Shown: in pieces, positions 1 to 46,721 of the stretch
Layout: each line of letters starts with the position of its first letter
Position numbering within the stretch: the stretch's first letter is position 1
Origin: an uncultured Clostridia bacterium
GTDB taxonomy: Bacteria; Bacillota; Clostridia; Christensenellales; UBA1242
Reading direction: 5' to 3'
Assembly (NCBI GenBank): GCA_944380415.1
Contig: CALWHN010000004.1
Coordinates: 1-46,721, forward strand
Length of the DNA: 46,721 bases
Notes under the pieces: generated by a model
Database searches by the model: none
Told to the model about the DNA's origin: nothing
What the model saw: the letters and a program-made list of their open reading frames with translations, nothing else
Program-made: the position numbers and the translations under genes

Positions 1-30
1 AATACTTACACAATAAAACAATATTGTCTT

Positions 31-261
31 TCATCTTTTCATCCTTTCATAAATAGCATTTAAGACATCTTCCATTTGGTCAAGTCGAGATAAAATTTCA
101 TCTTCTTTCATCTCTTTAAAGGCAACTTGTTTTAAACACGCGTTTAAAAACTCGTTAATTGACCCGTATTGGCTGTTTTGGTAAATCTCTTGTAATTTAT
201 CAACCAAACGCTTTTCTCGCAATCTAAGCATATTTTGGCACTTAATTTTGCTATCTCTCAT
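31..261 (-). CDS. Small ribbon-helix-helix-like DNA-binding protein
   Basis: A 76-residue protein with a strong ribosome binding site (AGGAGGAACT just before ATG). Residues about 11-50 (MLRLREKRLVDKLQEI, then SINEFLNACLKQ) fit a short strand followed by two helices, as in CopG/Arc or MobC-like ribbon-helix-helix proteins. The C-terminal half is charged and probably helical (EDEILSRLDQMEDVLNAI). The gene points away from the repeat arrays at 332-1140, which lie directly upstream of its start. It may therefore bind the palindromic repeats as an autorepressor, a partition protein or a relaxosome accessory factor. The fold is inferred from pattern only. Confidence 0.55.
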   Translation of the reverse strand: MRDSKIKCQNMLRLREKRLVDKLQEIYQNSQYGSINEFLNACLKQVAFKEMKEDEILSRLDQMEDVLNAIYERMKR

Positions 262-331
262 AGTTCCTCCTTTTGTTTAATTTAATTTATTTAAAGTTCT
301 AAGTTTAATTTTACATTTCACACCTCCTTTT

Positions 332-521
332 AAAATGATTTTACTATTGTCGCTGGTTCACCATTTGAACCTGCGGGAAAAGTTTTTTTAGTTTTCAAAT
401 ACATTTTAACAAAGCCGCATGTTCACCATTTGAACACACGGAAAAAGTTTTTTGACTTTCTCAAAATAATTTTAGCAGTGTCGCTTGACCACCATTTGGT
501 CAAGCGGGAAAATTTGTTTAA
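332..521. repeat. Three tandem ~65-bp repeats with covarying hairpins
   Basis: Three units at about 332-390, 396-455 and 463-521 share a block like AAAATNATTTTA, then a hairpin with invariant loop CCATT (loops at 361, 426 and 492), then GGGAAAAGTTTTTT-like sequence. The stem arms differ but stay complementary: GGTTCA/TGAACC, TGTTCA/TGAACA and CGCTTGACCA/TGGTCAAGCG. The loop spacing is 65 and 66 bp. The pattern resembles binding sites in an origin, a centromere-like partition site or an oriT. No protein-coding reading of this stretch is convincing. Confidence 0.85.
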
Positions 522-548
522 GAAAAAACACCATTGCAATTTGCAAAG

Positions 549-1140
549 ATGTTTACTCTCTATATTATTAACTACATGCTTTTTTAAATCGTTAACCCTT
601 TTGGGGTTATTTTCTCAAAAAAAGTTTATAATTTTTTACCCCCCTCATATATATAACCAACAAAAATGGCTAATCGTTAAGGTGTTTTAAATAAATTTTA
701 TTAAAATTCTTCAAAATATTTTTTACCCCTCTATATTATTAACTACAACTTTTCCTAAATCGTGGGGTCTTTTTAGGCAATTTTCTATCAAAAAGTTTAA
801 AAAATTTTTATCCCTCCATATTATTAACTACATATTCTTCAAAAATTATTGTGGCTTTTAGTCGTTTTTCATAAAAAATCCTTAAAAATTTTTTACCCCC
901 CTATTATATATAAGGACATATTTTCTCAATTTGTCAGGTATAAATTGACAATTTTTAAAAAATTTCTTTTAAAAACTTTTTATATCCCTCTCACTTATAT
1001 ACAAATCGTAAGGCACTTTTGTGCCAAAAAGTCCCTAAAATAAAGAGTTTCAGCCTTGTCCAAAAAAAATAAATTTTTATACCCCCTCCATTATATATAA
1101 GGACATGTTTTTAAAAAATATCGTGGGTTTCTGCTATTTT
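549..1140. repeat. Degenerate ~85-bp tandem repeat array, seven units
   Basis: Seven units carry a core like TTTTTACCCCCTC followed by ATATTATTAACTACA or ATTATATATAAGGACA. Cores begin near 555, 638, 725, 810, 895, 984 and 1081, a spacing of 83-97 bp. A second block, ATCGT often followed by G-rich sequence, lies about 33-39 bp after most cores (588, 673, 759, 848 as ATTGT, 1120; at 1005 in the sixth unit). Between the blocks the sequence varies. Several units contain a short private inverted repeat, for example GGCAC-TTTT-GTGCC near 1010-1025 and TAACCC/GGGGTTA near 592-608. Open frames of 60-90 codons crossing the array show no ribosome site or protein-like composition. Confidence 0.75.
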
Positions 1141-1236
1141 TACTAAAAATTATTGAAAATTCTTTTGACACACTATATCATTACTAAAGCTTTTCATATA
1201 AATTTTATTTTTAATCACAACTTGCAATCTATTTTA

Positions 1237-1268
1237 TGATATAATGTATTTATAATTTATAGGAGATT
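1237..1268 (+). promoter_or_regulatory. Extended -10 promoter and RBS of the HEPN-like gene
   Basis: TGATATAAT at 1237-1245 is a full extended -10 box. AGGAG at 1261-1265 lies seven bases before the ATG at 1272. A convincing -35 box is not seen; TTGCAA at 1222 is too close. Confidence 0.6.
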
Positions 1269-1271
1269 AAA

Positions 1272-1856
1272 ATGACTAAATATACTAAAGAAATGTTTAT
1301 TTCAAATAAATTGGATAAGTTTATACCAAACGAATGGGATATTGTTGCACCTTCTGTTATTTTTAAAGACGAATATAAAAATGATGAAGCAGAAAAAGAA
1401 GTTATATTAGGTTATGCAAATGCTTTAAACTGTATAGCAAATTCATTATTAAAACAAAATCATTCTCCTGCAGTAGTTATGACTCTTCGCACTAATTCAT
1501 TAACAATTCCTTTTATATTCCTTGCAAGGCATACAGTAGAACTTAGTTTGAAATATATTTGTGAATTATTAAATATTGAATACAAACCTAAACATAGTTT
1601 AATTACATTATGGAATGATATTATTATAAAATTCAATAAATACAATCATAAAAAAGATGACAGTTTAGAAGATATAAAAACTTTCATTTATGCTTTAGAA
1701 GAACTTGATTGCGATGGTTCTCATTCAAGATATTCAAAAGATAATAGTGGTAAATTATATAATAATAAACCTAAATTTATAAATGTTAGAAATATAAACT
1801 ATTTCATTCAAAACTTATTCATAAAACTAGTTGATTCAATTAAAATAGCAAATTAA
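1272..1856 (+). CDS. HEPN-like hypothetical protein beside an R-M block
   Basis: A 194-residue soluble protein that I cannot assign to a named family. The middle (FLARHTVELSLKYICELL, then KHSLITLWND) and the later DGSHSRYSKDNSGKL resemble helical HEPN-type proteins common in defence islands, in which an RH..ELSLK helix is followed by an H-L-W segment and an S..RY..D motif. The canonical R-x4-6-H RNase motif is not clearly present, so RNase activity should not be assumed. It has its own promoter and ribosome site and converges on the restriction-modification genes, sharing a terminator with them. The codons are strongly AT-biased like the rest of the element. Confidence 0.6.
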   Translation: MTKYTKEMFISNKLDKFIPNEWDIVAPSVIFKDEYKNDEAEKEVILGYANALNCIANSLLKQNHSPAVVMTLRTNSLTIPFIFLARHTVELSLKYICELLNIEYKPKHSLITLWNDIIIKFNKYNHKKDDSLEDIKTFIYALEELDCDGSHSRYSKDNSGKLYNNKPKFINVRNINYFIQNLFIKLVDSIKIAN

Positions 1857-1885
1857 AAAAGGCTCTAGAATATAAGAGCCTTTTT
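1855..1885. terminator. Bidirectional terminator
   Basis: GGCTC (1861-1865) pairs with GAGCC (1876-1880), flanked by an A run on the left and a T run on the right. It can therefore end transcription of both the HEPN-like gene and the convergent methylase gene. Confidence 0.85.
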
Positions 1886-1894
1886 ATTATATTT

Positions 1895-4438
1895 TTAAGG
1901 ATTTCTTCTATTTGCTAAAAATGACAACAATCTTTTAGCACTTTGTAACATTTCATCCGCATTTTCTTTAAATAAGTAATTTGCCCATATTTTATCAACT
2001 GTACGTATAATTGGATTCTTCAGTTCTACAAAACTTAAATTAGTTTTTTCCTGTTTAAGCAAATGAATAATATTATCAGGAACATTATCTAATTTTGGTA
2101 TAAATGTATTAAGAACATCTTCTTTCTCCATTTTTCGAGTACCTTCCTGATCTTTTGATGATACTTCGCAAATTAATTGATAAAAAATAGTGCTAATCCA
2201 TGTTGATAATAATAACGATATGTCTTTTGAATATGTTTCACAAACTATGAAGTTTGTCGACACACAAACCTCTTCTTCAGATAAATATACTCGACCTTCT
2301 TTTCGTAAATTTCTAGGAATTAACACTGAATTTGTAGAAAAAGTTTGACCGCTTTCTCTTTGCAAAATATTTTTTAATTGTTCAGCTGTTTTAGTAATTC
2401 TGTGTTGTCTTCCTTCTCTTGGAGTCAATTGTAAATAAGATGATATAACATCATCAACTAAATCCTGAGAATTTAAAGAAATATCTAAAAACTTTGAATC
2501 ACCACCATTAATACAAAAACTATCTAGTTTGGCATTTCTCATTCCCGGTTTCAATTTAAGCATATTTTTGTATTGATTATAAAGTTCTTCTCTAGAATCA
2601 ATAAAAATTAAATCACTGCCACCATTATTTGCCGCAACCCCTCTTTGAATATTAAAATTATATGTCGAAAGAGAAGTAAACAAAGGGGAATTTGCAAAAT
2701 TATTCTTTACAAAATTTATTCCCTCAATCATTTCACTATTTAAAAAGCGCCAGCCAGAAGCTGAATTAGAAAGTAATTCTTCTTTTGATATTGTTCGTGC
2801 TATAATTCCTGGCATTATACTTGTAAAATTCATCGGAATATCATTTTTTATTACTTGTGAAAATTTATGTATATCAATATCTACAATTTTATCATAAGAT
2901 GATATAACCTGTATTTCATTAGCTGGTCTCATTGCTTTCCCAATCATTACAAAAGTGTCTTTTGTAACACCATCAAAAATCTCATCACCTGGATAGGTGA
3001 ATATAGTATGCAACCCTAAATTATTTACTATCAACGACCTAATCGCTTGTGCCTCTTGACCTCTTGCCATCAGATGTGTTTTCGGGAATACGCATGCAAT
3101 AATTGTTCCTGGTTGAACTAAATTTGTAATTAATTCTAGAAAAACCCCTTCTAATGGCATTTGTCCTATATTAGATTTATAATTATTATTTGTTATTTCT
3201 TTCAGTTTTCGATATAATACATCTTTTCTTTGTATGCAGTTTATACCAGCCACAAATGGTGGATTCATTACAACAACTTTGACTTTTTTAAAGAAATCAA
3301 AATCCAATTCAGAAACATTTTTATTAAAAATTATGGGTGAATTCTTTTTATTTATCTGTTGTGCAAAATTCAACCCTAGTCTTAACGATAATAACTCTAA
3401 TAGTTTAGAGTTTAAATCATTTACTAATATTTGATTAGGAGCCAAATTATACATTTCAATAGCAGAAGTTATTAAGTTGCCACTACCTGCAGCGGGATCA
3501 CATATATATTCATCAGTACTTAGGTCGCCACAAAGATTCTTAGACAAAAGTGATACAAATCTAGCTAATTCCAAATCGGTCGGAACTTCTCCATCATGTT
3601 CGTGGCCCATAGATACTATTTGATGCAATAAGCCAGCAATAACATCACCTGATACATTTTGATATCCAAATTCAAATAAATTTGATAATAAATCGTTGTC
3701 AACATTTGTTGGATTTTCATAAGTGGATTCAGAAAAAGAAAAAATATCTTTAAAATTAATCCTAGAAGCCTCTTCACATATTTTCGCCACATTGTTTCTA
3801 AAAACTCTTATATCTGGAAGTTCATTTCTATTGATAAATGTAAAAGCTCCACGAATGTACTCATATAAAAGTACTGCTAAATGACTTTTCCATTTCTTAT
3901 TATTCCCTAATATCTGCTCCATATGTCGAGCAAACTCATCTAAAGTTATTAAATAGTTGTAACTATTTTTAAAAAAATCCTGAATTTTTTCTTTAAAGTA
4001 ATTTGTAAGTTTTTCTAGAAAAACATTTTTATCATCTTGAAAAAAATTACCAATAATCGCCAAACCAGGAGATAATATCTGTTGAAAAACGCGAGGTCTT
4101 AAATTATCATATCTAAAACTAAATGCTCTTTCGAGGTTTGTCAATATATAAAAAGGTTGTTCATTTTGTGAAGCATTCATTTGAACATAAGACATAGCTT
4201 GAAATTGATATCTAGCACTATGTACATCTGAAGGGGTTCTTTTAACTTCAATGACACAAAAATACTTGCCAGTTGAAATGTTTTGAATAACAAAATCCAT
4301 TTCTAAAGAACCAGTATGCTGGTGGTGAATAACCCTATATTCTTGTTCCTTATGCAATAAAATTAAAGCCTGATTTAATGCTTTCTCACAAATTGGATGG
4401 TAAACATTTACCTCTGAATCTGAATATGAAATCCACAT
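1895..4438 (-). CDS. Nuclease-N6-adenine methylase fusion (type IIG-like R-M enzyme)
   Basis: An 847-residue protein. The N-terminus carries a PD-(D/E)XK-type pattern (D48, then E64-V-K66 in CVIEVKR), suggesting a restriction nuclease domain. A helical linker follows, then an N6_Mtase (HsdM-like) domain with SAM-binding motif DPAAGSG at 314-320 and catalytic NPPF at 392-395. The last 300-400 residues would hold target recognition. This layout fits type IIG or type I-related single-chain restriction-modification enzymes. It is the last gene of a minus-strand block behind two methylases, with a 9-bp gap to the C5 methylase. It is the only nuclease candidate in the block, so it is probably the restriction enzyme. 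Substrate and cut site are unknown. Confidence 0.8.
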   Translation of the reverse strand: MWISYSDSEVNVYHPICEKALNQALILLHKEQEYRVIHHQHTGSLEMDFVIQNISTGKYFCVIEVKRTPSDVHSARYQFQAMSYVQMNASQNEQPFYILTNLERAFSFRYDNLRPRVFQQILSPGLAIIGNFFQDDKNVFLEKLTNYFKEKIQDFFKNSYNYLITLDEFARHMEQILGNNKKWKSHLAVLLYEYIRGAFTFINRNELPDIRVFRNNVAKICEEASRINFKDIFSFSESTYENPTNVDNDLLSNLFEFGYQNVSGDVIAGLLHQIVSMGHEHDGEVPTDLELARFVSLLSKNLCGDLSTDEYICDPAAGSGNLITSAIEMYNLAPNQILVNDLNSKLLELLSLRLGLNFAQQINKKNSPIIFNKNVSELDFDFFKKVKVVVMNPPFVAGINCIQRKDVLYRKLKEITNNNYKSNIGQMPLEGVFLELITNLVQPGTIIACVFPKTHLMARGQEAQAIRSLIVNNLGLHTIFTYPGDEIFDGVTKDTFVMIGKAMRPANEIQVISSYDKIVDIDIHKFSQVIKNDIPMNFTSIMPGIIARTISKEELLSNSASGWRFLNSEMIEGINFVKNNFANSPLFTSLSTYNFNIQRGVAANNGGSDLIFIDSREELYNQYKNMLKLKPGMRNAKLDSFCINGGDSKFLDISLNSQDLVDDVISSYLQLTPREGRQHRITKTAEQLKNILQRESGQTFSTNSVLIPRNLRKEGRVYLSEEEVCVSTNFIVCETYSKDISLLLSTWISTIFYQLICEVSSKDQEGTRKMEKEDVLNTFIPKLDNVPDNIIHLLKQEKTNLSFVELKNPIIRTVDKIWANYLFKENADEMLQSAKRLLSFLANRRNP

Positions 4439-4447
4439 ATATTCCTC

Positions 4448-5539
4448 CTATAAATACTTTTTCAATTCCTTTGCGATAATTTGCGCTAATAATGGGGGAA
4501 CTGCGTTACCAACAATAAGATGTTTTCCTTGTTTGCTTGTAGACCTTAAAATATAGTTATCAGGGAAAGATTGTAATCTCAAAGCCTCTCTAACTGTGAT
4601 TAATCTATTTTGCTTATAATGTATGTTGCAACCAACATTTGGTCTATTAAAATATGTGTTAATAGTATAAGCTGGTAAATCAGCTCTCATTCTTCCATAG
4701 CAAGTTGTATGTCCACCTTTTTCTTGTAATCGCTGAATTCTTTTTGAATTAACGTCTTTAGGTATATCCATGTAATTACCACCAGGTTTAACATGTTTAA
4801 TAATAAAATCATCTAATTTACTAGTCGTTGGAATGATGTGGTCAGTAACAGAACCTTTACTATTTTTTCTCATACTAACTTGATAATCATTTTGTGGTTG
4901 GCATTCATATCTTATACATGAATTTTCTATCGTGGTTGGTATAGGTAGGTCACTTAACGCTTCTTCAACGCTAATATACTTAGGATATTTAATTCCGTCC
5001 TCACAATGTGTTTGTTCTGGAAAAACAAAATCAAAATTCGAATCTTTTAACCCAACTATAATAACTCTTCTCCTTTTTTGGGGAACTCCATAATCTGCAG
5101 CATTTAACACTTTTTGACAAATTTTATATCCTATTTCTTTAAATGCCAATTTTAAATTTTCCAATATACTTTCTTTGTTCTTATTTTTAGCAGATAACAA
5201 ACCTGTAACATTTTCAAAAACAAATGCCTTTGGATTGATTTTTTTTATAATCTCAATATATTTCCAAACTAATTGTCCTCGAGAATCCTCTGTATTTCTT
5301 TTTCCAGCCAAGGAAAATGATTGACATGGTGGTCCACCTATAACTACATCGGCCTTAGGAATTTCATCAATATTAATATCATTAATGTCTTTACAGATAA
5401 TATGATTCCCAAGATTTAACCTATATGTTTCTACTGCATTAGGATCATTATCTATTGCCCAAATAATTTTATATCCGGCAGTTAAGAAACCCAAATCCAA
5501 TCCTCCTCCACCAGAGAATAGACTAACAACTTTTATCAT
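4448..5539 (-). CDS. DNA (cytosine-5) methyltransferase
   Basis: A complete 363-residue C5 methylase. Motif I is FSGGGGLDLGF, the catalytic loop is GGPPCQSF with Cys72, ENV lies at 109-111, the QKRRRVIIVG motif VIII is present, and motifs IX and X (REALRLQSFPDNY, IVGNAVPPLL) close the protein. It transfers a methyl group from SAM to cytosine in a specific DNA site. Its start overlaps the stop of the upstream methylase by four bases, so the two are probably translationally coupled. The partner restriction enzyme is presumably the fusion protein downstream. Confidence 0.95.
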   Translation of the reverse strand: MIKVVSLFSGGGGLDLGFLTAGYKIIWAIDNDPNAVETYRLNLGNHIICKDINDINIDEIPKADVVIGGPPCQSFSLAGKRNTEDSRGQLVWKYIEIIKKINPKAFVFENVTGLLSAKNKNKESILENLKLAFKEIGYKICQKVLNAADYGVPQKRRRVIIVGLKDSNFDFVFPEQTHCEDGIKYPKYISVEEALSDLPIPTTIENSCIRYECQPQNDYQVSMRKNSKGSVTDHIIPTTSKLDDFIIKHVKPGGNYMDIPKDVNSKRIQRLQEKGGHTTCYGRMRADLPAYTINTYFNRPNVGCNIHYKQNRLITVREALRLQSFPDNYILRSTSKQGKHLIVGNAVPPLLAQIIAKELKKYL

Positions 5540-6966
5540 ATTTTCTCCTCTAATCTATATTTTTTTATTGAAAAATACCCCTCGCATATAGTAGTTGAAC
5601 TTACATTTGTATATTTTGAAATAATATCTGTTATTTCATAAATAATATCTTCATTATTTGTTTTTATTAAAGATTTTGCCAATTCTTCTAATTTTTTCAT
5701 ATCCGAATTCGATTCTATCATAGGAAAAGTTAAATTTTTAATATCATAACTCTGTATTTTTAATAAACCATTACCATATTTTTTCCCAACACATTCAAGT
5801 TGATAATATGTGTAGTAATTATTGAGTAGTGCAAATAAGATATATTTATTTATTTTTGGTGTTATCACATAAAAATTATCTCGAATTACCATACTTGATT
5901 CATTTAGTATAAATTTGATGTCATTACGTATAAAGTAACTGAAAACAATCCCATCGTATTTTGTTGGTTTTATAAAAAACCATTTCTTATCATTAGATAT
6001 TATTTTATCAAATAAAGTCTTTGGTTTTTGCATGGAAATAATTTTATTTTCATAAGCATTAATATATTTTTTTGTTTCTAGATCAAATTCTTGAAGTTCA
6101 AATAAGTAATCATATTTCGAGTCTTTTATACTATAACCTTTTATTTGTTTTGGTGAACTAACAATAGGTACTAAGTTTGCTTTATTTTTAATTGGAGGGT
6201 TAATAAACATTTCATTATATCCCGTTGTTAAACCTCTTTTTATTGAAGCAATTTCAGTAAAATTTTTATTGAACTGTATGATTATTTTAGGTGGTTGGTT
6301 TCTATAATAAATTTCTTTTCCATCAAAATTAAAATTCTTAAAAAGTGTAGGCTTTTTATTTTTTGATTTTTTAATTTTTAGAATTATTACATCAACTAAT
6401 GCCTTCTGATTGAAAACATTACCTGAAATATTAATATGTTCCTCAATAAAACAATTTTTTGTAATTATCCTTTTAAAACAATCTCCGTTTTTCGCATTTA
6501 GCCAACTACTAGGGAATATAACTACTAACTCTCCATTTATTTTAAGTAATGAAATAGCTTTAATTATGAAATACATGTACAAATTGGATTTTGGAGTCAA
6601 ATCTTTAAATAGTTTATTGTTTAATAATTTTTCTTTGGTTATACCATATGTTTTTAATTCATTAATTTCTTCATGTCTAATATATGGTGGATTCATAATT
6701 ATACCATCATATTTGGACTTACAAGGCGACATTAAAAAATCCCTATTTAATAAAATTAAGTTTTTAAAATTTTTATTTGCACATTGAAAAAGATTATAAT
6801 CAATTTCGATACCAGTTATATTAGAAAACCCATTATCAATCAAAGATTTAATGAAAACCCCTTCACCAAAACATGGATCTAAAATAGGAGACTTTTTTGG
6901 AATAGAGAACAATGATGTCATATAGTTAGCAACATATTCATTTGTAAAAACTTGTCCTAAATTCAT
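5536..6966 (-). CDS. TaqI-like N6-adenine DNA methyltransferase
   Basis: A 476-residue gamma-class type II methylase. It begins with the motif X-like GQVFTNEYVANYM, followed by SAM motif I DPCFGEG (30-36), a GIEID acidic loop, and catalytic NPPY (92-95). The C-terminal half resembles the variable target-recognition region of TaqI/Eco57I-class enzymes. A very strong ribosome site (AAAGGAGGTTAAT) precedes the ATG, marking it as the first gene of the block. Together with the C5 methylase and the nuclease fusion it forms a three-gene system with two chemically different modifications. Confidence 0.88.
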   Translation of the reverse strand: MNLGQVFTNEYVANYMTSLFSIPKKSPILDPCFGEGVFIKSLIDNGFSNITGIEIDYNLFQCANKNFKNLILLNRDFLMSPCKSKYDGIIMNPPYIRHEEINELKTYGITKEKLLNNKLFKDLTPKSNLYMYFIIKAISLLKINGELVVIFPSSWLNAKNGDCFKRIITKNCFIEEHINISGNVFNQKALVDVIILKIKKSKNKKPTLFKNFNFDGKEIYYRNQPPKIIIQFNKNFTEIASIKRGLTTGYNEMFINPPIKNKANLVPIVSSPKQIKGYSIKDSKYDYLFELQEFDLETKKYINAYENKIISMQKPKTLFDKIISNDKKWFFIKPTKYDGIVFSYFIRNDIKFILNESSMVIRDNFYVITPKINKYILFALLNNYYTYYQLECVGKKYGNGLLKIQSYDIKNLTFPMIESNSDMKKLEELAKSLIKTNNEDIIYEITDIISKYTNVSSTTICEGYFSIKKYRLEEKI

Positions 6967-7472
6967 ATTAACCTCCTTTAAATGCTTATAGAAATTATTA
7001 TAACATAAAAAACATCATTAAGCATCGAAATTTGGAGAAATTTTTTAAATAAAATTAGTAAAACTTGCAATAGCGTTTAAATATGTGTTTTTTTGATATA
7101 ATCGGCATTCAATAAACTAGTAAGCATATAAAAAATTAAATATAAAAAACCATCTAAAAAATATCGTTACATGGAAATCAATTGTAACTACATTCTTTAT
7201 TATCTTAAAATTTTCAATGCAAAAGAAAAAATATATCAAAACTAATACCATTAAACTGAAACTTACAAAAGAAAACTTTTCTTTATTATTAATTTCTTTT
7301 GAAAGTATATACCTTACAAAATAAACAATAATATATAAATTATTATATTTAATATATATAAGAACTCGCACAATCCCAAATCTCGTAATTTATAATTATT
7401 TGTTTGTTAAGTAATGGGGTAGTCTTTTTGCAGGTATATCTTTTTCTGTTGTGGCTATATACTTTCATTTTG
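6967..7472. other. AT-rich gap with no supported gene
   Basis: About 500 bp of very AT-rich DNA. It holds a good extended -10 box (TTGATATAAT, about 7092-7101) reading rightward with no gene behind it, and a small inverted repeat GTTACA/TGTAAC near 7165-7190, so a small RNA is possible. An 84-codon GTG-initiated minus-strand frame (7117-7371) with one hydrophobic stretch lacks a ribosome site and is not called. Confidence 0.5.
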
Positions 7473-7937
7473 TTATTGAGCAACATTTATAAAAGTTTTC
7501 TTTTTCCGTTTTGCATATTGCATTGCTTTATATGCACCACTATTTTCAGTGTTATTCACATAGAAAATTATAAAATCACTTTGTTCAATCATTTCTAGGT
7601 TACGAAAATAAATTCTTTGGTAAAAACCAGTGTATTTCATATCAAGATAAATAAATTCTTCATAATCTTCTTTTGTTAACCATTTTGGTCTTTTATGTGG
7701 TCTATCAACAAATTTATAATCTTCACAAACATATATCCTCTTAACAAAAGAATATTTGTTTTTTAATTCCGTGACAACTTCGTGACACAAGTCATCAAAC
7801 TCGCCAAATCCACCAAAAAAGAATATACCAAAATTTTCTTTGGTTATTAAATTTTCTATTATATCTTTTAACTTTCTTTTTAATTCTTCCATTACACTGA
7901 TTTCTCTATGACCGAAAAACGAACAAACTTTATACAT
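7473..7937 (-). CDS. SLOG-superfamily protein (YpsA/DUF1273-like)
   Basis: A 154-residue protein beginning VCSFFGHREI and containing FFFGGFGEFDDLCHEVV, then a late strand FIIFYVNN. This is the layout of the SLOG Rossmann-like fold, with a glycine-rich nucleotide-binding loop after the second strand. Such proteins are thought to bind nucleotides or nucleotide-derived signals and are frequent on mobile elements, but the job of this family is not established. It is divergent from the XRE regulator at 8085, with three copies of one operator between them, so the two are probably co-regulated. Confidence 0.75.
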   Translation of the reverse strand: MYKVCSFFGHREISVMEELKRKLKDIIENLITKENFGIFFFGGFGEFDDLCHEVVTELKNKYSFVKRIYVCEDYKFVDRPHKRPKWLTKEDYEEFIYLDMKYTGFYQRIYFRNLEMIEQSDFIIFYVNNTENSGAYKAMQYAKRKKKTFINVAQ

Positions 7938-7942
7938 ATACC

Positions 7943-8066
7943 GTCCTAATTAGGACAATTATACAATATACATAATGTATAAGCAATCGAATTTGGTTAT
8001 TTGTCCGAATTAGGTCGTAATTTAAAGAAACACCATTGATAAAATAAAAATGTTCTAATTAGGACA
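7943..8066. promoter_or_regulatory. Three palindromic operators between SLOG and XRE genes
   Basis: GTCCTAATTAGGAC at 7943-7956 is a perfect 14-bp palindrome only a few bases upstream of the SLOG start. GTCCGAATTAGGTC at 8003-8016 and GTTCTAATTAGGAC at 8052-8065 are one- or two-base variants. The last lies 20 bp before the XRE start. The three-operator arrangement between divergent genes resembles a phage-type switch bound by the XRE protein. Confidence 0.85.
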
Positions 8067-8084
8067 TATTAAAAGAGGTGTTTT

Positions 8085-8327
8085 ATGACATTAGGCGAAG
8101 CATTTACTATTCGTTTAAACGAATTATTAAAAGAGAGAAATATTTCATTACACAAATTTTTAAAAGAAAGTTGTATTGCTAGGTCAACAATTGTGAATAT
8201 TATGAAAGGCAATACAAAATGTCCTACACTTGCAATTATTTATCAAGTTGCTGACGGTTTTGGTATGACTCCATTAGAATTTTTAGATAATGAAGTTTTT
8301 AAAAGAGATGATTTAGAATATATGTAA
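8085..8327 (+). CDS. XRE (Cro/C1)-family transcriptional regulator
   Basis: An 80-residue protein consisting almost only of a helix-turn-helix domain. RLNELLKERNISLHKFLKES is followed by the recognition-helix region IARSTIVNIMKGN and a TLAIIYQVADGFGMTPLEFL tail, the standard Cro/C1 pattern. AGAGGTG eight bases upstream serves as ribosome site. The gene is divergent from the SLOG gene and very likely binds the GTCCTAATTAGGAC palindromes, controlling both. Confidence 0.9.
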   Translation: MTLGEAFTIRLNELLKERNISLHKFLKESCIARSTIVNIMKGNTKCPTLAIIYQVADGFGMTPLEFLDNEVFKRDDLEYM

Positions 8328-8391
8328 TATTAAAAAGTATTGTATAGTTTTAGGCGGTTTTAAAAAGCCAAATTTTAGTAAAAATATAGGC

Positions 8392-8435
8392 GTAGGTGCA
8401 TGTAGGTGCACATTTTAAAAATTTTTATGCACCTA
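8392..8435. repeat. Possible integrase/excisionase arm-type repeats
   Basis: GTAGGTGCA occurs at 8392-8400 and again at 8402-8410, exactly ten bases apart. The inverted form TGCACCTA follows at 8428-8435 after an AT-rich spacer. The group lies about 100 bp inside the attachment site, where tyrosine recombinases and excisionases usually bind. The role is inferred from position. Confidence 0.5.
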
Positions 8436-8442
8436 TTATAAA

Positions 8443-8475
8443 AAACACTAGCGTTTTTGCTAGTGTTTATAATAG
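8443..8475 (+). terminator. Terminator near the end of the element
   Basis: AAACACTAGC (8443-8452) pairs perfectly with GCTAGTGTTT (8459-8468) around a GTTTTT loop. It is followed by an AT-rich tail and sits downstream of the XRE gene. Confidence 0.7.
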
Positions 8476-8519
8476 TTTTATTAACATAGAGCACAAGTTT
8501 TTATTAAAATATTTTTAAA

Positions 8520-8564
8520 TTGGTAAGGAAGGGGTCGCGGGTCCGATTCCCGCCATCAGCTCCA
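8520..8564 (+). mobile_element. Attachment site: 3' half of tRNA-Thr(GGT)
   Basis: The 45 bases fold as the 3' part of tRNA-Thr: anticodon loop TTGGTAA (8520-8526), 3' anticodon strand GGAAG, variable loop GGGTC, T stem GCGGG/CCCGC (8537-8541, 8549-8553), acceptor strand CATCAGC (8554-8560), then T and CCA. The 5' half is absent; the bases before it are AT-rich element DNA. The T loop reads TCCGATT, with C where the nearly universal T55 should be, so the copy is no longer under tRNA selection. The duplication starting at the anticodon loop is the usual product of tyrosine-recombinase integration. Confidence 0.88.
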
Positions 8565-8575
8565 GTTAAAAAAAC

Positions 8576-8614
8576 GCTGTAAACTTTTAAAAGTAAGTTT
8601 ACAGCAATTTTTTT
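8576..8614. terminator. Strong terminator after the tRNA fragment and asnA
   Basis: GCTGTAAACTT (8576-8586) pairs over 11 bases with AAGTTTACAGC (8595-8605), followed by a T run. An A run on the left lets it act on the minus strand for asnA. It probably belonged to the original tRNA locus. Confidence 0.85.
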
Positions 8615-8628
8615 AACCTATTAATTTT

Positions 8629-9618
8629 TTAAAGAAGTTCAATCTTTTGCTCTTCACAGCTGCGCAAGGTTTCCTTGTCCCAATAGCTTGCTTGAACTTC
8701 GCCAATGTGGGCTCTTCCAAGAAGAAGCATGCAAAGCCTGCTTTGGCCAATTCCGCCCCCAATAGTTAAAGGAAGTTCGTCTGAAAGAATAGCTTTGTGG
8801 AAAGGGTAGTCAAGCCTTTCCATTTTTCCGGCTTTTTTAATTTGACTGAGAAGGCTTTCTTTGTCAACCCTAATGCCCATGCTTGAAATTTCTAGAGCTT
8901 TGTCCAGCACTTCATGATAGAAAAGCAAATCTCCGTTCAAAGCCCAATCGTCATAGTCTGGGGCTCTCAAATCATGTGGCTTTCCGTCGCTTAAATCATC
9001 TCCAATTTGCATAATGAAAACCGTTTTATATTTTTTTGTAATTTCATGTTCTCTTTCCTTATCAGAAAGTGTTGGGAACATGTCTAAAAGCTGTTGGCTG
9101 GTAATAAAATGGACATCTCTTGAAATCCTAACTCCTTCAAAGCCCTTTGCCTTTATGTGTTCGCTAGTATCAGCAACGGCTTTTACAATTTTTTCTACAG
9201 TTCTTTTTAAATATTCAAGAGTTCGGTCTTGCCTTTTTATAATTTTTTCCCAGTCCCATTGATCAACATAGACAGAGTGTGTTTCGTCAACTTTATCGTC
9301 TCTTCTTATTGCACTCATGTCTGTGTAAAGTCCTTTGTGCAAAGGGAATTTATATTTTTTTAAAGCCATTCTTTTCCACTTTGCAAGGGATTGAACAATT
9401 TCAAGTTCTTTTCCGTCCTTGGCAATGTCAAAGGAAACTGCGCGCTCTGTTCCACTTAAATCATCTTGAAGCCCACTTTCTTTTGTTACAACAATTGGGG
9501 CGGAAACACGCGTAAGGCAAAGTTCTTTTGCCAGAGCTTTTTCAAATTTATCTTTTATAAGTTTTATATATTTTTGTTTTTCAATTAAATCTATTTTTAT
9601 ATATTTTTCTCTAATCAT
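8629..9618 (-). CDS. asnA: Aspartate-ammonia ligase (asparagine synthetase A)
   Basis: A 329-residue cytosolic enzyme making L-asparagine from aspartate, ammonia and ATP. It has the full family length and class-II-synthetase-like features: SAPIVVTKESGLQDDLSGTE near the N-terminus, HSVYVDQWDWEK, SRDVHFITSQ, RAPDYDDW, and the closing GGGIGQSRLCMLLLGRAHIGEVQ. The start has a good AAGGAGATAATTTT ribosome site. The gene lies downstream of a promoter, an asparagine-rich leader peptide, alternative hairpins and an intrinsic terminator (9773-9988), so it is very probably controlled by ribosome-mediated attenuation. An 18-codon frame with a perfect ribosome site sits between the terminator and asnA. 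Confidence 0.96.
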   Translation of the reverse strand: MIREKYIKIDLIEKQKYIKLIKDKFEKALAKELCLTRVSAPIVVTKESGLQDDLSGTERAVSFDIAKDGKELEIVQSLAKWKRMALKKYKFPLHKGLYTDMSAIRRDDKVDETHSVYVDQWDWEKIIKRQDRTLEYLKRTVEKIVKAVADTSEHIKAKGFEGVRISRDVHFITSQQLLDMFPTLSDKEREHEITKKYKTVFIMQIGDDLSDGKPHDLRAPDYDDWALNGDLLFYHEVLDKALEISSMGIRVDKESLLSQIKKAGKMERLDYPFHKAILSDELPLTIGGGIGQSRLCMLLLGRAHIGEVQASYWDKETLRSCEEQKIELL

Positions 9619-9694
9619 AAAATTATCTCCTTAAATTTTTTTGCAATTTTTTACTAAATCATTTAAGGAACAAAAAATTTGCTAAAATGTTGCC

Positions 9695-9751
9695 TTAATG
9701 TTTTAAAAATTCAACTATTCCTTCGCCCGCTACGGCATTTTTCTTTTTCAT
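9695..9751 (-). CDS. 18-residue small ORF between attenuator and asnA
   Basis: ATG at 9751 follows AAGGAGGATATT, one of the best ribosome sites in the window. It encodes MKKKNAVAGEGIVEFLKH and then TAA. It begins just past the terminator T run, so it is made only when the attenuator is read through. The asnA start lies about 75 bases downstream. It might be a translated spacer, a second leader or a small regulatory protein. I recognise no family, and length alone cannot prove it is a gene; the ribosome site is the main argument. Confidence 0.55.
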   Translation of the reverse strand: MKKKNAVAGEGIVEFLKH

Positions 9752-9772
9752 AATATCCTCCTTAAAAGAAAA

Positions 9773-9916
9773 AGCACCCTCTTTAGAGGGCGCTGACCTT
9801 TTATATTAAATTAACACCCTCTTGGATTTCAAGAGAGTGTTAAGAAACAAAGCTTATTTTTCAACAACAAAATTGAAACCCATTATTTTTAATGTGTTTG
9901 AATTATTTTTGTTGTT
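9773..9916 (-). promoter_or_regulatory. Asparagine attenuator with alternative hairpins
   Basis: In minus-strand order, hairpin P1 (9916-9863) pairs AACAACAAAA, which holds two Asn codons, with TTTTGTTGTT, and has an inner 14-bp stem with two mismatches. Hairpin P2 (9843-9811) pairs TTAACACTCTCTTG with CAAGAGGGTGTTAA. The terminator (9794-9773) pairs AGCGCCCTC with GAGGGTGCT and ends in TTTTTCTTTT. Alternative pairings exist: TGGGTTTCAA (9882-9873, in P1) with TTGAAATCCA (9832-9823, top of P2), and AGAGGGTG (9822-9815, P2) with CGCCCTCT (9792-9785, terminator). Thus 1:2, 3:4 and 5:6 give termination, while 2:3 and 4:5 give read-through. Ribosomes stalled on Asn codons would break P1 and favour read-through. 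Confidence 0.82.
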
Positions 9917-9937
9917 ATTATTTAAAATGTGCTTCAT
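9854..9937 (-). CDS. Asparagine-rich leader peptide of asnA
   Basis: A 27-codon frame starting ATG at 9937 with AAGGAAAGG as ribosome site. It begins MKHILNNNNKNNSN, so 7 of 9 consecutive codons (9922-9896) are Asn (AAT, AAT, AAC, AAC, then AAT, AAT, AAC around one Lys and one Ser); an eighth Asn codon follows later. It ends in TAA at 9856-9854, 11 bases before hairpin P2. The predicted transcription start is about 17 bases upstream of the ATG, as in classical amino-acid operon leaders. An in-frame upstream ATG at 9955 lies at the transcription start and has no ribosome site. The Asn codons form one strand of hairpin P1. Confidence 0.85.
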   Translation of the reverse strand: MKHILNNNNKNNSNTLKIMGFNFVVEK

Positions 9938-9960
9938 TTCCCTTTCCTTTTTCATTTTTT

Positions 9961-9988
9961 ATTGTACCACATTTTATGAAATTGTCAA
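9961..9988 (-). promoter_or_regulatory. Promoter of the asnA leader
   Basis: On the minus strand a perfect -35 TTGACA (9988-9983) and a -10 TACAAT (9966-9961) are separated by 16 bases, placing transcription start near 9954. Confidence 0.85.
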
Positions 9989-10166
9989 CAGTTTTGACAA
10001 AACTTTTCAAATTGAAAATAAAATTGCAGCAAAATGATACTTGGAAACTCATAAGAGGCTGCTTTGGTAAGAGTTGTTTTCTTGACTTTTATTTTGTTTT
10101 AAGATATGTAATATATAGTTAAACAAATTGCTTAAGTTAGAATATATTTATTTGGGGAGGATTTTT

Positions 10167-10805
10167 ATGGGATTGGAAAAAATATTTGCCAACAAGAAAA
10201 AGTGGATAATTGGACTTTGCATTGCAGAGATGTGCGTAATTGCAATTTATTCAATTGGGATGCTTGCAAATTACAGCAGATTTTACAGCGGCCTTAACCA
10301 TTTCACGACTATACTTGGATTATTAATTAACCTAGCAATTTTTGCATTTGCAATTCTTGCAATTGTTAAGGAAAACAAATTTTGGACAAAGGTTTTGTTT
10401 ATAACATATTTTTCATATGTTTTGTTTTCAAATGTCTTTAGTTTTTATTCCTATCTAAACAATTTTGACTCAAATAATGCAATTAACATTTGTTTTGGTT
10501 TGTTTGGATTTATTGATTCCCTTTTGGTTATTGCAATTGGCGTTTTGTTTTTATTAGTGGCTTCTGGAACGCTTAAGAACAAAAATGTTGTTGATATTTT
10601 GATTTATATTAGATTGATCACGGCGCTCGTTTTGCTGATAATTGGAATTGTTGCTATAGCAACATCTGGAGCAGCTTGGTATTCATTCTTTGCATATATT
10701 GAAGACATATTGTTGACATTGATATTTTTTGTTGCAATAAGATATACAGAAGCTTCGGGCAATTCCAAGCAAATTGAAGTAAGAAATGAAAATATGGAAG
10801 AATAA
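10167..10805 (+). CDS. Hypothetical multi-pass membrane protein
   Basis: I chose the ATG at 10167 because GGGGAGG lies directly before it; the upstream TTG extension has no ribosome site. The 212-residue product has a short basic N-terminus (MGLEKIFANKKKW) and about six hydrophobic segments, with a polar tail ending in RNENMEE. No family is recognised. A TTGACT (10082-10087) with TATGTA 17 bases on is a plausible promoter. It stands alone, divergent from the asnA leader and convergent with the AlkD-like gene. Confidence 0.75.
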   Translation: MGLEKIFANKKKWIIGLCIAEMCVIAIYSIGMLANYSRFYSGLNHFTTILGLLINLAIFAFAILAIVKENKFWTKVLFITYFSYVLFSNVFSFYSYLNNFDSNNAINICFGLFGFIDSLLVIAIGVLFLLVASGTLKNKNVVDILIYIRLITALVLLIIGIVAIATSGAAWYSFFAYIEDILLTLIFFVAIRYTEASGNSKQIEVRNENMEE

Positions 10806-10830
10806 AAATAAGCGGATTCCGCTTATTTTT
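10804..10830. terminator. Bidirectional terminator
   Basis: AAAAATAAGCGG pairs with CCGCTTATTTTT around a three-base loop. It overlaps the stop codon of the convergent AlkD-like gene. Confidence 0.88.
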
Positions 10831-11530
10831 GTTTTAATTGTTTTAAAAATTGTTTTTGTTCATTAGAAATTCTAAAGCTTTCAACGGCCTTTTGAATTGC
10901 TTTGTTATTGACCCATTTTTCAATTTTTTTGTTCTGGAAATAGGGTAGTGTTTTGTCATATTGTTTTACTAAAGCTGTTGAAAGAAACCATGCTTGCATC
11001 ATTTTAACATAGTAGTCATCAAAATTTATGCTTATAACCAAATCTATAATTTCCGGTTTAAAATCTTCCTCTAAAAAGTTGGACATAAGCATTCCAATTC
11101 CAAATCTTATAGTATAAGCATGGCTTGATTTTAGCCAGGTTTTAATTTCGTTTAGAAGCTTTGTTCTGTTGTTTTTAAAGCACTTTGGATGAAACGCGTC
11201 ACACGTTGCCCAGTTGTCGATGAAGGGGAGAAATCTGTTTATTTCGAAAATGCATTTGTCATAATCTTCAATTTGGGCAATAAGCAGGGCATGCAAAGTG
11301 TTTTCTTCCAGGTAAGTGTGTGGCAAACTTGAAAAAAATTCTTCCAAATTTTCGTTTCCTTTAAGCTCTTTTGAAAGACGCTTTAACTTTGGCATTTGAA
11401 TGCCCAAAATGTTGTTTGGACTTAAATTTGGAATTAGCTTTGCGCTAAAAAGTTTTAATTTTTCATCTTTTAACGAAAACAACATTTCAAAAATTTTTTT
11501 ATTTATTTCCACTCTTGCTCCATGATTCAT
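10823..11530 (-). CDS. DNA alkylation repair protein (AlkD-like)
   Basis: A 235-residue protein with the AlkD pattern of HEAT-like repeats: LSPNNILGIQMPKLKRLSKEL near the start, then LPFIDNWATCDAF with the conserved W and D, RFGIGMLMSNFLEEDF, YYVKMMQAWFLSTALVKQ and the closing KAIQKAVESFRISNEQK. AlkD-family enzymes remove positively charged alkylated bases such as 7-methylguanine and 3-methyladenine without flipping the base. The gene is monocistronic and divergent from rdgB, another DNA/nucleotide clean-up gene. Confidence 0.88.
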   Translation of the reverse strand: MNHGARVEINKKIFEMLFSLKDEKLKLFSAKLIPNLSPNNILGIQMPKLKRLSKELKGNENLEEFFSSLPHTYLEENTLHALLIAQIEDYDKCIFEINRFLPFIDNWATCDAFHPKCFKNNRTKLLNEIKTWLKSSHAYTIRFGIGMLMSNFLEEDFKPEIIDLVISINFDDYYVKMMQAWFLSTALVKQYDKTLPYFQNKKIEKWVNNKAIQKAVESFRISNEQKQFLKQLKQK

Positions 11531-11673
11531 CTAATAGATTCCGGCTCTTTGAAGTTGATAAATTTTAAGGGCTAAAAAAAAACCTACAATAAAATTATAC
11601 TATATTTTATTGCCGGCTTCAAAATATATTTGTAATATACAAATTTTATGCTATTTTAAAATAGAGGTGGAAT

Positions 11674-12288
11674 TTGGAAATTGTTATTGCATCAAACAAT
11701 AAACATAAAGTTGAAGAATTTCAGGCAATGCTTGAAAATTTTTTTGTTCTTCCAATGGGCGACGTTGGCTGCAACTTGGAGGTTGAAGAAAATGGAAAAT
11801 CGTTTTATGAAAACGCAAAGATAAAGGCAGAAGCTGTTTCAAGCTTCCTTAAGGGAAGGAATTACATTGTTTTAAGTGATGACAGCGGACTTTGCGTTGA
11901 TGCGCTCGGCGGCAGACCAGGAATTTACAGCGCAAGATATTCCGGAGAGCATGGGAACGACAGGGAAAACAGGAAGAAGTTGTTGGATGATTTAAAAAAT
12001 TGCAGCAATCGCTCGGCACATTTTCAGTGCGACCTGGTTGCAATTTTCCCAGATGGAAAAGAAATTCATGCTTGCGGAAAGGCTCATGGCGAAATATTAG
12101 AGAAAGAATTGGGAGAAAATGGCTTTGGCTATGACAGCCTGTTTTTTTCAAAAGAACTTGGAAAAACTTTTGCCCAGGCAACAGAGCAGGAAAAAAATTC
12201 CGTTTCCCACAGGGCAAAAGCCGTTCAAAACCTTTTGCAAATTTTAAAAGAGGCGCCCAAATTTGACACAATTCGACAAAAATCTTAA
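11674..12288 (+). CDS. rdgB: XTP/dITP diphosphatase (RdgB/HAM1 family)
   Basis: A 204-residue protein of usual family length that hydrolyses non-canonical purine NTPs (dITP, XTP) to monophosphates. It has IVIASNNKHKVEEF at the start, LSDDSGLCVDALGGRPGIYSARYSG, the ENGFGYDSLFF motif and the C-terminal SHRAKAV. The start is TTG at 11674, chosen because GAGGTGGAA precedes it and the family begins at this point. The last bases contain one copy of a repeat also found downstream (12265-12437). Confidence 0.93.
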   Translation: MEIVIASNNKHKVEEFQAMLENFFVLPMGDVGCNLEVEENGKSFYENAKIKAEAVSSFLKGRNYIVLSDDSGLCVDALGGRPGIYSARYSGEHGNDRENRKKLLDDLKNCSNRSAHFQCDLVAIFPDGKEIHACGKAHGEILEKELGENGFGYDSLFFSKELGKTFAQATEQEKNSVSHRAKAVQNLLQILKEAPKFDTIRQKS

Positions 12289-12437
12289 CTCTAAAATTAA
12301 GCGCAACTATTCCACTTTTATTTAAAAAATTTCATATAGCCCTTAAAGAACAATTTGTCGAAATTTGTCTTTTTTTGTCAAAATATAGAAGGCGCTAGTT
12401 CTCTTTGGGGCAACCAATTCGACATAATTCGACAAAA
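12265..12437. repeat. Repeated GACAYAATTCGACAAAA motif
   Basis: The 17-base motif occurs at 12265-12281, inside the 3' end of rdgB, and at 12421-12437. A related inverted form (ACAATTTGTCGAAATTTGTC) lies at about 12350-12369. An AGGCGC tag precedes both direct copies. The stretch between rdgB and the GNAT gene otherwise holds no gene. Confidence 0.55.
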
Positions 12438-12449
12438 TTTTCGGCAAAG

Positions 12450-12474
12450 AAAGGCAGCTGAAGCTGCTTTTTTT
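12450..12474 (+). terminator. Terminator
   Basis: GCAGC (12454-12458), loop TGAA, GCTGC (12463-12467) and a T run. It lies between rdgB and the convergent GNAT gene. Confidence 0.75.
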
Positions 12475-12486
12475 GTAAAATTTCTA

Positions 12487-12972
12487 TTATTGTATTTTTT
12501 TAAATAATGTCAACATTCTTTTCTCATATCCATTGGAATAATAGAATTTTTTTGCGGGTGTGTTGTCCTCCATTACATCTAGTTGGATAAAGCTGCAACC
12601 TATGGATTTAAAATATTCTTCCATCTTGTTTAACAACAGCTTGCCGGCTCCTTCCTTTCTTGAATTTTTGCTTACGATAAGTTCGGCAACAATTCCCTTT
12701 TTAGGGCAGCTGTAAACAAGTAAATCTTTTTTGCAATATCTTTCAACATAACCAGCGATAACTCCAACAACTTTGCTGCCACTAAGTGCGCAAAAAATCT
12801 TTCCGCTGTTTTTCTTGCATTCCTTTACCATGTTTTTGAAATAGCCTTCTCTATATTTAGGCGACAACAAATTTAGTTTGAATTTGTCTATTTCAACAAC
12901 ATATTCTTGTAGTTCAACAAGAAGGTTTTTTACCTCATTTTCATATTGGGTTGTCAATTCAACAATTTGCAT
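12487..12972 (-). CDS. GNAT-family N-acetyltransferase
   Basis: A 161-residue protein with the GNAT fold. KVVGVIAGYV fits strand 4, GIVAELIVSKNSRKEGAGKLLLNKME gives motif A with the acetyl-CoA loop (usually Q/RxxGxG/A, here RKEGAGK), and FIQLDVMEDNTPAKKFYYSNGYEK gives motif B. It transfers an acetyl group from acetyl-CoA to an unknown amine. It is monocistronic and convergent with rdgB. Confidence 0.9.
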   Translation of the reverse strand: MQIVELTTQYENEVKNLLVELQEYVVEIDKFKLNLLSPKYREGYFKNMVKECKKNSGKIFCALSGSKVVGVIAGYVERYCKKDLLVYSCPKKGIVAELIVSKNSRKEGAGKLLLNKMEEYFKSIGCSFIQLDVMEDNTPAKKFYYSNGYEKRMLTLFKKIQ

Positions 12973-13060
12973 TTATTAAAATTTACCACGTTTTGCTTAA
13001 ATTTACAAGAGAAAAGACGAAAGAGGGAAATTTTTCATATATAGATTTTTGGAGGGTTAT

Positions 13061-13999
13061 ATGAACTTTGTTGATAGAAAATTTTATTCTTTAGTTAAAG
13101 AAATTGAGGGACTGTCTTTTGAAAAATTATATGATAAAATTGTTTTTAACTATAAATTTTTGCCTTCAAATTACAGAAACATCTTGGAAGATTATTTTAA
13201 AAAATTTAACTTTTGGGGGAGTCTTAGCGAAAAAGATGGAAACTTTGAAGAAATTGAGCTTAAAGTTAAAGTTTTGAAGAGTAATTTAAAGGATTTTGTT
13301 TGGATGTATAAAAAACTTGAGGACTATACCTCAAAATTTTTATTATATTCTATTTTAAGGAATTGGGTATATTATGACTTCACTTCGCTTGGCCAAATTG
13401 TTTCGCCCAAATGCTTTAAGCATTATTTTGATTTAAATTTAATTAGAGATTGCAAAAACGAAGTTTTTGTTGACGTTGGGGCGTATGTTGGTGATTCAAC
13501 ACTTGACTTCATTAGCACATATGGAGAAGATTGTTATAAAAAAATTTATTGCTATGAAATAACTGATGGAATTATTTCATCGTTGAAAGAAAATTTAAAA
13601 AAACATGACAAAATTGAAATAGTTAACAAAGCTGTTGGAGAAAAGGATGAGGAAATTTTTCTTTCAGAAAATTTAAACGACAATTCGGCAAATAGAACAA
13701 CAAAAGACTTTGGTAAAAGTGTTCCTCTAACAAGCTTAGATTTGGACGTAAAAGAAAAAATAACCATGATAAAAATGGACATAGAGGGAGATGAAGAAAA
13801 GGCCATTAGAGGCGCAAGACGCCACATAGCCAATGATTCTCCAAAACTTTTGTTATCTGTTTATCATAAAAATGAGGACTATTTTAAAATTGCAAAGCTT
13901 GTAAACTCTTATAATAAAAACTATAAATTCTATCTAAGAAATTATGGCGGCAATTTTTATCCAACTGAAATAGTGCTCTTTGCATTACCTAAACAATAA
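13061..13999 (+). CDS. FkbM-family methyltransferase
   Basis: The ATG at 13061 is preceded by GGAGGGTTAT and is preferred over the in-frame TTG at 13049, giving 312 residues. A helical N-terminal third precedes a SAM-binding Rossmann domain: VFVDVGAYVGDSTLDF (motif I), IYCYEITDG, KIEIVNKAVGE, then PLTSLDL and ITMIKMDIEGDEEKAIRGA, the FkbM signature. Such enzymes O-methylate sugars or secondary metabolites. The neighbours are a collagen-like surface protein gene and rmlB, so a role in modifying surface glycan is plausible but inferred. Confidence 0.88.
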   Translation: MNFVDRKFYSLVKEIEGLSFEKLYDKIVFNYKFLPSNYRNILEDYFKKFNFWGSLSEKDGNFEEIELKVKVLKSNLKDFVWMYKKLEDYTSKFLLYSILRNWVYYDFTSLGQIVSPKCFKHYFDLNLIRDCKNEVFVDVGAYVGDSTLDFISTYGEDCYKKIYCYEITDGIISSLKENLKKHDKIEIVNKAVGEKDEEIFLSENLNDNSANRTTKDFGKSVPLTSLDLDVKEKITMIKMDIEGDEEKAIRGARRHIANDSPKLLLSVYHKNEDYFKIAKLVNSYNKNYKFYLRNYGGNFYPTEIVLFALPKQ

Positions 14000-14058
14000 T
14001 TTAACAATTTTATTAAAAGCTCATATTGAATGAAACATAAAAATAGGAGGTAAAATTT

Positions 14059-14585
14059 ATGTTTTGTTTTAACGATTTAATTGTGGGTGTCCAAACGACC
14101 CAATTATTAATAGATATGGCCCAACGGGCGCAACAGGTTCAACTGGGGCAACAGGAGCAAGCGGAGCAACTGGAGCTTGTTGTAACCACTGCTATTATTC
14201 AATTACTTCAAACGGTAAAAATGGCGATTATTTCTCAAATTTAAGGGCAAGAAGTGTCGTTCCAGATGGGGGCAGCGATGTTGCAGTTAACACGGACAAT
14301 ATTGTTGTTAGTACACCTGGATATTATATCTTAAACTCTTCTTGTAAATTAGACGCAACCTCAACAACAACGTCTTCGGCTCTTGTTAACCTTGAGATCA
14401 ATGGCTCAAATTATGATGCAATTTTGTCTGTTGAGAAAGGTAGATGCCAAGAAATTTATGGCGAAGAAATTCTTCAATTAAACGCTGGCGACCAATTGAA
14501 ATTTAAATTTCAGTGGCTGAGTATGAGTGCAAATTGCGATGATATTAAACTTAAACTTAAGCGAGTTGTCTTCCCTGAAGATTAA
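14059..14585 (+). pseudogene. Frameshifted collagen-like (BclA-type) surface protein
   Basis: AGGAGG lies just before ATG 14059, but that frame (MFCFNDLIV...) stops early at 14242-14244. The protein-like sequence is in another frame from 14073 to TAA 14583-14585: FNCGCPNDPIINRYGPTG, about six Gly-X-Thr/Ala triplets (GATGSTGATGASGATG), then CCNHCYYS and about 115 residues ending KLKRVVFPED, resembling the compact beta domain after collagen stalks in BclA-like proteins. That frame has a TAA at 14070 and no start codon. Adding one base near 14073, such as AACCGA for AACGA, would give MFCFNRFNCGC and join start to body. So it is a one-base frameshift: true pseudogene, phase variant or assembly error. 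Confidence 0.8.
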
Positions 14586-14615
14586 AAACAAATGCGCACT
14601 AGGGCGCATTTGTTT
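14586..14615. terminator. Bidirectional terminator
   Basis: AAACAAATGCGC (14586-14597) pairs with GCGCATTTGTTT (14604-14615). It is shared by the collagen-like gene and convergent rfbB. Confidence 0.88.
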
Positions 14616-15609
14616 ACATATTTTCTTTATACCAGTTTAATGTTTTTTCAAGGCCATCGTCAAAGCTTACCTTTGGTTTGAAGCCGAGTTCACCCGAAAT
14701 TTTAGCACAATCCAAACCATATCTAAAATCATGAGAGGGCCTATCTTTGACATAACAAATTAAATTTTCGCTACACTTGTTGTTTATGTTTTTATTTACA
14801 TAATTTATTATTTTTTTTGCCACAAAATTGTTTGTTTTTTCATCGTTTGAAGCAATGTTATAAATTTCTCCAAGCTTCCCGCTTTGACAAACAAGGTCAA
14901 TTGCCGCACAATTGTCTAGAACATAAATCCAATCTCTAATTTGATTTCCATCTCCATAGATTTCAATTGGTTTTAATTTTTTTGCGTTTTTAAAACAGCG
15001 CGGGATTAACTTTTCCTGATTTTGGTTTGGGCCATAATTGTTGCAACTTCTTGTAATTAAACAAGGAAAACCATAGACATCAAAGAAGCTCTTAACAATT
15101 AAATCTGCTGCGGCTTTTGTTGAAGAATATATATTCTTTGGAGAAAGAGGGGAGTTTTCGTTAAAAAACCCTCTTTGAATTGAACCATAAACTTCATCTG
15201 TTGAAATTTGAACAAACCGCTTCCCTTGCTTAAATTTCCGCTCAGAAATTTCCCAAGCCTCTCTTGCGGCTTGAAGAAGCGATGTTGTACCTAAAACATT
15301 TGTTTTTGTAAAGAGCGCTGGGTTTGCCGCGCTGTTGTCAACATGGCTTTCTGCGGCAAAATTTATACAATAATCAAAATCAAATTTTTTAAACAGCTTT
15401 CTAACGAGGTTTAGATTTGAGATGTCACCTTTAACAAAGATATAGCGCGAATCGCTTTTTAGCTCTTTCAAATATTTTGGATTTGCTGCATATGTGCAAA
15501 GATCCAAATTTACAATTTTTATATTTGGATATTTTTCTAAAATATATTTTATAAAGTTTGCCCCGATAAAACCAAGTCCGCCCGTTATCAAATATGTTTT
15601 ATTTTCCAT
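14614..15609 (-). CDS. rfbB: dTDP-glucose 4,6-dehydratase
   Basis: A 331-residue short-chain dehydratase that converts dTDP-glucose to dTDP-4-keto-6-deoxyglucose with bound NAD. It has GGLGFIG (10-16), SHVDNSAANP, STDEVYG, the YSSTK catalytic tyrosine-lysine, CNNYGPNQ, YGDGNQIRDWIYVLD and VKDRPSHDFRYG, which together are specific for RmlB within the epimerase/dehydratase family. The other dTDP-rhamnose genes are not in the window. It starts immediately after the desulfoferrodoxin stop codon and has only a weak ribosome site, so it is co-transcribed with that gene. Confidence 0.9.
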   Translation of the reverse strand: MENKTYLITGGLGFIGANFIKYILEKYPNIKIVNLDLCTYAANPKYLKELKSDSRYIFVKGDISNLNLVRKLFKKFDFDYCINFAAESHVDNSAANPALFTKTNVLGTTSLLQAAREAWEISERKFKQGKRFVQISTDEVYGSIQRGFFNENSPLSPKNIYSSTKAAADLIVKSFFDVYGFPCLITRSCNNYGPNQNQEKLIPRCFKNAKKLKPIEIYGDGNQIRDWIYVLDNCAAIDLVCQSGKLGEIYNIASNDEKTNNFVAKKIINYVNKNINNKCSENLICYVKDRPSHDFRYGLDCAKISGELGFKPKVSFDDGLEKTLNWYKENM

Positions 15610-15981
15610 TTAATTTTTCCAAAGACCGTGTAAATTGCAATATGCATAAACATTTTCAACTTTTTCATCATTTGCAAGCGAAAAACTTGCATTTGGCGTT
15701 GAAAGAGGGCTTAATTTTTTTATTTGAAGGCCCAAATTTGTTTCCAAAGCGATGAAAGAAATGTTGTGTTCCTCTGACATAGGATGGGCGACGCTTCCAA
15801 CGTTTACCGCAACTGTGTTTCCGTTTGTTTGAACAACTGGAACATGTTTTTCTTGTGCAGCATCTGTTGTGTTTGCAACAAGTTCTTCCATTTTTTGCCC
15901 GCAGCAAAAAACGTTAACTCCGCTGTCCTCAATTTTATTTACAATATTTCCGCAAATAGAACATTTAAAAAATTTTGCCAT
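15610..15981 (-). CDS. dfx: Desulfoferrodoxin (superoxide reductase)
   Basis: The ATG at 15981 follows AAGGAG and gives the usual 123 residues; a longer in-frame extension upstream is not protein-like. Cys7, Cys10, Cys26 and Cys27 form the N-terminal rubredoxin-like iron site. His46, His66, His72, Cys115 and His118 form the catalytic Fe(His)4Cys centre, and the E-K-H motif at 44-46 supplies the conserved glutamate and lysine. It reduces superoxide to hydrogen peroxide and indicates an anaerobe with oxygen defence. Pairing with rfbB in one operon is unusual. Confidence 0.95.
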   Translation of the reverse strand: MAKFFKCSICGNIVNKIEDSGVNVFCCGQKMEELVANTTDAAQEKHVPVVQTNGNTVAVNVGSVAHPMSEEHNISFIALETNLGLQIKKLSPLSTPNASFSLANDEKVENVYAYCNLHGLWKN

Positions 15982-16130
15982 TTTTTTCTCCTTAGCTTTA
16001 TGATAGCATAATAAAATTATTTGGCAAAAAAATTTAATATCTTTTTTAAGTTGCAAATGAAACCAGATAACTACTAAGATTTTAAAAGGGCAGAAAAGCG
16101 CCAAAAAATTCTTGCCATAGCGCATATTTG

Positions 16131-16139
16131 TGATATAAT
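16131..16139 (+). promoter_or_regulatory. Extended -10 promoter of the SF1 helicase gene
   Basis: TGATATAAT with TATAAT at 16134-16139, 16 bases before the ATG at 16156. GAGG lies between them, so the 5' untranslated region would be only about ten bases. Confidence 0.6.
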
Positions 16140-16155
16140 AAACCTTGAGGATAAG

Positions 16156-19100
16156 ATGAAGAGTATATATACATATTACAAAGAGCGACTAATTGAAATT
16201 AGCGGAAAAAACAGAAGCTTATATTTAAAAAGTTTTACAAAGAAAAACGGCTTTGATGTTGGCCGAATATTATATCATAATCAAGAGCTTGCAACCCAGT
16301 TTTTGGAACAAGTTTGGAGCGGGAAGGGAACCGTTTTTAATTTAATAAGCAAGGAAACAAGGCCAGAAATTTTAAAGGCGAATAAGGTTGACGAAAAATA
16401 TCCTCAGCGCGAATTTGAAAATGAAAAGGACAAGCAAAAATTCGAGAGAAGCAAGCGAGAATTTTCAAAGAAAGTTGTTGAGCAAGAAGTTAAAAACCTT
16501 GTTGCACTCAAAAGAGAAATTGAGGAAATTGAGAAGGAAACCGGGCGCTATGAACTTTTTTTGTGTTATCCTTTCGTCTATGGAACAATTAGGAACTATT
16601 CATTTAAAGCTCCGCTTTTAATGTTTCCAATTGAAGTTGATGTTATAGACGACAGCAATGTTAACATAAGCTTAAAGCACGGCGAAAATGTTCAGCTTAA
16701 CAAAGCTTTGATGCTTGCTTTTGCTGATTCATATCACTTAAACCTTGAAGACCTTGAAATGGAGTTTGAAAACATGCGCTCCAAGTTCCAGAGCCTTCAA
16801 AAGCTTTTAGATTATTTGAGGTCGTTTGGAATTAGAATTTCAAATTCACAAAGAAAGAATGTTTTTCCATTTTCTCGCTATGGCGAACCAGGGCCAGGAG
16901 ATGGGCCAGAGATTAAAAATTTGTGTTTGCTTGCAAGATGCAGCTTAGCAAACTCAATTTACAACGACTATTCGGCCCTTGAAAAGAGGCATTTGACAAA
17001 TGATAGCGTCAATGAACTTTTAAACACCAAACAACGTAAGAAGAAAAAAGAAAAACCCCAGAATTTATATTTAATTAACAATGTTGACTTTGCGCAGGAA
17101 CAGGTTGTTAGAAAGGTTAACGAAAGCGGAAACATGGTTATATATGGCCCCCCTGGAACCGGGAAAAGCCAAACAATTGTAAACGTCATTGCCGATGCAA
17201 TTTGTAAAGGGAAAAAGGTTTTGGTTGTTTCCCAAAAGAAGGCGGCTTTGGAGGTTGTTTATAACAGGCTTGGCAGTTTAAATTCAAAGGCCATGTTCAT
17301 TGTTGATGCAGAAAAGGAAAGGCGAGCTTTTTATGAAAGATGCCTTCAAACCCACGAGGGGGTTATAAAGCAGGAGCAAAACACTTTACTTCAAAAGCAA
17401 TATGAAGATGTTTCCAAAAAGTTAAATCAAGAAATTGAAAGGTTAAACACAATTTCAAGATGTCTAACAGAAGAAACGCCATTTGGAATTTCTCTTCAAG
17501 AAATGTACTATAACTCTTATAAGATTGGAAAAAATTCTGTTGAATATTCTATATATGAAAAAATGCTGGAGTGTAAAAAGCTTTTAGAAATGAATTACAA
17601 TGAGCTTAGCAGCGCGCTTAGCATTTTAAATGAGAAAAATAAGTGTGAGCTTTACTATAATTTTGTTGAAAGCAAAAAGAAAAACCCGTTTATAGACCAT
17701 CTTAAAGACGGTCTTGGGGTTCACATAATTGCAGAGGCTCAAACCAAGCTTAGAAATCTTTGTAAGAGCAGGCAGGTTCTTTTTGATGCTGCAAAATATA
17801 AGTTCAGCAGGCAAATTCTAACTTATTACACAGAAGTTAAAAATAAAGAAAACTTAAAGCCACTAATCAAAATGGTTTCAAAGTTTGAGCATAAGGCGGC
17901 GGATAGGTTTCTTTCCGTTAGCCATGTTGTTTTTCCTCTCTATCCTTTTGCTAAAGCAAAGATGAATCGCCTTGAAAGGCAGGTTAAAGATGAGTTTGAC
18001 CAAACAATTGAGGCAATTGACGAATATTTAAGTGATTATGAATTTTTAAAAGAGGTTTTATCGCAAGATGGCTATTTAATGGCAATTGATGGAATTTTAA
18101 ACGGAAATAACGGAATTTTAAAGCTTCTTTTGTCCGCTGTTGAAAACTATGTTGAATTGAATGATGTCAATGCAACGCTTAAAAACTTAACAGACCAGCA
18201 AAAATTTGTTTTGAACTTTGCATATAAAAATGCAACGACATACAATAGATATCTTGAAATTTTAAACAAACTTTTGCCGCTTAGGATCTATCACGAAATT
18301 TTGGACTATGAGAAAAAACAAAAACAGGTTCTTTCTTCAATTGTTGACTTTGAGAATATAAGAGGGAAAATTGTTTCTTTAAAAGAGCAACAAAACCAAA
18401 TTAGCAAGGCAATTGCAAACCAAAGCTTTATCGTTGACTATCAAAAGATGATGGACGGAAGTTTGGACAGCAAGGACTATCTATATCAAATTTCCAAAAA
18501 ACAAAACTTCTGGCCAATTAGAAAAACAATGGAAGTTTATGGAGACTATCTCTTCAAACTTTTCCCTTGCTGGCTTCTTTCGCCAGAAAACGTTTCAACG
18601 CTTCTTCCACTTGTTAAAAACATGTTCGACATCGTTCTCTTTGATGAAGCTTCTCAGGTTTTCATTGAGAACACAATTCCATCAATCTTTAGAGCATCAA
18701 GAGTTGTTGTTGCCGGAGACGCAAAGCAGCTTAGGCCAACTACAACATTTATGAAAAGATATATGGGAAGCAACATAGAGGATGATGTTGACTATTCAAC
18801 CCAAGCTGCGCTGGAAGTTGAAAGTTTGTTGGACTTGGCTGTTTCAAGGTTTAACAGCGCAAATATTACCTATCACTACCGAAGCAAGAATGAAGAACTA
18901 ATTGATTTTTCTAACAAGGCTTTTTACAGCGGAAATCTTCAAATTGCCCCAAATATATCAAAAAACTTTAGAAACAAGCCAATTGAGAGAATTTTGGTTG
19001 ACGGAAGCTGGAACGATAGAAAAAATCTTGTTGAAGCCAAGAAAGTTGTTGAACTGACCAAGAACATTTTGAAAAATAGGAAGGAAAACGAAACAATTGG

Positions 19101-19935
19101 AATCATAACTTTCAACAGTGAACAAGAAGCTTTGATAGAGGATTTGTTCGACAAAGAATGTTTTGAAGATGAAAACTTTAGAACCAAATTTATAAGAGAG
19201 AAAAGCAGAATTGAAAACGATGAAGATGTTAGCCTTTTTGTTAAAAACATTGAAAATGTTCAAGGCGATGAAAGAGATATAATAATCTTCTCAATTGCAT
19301 ATGCAAGAAATGAATTTGGAAAAGTTAACGCAATTTTTGGCTCTCTTTCAAATGAGGGAGGAGAAAACAGGCTTAACGTTGCAATAACTCGTGCGAAGAA
19401 GAAAATTTATGTTGTAACGAGCATAGAGCCGGAAGAACTTAAAGTTGAAAACTCAAAGTTTGCCGGGCCAAAGCTGCTGAGAAGCTATCTTACATATGTT
19501 AGGGCAGTTTCCAATGGAAATTCTGAAGAGGTTAAGTCGATTTTAGACAGTTTTAATGAAAGAGCCTTAACAGTTAAAAAACAAATTGGCGTTCTTCCAA
19601 TTGAAGAGCAAATTCAAAAGAAACTGGTTAAACTTGGCTATTACGGTGAGAGAAACCTTGGCAACTCAAACAGTAAAGTTTCGCTTGCCGTTTACGACAA
19701 GAAAAAGGACAGGTTTTTGCTTGGAATTGAAACCGACCAAATGGTAATCGCAAGCTCGCCATACTGTTTGGAAAGAGATGTTTATCGAAACGAATTTTTA
19801 AAGTCAAAGGGCTGGAAAATTTTCCGCGTTTGGAGCAGAGATTATTGGCACAATAGCAGCCATGTCATTTCTTCAATCGTAAAAGAAATTGAAAAGCAAA
19901 AAAAGCTTTTGGAAAAGGTTGAAACGAAAAAATAA
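16156..19935 (+). CDS. SF1 (UPF1/DNA2-like) helicase with C-terminal nuclease-like domain
   Basis: A 1259-residue protein. An N-terminal region of about 300 residues resembles the DUF4011-type module of large SF1 helicases. Walker A GPPGTGKS is at 331-338, a long coiled-coil-rich insert follows, then DEAS (Walker B, near 830), GDAKQLRPT, HYRSKNEELIDFSN, VQGDERDIIIFS and LNVAITRAKKKIYV (motif VI). The last about 100 residues contain LGIETDQ and ERDVYRNEFLKSKGWKIFRVWSRDYWHN, the pattern of the Vsr/MTES_1575-type endonuclease fold. Helicase-nuclease fusions of this kind are found both as housekeeping-like orphans and in phage-defence loci. It is monocistronic here; the substrate is unknown. Confidence 0.88.
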   Translation: MKSIYTYYKERLIEISGKNRSLYLKSFTKKNGFDVGRILYHNQELATQFLEQVWSGKGTVFNLISKETRPEILKANKVDEKYPQREFENEKDKQKFERSKREFSKKVVEQEVKNLVALKREIEEIEKETGRYELFLCYPFVYGTIRNYSFKAPLLMFPIEVDVIDDSNVNISLKHGENVQLNKALMLAFADSYHLNLEDLEMEFENMRSKFQSLQKLLDYLRSFGIRISNSQRKNVFPFSRYGEPGPGDGPEIKNLCLLARCSLANSIYNDYSALEKRHLTNDSVNELLNTKQRKKKKEKPQNLYLINNVDFAQEQVVRKVNESGNMVIYGPPGTGKSQTIVNVIADAICKGKKVLVVSQKKAALEVVYNRLGSLNSKAMFIVDAEKERRAFYERCLQTHEGVIKQEQNTLLQKQYEDVSKKLNQEIERLNTISRCLTEETPFGISLQEMYYNSYKIGKNSVEYSIYEKMLECKKLLEMNYNELSSALSILNEKNKCELYYNFVESKKKNPFIDHLKDGLGVHIIAEAQTKLRNLCKSRQVLFDAAKYKFSRQILTYYTEVKNKENLKPLIKMVSKFEHKAADRFLSVSHVVFPLYPFAKAKMNRLERQVKDEFDQTIEAIDEYLSDYEFLKEVLSQDGYLMAIDGILNGNNGILKLLLSAVENYVELNDVNATLKNLTDQQKFVLNFAYKNATTYNRYLEILNKLLPLRIYHEILDYEKKQKQVLSSIVDFENIRGKIVSLKEQQNQISKAIANQSFIVDYQKMMDGSLDSKDYLYQISKKQNFWPIRKTMEVYGDYLFKLFPCWLLSPENVSTLLPLVKNMFDIVLFDEASQVFIENTIPSIFRASRVVVAGDAKQLRPTTTFMKRYMGSNIEDDVDYSTQAALEVESLLDLAVSRFNSANITYHYRSKNEELIDFSNKAFYSGNLQIAPNISKNFRNKPIERILVDGSWNDRKNLVEAKKVVELTKNILKNRKENETIGIITFNSEQEALIEDLFDKECFEDENFRTKFIREKSRIENDEDVSLFVKNIENVQGDERDIIIFSIAYARNEFGKVNAIFGSLSNEGGENRLNVAITRAKKKIYVVTSIEPEELKVENSKFAGPKLLRSYLTYVRAVSNGNSEEVKSILDSFNERALTVKKQIGVLPIEEQIQKKLVKLGYYGERNLGNSNSKVSLAVYDKKKDRFLLGIETDQMVIASSPYCLERDVYRNEFLKSKGWKIFRVWSRDYWHNSSHVISSIVKEIEKQKKLLEKVETKK

Positions 19936-19936
19936 G

Positions 19937-19969
19937 AAAAAACTCTATCTTGATTGATAGAGTTTTTTT
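19937..19969. terminator. Bidirectional terminator
   Basis: AACTCTATC (19941-19949) pairs with GATAGAGTT (19956-19964), flanked by A and T runs. It serves the helicase gene and convergent sufB-like gene. Confidence 0.88.
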
Positions 19970-20882
19970 AGCCCATTAAAAATCCTTCAATAATCGTCTT
20001 TTCTGCATCTTCCTCAGAAAGCCCAAGCGTCATAAGCTTAATCAATTCATCTCCGGCAATTTTTCCAATTGCTGCTTCGTGAACAAGAGAGGAATCTTTC
20101 GAGAGAGCAGAGATCCTTGGAACAGAAATAATTTTAGCGTCGTCAAGCAAAATTCCGTCACATTCAACATGGCCAAAACACTCTGTTTTTCCAATCATGT
20201 TGGAAACAAATTTTTGAGAAGAAGAATCTTTTGCAACGCTGTGGCTAACGATGTCTGCGCTGGAATTTTTCCCGGCAAGCGTTATTTTAAAATTTGTTTT
20301 AACTTTTTGATCTTTTGCCGTTAAAAGATTTTCTTTAACAATTAGTTTTGCATTTTGTTTTAACTTTGCGTTGGTGTTTCTAATTGAACTGTCAACGCCC
20401 TCAATTTGAAGTGTTTCCATTTCCATAAAGGAGTTTTCATCAAGAAAAAGATTTGTAACTGGGTTTAGAATTTTCTTTCCTTCGCCCTGACCATAGTGTT
20501 TTTCAACATATCTAACATGGCTGTTTGGCTTTAAATAAAAGCTGTGAATTCCGCTGTGTTGGCTTGAATTGCAGGTTGGGTTGTCAATTCCACAGCCGGC
20601 AATTATTGTTACATCACTGTTTTCGCCAATGTAAAAATCGTTGCAAACGGTGTCCGAAAAATTTCCAATTGTTACAATAACTGGAATGTGAACACTTTTG
20701 TTTTTAGTGTTTGGGGCAATTTTTATATTAATTCCGCTGCCGTCCTTTTTTGGAATTATTTCAATTTCTTTTGTTGAGTTTCTTGAAAGAACTTGGCCGT
20801 TTTTTCTTATGTTAAAAGCGCCAGATGGAATTTTGTGAAGATCTGCAATTTGTTGCAAAAGAATTTTATCAATCTTGTCCAT
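19968..20882 (-). CDS. SufB/SufD-like Fe-S scaffold of a minimal SUF system
   Basis: A 304-residue protein, about two thirds the length of usual SufB or SufD (420-480). The beta-helix core is present and the C-terminus keeps the diagnostic SSLVHEAAIGKIAGDELIKLMTLGLSEEDAEK segment with its His and Glu. It overlaps sufC by 14 bases. In archaea and anaerobic bacteria such two-gene SufC-SufB sets (the SUF-like minimal system) build Fe-S clusters without SufD, SufS, SufU or SufE in the operon. None of those is in this window. Confidence 0.85.
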   Translation of the reverse strand: MDKIDKILLQQIADLHKIPSGAFNIRKNGQVLSRNSTKEIEIIPKKDGSGINIKIAPNTKNKSVHIPVIVTIGNFSDTVCNDFYIGENSDVTIIAGCGIDNPTCNSSQHSGIHSFYLKPNSHVRYVEKHYGQGEGKKILNPVTNLFLDENSFMEMETLQIEGVDSSIRNTNAKLKQNAKLIVKENLLTAKDQKVKTNFKITLAGKNSSADIVSHSVAKDSSSQKFVSNMIGKTECFGHVECDGILLDDAKIISVPRISALSKDSSLVHEAAIGKIAGDELIKLMTLGLSEEDAEKTIIEGFLMG

Positions 20883-21585
20883 TTTCCCCCCTTAACTTTT
20901 TGCAAGAAAAATTTTCTAAAAGCGGAAGGATTTCGCTTCCTTTTCCAACTTTTTCAACCTTTCCGTTTGACAGCAAGATAATTTCATCTGCCAATTTTAA
21001 AATTTCCTTCTGGTGGGAGACTATTATTGTTGTTTCTTTAATTCCAGAAAAAAGCGAGGAAAGCTTGTCAAAACTCCAAAGGTCAATTCCCGCTTCTGGC
21101 TCGTCGAAAATATAAACTTTTGCCGGCCTTGAAAGAGCCATTGCAAGTTCAATTCTTTTAAGCTCTCCGCCAGAAAGGCTTTCGTCCATATACCTGTCCT
21201 TATAGTTCCTTGCGCAAAGGCCCACTTTAGATAGATATTCACAACTGTTTGAAATTGTGTTGTTCTTCTCAGAAGCAATGTCTAAAAGCTTTCCAACTTT
21301 AATTCCTTTAAAAGTTACCGGCTTTTGAAATGCAAAAGAAATTCCCTCTCTTGCGCGCGAATCTATTGAATAATTAGAAATATCTTTATCGTCAAGAAAA
21401 ATTTTTCCTTGTTTTAAGGAGCCAATTCCCATAATAAGTTTAACAAGAGTTGACTTTCCGCTTCCGTTTGGTCCGGTTATAACATAAAGCTTTTTGTCTT
21501 GGAAGGTTAGGTTGATATCTTTTAAAATTTCAATTTCCCTTCCATTTTCAAAAACGCTGCAACTTAGGTTTTCAATTTTTAACAT
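20869..21585 (-). CDS. sufC: Fe-S assembly ATPase SufC
   Basis: A 238-residue ABC-type ATPase without membrane segments. Walker A is GPNGSGKST, the signature LSGGELKRIELAMAL, Walker B VYIFDEPEAGID and the switch histidine VSHQ. GELKR.E..MAL and the downstream SufB-like partner identify SufC rather than a transporter ATPase. It powers the SufBC complex in the cytosol. The promoter TTGACT-18-TATAAT ends six bases before the ATG, so the mRNA is probably leaderless; no Shine-Dalgarno site is present. Confidence 0.92.
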   Translation of the reverse strand: MLKIENLSCSVFENGREIEILKDINLTFQDKKLYVITGPNGSGKSTLVKLIMGIGSLKQGKIFLDDKDISNYSIDSRAREGISFAFQKPVTFKGIKVGKLLDIASEKNNTISNSCEYLSKVGLCARNYKDRYMDESLSGGELKRIELAMALSRPAKVYIFDEPEAGIDLWSFDKLSSLFSGIKETTIIVSHQKEILKLADEIILLSNGKVEKVGKGSEILPLLENFSCKKLRGENGQD

Positions 21586-21591
21586 GAACTT

Positions 21592-21621
21592 ATTATATAT
21601 CTTTTAACTATTTTAAGTCAA
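21592..21621 (-). promoter_or_regulatory. sufC promoter giving a leaderless transcript
   Basis: On the minus strand TTGACT (21621-21616), 18 bases, TATAAT (21597-21592), then six bases (AAGTTC) and the ATG at 21585. A start six or seven bases after the -10 falls on the start codon. Confidence 0.8.
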
Positions 21622-21713
21622 TCATCTAATTTAATTTTCTTTAATATTTTTGTTGTTATTTTTTTTGATTTGTTGTATAATTAGGCGAAGTTTATTAAAA
21701 GGAGAGAGGAGTT

Positions 21714-22037
21714 ATGGCAACAAAGAAATCCAGTTCAACCAAATCAAGCCAAACTAAATCGTCAAGGTCAAGCAAGTGGGGCTTAAACAAAATTTCAATG
21801 TATGTTTTAGTTGCAGTTGCACTTTTGTATGTTGTTTCGCTTTTGCTTGCTTGTTTCGATGTTAACTTGGTTGTTGTTAGTGCGCTTCAAGGCGTTGCGG
21901 CAGCAGTTATGGTTATAATTGTTTCAATTTTGGCTTGGCGCTATGTAAAACCAAAACAAGCAGTTTGGAAAGTTCTTTATGTAATTTGCTTGCTTTTAGT
22001 TATTGTTGGAATAATTGTTCCATTGGTTTTACAGTAA
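21714..22037 (+). CDS. Small membrane protein with Ser/Lys-rich N-terminus
   Basis: A 107-residue protein. Residues 1-22 are almost only Ser, Lys, Thr and Gln (ATKKSSSTKSSQTKSSRSSK) and probably disordered and cytoplasmic. About three membrane helices follow (starting near 30, 54 and 84). GGAGAGAGGAG precedes the ATG. No family is recognised. It has its own promoter and terminator, and its function is unknown. Confidence 0.75.
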   Translation: MATKKSSSTKSSQTKSSRSSKWGLNKISMYVLVAVALLYVVSLLLACFDVNLVVVSALQGVAAAVMVIIVSILAWRYVKPKQAVWKVLYVICLLLVIVGIIVPLVLQ

Positions 22038-22058
22038 TAAAAAACTGATAGAAAAAGC

Positions 22059-22089
22059 AAAAACTTTGTCCAAAAGGGCAAAGTTTTTT
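22059..22089 (+). terminator. Terminator
   Basis: CTTTGTCC pairs with GGGCAAAG (one G-T pair) around AAAA, with A and T runs extending the stem. Confidence 0.8.
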
Positions 22090-22159
22090 AATATTTATCT
22101 TGTAAGTGGATAAAATAAAATTAATTAAGTTAAAAATTAAAAAAATTAATTTAATTTGT

Positions 22160-22188
22160 TTGACTTAATAAAAAAAAATGTGTATAAT
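22160..22188 (+). promoter_or_regulatory. Consensus promoter of the TasA-like gene
   Basis: TTGACT (22160-22165), 17 bases, TATAAT (22183-22188). The strong AGGAGGGG ribosome site follows before the ATG at 22221. Both point to high expression. Confidence 0.85.
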
Positions 22189-22220
22189 CACAATGAAATC
22201 TAAAAAAGGAGGGGTAAAAA

Positions 22221-22784
22221 ATGAAGCTTAAAGCAAAGTTGGTTACAACATGTGCAGCGTTTTGTTTGATTCTTTGCCTAACAATTGTTGGTGTTTGGGC
22301 TGTTGCAACAGCAAACATCCCTATGGGAGGCAGCGTTGGCTTTACAGCAACTGACGTTGATGCAACAATAAGCGGCTCATTCTCAGGAATTTCTGGCTCA
22401 CAAGCTCTAGAAACATTAAAACTTGATGCAAGCACAACTAATGTTGAAAATGTTGATGGTTACACCACATGGCAGAACTGGAAATTGAATTTTGCAGACA
22501 AGACTCAAGATATTGTTTTAACAATTACTGTTACAAACGATAATACTAAGCGTGCAATTGATGCAACTTTCACTAATAATACATCTGCATTAACTAACAT
22601 GACTGTTTCACTTGCAGGCGGCGATGCAGCTGGCAGCGGTTCGTATACAAGTGGAACAGAAGTAACAATTTCAGCAGGGCAAAGTGTAATTTTTAAAGTA
22701 ACAATTCATGTTGAAAATGCAAATAATTCTGCTAGCGCAACATTAGCTTTGAATTTGCTCTTAGAAAATGTTGAAGCTGCTTAA
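22221..22784 (+). CDS. Secreted TasA/camelysin-like protein
   Basis: A 187-residue exported protein. Residues 1-31 are a signal peptide (basic MKLKAK, hydrophobic core, VWAVATA before NIPMGG), close to the VGaTxA cleavage style of SipW substrates. The mature part is Thr/Ser/Asn/Gly-rich beta sequence (ATDVDATISGSFSG, IVLTITVTNDN, QSVIFKVTIHVEN). A SipW-type signal peptidase follows directly. TasA and camelysin relatives form extracellular fibres in biofilms; here that role is inferred from the pairing and composition, as overall similarity is low. Confidence 0.75.
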   Translation: MKLKAKLVTTCAAFCLILCLTIVGVWAVATANIPMGGSVGFTATDVDATISGSFSGISGSQALETLKLDASTTNVENVDGYTTWQNWKLNFADKTQDIVLTITVTNDNTKRAIDATFTNNTSALTNMTVSLAGGDAAGSGSYTSGTEVTISAGQSVIFKVTIHVENANNSASATLALNLLLENVEAA

Positions 22785-22809
22785 TGTTAAATTAGTTGCT
22801 TAATTAATT

Positions 22810-22867
22810 GAACCTTATTTGTTTAAAGCAGTTTTTTAGCAGCTGTTTTAACTGATAGGGTTCTTTT
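22810..22867 (+). terminator. Long intercistronic hairpin, probably a partial terminator
   Basis: GAACCTTAT (22810-22818) pairs with ATAGGGTTC (22855-22863) with one G-T pair. An imperfect inner stem follows, and TTTT comes after the outer stem. It lies between the TasA-like and SipW-like genes and would lower expression of the peptidase relative to its substrate. Confidence 0.6.
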
Positions 22868-22883
22868 AAAAATAGGAGAAAGT

Positions 22884-23630
22884 ATGAACAAATATAAATT
22901 AGCAAAGGCACTTAACATCATAACAAATGTTTTATTTGTTTTGGTTATGGTTCTTCTTATAATTTATTTGGTCTATGGTTTTACTTCAAGGGCTCAAAAC
23001 AAAGTTCCCTCCTTTTTTGGCCAGTCATATGTTAGAATTATGAGCAATTCTATGGAGGCAAGGGGATTTGAGCAAAACGAGGTTGTAGCTATTGAAAAAG
23101 TTAATATATCTGAAATTAAAGAAGGTGATATAATTGCTTTCTATAAACGTTTTTTTAAACTTAATCTTAGCAACCCTGCTGGTGAGCAACAAGACGATAA
23201 AAAAGGAGAAAATTCTTTTGAAGACTTAAAAATTGTTTTCCATCAAGTTGGAGAAGTTTACGTTGATTCCGAAGGTCAAACCTGGTTTAAGACACACGGG
23301 TACGGGACAAGCAAAGAGGAAATAATTTACGATCCAGGTTATGTCCGTGGAGATTATGTTGTTGGAAGATATGTTGATTCTGGATTGGCTGGTTTCTTAA
23401 ATTTCCTATCTAGCACAACAGGAATTATTGTTGTTGTAATTGTTCCGTCTGCAATTGTTCTTTTCCTTCTTGCATGGGATATTATTCAAATTTCAGATCA
23501 AATGGTTAGAGTAAAAAAGCAAAATGCTGCAATTGCAGCAAAAGCAGGTTTACTTGACGATGATGACGAAGAAGAAAATATGAAACCATCTGTTGGTAGT
23601 GACCCGAAAAAAGAAAAGAAGAATAAATAA
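22884..23630 (+). CDS. sipW: SipW-like signal peptidase I (Ser-His type)
   Basis: A 248-residue S26-family membrane peptidase with an N-terminal anchor (about 10-33) and a second helix near 170-200. The catalytic Ser56 is in SNSME. Box D has His120 (IVFHQVGE) where typical bacterial enzymes have Lys, the ER/SipW-type arrangement. EIKEGDIIAFY and VRGDYVVGRYV are the other conserved boxes. The C-terminal tail is acidic then basic and presumably cytoplasmic. It follows the TasA-like gene and probably processes it. Confidence 0.88.
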   Translation: MNKYKLAKALNIITNVLFVLVMVLLIIYLVYGFTSRAQNKVPSFFGQSYVRIMSNSMEARGFEQNEVVAIEKVNISEIKEGDIIAFYKRFFKLNLSNPAGEQQDDKKGENSFEDLKIVFHQVGEVYVDSEGQTWFKTHGYGTSKEEIIYDPGYVRGDYVVGRYVDSGLAGFLNFLSSTTGIIVVVIVPSAIVLFLLAWDIIQISDQMVRVKKQNAAIAAKAGLLDDDDEEENMKPSVGSDPKKEKKNK

Positions 23631-23647
23631 TTAGAAATAAACAAATT

Positions 23648-23674
23648 AAAAAACCCTAATTTAGGGTTTTTTTT
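23648..23674. terminator. Bidirectional terminator
   Basis: AAAAACCCT pairs with AGGGTTTTT around AATTT, between the convergent sipW and P-loop genes. Confidence 0.82.
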
Positions 23675-24230
23675 AAAGACTTTGAATTGGCGTTCCTTTA
23701 ATAAACGTGCTGTCAATTAAAACAAATTCGTCACTAATTTTTTTAAGAGATTTGCTTAACGGAAGGGTATTTTTATAATTTTCCAAAATCTCGTCGTTAT
23801 TATAAAATTCTCCGCCTTGTTTATATCTTAGCTCTGCACGTTGTTCGTTAACAGAGGCAGATGTTGTAAAGACAAAATATGTTTTTATTTTAAAATCGTT
23901 GTCTTTTGCATATTTTAAAAGTCTTAAAATTTCTTTACTTGAAGAATCCCATTCAAAAGCAAATCCTTTTCCTTCAGAAATTTTATTCTTAAGAACTTGC
24001 TCAAGTGGCGTTTCAGTTCCGCTTCTTTTTAATGTTGCAAAGTTTATGAATGGAACATTGATTTTATTTGCTTTATATAAATTTGCCATAATTGTTGATT
24101 TTCCACTTCCGCTTGGCCCACAGACAACATATAAAATTTTTTCATCTGATGGAGAAATCTTTGTTGCATTCAGCAATATTCCTGCCATTTTTTTATAAGG
24201 ATATACTTTTATTTTTAGGCTCTTTTCCAT
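23673..24230 (-). CDS. Zeta-toxin-like P-loop kinase/ATPase
   Basis: A 185-residue protein with a P-loop near residues 38-45 (CGPSGSGKST) and a later R-x-RYKQGGEFYNNDEILENYKNTLP segment like the lid and substrate region of zeta-toxin-type kinases. The fold is that of small-molecule kinases. No antitoxin lies next to it, so a toxin role is not supported. GAGGTGA precedes the ATG. The substrate is unknown. Confidence 0.72.
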   Translation of the reverse strand: MEKSLKIKVYPYKKMAGILLNATKISPSDEKILYVVCGPSGSGKSTIMANLYKANKINVPFINFATLKRSGTETPLEQVLKNKISEGKGFAFEWDSSSKEILRLLKYAKDNDFKIKTYFVFTTSASVNEQRAELRYKQGGEFYNNDEILENYKNTLPLSKSLKKISDEFVLIDSTFIKGTPIQSL

Positions 24231-24355
24231 GTCTTCACCTCTTTATTATAAATATATAACAATTTGAAATATATTTCAATAGTTTTTTAAAAATTAATTT
24301 GACAAATTTTGAAGATGTTTGATATTATTTTTATGAATTACTGAAGGAAAATGTT

Positions 24356-24940
24356 ATGGAAAATTTTAAAGAAGAATTTGTTAAGATTTACAAGGAAAAC
24401 ATCTCTCGGGACGGGGCGGACAAGCTTTTGGATTATCTTGAAAAAAGCGATTTTTTCACTGCGCCTGCTTCAACAAGATTTCACAGCTGTCATGAAGGCG
24501 GCCTTTGCGAACATTCCGTTAAAGTTTATAGAAGATTTTTAAGAAGAGTTAAAGAGGAGTTTGGCGAAAACTTTGAAGAAAAAGTTTCAAAAGAATCCGT
24601 TGCTTTAATTGCGCTTTTGCACGATGTTTGTAAGGTTGACTGTTATAAAACTGAAATGAGAAATGTCAAGGAAAACGACAGGTGGGTTCAAAAGCCATAT
24701 TACACTGTTGAGGACAAGCTTCCATATGGCCACGGCGAAAAGTCTGTTTACATAATCAACGGCTTTTTGCGCCTTACAAGAGAGGAGGCAATTGCAATAA
24801 ATTGGCACATGGGAGGCTTTGATGCAAGGGTTATGGGCGGCTCATATGCCCTTAAGGATGCCTTCTACAGCTATCCGCTTGCGCTTTTGTTCCATCTTGC
24901 GGACGTTGAGGCAACTTATTTAGACGAATCTCAAAGTTAA
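24356..24940 (+). CDS. HD-domain hydrolase
   Basis: A 194-residue protein with an HD phosphohydrolase metal site: FHSCHEGGLCEHSVKVYRR (first His), ALLHDVCKVD (HD pair) and the late HLADVEATYLDE (Asp). A GHGEKSVYIINGFLRLTREEAIAINWHMG segment is typical of a subgroup common in Firmicutes and phage. It probably acts on a nucleotide or nucleic-acid phosphate; the substrate is not deducible. AAGGAAA precedes the ATG. The division genes begin 44 bases downstream under their own -10 box. Confidence 0.85.
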   Translation: MENFKEEFVKIYKENISRDGADKLLDYLEKSDFFTAPASTRFHSCHEGGLCEHSVKVYRRFLRRVKEEFGENFEEKVSKESVALIALLHDVCKVDCYKTEMRNVKENDRWVQKPYYTVEDKLPYGHGEKSVYIINGFLRLTREEAIAINWHMGGFDARVMGGSYALKDAFYSYPLALLFHLADVEATYLDESQS

Positions 24941-24969
24941 AATAAATTATTTCTTTTTATAAAAAACTG

Positions 24970-24978
24970 TGATATAAT
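24970..24978 (+). promoter_or_regulatory. Extended -10 promoter of ftsQ, leaderless
   Basis: TGATATAAT with TATAAT at 24973-24978, six bases (ACATCT), then the GTG start at 24985. No ribosome site can fit. Confidence 0.72.
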
Positions 24979-24984
24979 ACATCT

Positions 24985-25878
24985 GTGGAATTTGTTAAGA
25001 AACATAAAAAAGCGTTAATCATAAGTTCTGTTATTTTAACAATTATTGTTGTTATTATAATTCTTATGTTTACGCTTTTTTCTTTGAAAAGTGTTGAGCT
25101 TTCCTCTAAAACAGAAACTTTAAACATAACAGCGGAGCAAACGGAGCAAATTGAGCAAAAAACCCTTTCCTATGGCGGGAGCGTTCTTTTTATAAATAAA
25201 GATAAGATTGTTAGTGAGCTCGAAAAGGAGTTTCCATACCTAAAAATCGTCAACATTGAAACTCAAATTCCAGATAAATTTGTAATTCATTGCGCGGAAA
25301 GAGAAGAACTTTTTTCAATTGAGTCCAATGGGAAATATTATGTTTTAGATGAGGAACTTAAAATTTTAAGTATAAGCAATTCTCCAGATGAGTCGCTTGT
25401 TTCGTTTGAATTTGAGGGAATAGATTACAACGAGCAAACGGGGCAATATTTCGCAACAAAACTCAACCTTAATCTTTCTTCTGCGGAAACGGGCCAGTTT
25501 TTAACCCTTGGAAGCAGCCAAAGTTCATATTTTGCAGATAAAATGCAAACAATTTCAACCTCAGTTCTAACTGCTTTTGAGCAAAACAACAGGGACATTT
25601 CCTATGTAAAAAGCCAGTTTGAGCAGTTTGAAATTTTTTATAGGCCGGAACAGGTTTCAGAAACAAATTATATTTGGAGAACTTGTTTGAGGCTTGTTGA
25701 TAGAAGCGGCTTTGAATATCAAATTGTTGACGCAGACATAAATTTGCCCGAGAAAATTTCCGTTCTCTATAGCGCGCTAACAGCTGCCGCTAACGAGCCA
25801 AGCCTTTTGGAGGGCACATATCTAATGGTTTATCAAAACGCAAATGGCGATTTTGCATATAGTTTTGTTGAAAGGTAG
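24985..25878 (+). CDS. ftsQ: Cell-division protein FtsQ/DivIB
   Basis: A 297-residue single-pass protein: basic N-terminus (EFVKKHKKA), membrane helix about 10-33, then a POTRA-type domain (LFSLKSVELSS, SVLFINKDKIVSELEKEFPYLKIVNIETQIPDKFVIHCAEREELFSIE, with the characteristic P.kl.I.v.ER.p pattern) and a beta domain (KYYVLDEELKIL). It would lie in the division septum with DivIC and FtsL. The start is GTG. It is first in a run leading to ftsA and ftsZ. Confidence 0.85.
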   Translation: MEFVKKHKKALIISSVILTIIVVIIILMFTLFSLKSVELSSKTETLNITAEQTEQIEQKTLSYGGSVLFINKDKIVSELEKEFPYLKIVNIETQIPDKFVIHCAEREELFSIESNGKYYVLDEELKILSISNSPDESLVSFEFEGIDYNEQTGQYFATKLNLNLSSAETGQFLTLGSSQSSYFADKMQTISTSVLTAFEQNNRDISYVKSQFEQFEIFYRPEQVSETNYIWRTCLRLVDRSGFEYQIVDADINLPEKISVLYSALTAAANEPSLLEGTYLMVYQNANGDFAYSFVER

Positions 25879-25887
25879 GAGGTTTTT

Positions 25888-26547
25888 ATGAAAAGATTTA
25901 TTCTTTCGCTTGTTAATTTAATTTTGGCGGGGGCAATGCTTCTAATTTTGATTTGCCCAATTGCATCTTTTAATAAAGTAGTTGGCGATGCAGAGCTAAA
26001 AGAGGGGCAAAATGCAACCTCGCTTTACTTTGTTGAAAGTTTGTTTGTTAGCGAAGAAGACGTTTTGAAAGCAAGCGCAGATTTATTCGCAAAAAGCACG
26101 GAGTTGGCACTTGAATTCTCGGGCGATGAATACGAAGAAAAACTTTATAATTCGCCAGAAAAAAACAGGTTTGACGTCTATCAATTTGCAACAAGCGAAA
26201 CGCTTGTTTCCCATGGTTTTACATCAGCTTCTGGGAATTTAATTGTTCAAACAAAGGCGGTTTCGGCGCTTATAATTGTTTATTTGGTTTGCGCGGCTCT
26301 AACTGTTTTAATTACTTTAATTTGCATGATTTTTAACAGCAAAAAGCTAAAGGGGCTTGGAACTTTCTTTACTTTGATTGCATTTTTAATTAGCGTTGCG
26401 CTTGCTCTTACTATAGAATTTGCCCTAAAACTAGATGGCGCGATTACAAGCCTTGTTTCTCATGTTAAGTGGCCGTTATATGTATTTATAGGTTTTACAT
26501 TCATATATATGCTCATTAGAAGCGCCCTCAATAGAAAGACAAATTAA
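25888..26547 (+). CDS. Unknown membrane protein in the division cluster
   Basis: A 219-residue protein with a strong AGGAGG ribosome site, nine bases after ftsQ. One N-terminal helix (about 8-27), an extracytoplasmic stretch of about 100 residues (acidic, DVYQFATSETLVSHGF), then about three helices from 125 to 212. I do not recognise the family. Its place between ftsQ and ftsA suggests a septal or envelope role. Confidence 0.75.
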   Translation: MKRFILSLVNLILAGAMLLILICPIASFNKVVGDAELKEGQNATSLYFVESLFVSEEDVLKASADLFAKSTELALEFSGDEYEEKLYNSPEKNRFDVYQFATSETLVSHGFTSASGNLIVQTKAVSALIIVYLVCAALTVLITLICMIFNSKKLKGLGTFFTLIAFLISVALALTIEFALKLDGAITSLVSHVKWPLYVFIGFTFIYMLIRSALNRKTN

Positions 26548-26562
26548 TTGCACAATTTACCT

Positions 26563-26600
26563 AAAAAATAGTTGACAAGTTCAACTATTTTTTTTATAAT
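26563..26600 (+). promoter_or_regulatory. ftsAZ promoter overlapping the upstream terminator
   Basis: AAAAAATAGTTGA (26563-26575) pairs with TCAACTATTTTTT (26581-26593), forming an intrinsic terminator for the ftsQ unit. Inside the same bases TTGACA (26572-26577) is a perfect -35, with TATAAT at 26595-26600 after 17 bases. The leader to ftsA is about 70 bases. Confidence 0.85.
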
Positions 26601-26676
26601 TATAAAAAAATTGGTTATTTATGCATTTACATAATATCAATTTTTCTTTTAGTTCACTAAGGAGAAAGGATTAGAA

Positions 26677-27831
26677 ATGCCAAAGAAGTGCGCAGCAATA
26701 ATGGATATTGGTTCGTCTAAAATAAGCGTTTTAATTGGCCAAAGCGGCGTTAACAATTCCTTTATTATTAAAGGCGTTGGCGAAAGCGAATATGCTGGCT
26801 TTGCAGACGGCGAATTTTTAGAGCCAGAAAACCTAAAATATGCTGCTGCGCTTGCAATTTCAAATGCGGAAAAACAGGCGGGGATGAAGATTGAAGCAAT
26901 TTTTGTTGGCGTTCCGGCTGAGTTTTCTTTTTGTGATTGCACAGAGGTTGAGACAAACTTTAAAAAACGGGTTACGATTGCAGAAGAGGATGTTTCCTAT
27001 CTATATTCAAAAGCACTAAACAAGGAGCTTATGAAAACAAAAACATTGCTCTCTTGTCGAACACTTTGGTTTAAACTTGACGATGGGCGAAAGATTTTTG
27101 ACGTTGAAAAACAAAAGAGTTATAAACTCCGTGCAAAAGTTAGTTTGATTTACGTTGAAAACAGCTTCATTTCAACTTTTAATGACGTTTTGGGAGAGGC
27201 GGGAATTGTTTCTGTTGAATACATTTCATCACCTCTTGCTCAGGCAGATTTTTTGTTGGACCAAGTTGAAAGACAAAGAGGCGCCGTTGTAATTGACATT
27301 GGCTACATAACAACAAGCGTAAGCGGTGTTTTGGGCGAGGGCCTAGCGGGCTTGAATTCATTTTCGCTGGGCGGAGCACACATAAGCGGAGATTTTTGCG
27401 AAGCTTTCGAGATTAGTTTTTCTGAAGCAGAAAAGCTGAAAAATGAGATAGTTTTAAGTGTAAATTCAAAAAAGGTGGGAAATTATGAAGTTAATGTTGA
27501 AAATCAAGTTTTGTTTGTGCCAATTGTTTCTGCAAATGAGATAGTTAAAGAAAGAATTGAAATGTTTGCATCTTTAATTAAAAGATGCCTTCAGAAAATT
27601 TCGGAACAAAATTTGGAAAATGCCCAAGTTTACTTGACAGGAGGCGGACTTTCGTATATAACTGGAGGTAGAGAATATCTTGAAGAATGTTTGGGAAGAG
27701 AAATTAAAATTCTTGCTCCAAATATTCCCGCCTTTGCAAAACCACATTTCTCAAGCGCGATAAGCGTTTTAAGCGAAGCGTTGAAAAAACAAAATCAATC
27801 AAAAAATTGGTTTACTAAATTTTTTAAATAA
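26677..27831 (+). CDS. ftsA: Cell-division protein FtsA
   Basis: A 384-residue actin-fold protein that anchors FtsZ to the membrane. The phosphate-1 loop is [15 protein letters not shown], and the adenosine motif [19 protein letters not shown] lies near the C-terminus. The tail [10 protein letters not shown] is a typical amphipathic membrane-targeting helix. The phosphate-2 loop is unusual: DIGYITTSV (Asp207) instead of the common DIGGGTTD. It is followed by ftsZ after 11 bases with GGAGAAG between. Confidence 0.93.
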
Positions 27832-27842
27832 GGAGAAGTAAT

Positions 27843-29036
27843 ATGTATTCAGAAAGCAGCATTGGACCAGTTGCAAACATTAAAGTTGTTGGAATTGGCG
27901 GAGGCGGAAATAACGCAGTTAACAGAATGATTAACGCCAACATAACAAGCGCTCAGTTTGTTGCAATCAACACGGATAAGCAGGCTCTTTTAATGAGCAA
28001 GGCAGATTTGCGCCTTCAAATTGGCGAAAAATTAACCCGTGGTCTTGGAGCTGGAGCAGATCCAGAAGTTGGCCAAAAAGCTGCTGAAGAATCTAAGGCA
28101 AGCATAACAGAAATGTTAAAGGATTCCGACCTTGTTTTCATAACCGCCGGAATGGGCGGTGGAACAGGAACAGGTGCAGCACCTGTTGTTGCTCAAATTG
28201 CAAAGGAAATGGGGATTTTAACAATTGCTGTTGTAACAAAACCATTCAATTTTGAAGGTAGAAAAAGAATGGAAAATGCAGAACTTGGGCTTGAAAATCT
28301 TAGCAAATATGTTGATACGCTTGTTGTTATTCCAAACGACAAACTTTTGAAACTTGTTCCAAAAGGAACTCCAATTGTTGAAGCGTTTAGATATGCGGAC
28401 GACGTTTTGCGCCAAGGTATTCAAGGAATTTCAGATTTAATTGTTACTCCAAGCTTAATTAATTTGGATTTTGCGGACGTTAGGTCAATCATGAAAAACA
28501 AGGGCCTTGCCCACATGGGAATCGGCCGTGGAACGGGCGAGAATAAGACAATTGAAGCCGTTAGACAAGCAGTTTCAAGCCCGCTTTTGGAAACAACAAT
28601 TGAAGGTGCAACCGGCGTTTTAATCAATGTTAAAGGCGGAAACGATTTGCCTTTAGACGAAGTTTACGAAGCTGTTGACCTTGTTAAGGAAGTTGTTGAT
28701 TTGGAGAGCAACATTATTTTCGGCGCGGCAATTGACGAAGCAATGAGCGATGAAGTTGAAATTACAATCATTGCAACAGGCTTTAAAGCCCTTCCAGAGG
28801 AAGAACCAGAAGAGGTTGAAAAAGCGCGTGAAGAAGTTAAAGCTTATGGTGGGTTCGACAAGGAGAAATATGACCAATATGCGCAAAATGGGGCAATGGA
28901 TTTAGGCGTTAGAAGGCAAGCTGAAACTCCAGTTGAAAGGGCTCCAGAAAGGCCTGTTGAAGCTCCAACATCAAGAATTTCAATCAAGGAGGCAGACATT
29001 CCGCCATTCCTTAGGAAAATTAAAAGAGATAGATAA
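27843..29036 (+). CDS. ftsZ: Cell-division protein FtsZ
   Basis: A 397-residue tubulin homologue that forms the Z ring. It has [26 protein letters not shown], the GTP signature [10 protein letters not shown] and the T7 loop [11 protein letters not shown]. The C-terminal linker (about 320-380) leads to the conserved peptide DIPPFLRKI for FtsA binding. Length and motifs are normal. Confidence 0.98.
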
Positions 29037-29045
29037 TTACATATT

Positions 29046-29072
29046 AAAACCCTTCGTTTTGAAGGGTTTTTA
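29046..29072 (+). terminator. ftsAZ terminator
   Basis: AAAACCCTTC (29046-29055) pairs with GAAGGGTTTT (29061-29070), followed by TATTT. Confidence 0.88.
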
Positions 29073-29099
29073 TTTGCCACTCTTTAGCTAAAAGCATAA

Positions 29100-29237
29100 A
29101 TTAAATTTACATTAAGAGTTAAACAATTTGTCAATGCTAGCAAAGGCAGGGAAAAATTTTATGAAAAATTTGGGTTTTGCGCCCGTCCAAATGAAGAGGT
29201 TGGCGCTGGAATGAAATGGAACGGGAAGAAGATTTGA
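29100..29237 (+). pseudogene. Remnant of a GNAT acetyltransferase C-terminus
   Basis: The frame ending at TGA 29235-29237 reads GREKFYEKFGFCARPNEEVG then AGMKW, the classic last strand of GNAT enzymes (FYEKFGFxxRPNxxxGxGM). It has no start codon or upstream domains; TAA lies at 29097. The rest of the gap to 29364 shows nothing coding. Confidence 0.65.
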
Positions 29238-29363
29238 GCAGATTTCATTTTAATTTAGAAAATAACTGTTTGAAAGTTATCTCAATAATAATATTGGATT
29301 TTTTGTTAACTTTATTTAATATTTCAAATAAAAGTGTACTAAATTTAAATTAAATAAGGTGCT

Positions 29364-29392
29364 AAAAAAACGGGCGAGCTGCCCGCTTTTTA
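29364..29392. terminator. Terminator of the surface protein gene
   Basis: CGGGC (29371-29375) pairs with GCCCG (29381-29385), with an A run on the left and a T run on the right. Confidence 0.78.
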
Positions 29393-31426
29393 TTTTGACA
29401 ATTTTTCAATTTGTTCCAAAATCTTTGCTTCTTTATTTTGAAGTTTTTGGCGCTTTGCGAGATAAACTTTTAGGTCCTTCATGTGGGTTTTTGCCTTTTT
29501 AGAGCCTTCATACTCTTCCTCAAGAGCGCTGATTTCACTTCTAACTTGCTCAAGTTGAGCGTCAAGATTTTGCTTTTCAAGCGCTTTTTGTTCGCGTTCG
29601 CGCTTTTCAACTTGTTTGTTTAAAGTTTTGTTTCGGTCATATTGGTTTTTAGATTTTTTGCTTGGTTTTTTAATTTTAATTTTCTTAACGTAATATAACA
29701 CTATTCCGGCAATGAGCGCAACGGCGAGCAATATTGAAGGAACAATATACCATGCGATTGATGGGTCTGCAGAAGGCGTATCTTCATTTCCATTGTCATC
29801 TGGGTCTTCAGGGGTTGTTTCTTCTGGAATATCATAGCTAAAAGCAACAAGATCTCTGTTTATTGCCGCGGTTTGGTCAAGATTTAAAAGGTCGTCGAAG
29901 GTTACTGCACCGGTTGGAAGATATGATGTTTCTGTTTGACCTTCTTCTGCTTTTAAAACATATTTATTTTCTTCATTGTTTACAAAAACAGAGGAGGCGC
30001 TTGATTTCGTAATTAAACGAACATCGTCAATAAAGGCAACGCCTGTTGTTGGGCTTTCTTCAGTTCCAAATTCAATTATAAAGTTAACTTTTTTATCTGT
30101 TCCGTCAACTTTTATAAAAGCGTGGAAAGTTGCCCATTCATTGCTGTCTGAGCTATATTCAACATAGGAGAAGACGTTTTCCTTTGAATAAATTGTTCTG
30201 TCATCAGAATCAATTATGTAAAAACTAATTGGGTTTGTTTGATCTTGATTTGCTTGAGTGTTGAATTTAAATTGAATTTCATAATATTTGTTTTTTGTTA
30301 AGACAATTTCAGAACATGTAATTGTTTGGTAACCGTTTTGATTGCTTAGCATTAAAACGTTGTTATTTGAATTTTCAATGCTTGAGCCGTCGGCATTGTT
30401 TGGGTTTGTTGCCGAAAGACCAAGATTTTTTATTATTGTTTCAAAAATTGTTTTATTTGTGTTGATAATTCCCCAATCTGTTTCTCCGCCTGCTTGGCTT
30501 TGGCTCCAGTTCAATGGGCGAAGGTCGGAAAGAGCGGTGTAGTTATTTAAGTTCCAATTTTGGTTTTCTGTTACGTTGAAATATCCATTGTCAATGAAAA
30601 CATAGTTGCTGTTTTGAGTTAAATAGGAAGCTTGCTGGCCGTTGTCATCTTCTGTTAAATTACTAAATTGTTCATATGTTACGCTGAAAAGCCTTAGCGT
30701 GTCAACTGCAGCATAGCCAATTTGATTGCTTTTTGTTGTTACGCCATCTGTTTCAACCGCGTTTCCAAAGAGGAGTTGAAGTTTTACTTTTGTTTCGCTA
30801 AACTCGTTTCCTTGAATTAAAAAAGCATATGTAACATAATCTTCAGATTCTGTTTTAATTGCGTCCATGGCAACAATGTCGCCAGTTGCTTGGTCTATTA
30901 GTTTTGCATTTATTCCATAGTTTGTTCCGCTGTTTCCAAGCTCTGCAACTTTAACATTGAAAGTTAAAACATAGTATGCATGGGCAGGGATTGTAATTTC
31001 TGGGCTTTCAATTCCAGCAATTCCCGAGTCATTTAGCAAAAAGAGGAGACCGAAGCGGTTTCCGTCCGTTCCGTCTGTCCCAATTGTTGTGTAGTTAATC
31101 ATTCCGTCGCCATAGGCAAATGCACCGTCTGGATCTGTGAAATCTGCAACGCCAACTTGAATAATTTCTGTTTCGGCAAATGTTGGAATTGTCCAGCCTT
31201 CTGTTGAACCGCTTTCAAAGCCCATGTTTAGCCCAAGGCCAGAGGTAAGTTCTTGGCTGTTTTCAGAGCCTTCTCCGTTTTGATTGATTAAATCCTCAAT
31301 TGAAAATTCAATTTCCTCTTTGTCATCATCTGCTGCATAAACTGTTGTTGCATATCCAATTGGAAACAGCGCAAGAATTAAAAGTAAGCAAATTATAAGT
31401 TTTGTAAAAGATTTTTTTGTTGTCAT
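29390..31426 (-). CDS. Large membrane-anchored surface protein with two CBM-like domains
   Basis: A 678-residue protein. The signal peptide (about 1-31) ends VYAADDD. Two beta-sandwich regions follow, one about 70-250 (NMGFESGSTEGWTIP ... YAAVDTLRLFSV) and one about 275-470 (NGYFNVTENQNW ... FIDDVRLI). Both have the N-x-x-F..G..W / ID-x-x-R-L pattern of carbohydrate-binding modules of the CBM4/9 or discoidin kind. A Pro/Asp-rich spacer (TPEDPDDNGNEDTPS), one membrane helix (about 562-582) and a long Lys/Glu-rich cytoplasmic coiled coil close the protein. It may link the cell wall to a cytoplasmic partner. Function unknown. Confidence 0.72.
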   Translation of the reverse strand: MTTKKSFTKLIICLLLILALFPIGYATTVYAADDDKEEIEFSIEDLINQNGEGSENSQELTSGLGLNMGFESGSTEGWTIPTFAETEIIQVGVADFTDPDGAFAYGDGMINYTTIGTDGTDGNRFGLLFLLNDSGIAGIESPEITIPAHAYYVLTFNVKVAELGNSGTNYGINAKLIDQATGDIVAMDAIKTESEDYVTYAFLIQGNEFSETKVKLQLLFGNAVETDGVTTKSNQIGYAAVDTLRLFSVTYEQFSNLTEDDNGQQASYLTQNSNYVFIDNGYFNVTENQNWNLNNYTALSDLRPLNWSQSQAGGETDWGIINTNKTIFETIIKNLGLSATNPNNADGSSIENSNNNVLMLSNQNGYQTITCSEIVLTKNKYYEIQFKFNTQANQDQTNPISFYIIDSDDRTIYSKENVFSYVEYSSDSNEWATFHAFIKVDGTDKKVNFIIEFGTEESPTTGVAFIDDVRLITKSSASSVFVNNEENKYVLKAEEGQTETSYLPTGAVTFDDLLNLDQTAAINRDLVAFSYDIPEETTPEDPDDNGNEDTPSADPSIAWYIVPSILLAVALIAGIVLYYVKKIKIKKPSKKSKNQYDRNKTLNKQVEKREREQKALEKQNLDAQLEQVRSEISALEEEYEGSKKAKTHMKDLKVYLAKRQKLQNKEAKILEQIEKLSK

Positions 31427-31522
31427 ATTCCACCTTTTTAAATAATTCCAAATTAGTATACTTAACTTTTAAAAAAATACAAAGCAATTTAATAAAAATT
31501 TAAAAAAATAGGATAATAAGTT

Positions 31523-31891
31523 ATGGCTATGAAAAAATTTAAAGATAAAGTTATTTTAATTTTAAGTGGAATTGCAATTGGAATTGCAAACGGCTTTTTT
31601 GGTGGCGGAGGCGGGATGATTTGCGTTCCACTTCTTGAGAAAGTTTTAAAAATTGACAATAAAAAATCCCATTCAACTGCGCTTGCAGTTATGCTTCCAA
31701 TTGCGCTTTTTTCAATTATCGTCTATGTAATAAAAGTTAGAATAGATTGGCCAATGTTTGGATATGTTGGCGGGGGATTTGTTTTGGGAGGAGCGCTTGG
31801 CGCTTTGCTGCTTTCAAAGCTCAATGGAAAAATTGTTAGAATCGTTTTCATCCTTGTTGTTCTTGCCGCCGGCGTTAGGCTTTTAATTTAA
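31523..31891 (+). CDS. TSUP (TauE/SafE) half-transporter, first half
   Basis: A 122-residue membrane protein with four helices and the TSUP signature GIAIGIANGFFGGGGGMICVPLL. Full TSUP anion or sulfite exporters are about 250 residues with two such halves. This one stops after the first. The second half is a separate gene nine bases downstream. A GATAAT -10 box ends five bases before the ATG, so the mRNA may be leaderless. Confidence 0.85.
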   Translation: MAMKKFKDKVILILSGIAIGIANGFFGGGGGMICVPLLEKVLKIDNKKSHSTALAVMLPIALFSIIVYVIKVRIDWPMFGYVGGGFVLGGALGALLLSKLNGKIVRIVFILVVLAAGVRLLI

Positions 31892-31899
31892 GGTGTTTT

Positions 31900-32268
31900 A
31901 TGGAAATTGCTCTATATATAATATTTGGAATAATTGGTGGAATCCTCGGCGGAATGGGAATGGGCGGAGGAACGCTTTTAATTCCACTTTTAACAATTTT
32001 TTTGGCTGTTGAACAAAAAGTTGCCCAAGGAATCAACCTTCTTGCCTTCTTGCCAATGGCAATTGTTGCGTTAATTATTCACTTTAAAAACAAGATGGTT
32101 GAAACAAAGGGAATTCTTTGGATAATTATCCCTGGCGTAATTTCATCTGTTGGCTTTGCATTTTTGGCAAGCACATTGGATAACGAAATTTTAAGAACGC
32201 TTTTTGGCTCATATCTAATTTTGATTGCTGTTTATGAAATTTGCTGTTTAATTTTTGAAAAAAACTAA
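31900..32268 (+). CDS. TSUP (TauE/SafE) half-transporter, second half
   Basis: A 122-residue membrane protein with four helices, beginning IIFGIIGGILGGMGMGGGTLLIPLL, the second TSUP repeat motif. AAGGTG serves as ribosome site. The two equal-length halves as separate, intact frames suggest a working heterodimer rather than a broken gene. The substrate may be sulfite, another sulfur compound or an organic anion. Confidence 0.85.
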   Translation: MEIALYIIFGIIGGILGGMGMGGGTLLIPLLTIFLAVEQKVAQGINLLAFLPMAIVALIIHFKNKMVETKGILWIIIPGVISSVGFAFLASTLDNEILRTLFGSYLILIAVYEICCLIFEKN

Positions 32269-32338
32269 AATAGCCCTCAGTTTGCTTTACAAAAGTTTTA
32301 TTCTATGTTAAAATTCAATCGTAGCATAGGAGAAATTT

Positions 32339-32509
32339 ATGGTAGATAAAAATAAGTGTATATCTTGTGGAACTTGCATCGATATTTGCCCAGTTAACGC
32401 AATTTCTTGGGGTGATGACGGAAAGGCCCACATAGATCCAAACAAGTGTATTAAGTGTCATTCTTGTGAGGGAATGTGCCCAGTTGGCGCAATTAAAATT
32501 GAGGATTAG
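32339..32509 (+). CDS. 2[4Fe-4S] ferredoxin
   Basis: A 56-residue clostridial-type ferredoxin with two CxxCxxCxxxCP motifs (Cys7, 10, 13, 17 and Cys37, 40, 43, 47). TAGGAG precedes the ATG. It carries low-potential electrons in the cytosol. It is the first gene of a tight group with the Ppx-like, HtrA and MreB-like genes. Confidence 0.93.
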   Translation: MVDKNKCISCGTCIDICPVNAISWGDDGKAHIDPNKCIKCHSCEGMCPVGAIKIED

Positions 32510-32516
32510 GAGAGAT

Positions 32517-34031
32517 ATGACGGCGAAGAAGGCAATTGTTCAAATTGATCATGAAAACGTTAATTTGATTTTGATTGAGTGCAAGGATAACTTGTATTTC
32601 AACATTATCGATGTTTTTTCAGATTCAATTCCTCTTGTTGAAGACATTGACAAGAACGGAATTTTAAGACCAGTTTTGATTAAAGATCTTTTGAAGATTT
32701 TAAAAATGTATCGCAGAATTTGCGACAACAATTCAATAACAGAAATCTATTCCTATTCAGGAAGCTTTTTTGCCGAGGCAAAAAACAATAAGAGCATTTC
32801 TGAGGAAATTTACAATACTTGCGGCTTTTTGCTAAATATTTTAACTCCAGAAGATGAGATGAAAAACACCTTTATTGGGGCGGTTAACTCAAGCGATGTT
32901 CAAAAAGGCGTTTATTTCTATGTTGGTTCAAGATTTTGCTATCTTTTGAATTTCAATAGGAGAAACATTTTAAACTCGGTTATATTTCCATTTGGAGTTT
33001 TTCAAGTTTCAAAAATTTTAAATTCAGAGGGCGATCTTCAAGCAAAAAAACAAGAAATTTCAAACCTGTTTAATTCCTATTTTTCCAAAGCAGATTTTGT
33101 AAAATCAATTGATGAAGAAACGGAAATTTTATCAAGTGGAAACACAATGCTTTCAATTGGAAAAATTGCAAGAAAGGCGACAAGATATCCTCTTGAAATG
33201 GAAAACAACTATGTTCTTTCGCTTGAGAATTTTAACAACGTTTATTCTTTAGTTGAAGGGCTTGGCCTTGACAACACAAAGAAGATTAAGGGAATTAGTT
33301 CTGAAAGCGCAGACAGAGTTTATGCCGGAGCAATTTTGGCAAAGCTTTTTGTTGACGGCCTTGGCGCAAAACAAGTTTCAATTAGCTCTGATAAGCTTTT
33401 AGATGGCTTAATTTCAACAACTGTAATTCCTGCAATTAACGAGCGGCCGCTTAGCGACATGTTCATTTACAGCTTGGAAAACATCAGCGCATTTTTCTCT
33501 GGGCCAAATTCAAACAACAACAAGGTTTATGAACTTTCAATTAATGTTTTTAAACAACTTAAAGTTGTTCACAAGCTTCCAAGAAATTATATAAAACCTC
33601 TTAGAATCGCAGGTTATCTATATGACTGCGGAAAGCGAATCAATTTTGACAATGCAATTAAAAATTCTTTTGAGGTAATTTTAAACTCCAAAATTAAAGG
33701 AGCATCTCAGAAAGAAATCTTACTTGGAGCTTTTGCATGTAAGCTTCAGGATCTTGATAATTTCAACCTTTCAGAGTGGGTTAGATATTCAAGTTTGGTA
33801 ACAGAAGAAGATTCGGTTGCTGTTAAAAAGGTTGGTGTTTTAATCCAACTTTCCGCGGCTCTTGATGCAAGCAAGAGCGGGGCTGTTGACGACCTTAACT
33901 GTGACATTTTAGGAGATTCAATAATTGTTAAAACAATTGTCAACAAGGAAGCAGATTTTGAAATTAAAGAAGCAATGAAAGTTAACAAAAACTTTAAAAA
34001 GGTTTTCACCAAATTTATTGAGGTGATTTAA
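32517..34031 (+). CDS. Ppx/GppA-like protein with degenerate active sites
   Basis: The ATG at 32517 follows AGGAGAG and gives 504 residues. The middle GISSESADRVYAGAILAKLFVDGLGAKQVSISSDKLLDGLI matches the end of the Ppx/GppA exopolyphosphatase domain (R/D-rich helix, then S...LR.G). A C-terminal HD-like helical domain follows, in which the usual HD-IG pair reads YLYDCG. The N-terminal AIVQIDHENVNLILIEC replaces the normal DIGSNS phosphate loop. Enzyme activity is therefore doubtful; a nucleotide or polyphosphate sensor is possible. It overlaps htrA by one base. Confidence 0.62.
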   Translation: MTAKKAIVQIDHENVNLILIECKDNLYFNIIDVFSDSIPLVEDIDKNGILRPVLIKDLLKILKMYRRICDNNSITEIYSYSGSFFAEAKNNKSISEEIYNTCGFLLNILTPEDEMKNTFIGAVNSSDVQKGVYFYVGSRFCYLLNFNRRNILNSVIFPFGVFQVSKILNSEGDLQAKKQEISNLFNSYFSKADFVKSIDEETEILSSGNTMLSIGKIARKATRYPLEMENNYVLSLENFNNVYSLVEGLGLDNTKKIKGISSESADRVYAGAILAKLFVDGLGAKQVSISSDKLLDGLISTTVIPAINERPLSDMFIYSLENISAFFSGPNSNNNKVYELSINVFKQLKVVHKLPRNYIKPLRIAGYLYDCGKRINFDNAIKNSFEVILNSKIKGASQKEILLGAFACKLQDLDNFNLSEWVRYSSLVTEEDSVAVKKVGVLIQLSAALDASKSGAVDDLNCDILGDSIIVKTIVNKEADFEIKEAMKVNKNFKKVFTKFIEVI

Positions 34032-35206
34032 TGAAAAAGGGGAGAGTTTTAAGCATTTTCGCGCTATTAATTTGCTGCATTTTCGCCTTTAGCGGATGCG
34101 GAACGCTTGGCTCAACCTCTTCAATTTCAACAGGCGGAAATTCTCAATATGTTTCACAATATCAAGAAAATCAGCCAATAACAGTTGAGGAAGGAAGCAC
34201 TGCGGCTGAAATTGCTCAAAAATATATTGACATTTCTTTTACTGTTTTAATCTATCAAGTAACAGAAGTAAATGGCGGAAGTTCTAAGTCGATGGAGCTT
34301 TCAAGCTATGGAAGCGGCTTTGTTGTTCACACCGGAGGTTTTATTTTAACAAACTATCATGTTATTGAAAATGTATTAGCAGACCCGGTTTCATATGGCG
34401 CAACAAAGGTTTATTATGAGTGTTATGTAAGCCAAGATGGAGGCGAAACATATTATCCAGCAGAAATTTTGTGGGAAAACTCTGTCTTTGACATGGCAAT
34501 TATAATTTGTGAGGAATTTGCTTCTCTTCCAGCTGCAAAACTTAAAGATAGAACAATTTATTGCAGCGATGAGGAGAGGATTGGGCTTTTAGAGCAGGTT
34601 ATAACTGTTGGAAATCAAAAATCCTATCATGCTTCAGCAACAATTGGAAACATTTCTTCAACTATATTGAGAGTTGCAACTTCGGAAACTAATGTGTATG
34701 AACATTTAATTCAACACAATGCATCAATCAACCATGGTAACAGTGGCGGAGCATTAATTGACATGGACGGAAATGTGATTGGTCTTAATACGCTTGGTGA
34801 TGACGATGCAAATTCTCTTTTCTTTGCCGTTTCAATCTATCCAGCAATTGCCGTTTTGGATAAAGTTGTTGAAAACTACTATGCAACAGGTTCAAAAACA
34901 GAGGAAATTGTTCTTGGGTTCACGGGAACGGACTCTGTTTTAGATAGCATGTCTCAAACTTCAGTTGGCTTTGAGGGAGAGGGTCTTTATGTAACAGGAG
35001 TTGAAAGCTCATGCCTAATCAGCGGGCTTCAAGTTGGAGATGTTATAGTTGAAGTTAAAATTCAAACTTCTGATGGGACAGAAAGCTTTGAGGTTTGGGA
35101 TAATAATTCGTTTAGATATTCAAGACTAAACTTGCTTTATGCTCAAAACGCAACATTTAAAGTTAACAGAGGAGGAAATATTGTCGAATTGGCAATAATA
35201 AATTAA
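34031..35206 (+). CDS. HtrA/DegP-like serine protease lipoprotein with PDZ domain
   Basis: A 391-residue exported protease. The lipoprotein signal ends FSGC (Cys23). The trypsin-like domain has His110 (TNYHVIE), Asp154 (VFDMAI) and Ser238 (HGNSGG). A PDZ domain occupies about 305-391 (GLYVTGVESSCLISGLQVGDVIVEV). It would sit outside the membrane and degrade damaged or signalling proteins. A membrane helix is replaced here by the lipid anchor. Confidence 0.92.
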   Translation: MKKGRVLSIFALLICCIFAFSGCGTLGSTSSISTGGNSQYVSQYQENQPITVEEGSTAAEIAQKYIDISFTVLIYQVTEVNGGSSKSMELSSYGSGFVVHTGGFILTNYHVIENVLADPVSYGATKVYYECYVSQDGGETYYPAEILWENSVFDMAIIICEEFASLPAAKLKDRTIYCSDEERIGLLEQVITVGNQKSYHASATIGNISSTILRVATSETNVYEHLIQHNASINHGNSGGALIDMDGNVIGLNTLGDDDANSLFFAVSIYPAIAVLDKVVENYYATGSKTEEIVLGFTGTDSVLDSMSQTSVGFEGEGLYVTGVESSCLISGLQVGDVIVEVKIQTSDGTESFEVWDNNSFRYSRLNLLYAQNATFKVNRGGNIVELAIIN

Positions 35207-35207
35207 T

Positions 35208-36206
35208 ATGGCTTTTAATTTAGCAATCGAATTTGGTGGAGTTAACACGCTTATTTACAGAAGAGGACAAGGGCTTGTTTTAAAGGAACCAAGTTTGGTT
35301 TGTGCGGCAAATGTTGGCCAACAATATGAAATTAAGGCAATTGGACTTGACGCTGAAAAACTTCAAGGAAAGACAAACGATTCAACATACATCTTCAGCC
35401 CTGTTGTTTGCGGAGAGGTAAAGAGCCTTGATTATACGGCAGAAATGCTTAAATACTTTTTTAGAAAGGTTGAGCTTAGAAAGTTTCCTAAAGAAAATGC
35501 TGTTATTTTAGTTCCAACAGGAATATCTGATGAAGCAAAAAAAGATTATGCTCGCGCAGCAAAAATTGCCGGAATTGGAAAAGTTTGCTTAATTCCAACG
35601 GTTGTTTGCAGCGCATATGCAACAGGCGAGGTTGAGCAGAGCAAAACTAAGCTTTGCGTCCACATTGGCGGAACGCTAACAGATGTTGCAGCAATTAACA
35701 TGAATTCAATTTTAAAAGGCTGCTCAATTGAACTTGGCGGAAGATATTTGGACATTGAAATTGCCCAATATATTTCAAAGAAACACAAAGTCGAAATCAG
35801 CATTGCAAGCGCAAAGCGCCTTAAGGAAGAAATTGCAACGTTAGTTGAGGGCGATGTTAGAACAGCAGATGTAATTGGAATTGACGAAGGAAGCGGAAAG
35901 CCAAAACAAATTGTTGTTTCAAGCGAAGAGATTCTTCCAATGTTAGATTCATTCATGGACAATATAATTTCTGCAATAGAAACGACGTTAAACGTATGTC
36001 CACCAGAAGTTTCGGGTGACGTTGCACAAGAAGGAATCTATGTTTCGGGCGGCCTTTCTTCAATTTTGGGGCTTTCAAAGTTCTTGGCAAAGAAACTCCA
36101 AATAAAAGTTAATGTAATCCCAGACGGAGACAATGCGCCGCTAATTGCCGCAGGAAAACTTATTTCAAATAAAAAATTGCTTTTAGAAATAGTTGACAAT
36201 TTTTAA
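35208..36206 (+). CDS. MreB-like actin homologue with broken ATPase site
   Basis: A 332-residue protein collinear with MreB/Mbl (NTLIYRRGQGLVLKEPSLV, SVDY-like SLDYTAEMLKYFFRK, VLVPTGISDEAKKDYARAAKIAG, ISGG-like YVSGGLSSILGLSKFLAKKL). Key ATPase residues are changed: phosphate-1 EFGGVNT (8-14) for DLGTANT, phosphate-2 HIGGTLTD (152-159) for DIGGGTTD, and CLIPTVVCSAYATG where MreB has the catalytic EEP-x-AAAIG. It may have lost hydrolysis and act as a structural partner of another MreB. It begins two bases after the htrA stop. Confidence 0.82.
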   Translation: MAFNLAIEFGGVNTLIYRRGQGLVLKEPSLVCAANVGQQYEIKAIGLDAEKLQGKTNDSTYIFSPVVCGEVKSLDYTAEMLKYFFRKVELRKFPKENAVILVPTGISDEAKKDYARAAKIAGIGKVCLIPTVVCSAYATGEVEQSKTKLCVHIGGTLTDVAAINMNSILKGCSIELGGRYLDIEIAQYISKKHKVEISIASAKRLKEEIATLVEGDVRTADVIGIDEGSGKPKQIVVSSEEILPMLDSFMDNIISAIETTLNVCPPEVSGDVAQEGIYVSGGLSSILGLSKFLAKKLQIKVNVIPDGDNAPLIAAGKLISNKKLLLEIVDNF

Positions 36207-36236
36207 ATTAAAGCCGCATGATTGCGGCTTTAATTA
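36205..36236. terminator. Bidirectional terminator
   Basis: TTAAAGCCGCA (36208-36218) pairs with TGCGGCTTTAA (36223-36233). Confidence 0.88.
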
Positions 36237-36868
36237 TTTAATAGGAATTGATAAAGTTCATCTCTTCGATCATATGCGGTTGCAACCGCATTTTGATGGG
36301 CTTCGTCAACGCGCTTTGTTCCATGGGTTTTGCTGTTGAGAAAGTGGATGCAAGTGTGTCCGTCCATGTTGTTTCCTTCAATTAGTGTGTAACCGTGGGG
36401 CATTCCGTTTATGGAGGCCGCAACATATGTTCCGTTAATTTCAACCCAAACTGCGCGGCGAGTCCAACTCCAAACCCCGTCGTAAAGACTTTTCATAATT
36501 GCGGTGTTTTCTGCATCAATTGGTTGAACGTCTGCATGGTTATAGCCGCCAACTCTTTTAACATAGTATGATTTTTTTGTTTCAACGTCGATAACTCTTG
36601 CAACAAGAGTATACTTTGTGAAAAAATTGTCAACAACGTCAAACCAGTCTAAATTTACAACGTTTCCAATCTCACTTATAACCTGGCCGTTTGATTCCGC
36701 GTCATAAAAAGGGGAGTTTTCGGTTTCATATGCGTCGTTGTAAAGCTCCTTTTCAGTTTCAGAAAGAGCGTCATATCCAATTTGATGTGTTGGCATTGGG
36801 ATTACGCAAACGGCAAATCCAGCAAACAGAAGGACAAGAACAAAGTAATAAACAAATTTTAAACTCAT
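36230..36868 (-). CDS. Exported protein of unknown function
   Basis: A 212-residue protein with an N-terminal signal anchor (about 4-22, YYFVLVLLFAGFAVCVI). The outside domain has KKSYYVKRVGGYNHADVQP, WSWTRRAVWVEINGTYVAASINGMPHGY and NNMDGHTCIHFLNSKTHGTKRVDEAHQ. The conserved-looking His and Trp residues suggest a metal or cell-wall ligand. I have seen similar motifs in clostridial exported proteins of unknown function. No enzymatic role is assigned. Confidence 0.7.
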   Translation of the reverse strand: MSLKFVYYFVLVLLFAGFAVCVIPMPTHQIGYDALSETEKELYNDAYETENSPFYDAESNGQVISEIGNVVNLDWFDVVDNFFTKYTLVARVIDVETKKSYYVKRVGGYNHADVQPIDAENTAIMKSLYDGVWSWTRRAVWVEINGTYVAASINGMPHGYTLIEGNNMDGHTCIHFLNSKTHGTKRVDEAHQNAVATAYDRRDELYQFLLNN

Positions 36869-36931
36869 AGGCTTAGTTTGCTTTTATTTTGAAAAATTAT
36901 TTAAATTAACATATGTTGAATTTTACAGTCG

Positions 36932-36937
36932 TAAAAT
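36932..36937 (+). promoter_or_regulatory. -10 box of the YkvI-like gene, leaderless
   Basis: TAAAAT ends six bases before the GTG start at 36944. There is no ribosome site and no good -35 box. Confidence 0.5.
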
Positions 36938-36943
36938 ATTTAG

Positions 36944-38035
36944 GTGAAAGAGTTTTTTGTTGCCCTAAAATTTTCGCTTTTAGTTGTTGGGGCAATTGTT
37001 GGAGCTGGCCTTGCCTCCGGCCAAGAAATTGTTGTCTTTTTCGCGCAATATGGTTTTGTTAGCGTGTTTTTTTTAATTGGACTCTTTTTCCTTTTCCTCT
37101 TTGGAATCAAACAGTTTTTAAGCTTTGGAAAAGTCTATTATAGCCCAGATTTTAAAAATAACAGCGGGGCGATGAAAGTTTTTGATTATTGTTCAATTTT
37201 GTTTTTGGCGGTGATTGGTTCTGCAATGCTTGCTGGCATTAACGAGCTTTGCAACACCCATTTCCATCAGTTTAATTTCCCAGTTTACAGCCTTGTTTTG
37301 GTTCTGGTTTCAACAACTGTTATTTTCTTTGGGCTAAAAGCACTTTTAAACTTAAGCATATATCTTGTTCCATTTATTGTTATTGGAATTGTTTACATAT
37401 GCGTTAAGTGTTTAACAATATCGCCTCTTTCTGCGCCCGCGTTTTCAACAGACCTTCCAACGATTGGGCTTTTGAGCTTAAGTTGTGTTAGTTATTGTTG
37501 TTGTAATTTGGTTACTTCAAACAGAATTTTATTTGACGTCGGATTTAAGTTAAATAAGAAACAGACAAAAATTGTTTCAATTCTGGTTGGAAGCGTTTTA
37601 ACAATTATTATCGGCTTGATTATTGCATCAATTCTTGTAATTGACGAGGCAATTTTATATGCAGAGCTTCCGCTTGTTTACATGGCCTATTTAATTGGAT
37701 CCCCAGCGGGAATTTGTTTTTCTTTTGTTATGATTTTAAGTATAGTTACAACGCTTTTAACAACGCAATATTCCTTTGTTGAGATTGCTTTTTTTAGGGT
37801 TAAAAAAATAAAAAAAGCAGTTTTAACCTTTGGAAGTGGACTGCTTTTCTTTTTAATTAGCTTAATTGGTTTTGGAGATATCGTAAAATATTTCTATCCA
37901 ATAATTGGAGCATTTGGTTTTGTTATGATGTTCTATCTTAGAGACCTATCTTTTAAAGTGGGCTTCAATTCGAGCAACAATAAAGTACATCAAACCCGCA
38001 AGAAGACACAGAATAACCGTGCTGGTCATAACTAA
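36944..38035 (+). CDS. YkvI-like APC-superfamily membrane transporter
   Basis: A 363-residue protein with about ten membrane helices. It starts with the family motif VVGAIVGAGLASGQEIVVFFAQYG, an unwound substrate-binding first helix as in the APC/LeuT fold. YkvI relatives are uncharacterised and probably move amino acids or related compounds. The start is GTG. The last 30 codons (SFKVGFNSSNNKVHQ...) overlap the 3' end of the convergent ABC permease by 90 bases. Confidence 0.82.
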   Translation: MKEFFVALKFSLLVVGAIVGAGLASGQEIVVFFAQYGFVSVFFLIGLFFLFLFGIKQFLSFGKVYYSPDFKNNSGAMKVFDYCSILFLAVIGSAMLAGINELCNTHFHQFNFPVYSLVLVLVSTTVIFFGLKALLNLSIYLVPFIVIGIVYICVKCLTISPLSAPAFSTDLPTIGLLSLSCVSYCCCNLVTSNRILFDVGFKLNKKQTKIVSILVGSVLTIIIGLIIASILVIDEAILYAELPLVYMAYLIGSPAGICFSFVMILSIVTTLLTTQYSFVEIAFFRVKKIKKAVLTFGSGLLFFLISLIGFGDIVKYFYPIIGAFGFVMMFYLRDLSFKVGFNSSNNKVHQTRKKTQNNRAGHN

Positions 38036-38770
38036 GTCCAGCTTGAAAACCGTTCCGCCATAGACAATTAAATAGCCAAGGCCAGCCTTTGAAACCAAAT
38101 ATTCGCCCATAATTGAACCAACCCAGCTCATTCCAACGTTTATTTTTAAAACGGAAATAAAGTCGCCCATTGAGTTTGGAACAATCAATTTAAAGAAAAT
38201 TTGATATTTCTTTGCATTCATCGACTTCATTAAAAGAATTTTGTCCTTGTCGCAGGAAAGAAAGGAACCAAGCAAGCTTAATGTTGTTATAATAACGCAA
38301 ATTAATATACACATTACAATTATGGCCGTTGTCCCAGCGCCAAACCAAATTATGATTAGCGGCCCTAGGGCAATTTTTGGAAGGCTGTTTAAAACGACAA
38401 TGTATGGGTCGAAAATTCTTCTAAGCCTTTCACTCCACCATAATATCACAGCAATTAAATATCCAATTGCTGTTGCCAAAATAAAGCCAATAACGGTTTC
38501 ATAAAGCGTTGTTCCAATGTGAAGGAATAGTTCGCCTGAAACATAAAGGTCTTCAATTGTTGCAATCATTCTTGAAGGAGAGCTTATGAAAAATGGATCT
38601 AAAACGCCATACATTGTTAGAACTTCCCACAAAACGAAGAATGCGACAAGGATTAAAACCTGAATTAGACGAATTATCCACTTTTCTTTTGTCAATTTCC
38701 TAACATAAATTTGATGTTCTTTAGAATAATTAACACTTTTCTTTTTTTTGAAGAAACTAAATTTTTTCAT
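37946..38770 (-). CDS. ABC transporter permease (SsuC/TauC/ThiX-type)
   Basis: ATG 38770 with CAAAGGAGA is chosen over an upstream in-frame ATG, giving 274 residues. It has six helices and the BPD-type EAA loop (SMNAKKYQIFFKLIVPNSMGDFISVLKINVGMSWVGSIMGEYL). The family imports sulfonates, taurine, nitrate or pyrimidine precursors. It overlaps the ATPase gene by 14 bases. No substrate-binding protein is in the window. Confidence 0.9.
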   Translation of the reverse strand: MKKFSFFKKKKSVNYSKEHQIYVRKLTKEKWIIRLIQVLILVAFFVLWEVLTMYGVLDPFFISSPSRMIATIEDLYVSGELFLHIGTTLYETVIGFILATAIGYLIAVILWWSERLRRIFDPYIVVLNSLPKIALGPLIIIWFGAGTTAIIVMCILICVIITTLSLLGSFLSCDKDKILLMKSMNAKKYQIFFKLIVPNSMGDFISVLKINVGMSWVGSIMGEYLVSKAGLGYLIVYGGTVFKLDLVMTSTVILCLLAGLMYFIVARIEAHFKR

Positions 38771-39641
38771 CTGTTTTCTCCTTTGAGGAAGATGGTTCTG
38801 TGTTATAAACAATTAGGTCTTTCCAAATTTCGTCAAATAGCGTCCTTGCAACCTCGCTTTCTCTTCTTACAATTGGCGGTCCAAGATGCTTGAGGTTGAC
38901 GTCGACAATTCTTTTAACTGTTCCCGGGCGCGAAGAAAGAATTATAATTCTGTCGGCCATGCTTGTTGCTTCTGCAATGTCATGGGTGACCAAAATTGCT
39001 GTTTTTTGCTCGTTTGCTATGATCTCAGAAACGCTGTCACAAACGCTTAGACGCGTTTGAAAATCTAGGGCAGAGAAGGGCTCGTCCAGAAGCAAAATTT
39101 TTGGATTAATTGCAAGCGTTCGAATTAGCGCAACGCGCTGGCGCATTCCGCCAGAAAGCTGGGTTGGTTTTTTGTTTTTAAATGGCCCAAGGCCATATTT
39201 GTTAAGTAAATTATCAAGTTTTTCCTTTGTTTCCGTGTCGTTTTTTCTGCCTTGAACCTCCAAGCCAAGAGTCACATTTTTCCAAATCGTTCGCCAATCA
39301 AAAAGATGGTCTCTTTGAAACATGTAACCAATCTCGCTTTGCTTGTTTTTTTCTTTTGGCTTTTTCTTAAAAAGTTTTAAAAATCTCTTTTGCGCGCTCT
39401 CTGGTTTTTGCGTTATATCGCGTCCATCTAGAATTATTTTTCCGCTGCTTGGCGCGAGAATTCCAGAAATTAGGCTCAATATTGTTGTTTTTCCGCAGCC
39501 GCTTGGGCCAACAATTGCAACAAATTCTCCCTCATAAACGCTAAAATTAACGTTTTCAAGCGCCAAAATTTCATCTGATTTTGTGTGATATGTCAATGAA
39601 ACATTTTCAAATTTTAAAATTTCTTTTCTTTTGCTTTCCAT
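38757..39641 (-). CDS. ABC transporter ATP-binding protein (SsuB/TauB-type)
   Basis: A 294-residue ATPase with Walker A GPSGCGKTT, signature LSGGMRQRVAL, Walker B ILLLDEPFSALD and the switch VTHDIAEA. An insert of about 25 Lys-rich residues follows the first strand pair (RFLKLFKKKPKEKNKQ). It is the first gene of the pair. The upstream region holds a GCGGAA/TTCCGC hairpin (about 39690-39706) but no riboswitch that I can recognise. Confidence 0.9.
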   Translation of the reverse strand: MESKRKEILKFENVSLTYHTKSDEILALENVNFSVYEGEFVAIVGPSGCGKTTILSLISGILAPSSGKIILDGRDITQKPESAQKRFLKLFKKKPKEKNKQSEIGYMFQRDHLFDWRTIWKNVTLGLEVQGRKNDTETKEKLDNLLNKYGLGPFKNKKPTQLSGGMRQRVALIRTLAINPKILLLDEPFSALDFQTRLSVCDSVSEIIANEQKTAILVTHDIAEATSMADRIIILSSRPGTVKRIVDVNLKHLGPPIVRRESEVARTLFDEIWKDLIVYNTEPSSSKEKTDEKI

Positions 39642-39792
39642 ATTTTTCTTTTATCTTAAATTTTTCTTAAAAATTTCTTCTTTTGGCGCGGAAACAAAGT
39701 TCCGCTATTTCATTTTATAAAAGAAGCTTGTAATATGTTCGTAACAAAAAAATTTGGTTTAGCATAACATAAATTAGAAAAGGGGTTGAAAG

Positions 39793-39888
39793 ATGAAAAT
39801 TTTTTGTTTCAAGGCGCCAAAGTTCCTTTCTTTTTTTCTAAAACCTTTTGTTAAAAAGCAAGAAGAGGAAGAGAAGAAAGAGGTTTAA
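39793..39888 (+). CDS. Possible 31-residue small protein
   Basis: ATG 39793 follows AGGGGTTGAAAG. The product starts MKIFCFKAPKFLSFFLKPF and ends in a Glu/Lys-rich tail, so an amphipathic membrane-binding peptide is possible. It overlaps only non-coding leader of the next gene. The evidence is the ribosome site and composition. Confidence 0.4.
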   Translation: MKIFCFKAPKFLSFFLKPFVKKQEEEEKKEV

Positions 39889-39916
39889 TAATTCTACATA
39901 TGGAAAAAATTCTGTC

Positions 39917-41308
39917 ATGGAAATTTTTTCCTTCTTTTTGTGTTTAACTTTAACTTTTATTTTTGCTTTTTTAAAGCAGCTTTTTTCGGCGGCTGCCTTT
40001 GTTTTAAAAAAAGAGAATACAACCCGTCATATTTTTAATCTGCCAAAGAAAAAAGCTTTTGCAAAGAAGAAATATGAACTTTTAAGAGTTATTCCAAAAA
40101 GGGCAGTTCAATCGCGCCCATTTTTTGCAAAGTTTTTATATGGAAAAGAATTTTATAGAACAAGTCTTTCAACAAAGTTTTTAATTGATAAAATTTATAG
40201 AAGGCTCAGCTTAAACCAAACGCTTCTTTCCTCTGAAATTGATTTTAATAAAATCGGCCATGCGGGGTTTGATTTAAAAAAGCCAACAATGATTTTTGAT
40301 GTTTCTAAATATACGCAAGGCGCTTTGGAAGAGGCAATTTCTGAGGTCATGAAAAGAATTTCTTTTCAACCAATTTTGGTTTCAGATTCAAAACTTGAAA
40401 CAAGTTTGAAACAAATTTCTCCGTTGGACATCAACCTAAAACTTTATGAAGAGCTTTCTAAGTTGGATCTGAATTATAACTCAAATTATTGTTTTGAAGC
40501 GCCGAAAACAGAGTCCGACATTGCTTGTTCAAGCGAATTTGCAATTCAAAGGTTTTATTCTAAGGGAAATTTAAGTTATAGGATAATTCCAAAAACTTGC
40601 GGAAAGCTTACAATTGCTTTGGCTCAAAATAATTTTTATTTTAATTTTTATATCAACAAAAATAATCTTAAAATAGTTTCGCCGTTTGGAGAAGAAACCT
40701 GTTTTGTTTCTAATCAAAAAATCTCTAAGGCCTATAAGATTAATCATATGGGAAAAGGTTTTTTGTGCGTTGATTTTAACATTAAAAAGAATTTAGATCT
40801 TCTTTTTTTTAATCTGGAAAATATCGAAAATTATAAAAAAATTATTTTAGAAGATAAAATTAACAAAAATAAACTATTTAATTTAAAAATTTATACAAAA
40901 AATAAGAGATTTAATGATTTTTTTAATATTAATCTTAGAAAAAAACTTGTTGACGAGCTTTATTCAAAAAATTATTTAAGACAAAAAAAGGTTGAAATCA
41001 ATCGAAAATTTATTTCGGAGTTTTTAAAGCTTGATTATAAAACCCTTGTTTCAAACTCAAAAAGTTATTCAGAGTTTTATAACTTTCTTTTAAAGCAGGT
41101 TTTTGGAGTTGTTGTTAAAGAAGAAAAACTTTTAATTTCTCCGAATATACAAGTTCCTTTCAAAATCTGTTTATATTACAATGGAGAAGACAAGCAAATT
41201 TACTGTGGCGATTTTACTGGCGGAAGAAAAATTGAATCCCTTTCGCTTAAAAACATTTCTGTTATTGATTTACAAAGTTTAAAAAAACCTGTTGTTTTAA
41301 TCTCTTAA
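39917..41308 (+). CDS. Unknown membrane-anchored protein, GH94-like at the C-terminus
   Basis: ATG 39917 gives 463 residues; upstream TTG codons are possible but less likely. An N-terminal hydrophobic segment (IFSFFLCLTLTFIFAFLKQLF) is followed by a Lys/Asn/Phe-rich region with no clear domain. The last 60 residues (VFGVVVKEEKLLISPNI, then KICLYYNGEDKQIYCG) recall the ending of GH94 phosphorylase domains (LGlrvrGdrLridP..P..), but the catalytic core is not visible. The Phe/Asn/Lys richness and weak conservation suggest fast evolution. It lies directly upstream of rarA. Confidence 0.6.
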   Translation: MEIFSFFLCLTLTFIFAFLKQLFSAAAFVLKKENTTRHIFNLPKKKAFAKKKYELLRVIPKRAVQSRPFFAKFLYGKEFYRTSLSTKFLIDKIYRRLSLNQTLLSSEIDFNKIGHAGFDLKKPTMIFDVSKYTQGALEEAISEVMKRISFQPILVSDSKLETSLKQISPLDINLKLYEELSKLDLNYNSNYCFEAPKTESDIACSSEFAIQRFYSKGNLSYRIIPKTCGKLTIALAQNNFYFNFYINKNNLKIVSPFGEETCFVSNQKISKAYKINHMGKGFLCVDFNIKKNLDLLFFNLENIENYKKIILEDKINKNKLFNLKIYTKNKRFNDFFNINLRKKLVDELYSKNYLRQKKVEINRKFISEFLKLDYKTLVSNSKSYSEFYNFLLKQVFGVVVKEEKLLISPNIQVPFKICLYYNGEDKQIYCGDFTGGRKIESLSLKNISVIDLQSLKKPVVLIS

Positions 41309-41332
41309 TTATTTCAGAAATATGGCAGGTTG

Positions 41333-41341
41333 TGATATAAT
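41333..41341 (+). promoter_or_regulatory. Extended -10 promoter of rarA, leaderless
   Basis: TGATATAAT with TATAAT at 41336-41341, six bases (AATCTT), then ATG 41348. Confidence 0.72.
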
Positions 41342-41347
41342 AATCTT

Positions 41348-42607
41348 ATGGAAGAAAAAAGAGTTCCGCTTGCCCAAAGGGTTAGGCCGAGGACATTTGA
41401 AGAATTTGTTGGCCAAGAGCACATAGCGAAGGAAGGTTCGCTTTTTAGACGCGCAATTGAGGCGGGAACGCTTGGAAGCGCAATTTTCTTTGGCCCGCCT
41501 GGAACGGGGAAGTCAACTCTTGCAAATATCATTGCAAATTTGGACAATGGGATTTTCAAAAAATTAAACGCGGTTTCAAGCGGAGTTGCAGACGTTAAGA
41601 AAATAATTGATGAAGCAAGAAAGGACAAAAGCCTTTTTTCAAGGCAAACCTATTTACTTTTAGATGAATGCCACAGGTGGAGCAAAGCCCAAAGCGATAG
41701 CATTTTGCCTGCGGTTGAAGACGGAACAATTGTTTTTATTGGAACAACAACTGAAAGTCCATATCATTCCATGACTCCTGCAATTGTTTCAAGATGCATG
41801 GTTTTTGAGTTTAAGCCACTTGAAAAAAAGGATATTGTTCTTGCGCTTAAAAGAGCAATTAAAGATGAGCGCGGCCTTGGGAAGAGCAAGGTTAATGTAA
41901 CGGAGCAGGCGCTTGAACATTTTGCTTGGGTTTGTGGAGGAGATTTGCGCGCGGCGTTAAATGGCCTTGAGCTTGCCTTTTTAACAACTTCGCCAGACAA
42001 GGACGGAGTTGTAAACATAGATCTTGAAATTGCAGAGAACTGTATTCAGAAAAAAGCGCTTTCAGTTGATGAAACAAAATTTTATGACATATTAAGCGCC
42101 TTTTGTAAAAGCATTAGAGGAAGCGACTCGGACGCAGCGCTTTTCTATGCCCAAAGGTTGATTAAAGCTGGTTGCGATCCCTTAATTATTGCAAGACGGC
42201 TGATTGCCCATTGCAGTGAGGACATTGGAATGGCAGACAGCAACGCTCTTTTGCTTGCAAATTGCGCGCTCTATTCGCTTAAAAATCTTGGCCTTCCAGA
42301 AGGGCTTTTAAATCTTTCGCATGCAATAATCTATGCCTGCACAGCGGAAAAATCCAACTCAGTTCTAATTGCTATGAATAAAGCCGGAAGCATGGCGGAG
42401 AAATTTGCAGACAGCGAAGTTCCGTTCCATTTAAGAAATCATCCGTCAACGAATGACACAAAGAAGATTAAATATAAATATCCTCATGACTACGGAGGAT
42501 TTGTCGACCAGCAATATCTTCCAGATGAGATTAAAAACGAAGTGTTCTATGTTCCTTCAAAAAATGGAAAGGAAAAGAACATTGTAATAAAAAAGAACAA
42601 GAGTTAA
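41348..42607 (+). CDS. rarA: Replication-associated recombination protein RarA (MgsA)
   Basis: A 419-residue AAA+ ATPase that acts at stalled replication forks. It has LAQRVRPRTFEEFVGQEHI, Walker A GPPGTGKST, Walker B LLLDECHRW, sensor 1 FIGTTTESPYHSM, the arginine finger IVSRC and the C-terminal tetramerisation domain (KYKYPHDYGGFVDQQYLP). Length is normal. Its stop overlaps the stop of the convergent PIN gene by four bases. Confidence 0.95.
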   Translation: MEEKRVPLAQRVRPRTFEEFVGQEHIAKEGSLFRRAIEAGTLGSAIFFGPPGTGKSTLANIIANLDNGIFKKLNAVSSGVADVKKIIDEARKDKSLFSRQTYLLLDECHRWSKAQSDSILPAVEDGTIVFIGTTTESPYHSMTPAIVSRCMVFEFKPLEKKDIVLALKRAIKDERGLGKSKVNVTEQALEHFAWVCGGDLRAALNGLELAFLTTSPDKDGVVNIDLEIAENCIQKKALSVDETKFYDILSAFCKSIRGSDSDAALFYAQRLIKAGCDPLIIARRLIAHCSEDIGMADSNALLLANCALYSLKNLGLPEGLLNLSHAIIYACTAEKSNSVLIAMNKAGSMAEKFADSEVPFHLRNHPSTNDTKKIKYKYPHDYGGFVDQQYLPDEIKNEVFYVPSKNGKEKNIVIKKNKS

Positions 42608-43236
42608 AACTCTAGTTCTGTTATTTTTGAAGATACATAATTGTTTGGGCGAATTGGCTCAACATTTGGATTAAAGTTTGGGATAACATAGCCTTCAAGC
42701 TCAGGAATCATTTCGTGAGCAATTTCGCTAATTCTTGTAATTCGGTGGAAATCACTGTCAAATGTCAAGATGTCAACGCCAGCAAACATTGCTTCTGCCA
42801 TTATTCTTGCGTCGTTTGAAGCGTGGTGGGGCTTTCTGTTCGGCGAAAAGGCTGGCTGGTCACTGTTCATAAATCTGTTGGTCAGCTCTTCAATAAAATG
42901 TTTTTCTGTGTCACTAAAAATTACAAAGTCATAGCAATGACTGTGGAGGAAAATTGTTAAGTTGTTTTTTCTGTATGCAACAGCCTCATAATTTGGAATT
43001 GTAAACGATTCCATTAAAACAGTTGGAAGAATTGCTAAACACAATTTTTTATTAACTATAAGTTTATACAAATTAAATAATGCTCTTGAATTGGAAAGTT
43101 TTAAAGCGTTTGTGTTTAAAACCATGTTTGGGCGAATTTCATCTAAATGATATCCATTCTCAAGAAAATGATTGACAGCCTTATCAATTCCAACAAGTTG
43201 AACTAGAACATTATTGTCAACCGCAATTCTTCTCAT
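42604..43236 (-). CDS. PIN-domain protein
   Basis: A 210-residue protein with the PIN ribonuclease acid set: Asp7 (AVDNNVLVQL), Glu76 (VLMESF), Asp142 (ASNDARIMAEAM) and Asp160/162 (ILTFDSDFHRI). It probably binds Mg or Mn and cleaves RNA. There is no adjacent antitoxin, and it is longer than VapC toxins (about 130), so it may be a stand-alone nuclease. GAGGGTAAC precedes the ATG. Confidence 0.78.
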   Translation of the reverse strand: MRRIAVDNNVLVQLVGIDKAVNHFLENGYHLDEIRPNMVLNTNALKLSNSRALFNLYKLIVNKKLCLAILPTVLMESFTIPNYEAVAYRKNNLTIFLHSHCYDFVIFSDTEKHFIEELTNRFMNSDQPAFSPNRKPHHASNDARIMAEAMFAGVDILTFDSDFHRITRISEIAHEMIPELEGYVIPNFNPNVEPIRPNNYVSSKITELEF

Positions 43237-43283
43237 GTTACCCTCATTAATATTTTATCATCGAATGTTGTATTTTGTCAATA

Positions 43284-43309
43284 CCAAAAAAAACGGTAAT
43301 GCCGTTTAA
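43284..43309 (-). terminator. Terminator of the glycerophosphodiesterase gene
   Basis: AAACGG (43291-43296) pairs with CCGTTT (43302-43307). On the minus strand a T run follows. Confidence 0.72.
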
Positions 43310-44031
43310 ATTTTGGGCTGGAAGCCCTCAAAAATTATGTTGTCGCAATGTTTAACAACTTTCATATATTCCTCTTGGCTTCGAATTGTCCAAGCTAGAA
43401 GAGGAAGAGTGTTATATTTTCTTACAAATCTGTTTGGAAGATTTAGTGCATTGTATGCAATAAAATTTGGTTCGCAAACCTTGTTTAAAAGCATCTTCTT
43501 TAAAACAATTCTTTTTAGTAAATTTAAATTTTCATTTTTAAAGAAAGAGGAAAGTTGGCCACGAATTATGTTTGGAGCATTGTCTTTAAACCATTTTAAA
43601 ACATATGGGTTAAAGGACATAATTGCGTATTGCCCGCAATAATTCTTCAGGTGTTCCAAAACTTGGCTTTCCAATTTTCCTGGCTTTCCAGAATTTTTAA
43701 TTTCAATTAAAATTGGTGTTCGGCCGCAAATTTTGTTTAGAGCTTCTTGAAAAGTTGGAATTGTTTCCTTGGTTCCTCCTAGATAGCAAGAGGAAAGATC
43801 GTCTTTAATTAGATATTTAACATAGCCATCGTGGCCAGTTAGACGGGAGAGCGTTGCGTCATGAAAAACGATTACAGTTCCGTCTGAAATTTGTTGAACA
43901 TCTAATTCAATTACATATCCGTTTTCAATTGCCTTTTCGAAGGCTGAAAGCGAATTTTCTGGGCTTTGCTCATCGTGAAGCCCTCTGTGGGCAATATATT
44001 TTTCAACAAGCCAAGATTTAAATAAATCCAT
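43306..44031 (-). CDS. Glycerophosphodiester phosphodiesterase
   Basis: ATG 44031 after AAAGGTGG gives 241 residues. GDPD motifs are present: AHRGLHDEQSPENSLSAFEKAIENG, ELDVQQISDGTVIVFHD (metal-binding Glu/Asp and catalytic His) and ILIEIK. No signal peptide is present, so it acts in the cytosol, like UgpQ, releasing glycerol-3-phosphate and an alcohol from lipid head groups. Confidence 0.93.
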   Translation of the reverse strand: MDLFKSWLVEKYIAHRGLHDEQSPENSLSAFEKAIENGYVIELDVQQISDGTVIVFHDATLSRLTGHDGYVKYLIKDDLSSCYLGGTKETIPTFQEALNKICGRTPILIEIKNSGKPGKLESQVLEHLKNYCGQYAIMSFNPYVLKWFKDNAPNIIRGQLSSFFKNENLNLLKRIVLKKMLLNKVCEPNFIAYNALNLPNRFVRKYNTLPLLAWTIRSQEEYMKVVKHCDNIIFEGFQPKI

Positions 44032-44112
44032 TTTTTCCACCTTTCTTAACATATATATGTTACCATAAAAACTATTATTTAAAAAGTAAATTTAAAAAAA
44101 ATAATAAAATAT

Positions 44113-44141
44113 TTGTTGAAATTGTCAGTTTGAACTATAAT
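44113..44141 (+). promoter_or_regulatory. lepA promoter, probably leaderless
   Basis: TTGTTG (44113-44118), 17 bases, TATAAT (44136-44141), seven bases, then ATG 44149. Confidence 0.65.
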
Positions 44142-44148
44142 AGTTTTG

Positions 44149-45954
44149 ATGAATGAGAGAATGAGTAGAATTAGAAATTTTTCAATCGTTGCCCATATTG
44201 ACCATGGAAAGAGCACTCTTGCAGACAGGCTTTTAGAAAAGACAAACACTGTTCCTTTGAGAGACATGGAAAATCAACTTCTAGACAGCATGGATTTGGA
44301 ACGCGAAAGGGGAATTACAATTAAACTGACTCCAACAAAGATGAAATATGTTAAAGACGGGGTTGAATATACATTAAATTTAATTGACACGCCAGGGCAT
44401 GTTGACTTTACCTATGAAGTTTCTAGGTCTCTTGCGGCCTGTGAGGGCGCGCTTTTAATTGTTGATGCAACCCAAGGGGTTGAGGCACAAACGCTTGCAA
44501 ACTGCTATTTGGCGCTTGAAAACAATCTTGAAATTTTGCCAGTTATAAACAAAATTGACCTTCCCAGCGCAGATGTTGAAAAAGTTAGGAAAGAAATTGA
44601 AGATGTAATTGGTCTGGACGCTTCTGATGCGCCGGCAATCTCTGCAAAAGAGGGAACTAACATTAAAAAAGTTTTGGACATGATTGTTGACAAAGTTCCC
44701 GCGCCAAAGGGCGATGAGAATGCGCCGCTAAAAGCGCTTATTTTTGACAGCGTTTATGACAATTTTAAGGGCGCAATTTGCGTTGTTAGAATTGTTGATG
44801 GAAGCGTTAAGGTTGGAAGCAAAATTCAGATGATGAAGACCAAAAAGGTTTTTGAAGTAACTGAGGTTGGCTATTTTGTTCCAGAGATGCAGCCATGTGA
44901 AAGGCTTGAAGCAGGCGAGGTTGGCTATCTTTGTGCAAGCATAAAAAATGTTTCTGAAACGCGCGTTGGAGACACGATTACGGACGCGCAAAACCCGGCA
45001 ACAACTCCACTTCCAGGCTATAAAGATGCGGTTCCTGTTGTATACAGCGGAATTTTCTTGGTTGATGGGTCTAAATATAATGACCTTAAAGATGCCCTTG
45101 AAAAACTTAAACTTAACGACGCCGCGCTTTCATTTAGCCCAGAGAATTCCGCTGCGCTTGGATTTGGGTTTAGATGTGGTTTTCTTGGGCTTTTGCACAT
45201 GGAAATTATAACTGAAAGGCTGGAGCGCGAATTTAATTTAGAGCTTATAACAACAGCTCCTGGCGTTGCCTACAATGTTTATAAAACAAACGGCGAGGTT
45301 GTTTCCGTTTCAAACCCTTCGCTTCTTCCAAAGCCAACTGATATTGTTAAAATTGAAGAGCCAATGGTTCGCGCCCAAATTTTAACTCCGTCGGAATATG
45401 TTGGGGCAATCATGGAGCTTTGCCAAGAAAAGCGCGGCGTTTATTTGGACATGCAATATCTGGACGCTTCAAGAGTTAGGGTTGTTTACAAACTTCCATT
45501 GAATGAAATTATTTATGACTTTTTTGACAGTTTAAAATCTAGAACGCGCGGCTATGCAAGTTTGGATTATGAGTTTATTGGCTTTGAGGAGAGCGATTTG
45601 GTTAAGCTTGACATTCTTCTAAACGGAGAGCCGTGCGACGCACTAAGCATAATTGTTCACAGGGACAAGGCTTATTCGCGCGGAAGGGCAATTGCGGAAA
45701 AGCTTAAAAATGTTATTCCGCGTCAACTTTTTGAAATTCCAATTCAGGCTTCAATTGGAAACAAGGTTATTGCGCGAGAAACCGTTAAGGCAATGAGAAA
45801 AGATGTTTTGGCAAAGTGTTATGGCGGTGATATTTCTCGAAAGAGAAAGCTTCTTGAAAAACAAAAGGCCGGAAAGAAAAAGATGAGACAAATTGGCTCT
45901 GTCCAGCTTCCAAGCGAAGCCTTCATGAGCATTTTAAAATTAGATGAAAACTAA
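44149..45954 (+). CDS. lepA: Elongation factor 4 (LepA)
   Basis: A 601-residue translational GTPase that back-translocates ribosomes. It has AHIDHGKST (G1), RGITIK (G2), DTPGHVD (G3), NKID (G4) and the LepA-specific C-terminal domain ([28 protein letters not shown]). ATG 44149 fits the leaderless promoter; an in-frame ATG at 44161 (MSRIRNF) is also possible. TTG 44146 is unlikely. The lepA-hemW order is typical of Firmicutes; here a YgjV-like gene sits between. Confidence 0.97.
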
Positions 45955-45962
45955 GGAGAAGA

Positions 45963-46511
45963 ATGTTTCCCGAGATAATAACAACACAATATATTCTTTC
46001 GCAAGTCATTGGTGGAATTGCACTGATTGTTGTTTGTTTTGGATTTTTTCTTAAGAAAGACAAATTTTTAATTAGCCAAATTATTGCTAATTTTACATTG
46101 GCAATTTCCTATTTGTTTTTAAACAGTGGAGTTGGCGCTGTTGGAGCGTTTTTTGCAGGCGGCAGATGTGGTTTATTTTATTATTTTGCAAGACAGGATA
46201 AAGCTATTCCCACTTGGGCTGTTTCAATTGTTGCATTATTTTTTGTTTGGGCCACAACGGCATTCTTTAAAGGTTTTTACGACCTTTTTCAGCTTGGAGT
46301 CTATTTGTTCTACACATTTTCTTTTATCAGCAGGGACGAAAGAGTTATACGAATTTTGCTAATATTCGCAACAATTTGTGGGGTCATATTTAGCCTTGCT
46401 TTGTTCGACTATGTCAAAGTTTTGATGGGTGTTATTGAATTTGTTGCAGTTTTTGGTGCGCTAATTAGAATTAATTTAAAAAGAAGAAGAGAAATTAAAA
46501 CTCTTTTTTAA
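45963..46511 (+). CDS. YgjV-like membrane protein
   Basis: A 182-residue protein with about six helices. QVIGGIALIVVCFGFFLKKDKFLISQIIANFTLAISYLFL and the GAVGAFFAGGRCGLFYYFA segment match the uncharacterised YgjV inner-membrane family. AAGGAGA precedes the ATG. It lies eight bases after lepA and nine before hemW, so it is in that operon. Confidence 0.82.
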   Translation: MFPEIITTQYILSQVIGGIALIVVCFGFFLKKDKFLISQIIANFTLAISYLFLNSGVGAVGAFFAGGRCGLFYYFARQDKAIPTWAVSIVALFFVWATTAFFKGFYDLFQLGVYLFYTFSFISRDERVIRILLIFATICGVIFSLALFDYVKVLMGVIEFVAVFGALIRINLKRRREIKTLF

Positions 46512-46520
46512 GGAGAAATA

Positions 46521-46721
46521 ATGAAAGAGCTTTCAATTTATGTTCACGTTCCGTTTTGCTCAAAGAAGTGCTATTATTGCAACTTTTGTTCCTTTAAAGC
46601 AAATTTAAAGGAGCAGGAGCAATATTTTAACGCACTGCAAAACGAAATCGAGTTTAGAGTAAAGCAATTTCCAAATCAAACAGTTAAAACAATTTATTTT
46701 GGTGGAGGAACGCCATCGGTC
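46521..46721 (+). CDS. hemW: Radical SAM heme chaperone HemW (partial)
   Basis: The first 67 residues, cut by the window end. IYVHVPFCSKKCYYCNF has the CxxxCxxC cluster (Cys13, 17, 20) in the HemW-specific context HVPFC..KC.YC.F, and IYFGGGTPS is the SAM-binding GGGTPS motif. HemW is a heme chaperone related to HemN but lacks coproporphyrinogen oxidase activity. AAGGAGAAAT precedes the ATG. Confidence 0.93.
   Translation, partial: MKELSIYVHVPFCSKKCYYCNFCSFKANLKEQEQYFNALQNEIEFRVKQFPNQTVKTIYFGGGTPSV

Follow-up and report, generated by a model that had tools for sequence, protein, structure and literature searches.

The leader upstream of asnA in this uncultured Clostridia bacterium is, we conclude with high confidence although without expression data, a ribosome-mediated transcription attenuator sensing Asn-tRNA(Asn). 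The window, meaning the whole stretch of 46,721 nucleotides that was analysed, carries on its minus strand, from position 9988 to 9763, a promoter, a 27-codon leader ORF and then the hairpins P1, P2 and P3, ending in an intrinsic terminator. This architecture, its conservation, the coevolution of its pairings and the genes that it precedes are read directly from sequence. Those criteria for an attenuator of this class that can be judged from sequence and computed folding were all satisfied: a translatable leader ORF with a Shine–Dalgarno (SD) sequence and a run of cognate Asn codons (at the sequence level, translation being inferred); an intrinsic terminator ahead of asnA, kept in relatives; pause, antiterminator and terminator pairings that exclude one another and are maintained by coevolution; a ribosome that favours the antiterminator when on the Asn codons and not when at the stop (in computed folding only); and downstream genes that supply the cognate amino acid or aminoacyl-tRNA (asnA, ND-AspRS, aspS, gatA and gatC).

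The coordinates of the features are collected in Table 1. The consensus promoter of the original prediction stands, with a TG before the -10 element in addition. Comparison with relatives places the leader start at 9937, behind the SD sequence GGAAAGGG, and the peptide opens with MKHILNNNNKNNSN; the start at 9955 given by the ORF finder has no counterpart in relatives. From 9922 the codons read AAT AAT AAC AAC AAA AAT AAT TCA AAC, which are the seven Asn codons in nine that had been claimed. This density is unexpected by chance in 46.7 kb, as 60 Markov-simulated sequences of that length reached at most 6 in 9. Other six-of-nine Asn runs in the window, at 23444, 25062 and 37393 on the minus strand, are not leaders and lie antisense to hydrophobic (Ile/Val-rich) segments of plus-strand ORFs.

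Table 1. Positions of the leader elements, the second short ORF and asnA in the window.
Feature	Positions	Strand	Evidence or remark
Sigma-A-type promoter, TTGACA-N16-TACAAT	9961..9988	-	11/12 consensus matches, TG before -10; similar promoter visible in L002 and L028
Leader peptide ORF, MKHILNNNNKNNSNTLKIMGFNFVVEK then stop	9854..9937	-	Alignment of start, SD and Asn run with those of relatives
Segment 1, regulatory codons (7 of 9 Asn) and 5' part of P1	9896..9922	-	Almost all relatives have 5-9 Asn in 10 codons
Hairpin P1, UUGUUGUUG arm against Asn codons	9862..9917	-	Folding; consensus helix in 20 sequences
Segment 2, antiterminator strand UGGGUUUCAA, 3' half of upper P1	9873..9882	-	Coevolution tests
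Hairpin P2 (segments 3:4)	9811..9843	-	Intrinsic terminator in relatives; T-tract decayed in window species
Segment 3, UUGAAAUCCA, partner of segment 2	9823..9832	-	0/20000 permutations, 0/500 shuffles
Hairpin P3 and T-run, terminator in window species	9763..9794	-	5' arm can pair with P2 3' arm; relay 2/20000 permutations
Second short ORF (ORF2), MKKKNAVAGEGIVEFLKH then stop	9695..9751	-	SD AAGGAGG at 9763-9757; between terminator and gene
Hairpin motif AAT-GCC-GTAGCG-GGC-GA inside ORF2	9723..9739	-	Regulon-specific; GCC/GGC invariant in 33 loci
Anti-SD-like TTCCTTAAA	9662..9670	-	Can pair with asnA SD or upstream TTAAGG; sequence reading, predicted fold; in part of relatives only
asnA Shine-Dalgarno, TTTAAGGAG	9627..9635	-	Sequence reading
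asnA, aspartate--ammonia ligase	8629..9618	-	TIGR00669, 330.6 bits, cut-off 292.8 (NCBIfam equivalog)

The leader transcript folds to -61.8 kcal/mol compared with -30.7 kcal/mol for shuffles (z = -7.9, 0/200 shuffles), and both P2 and P3 are terminator-like in the window. The two alternative pairings predicted at 10 and 8 bp both exist: the helix UGGGUUUCAA:UUGAAAUCCA indeed has 10 bp, while the one between the 3' arm of P2 and the 5' arm of P3 was computed at 10 bp rather than 8. When the transcript is folded as at the moment RNA polymerase has just completed the P2 loop, segment 3 pairs more with upstream RNA if a ribosome masks the Asn codons, as it does in 53 of 60 loci (p = 4e-10 compared with free Asn codons). 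Without a ribosome this pairing is low to moderate, and a ribosome at the leader stop lowers it again. In the window about 3.1-3.4 segment-3 pairs are expected unmasked, 9.5 with the Asn codons masked and 0.1 with the ribosome at the stop. In equilibrium folding P2 and P3 together beat the antiterminator in every state, even with P1 blocked, so the ON state must be kinetic, which folding during transcription allows.

In the proposed mechanism, ample Asn-tRNA would let the ribosome pass the Asn codons to the leader stop, where it would cover segment 2, so that P2 and P3 fold and transcription stops before asnA. When Asn-tRNA is scarce, the ribosome would stall on the Asn codons and open P1, and segment 2 could then capture segment 3 before the 3' arm of P2 has been synthesized. 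The freed P2 arm would in turn capture the 5' arm of P3, the terminator would fail and asnA would be transcribed. In relatives the same device may govern whichever enzymes for Asn or Asn-tRNA are available, that is, asnA, or ND-AspRS/AspRS and GatCA. Stalling, read-through and the response to asparagine are all inferred.

The partner of segment 2 is segment 3, part of the terminator's 5' half and loop, and changes on one side are matched by the other. Compensating changes (segment 2/segment 3) include GGGTTTCC/GGAAACCC at L038, GGATTTTC/GAAAATTC at L037, GGGTTA/TAACTC at L041, GGGTTATTT/AAATAACTC at L184 and TTTGTGAAC/GTTCACAAA at L223. The covariation test was first made with hand-chosen strands and was repeated with automatic segmentation, which gave true partners in 63 loci a mean of -8.5 kcal/mol compared with -5.69 (sd 0.24) kcal/mol for permuted ones (0/20000). 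The loci share descent, for which a subset with less than 75% identity is only a partial correction; in the 31 non-redundant loci of this subset the values were -9.98 and -6.06 kcal/mol, respectively (z = -9.3, 0/20000). On the asnA alignment, 88% of the cells of this pairing are paired, compared with 24-63% when the partner is slid, and double changes occur in 5 of 9 pairs. The 3' arm of P2 and the 5' arm of P3 also fit better than permuted arms (2/20000), which supports a putative P2-to-P3 relay disabling both terminators at once. Covariation, suggested as a check along with the original prediction, was thus found for both alternative pairings and hardly at all for the lower P1 stem, which is nearly invariant (601/20000 permutations, a weak test with arms of low complexity).

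The window belongs to a lineage of small-genome gut Clostridia, and those relatives that carry a name in the collection are uncultured ruminant-gut Clostridia. Matches to asnA were found in 34 of the 309 genomes searched of the window's family, and the same leader lies upstream of asnA in about 23 species. Where upstream DNA was available, most of these loci have such a leader, for example MKQFLNVNNNNNLN, MFRLINNNNNNNLN or MIKFLINNNNNNNNF, and alignment of the asnA upstream regions confirmed that the Asn-rich frame is kept in relatives. P1 there pairs AAC codons with the UUGUUGUUG arm. The ATGGGTTTC strand is retained inside the leader frame and beyond its stop alike, and because it is kept in both positions we infer that it acts as RNA. 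In most relatives P2 (AACACTCTCTTGAAATCCAAGAGGGTGTT and a T-run) is the terminator itself; in the window's genus its T-tract has decayed and P3 terminates, and about 10 others have tandem P2 and P3 terminators. As judged by these comparisons, the common form is a classical attenuator with a P2 terminator, and in some species P3 serves as a second terminator linked to it by the relay. The predicted arrangement of three hairpins with the last as terminator is therefore correct for the window and not for the family at large, a P3-only terminator being peculiar to the window's genus. The six-segment logic is likewise supported, in that its alternative pairings covary, and has to be refined, in that the layout is genus-specific and control extends beyond asnA.

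Not all asnA genes of the family have the leader: it is absent upstream of L040, L043, L046, L047, L069 and L070, while the Asn-rich leaders of L009 and L027 differ in sequence. At asnA loci of other families we found a single weak Asn-rich frame (L123) and otherwise none. An order-wide search with the leader model gave matches in the window's family only; the model is weak and missed known members.

A covariance model built from 20 asnA leaders and run on the 309 family genomes matched in 58 of them, many without asnA. The matches L222 and L225 were rejected as false positives. In family genomes without asnA, the leader precedes the gene for ND-AspRS (aspartate--tRNA(Asn) ligase), bacterial aspS, or gatC-gatA, that is, genes of the tRNA-dependent route to Asn-tRNA; MKRQNNNNNNNFSHH and MLSNNNNNNNNSNHM are examples of leaders before gatCA. 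By reading of the translations, the leader loci comprise about 20 ND-AspRS, 7 aspS, 15 gatC-first and 23 asnA loci. Gene identities were checked against NCBIfam on representatives only, and all three ND-AspRS proteins scanned were above the cut-off. Tests of 24 genomes, almost all of them carrying asnA, put a true AsnRS above the cut-off in 22, including the window genome (G000), and asnB in none, G000 included. With a true AsnRS and no detected asnB in the window genome, free asparagine should control charging there. Among 35 genomes whose leader stands before ND-AspRS, aspS or gatC, 11 have no AsnRS above the cut-off, some of these 11 being 97-100% complete. The common denominator of the putatively leader-controlled genes is the supply of Asn-tRNA(Asn). 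Since one device fronts two chemically different routes, via free asparagine made by AsnA and via amidation of Asp-tRNA by ND-AspRS and GatCAB, the regulated quantity appears to be Asn-tRNA, and the regulation of tRNA-dependent asparagine synthesis becomes directly testable.

Two further loci deserve mention. At L191 (G255:C19) the Asn leader and ORF2 likewise stand before the gene for a 261-aa protein that matches nothing in NCBIfam; a YbaK-like deacylase gene comes next. At L209 (G241:C77) the leader, MKLIIDCDKDDNLLTHN, is Asp-rich and not Asn-rich and lies ahead of an AspRS-like gene, possibly a switch of specificity to Asp.

The range of downstream genes bears on other explanations of the leader. 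It is very improbable that the hairpins form a leader-independent RNA switch answering a small molecule or protein, with the Asn run needed only to pair with the UUGUUGUUG arm: the 5' arm of P1 does consist of AAC repeats, but the Asn codons stay in frame with SD, start and stop despite varying AAT/AAC usage and a varying P1 arm, nearly all downstream genes concern Asn-tRNA supply, and Rfam families all fell below cut-off. Equally little can be said for a leader that senses a general slowdown of translation rather than asparagine specifically, since the run consists of Asn codons ahead of downstream genes that are not homologous and have only Asn-tRNA supply in common, even though any run of scarce codons could stall ribosomes and ermC-type leaders have been described as general-slowdown sensors (PMC2965389). 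Less probable still is that the leader encodes an Asn-rich micropeptide with a function of its own and merely lies near ordinary terminators, which the short conserved ORF with its SD might suggest, as the peptide is unconserved outside the Asn run, the GGGTTTC strand is kept whether coding or post-stop (e.g. L028 and L005) and the pairing coevolves with the terminator.

The usual Firmicutes solution for sensing tRNA charging is the T-box. That no T-box is present, as originally claimed, is true of the window locus, which has no match to RF00230 and so fails the T-box criterion, and under strict filters none was found in the whole window genome. T-boxes do occur in the family, with counts of 0-6 in its members and up to 21 in the order, and seem few in the window lineage; in G016 one lies, by coordinates, just upstream of an AspRS-like/asnS pair. 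A 2008 survey of T-boxes found none at amidotransferase genes (PMC2494555). The Rfam scan of the leader gave no leader or riboswitch family at the gathering cut-off, the best amino-acid leader match being Phe_leader with 26 bits (cut-off 55 bits), and a T-box or riboswitch identity was rejected. While the T-box riboswitch also senses tRNA charging, the Asn attenuator would do so through translation of Asn codons.

The amino-acid leader families of Rfam include the trp, his, thr, leu, ilv and phe operon attenuators. Such classical attenuators have the same logic as the Asn leader, with regulatory codons, pause hairpin 1:2, antiterminator 2:3 and terminator 3:4; the Asn leader differs in its specificity and its unrelated sequence, and some members add the second-terminator relay and a second ORF. 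Leader-peptide attenuators outside Proteobacteria, in Gram-positive bacteria, include the His leader at hisS/hisZ in bacilli (PMC2965389), the Leu-rich leader of ilv in S. aureus (PMC5794164) and the ilvB uORF with branched-chain residues in Corynebacterium (PMC10272879). They use the same mechanism, in some cases in place of T-boxes, for other amino acids and other genes. The cysS uORFC-8-2 motif of Rhodobacterales, a cognate-codon leader (PMC8632094), also sets cognate codons before a tRNA synthetase gene but concerns Cys in Alphaproteobacteria, and unlike it the Asn leader is one device for asnA and for the AspRS/GatCA transamidation route. According to the original prediction no Asn-specific ribosome-mediated attenuator is known to have been described, and we found none in the full-text literature, from which subscription journals are largely missing, or in Rfam. 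The specificity and the small regulon are new, and the class of mechanism is known and classical. If the reading is true, asparagine joins the amino acids sensed through leader translation, in a phylum for which T-boxes are the textbook answer.

The analysis also yields a regulon-specific RNA hairpin inside ORF2, a second conserved feature that was absent from the original prediction. ORF2 has a strong SD, is present at most asnA and many ND-AspRS loci and was not found at the gatC-first loci seen. At L034 and L049 (genus g12) an additional, unidentified gene stands between it and asnA, apparently within one operon. The core of ORF2 reads (A/G)A-Y-GCC-N6-8-GGC-R and keeps a constant frame behind an Asn or Asp codon, and the Y-GCC...GGC-R hairpin begins at the wobble base of that codon. 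GCC and GGC are invariant in 33 ORF2 loci, compared with 14% of Ala and 23% of Gly codons in asnA genes; the Y:R pair is T.G, C-G or T-A, with an extra GC pair in several loci. A family-wide pattern search found the motif at regulon loci and elsewhere only apparent coding coincidences. A genome-wide element was rejected, the other matches that were inspected or recognisable being GroEL-, plsX- and membrane-protein-like coding frames. So was the idea that NAVAGE is a conserved arrest peptide: its residues differ between loci (NALVGG, NAPKGS, NARWGE, NAHGGA), and GCC...GGC and Y:R are kept. A purely peptide-level motif appears unlikely.

In some species an anti-SD-like CTCCTTAAA could, by sequence reading, have two alternative partners, the asnA SD and a TTTAAGGAG where ORF2 ends. 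Anti-SD control of asnA in all species was rejected, since the element is missing in several and L044, L041 and L037 leave no room for it. ORF2 might act as an attenuator of translation, help reinitiation or affect mRNA stability, and we make no choice among these; reinitiation has been proposed as a way in which leader genes raise translation (PMC4833913). We speculate, with more doubt than conviction, that two leader ORFs act in series, the first deciding transcription and ORF2 setting downstream translation or mRNA stability in response to Asn/Asp-tRNA, which in some species would work by exposing or masking the asnA SD. Such a two-stage tRNA-sensing attenuator of transcription and translation would, if true, be new.

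Elsewhere in the window, at 8534-8560 on the plus strand, there is a sequence resembling the 3' half of a tRNA without a 5' half, in single copy in the assembly, at which ARAGORN called no tRNA. It adjoins apparent DNA methyltransferase genes (1895-6966) and a small HTH-like ORF (8085-8327), and this 1-8.5 kb island with its tRNA half looks like the edge of an integrated element.
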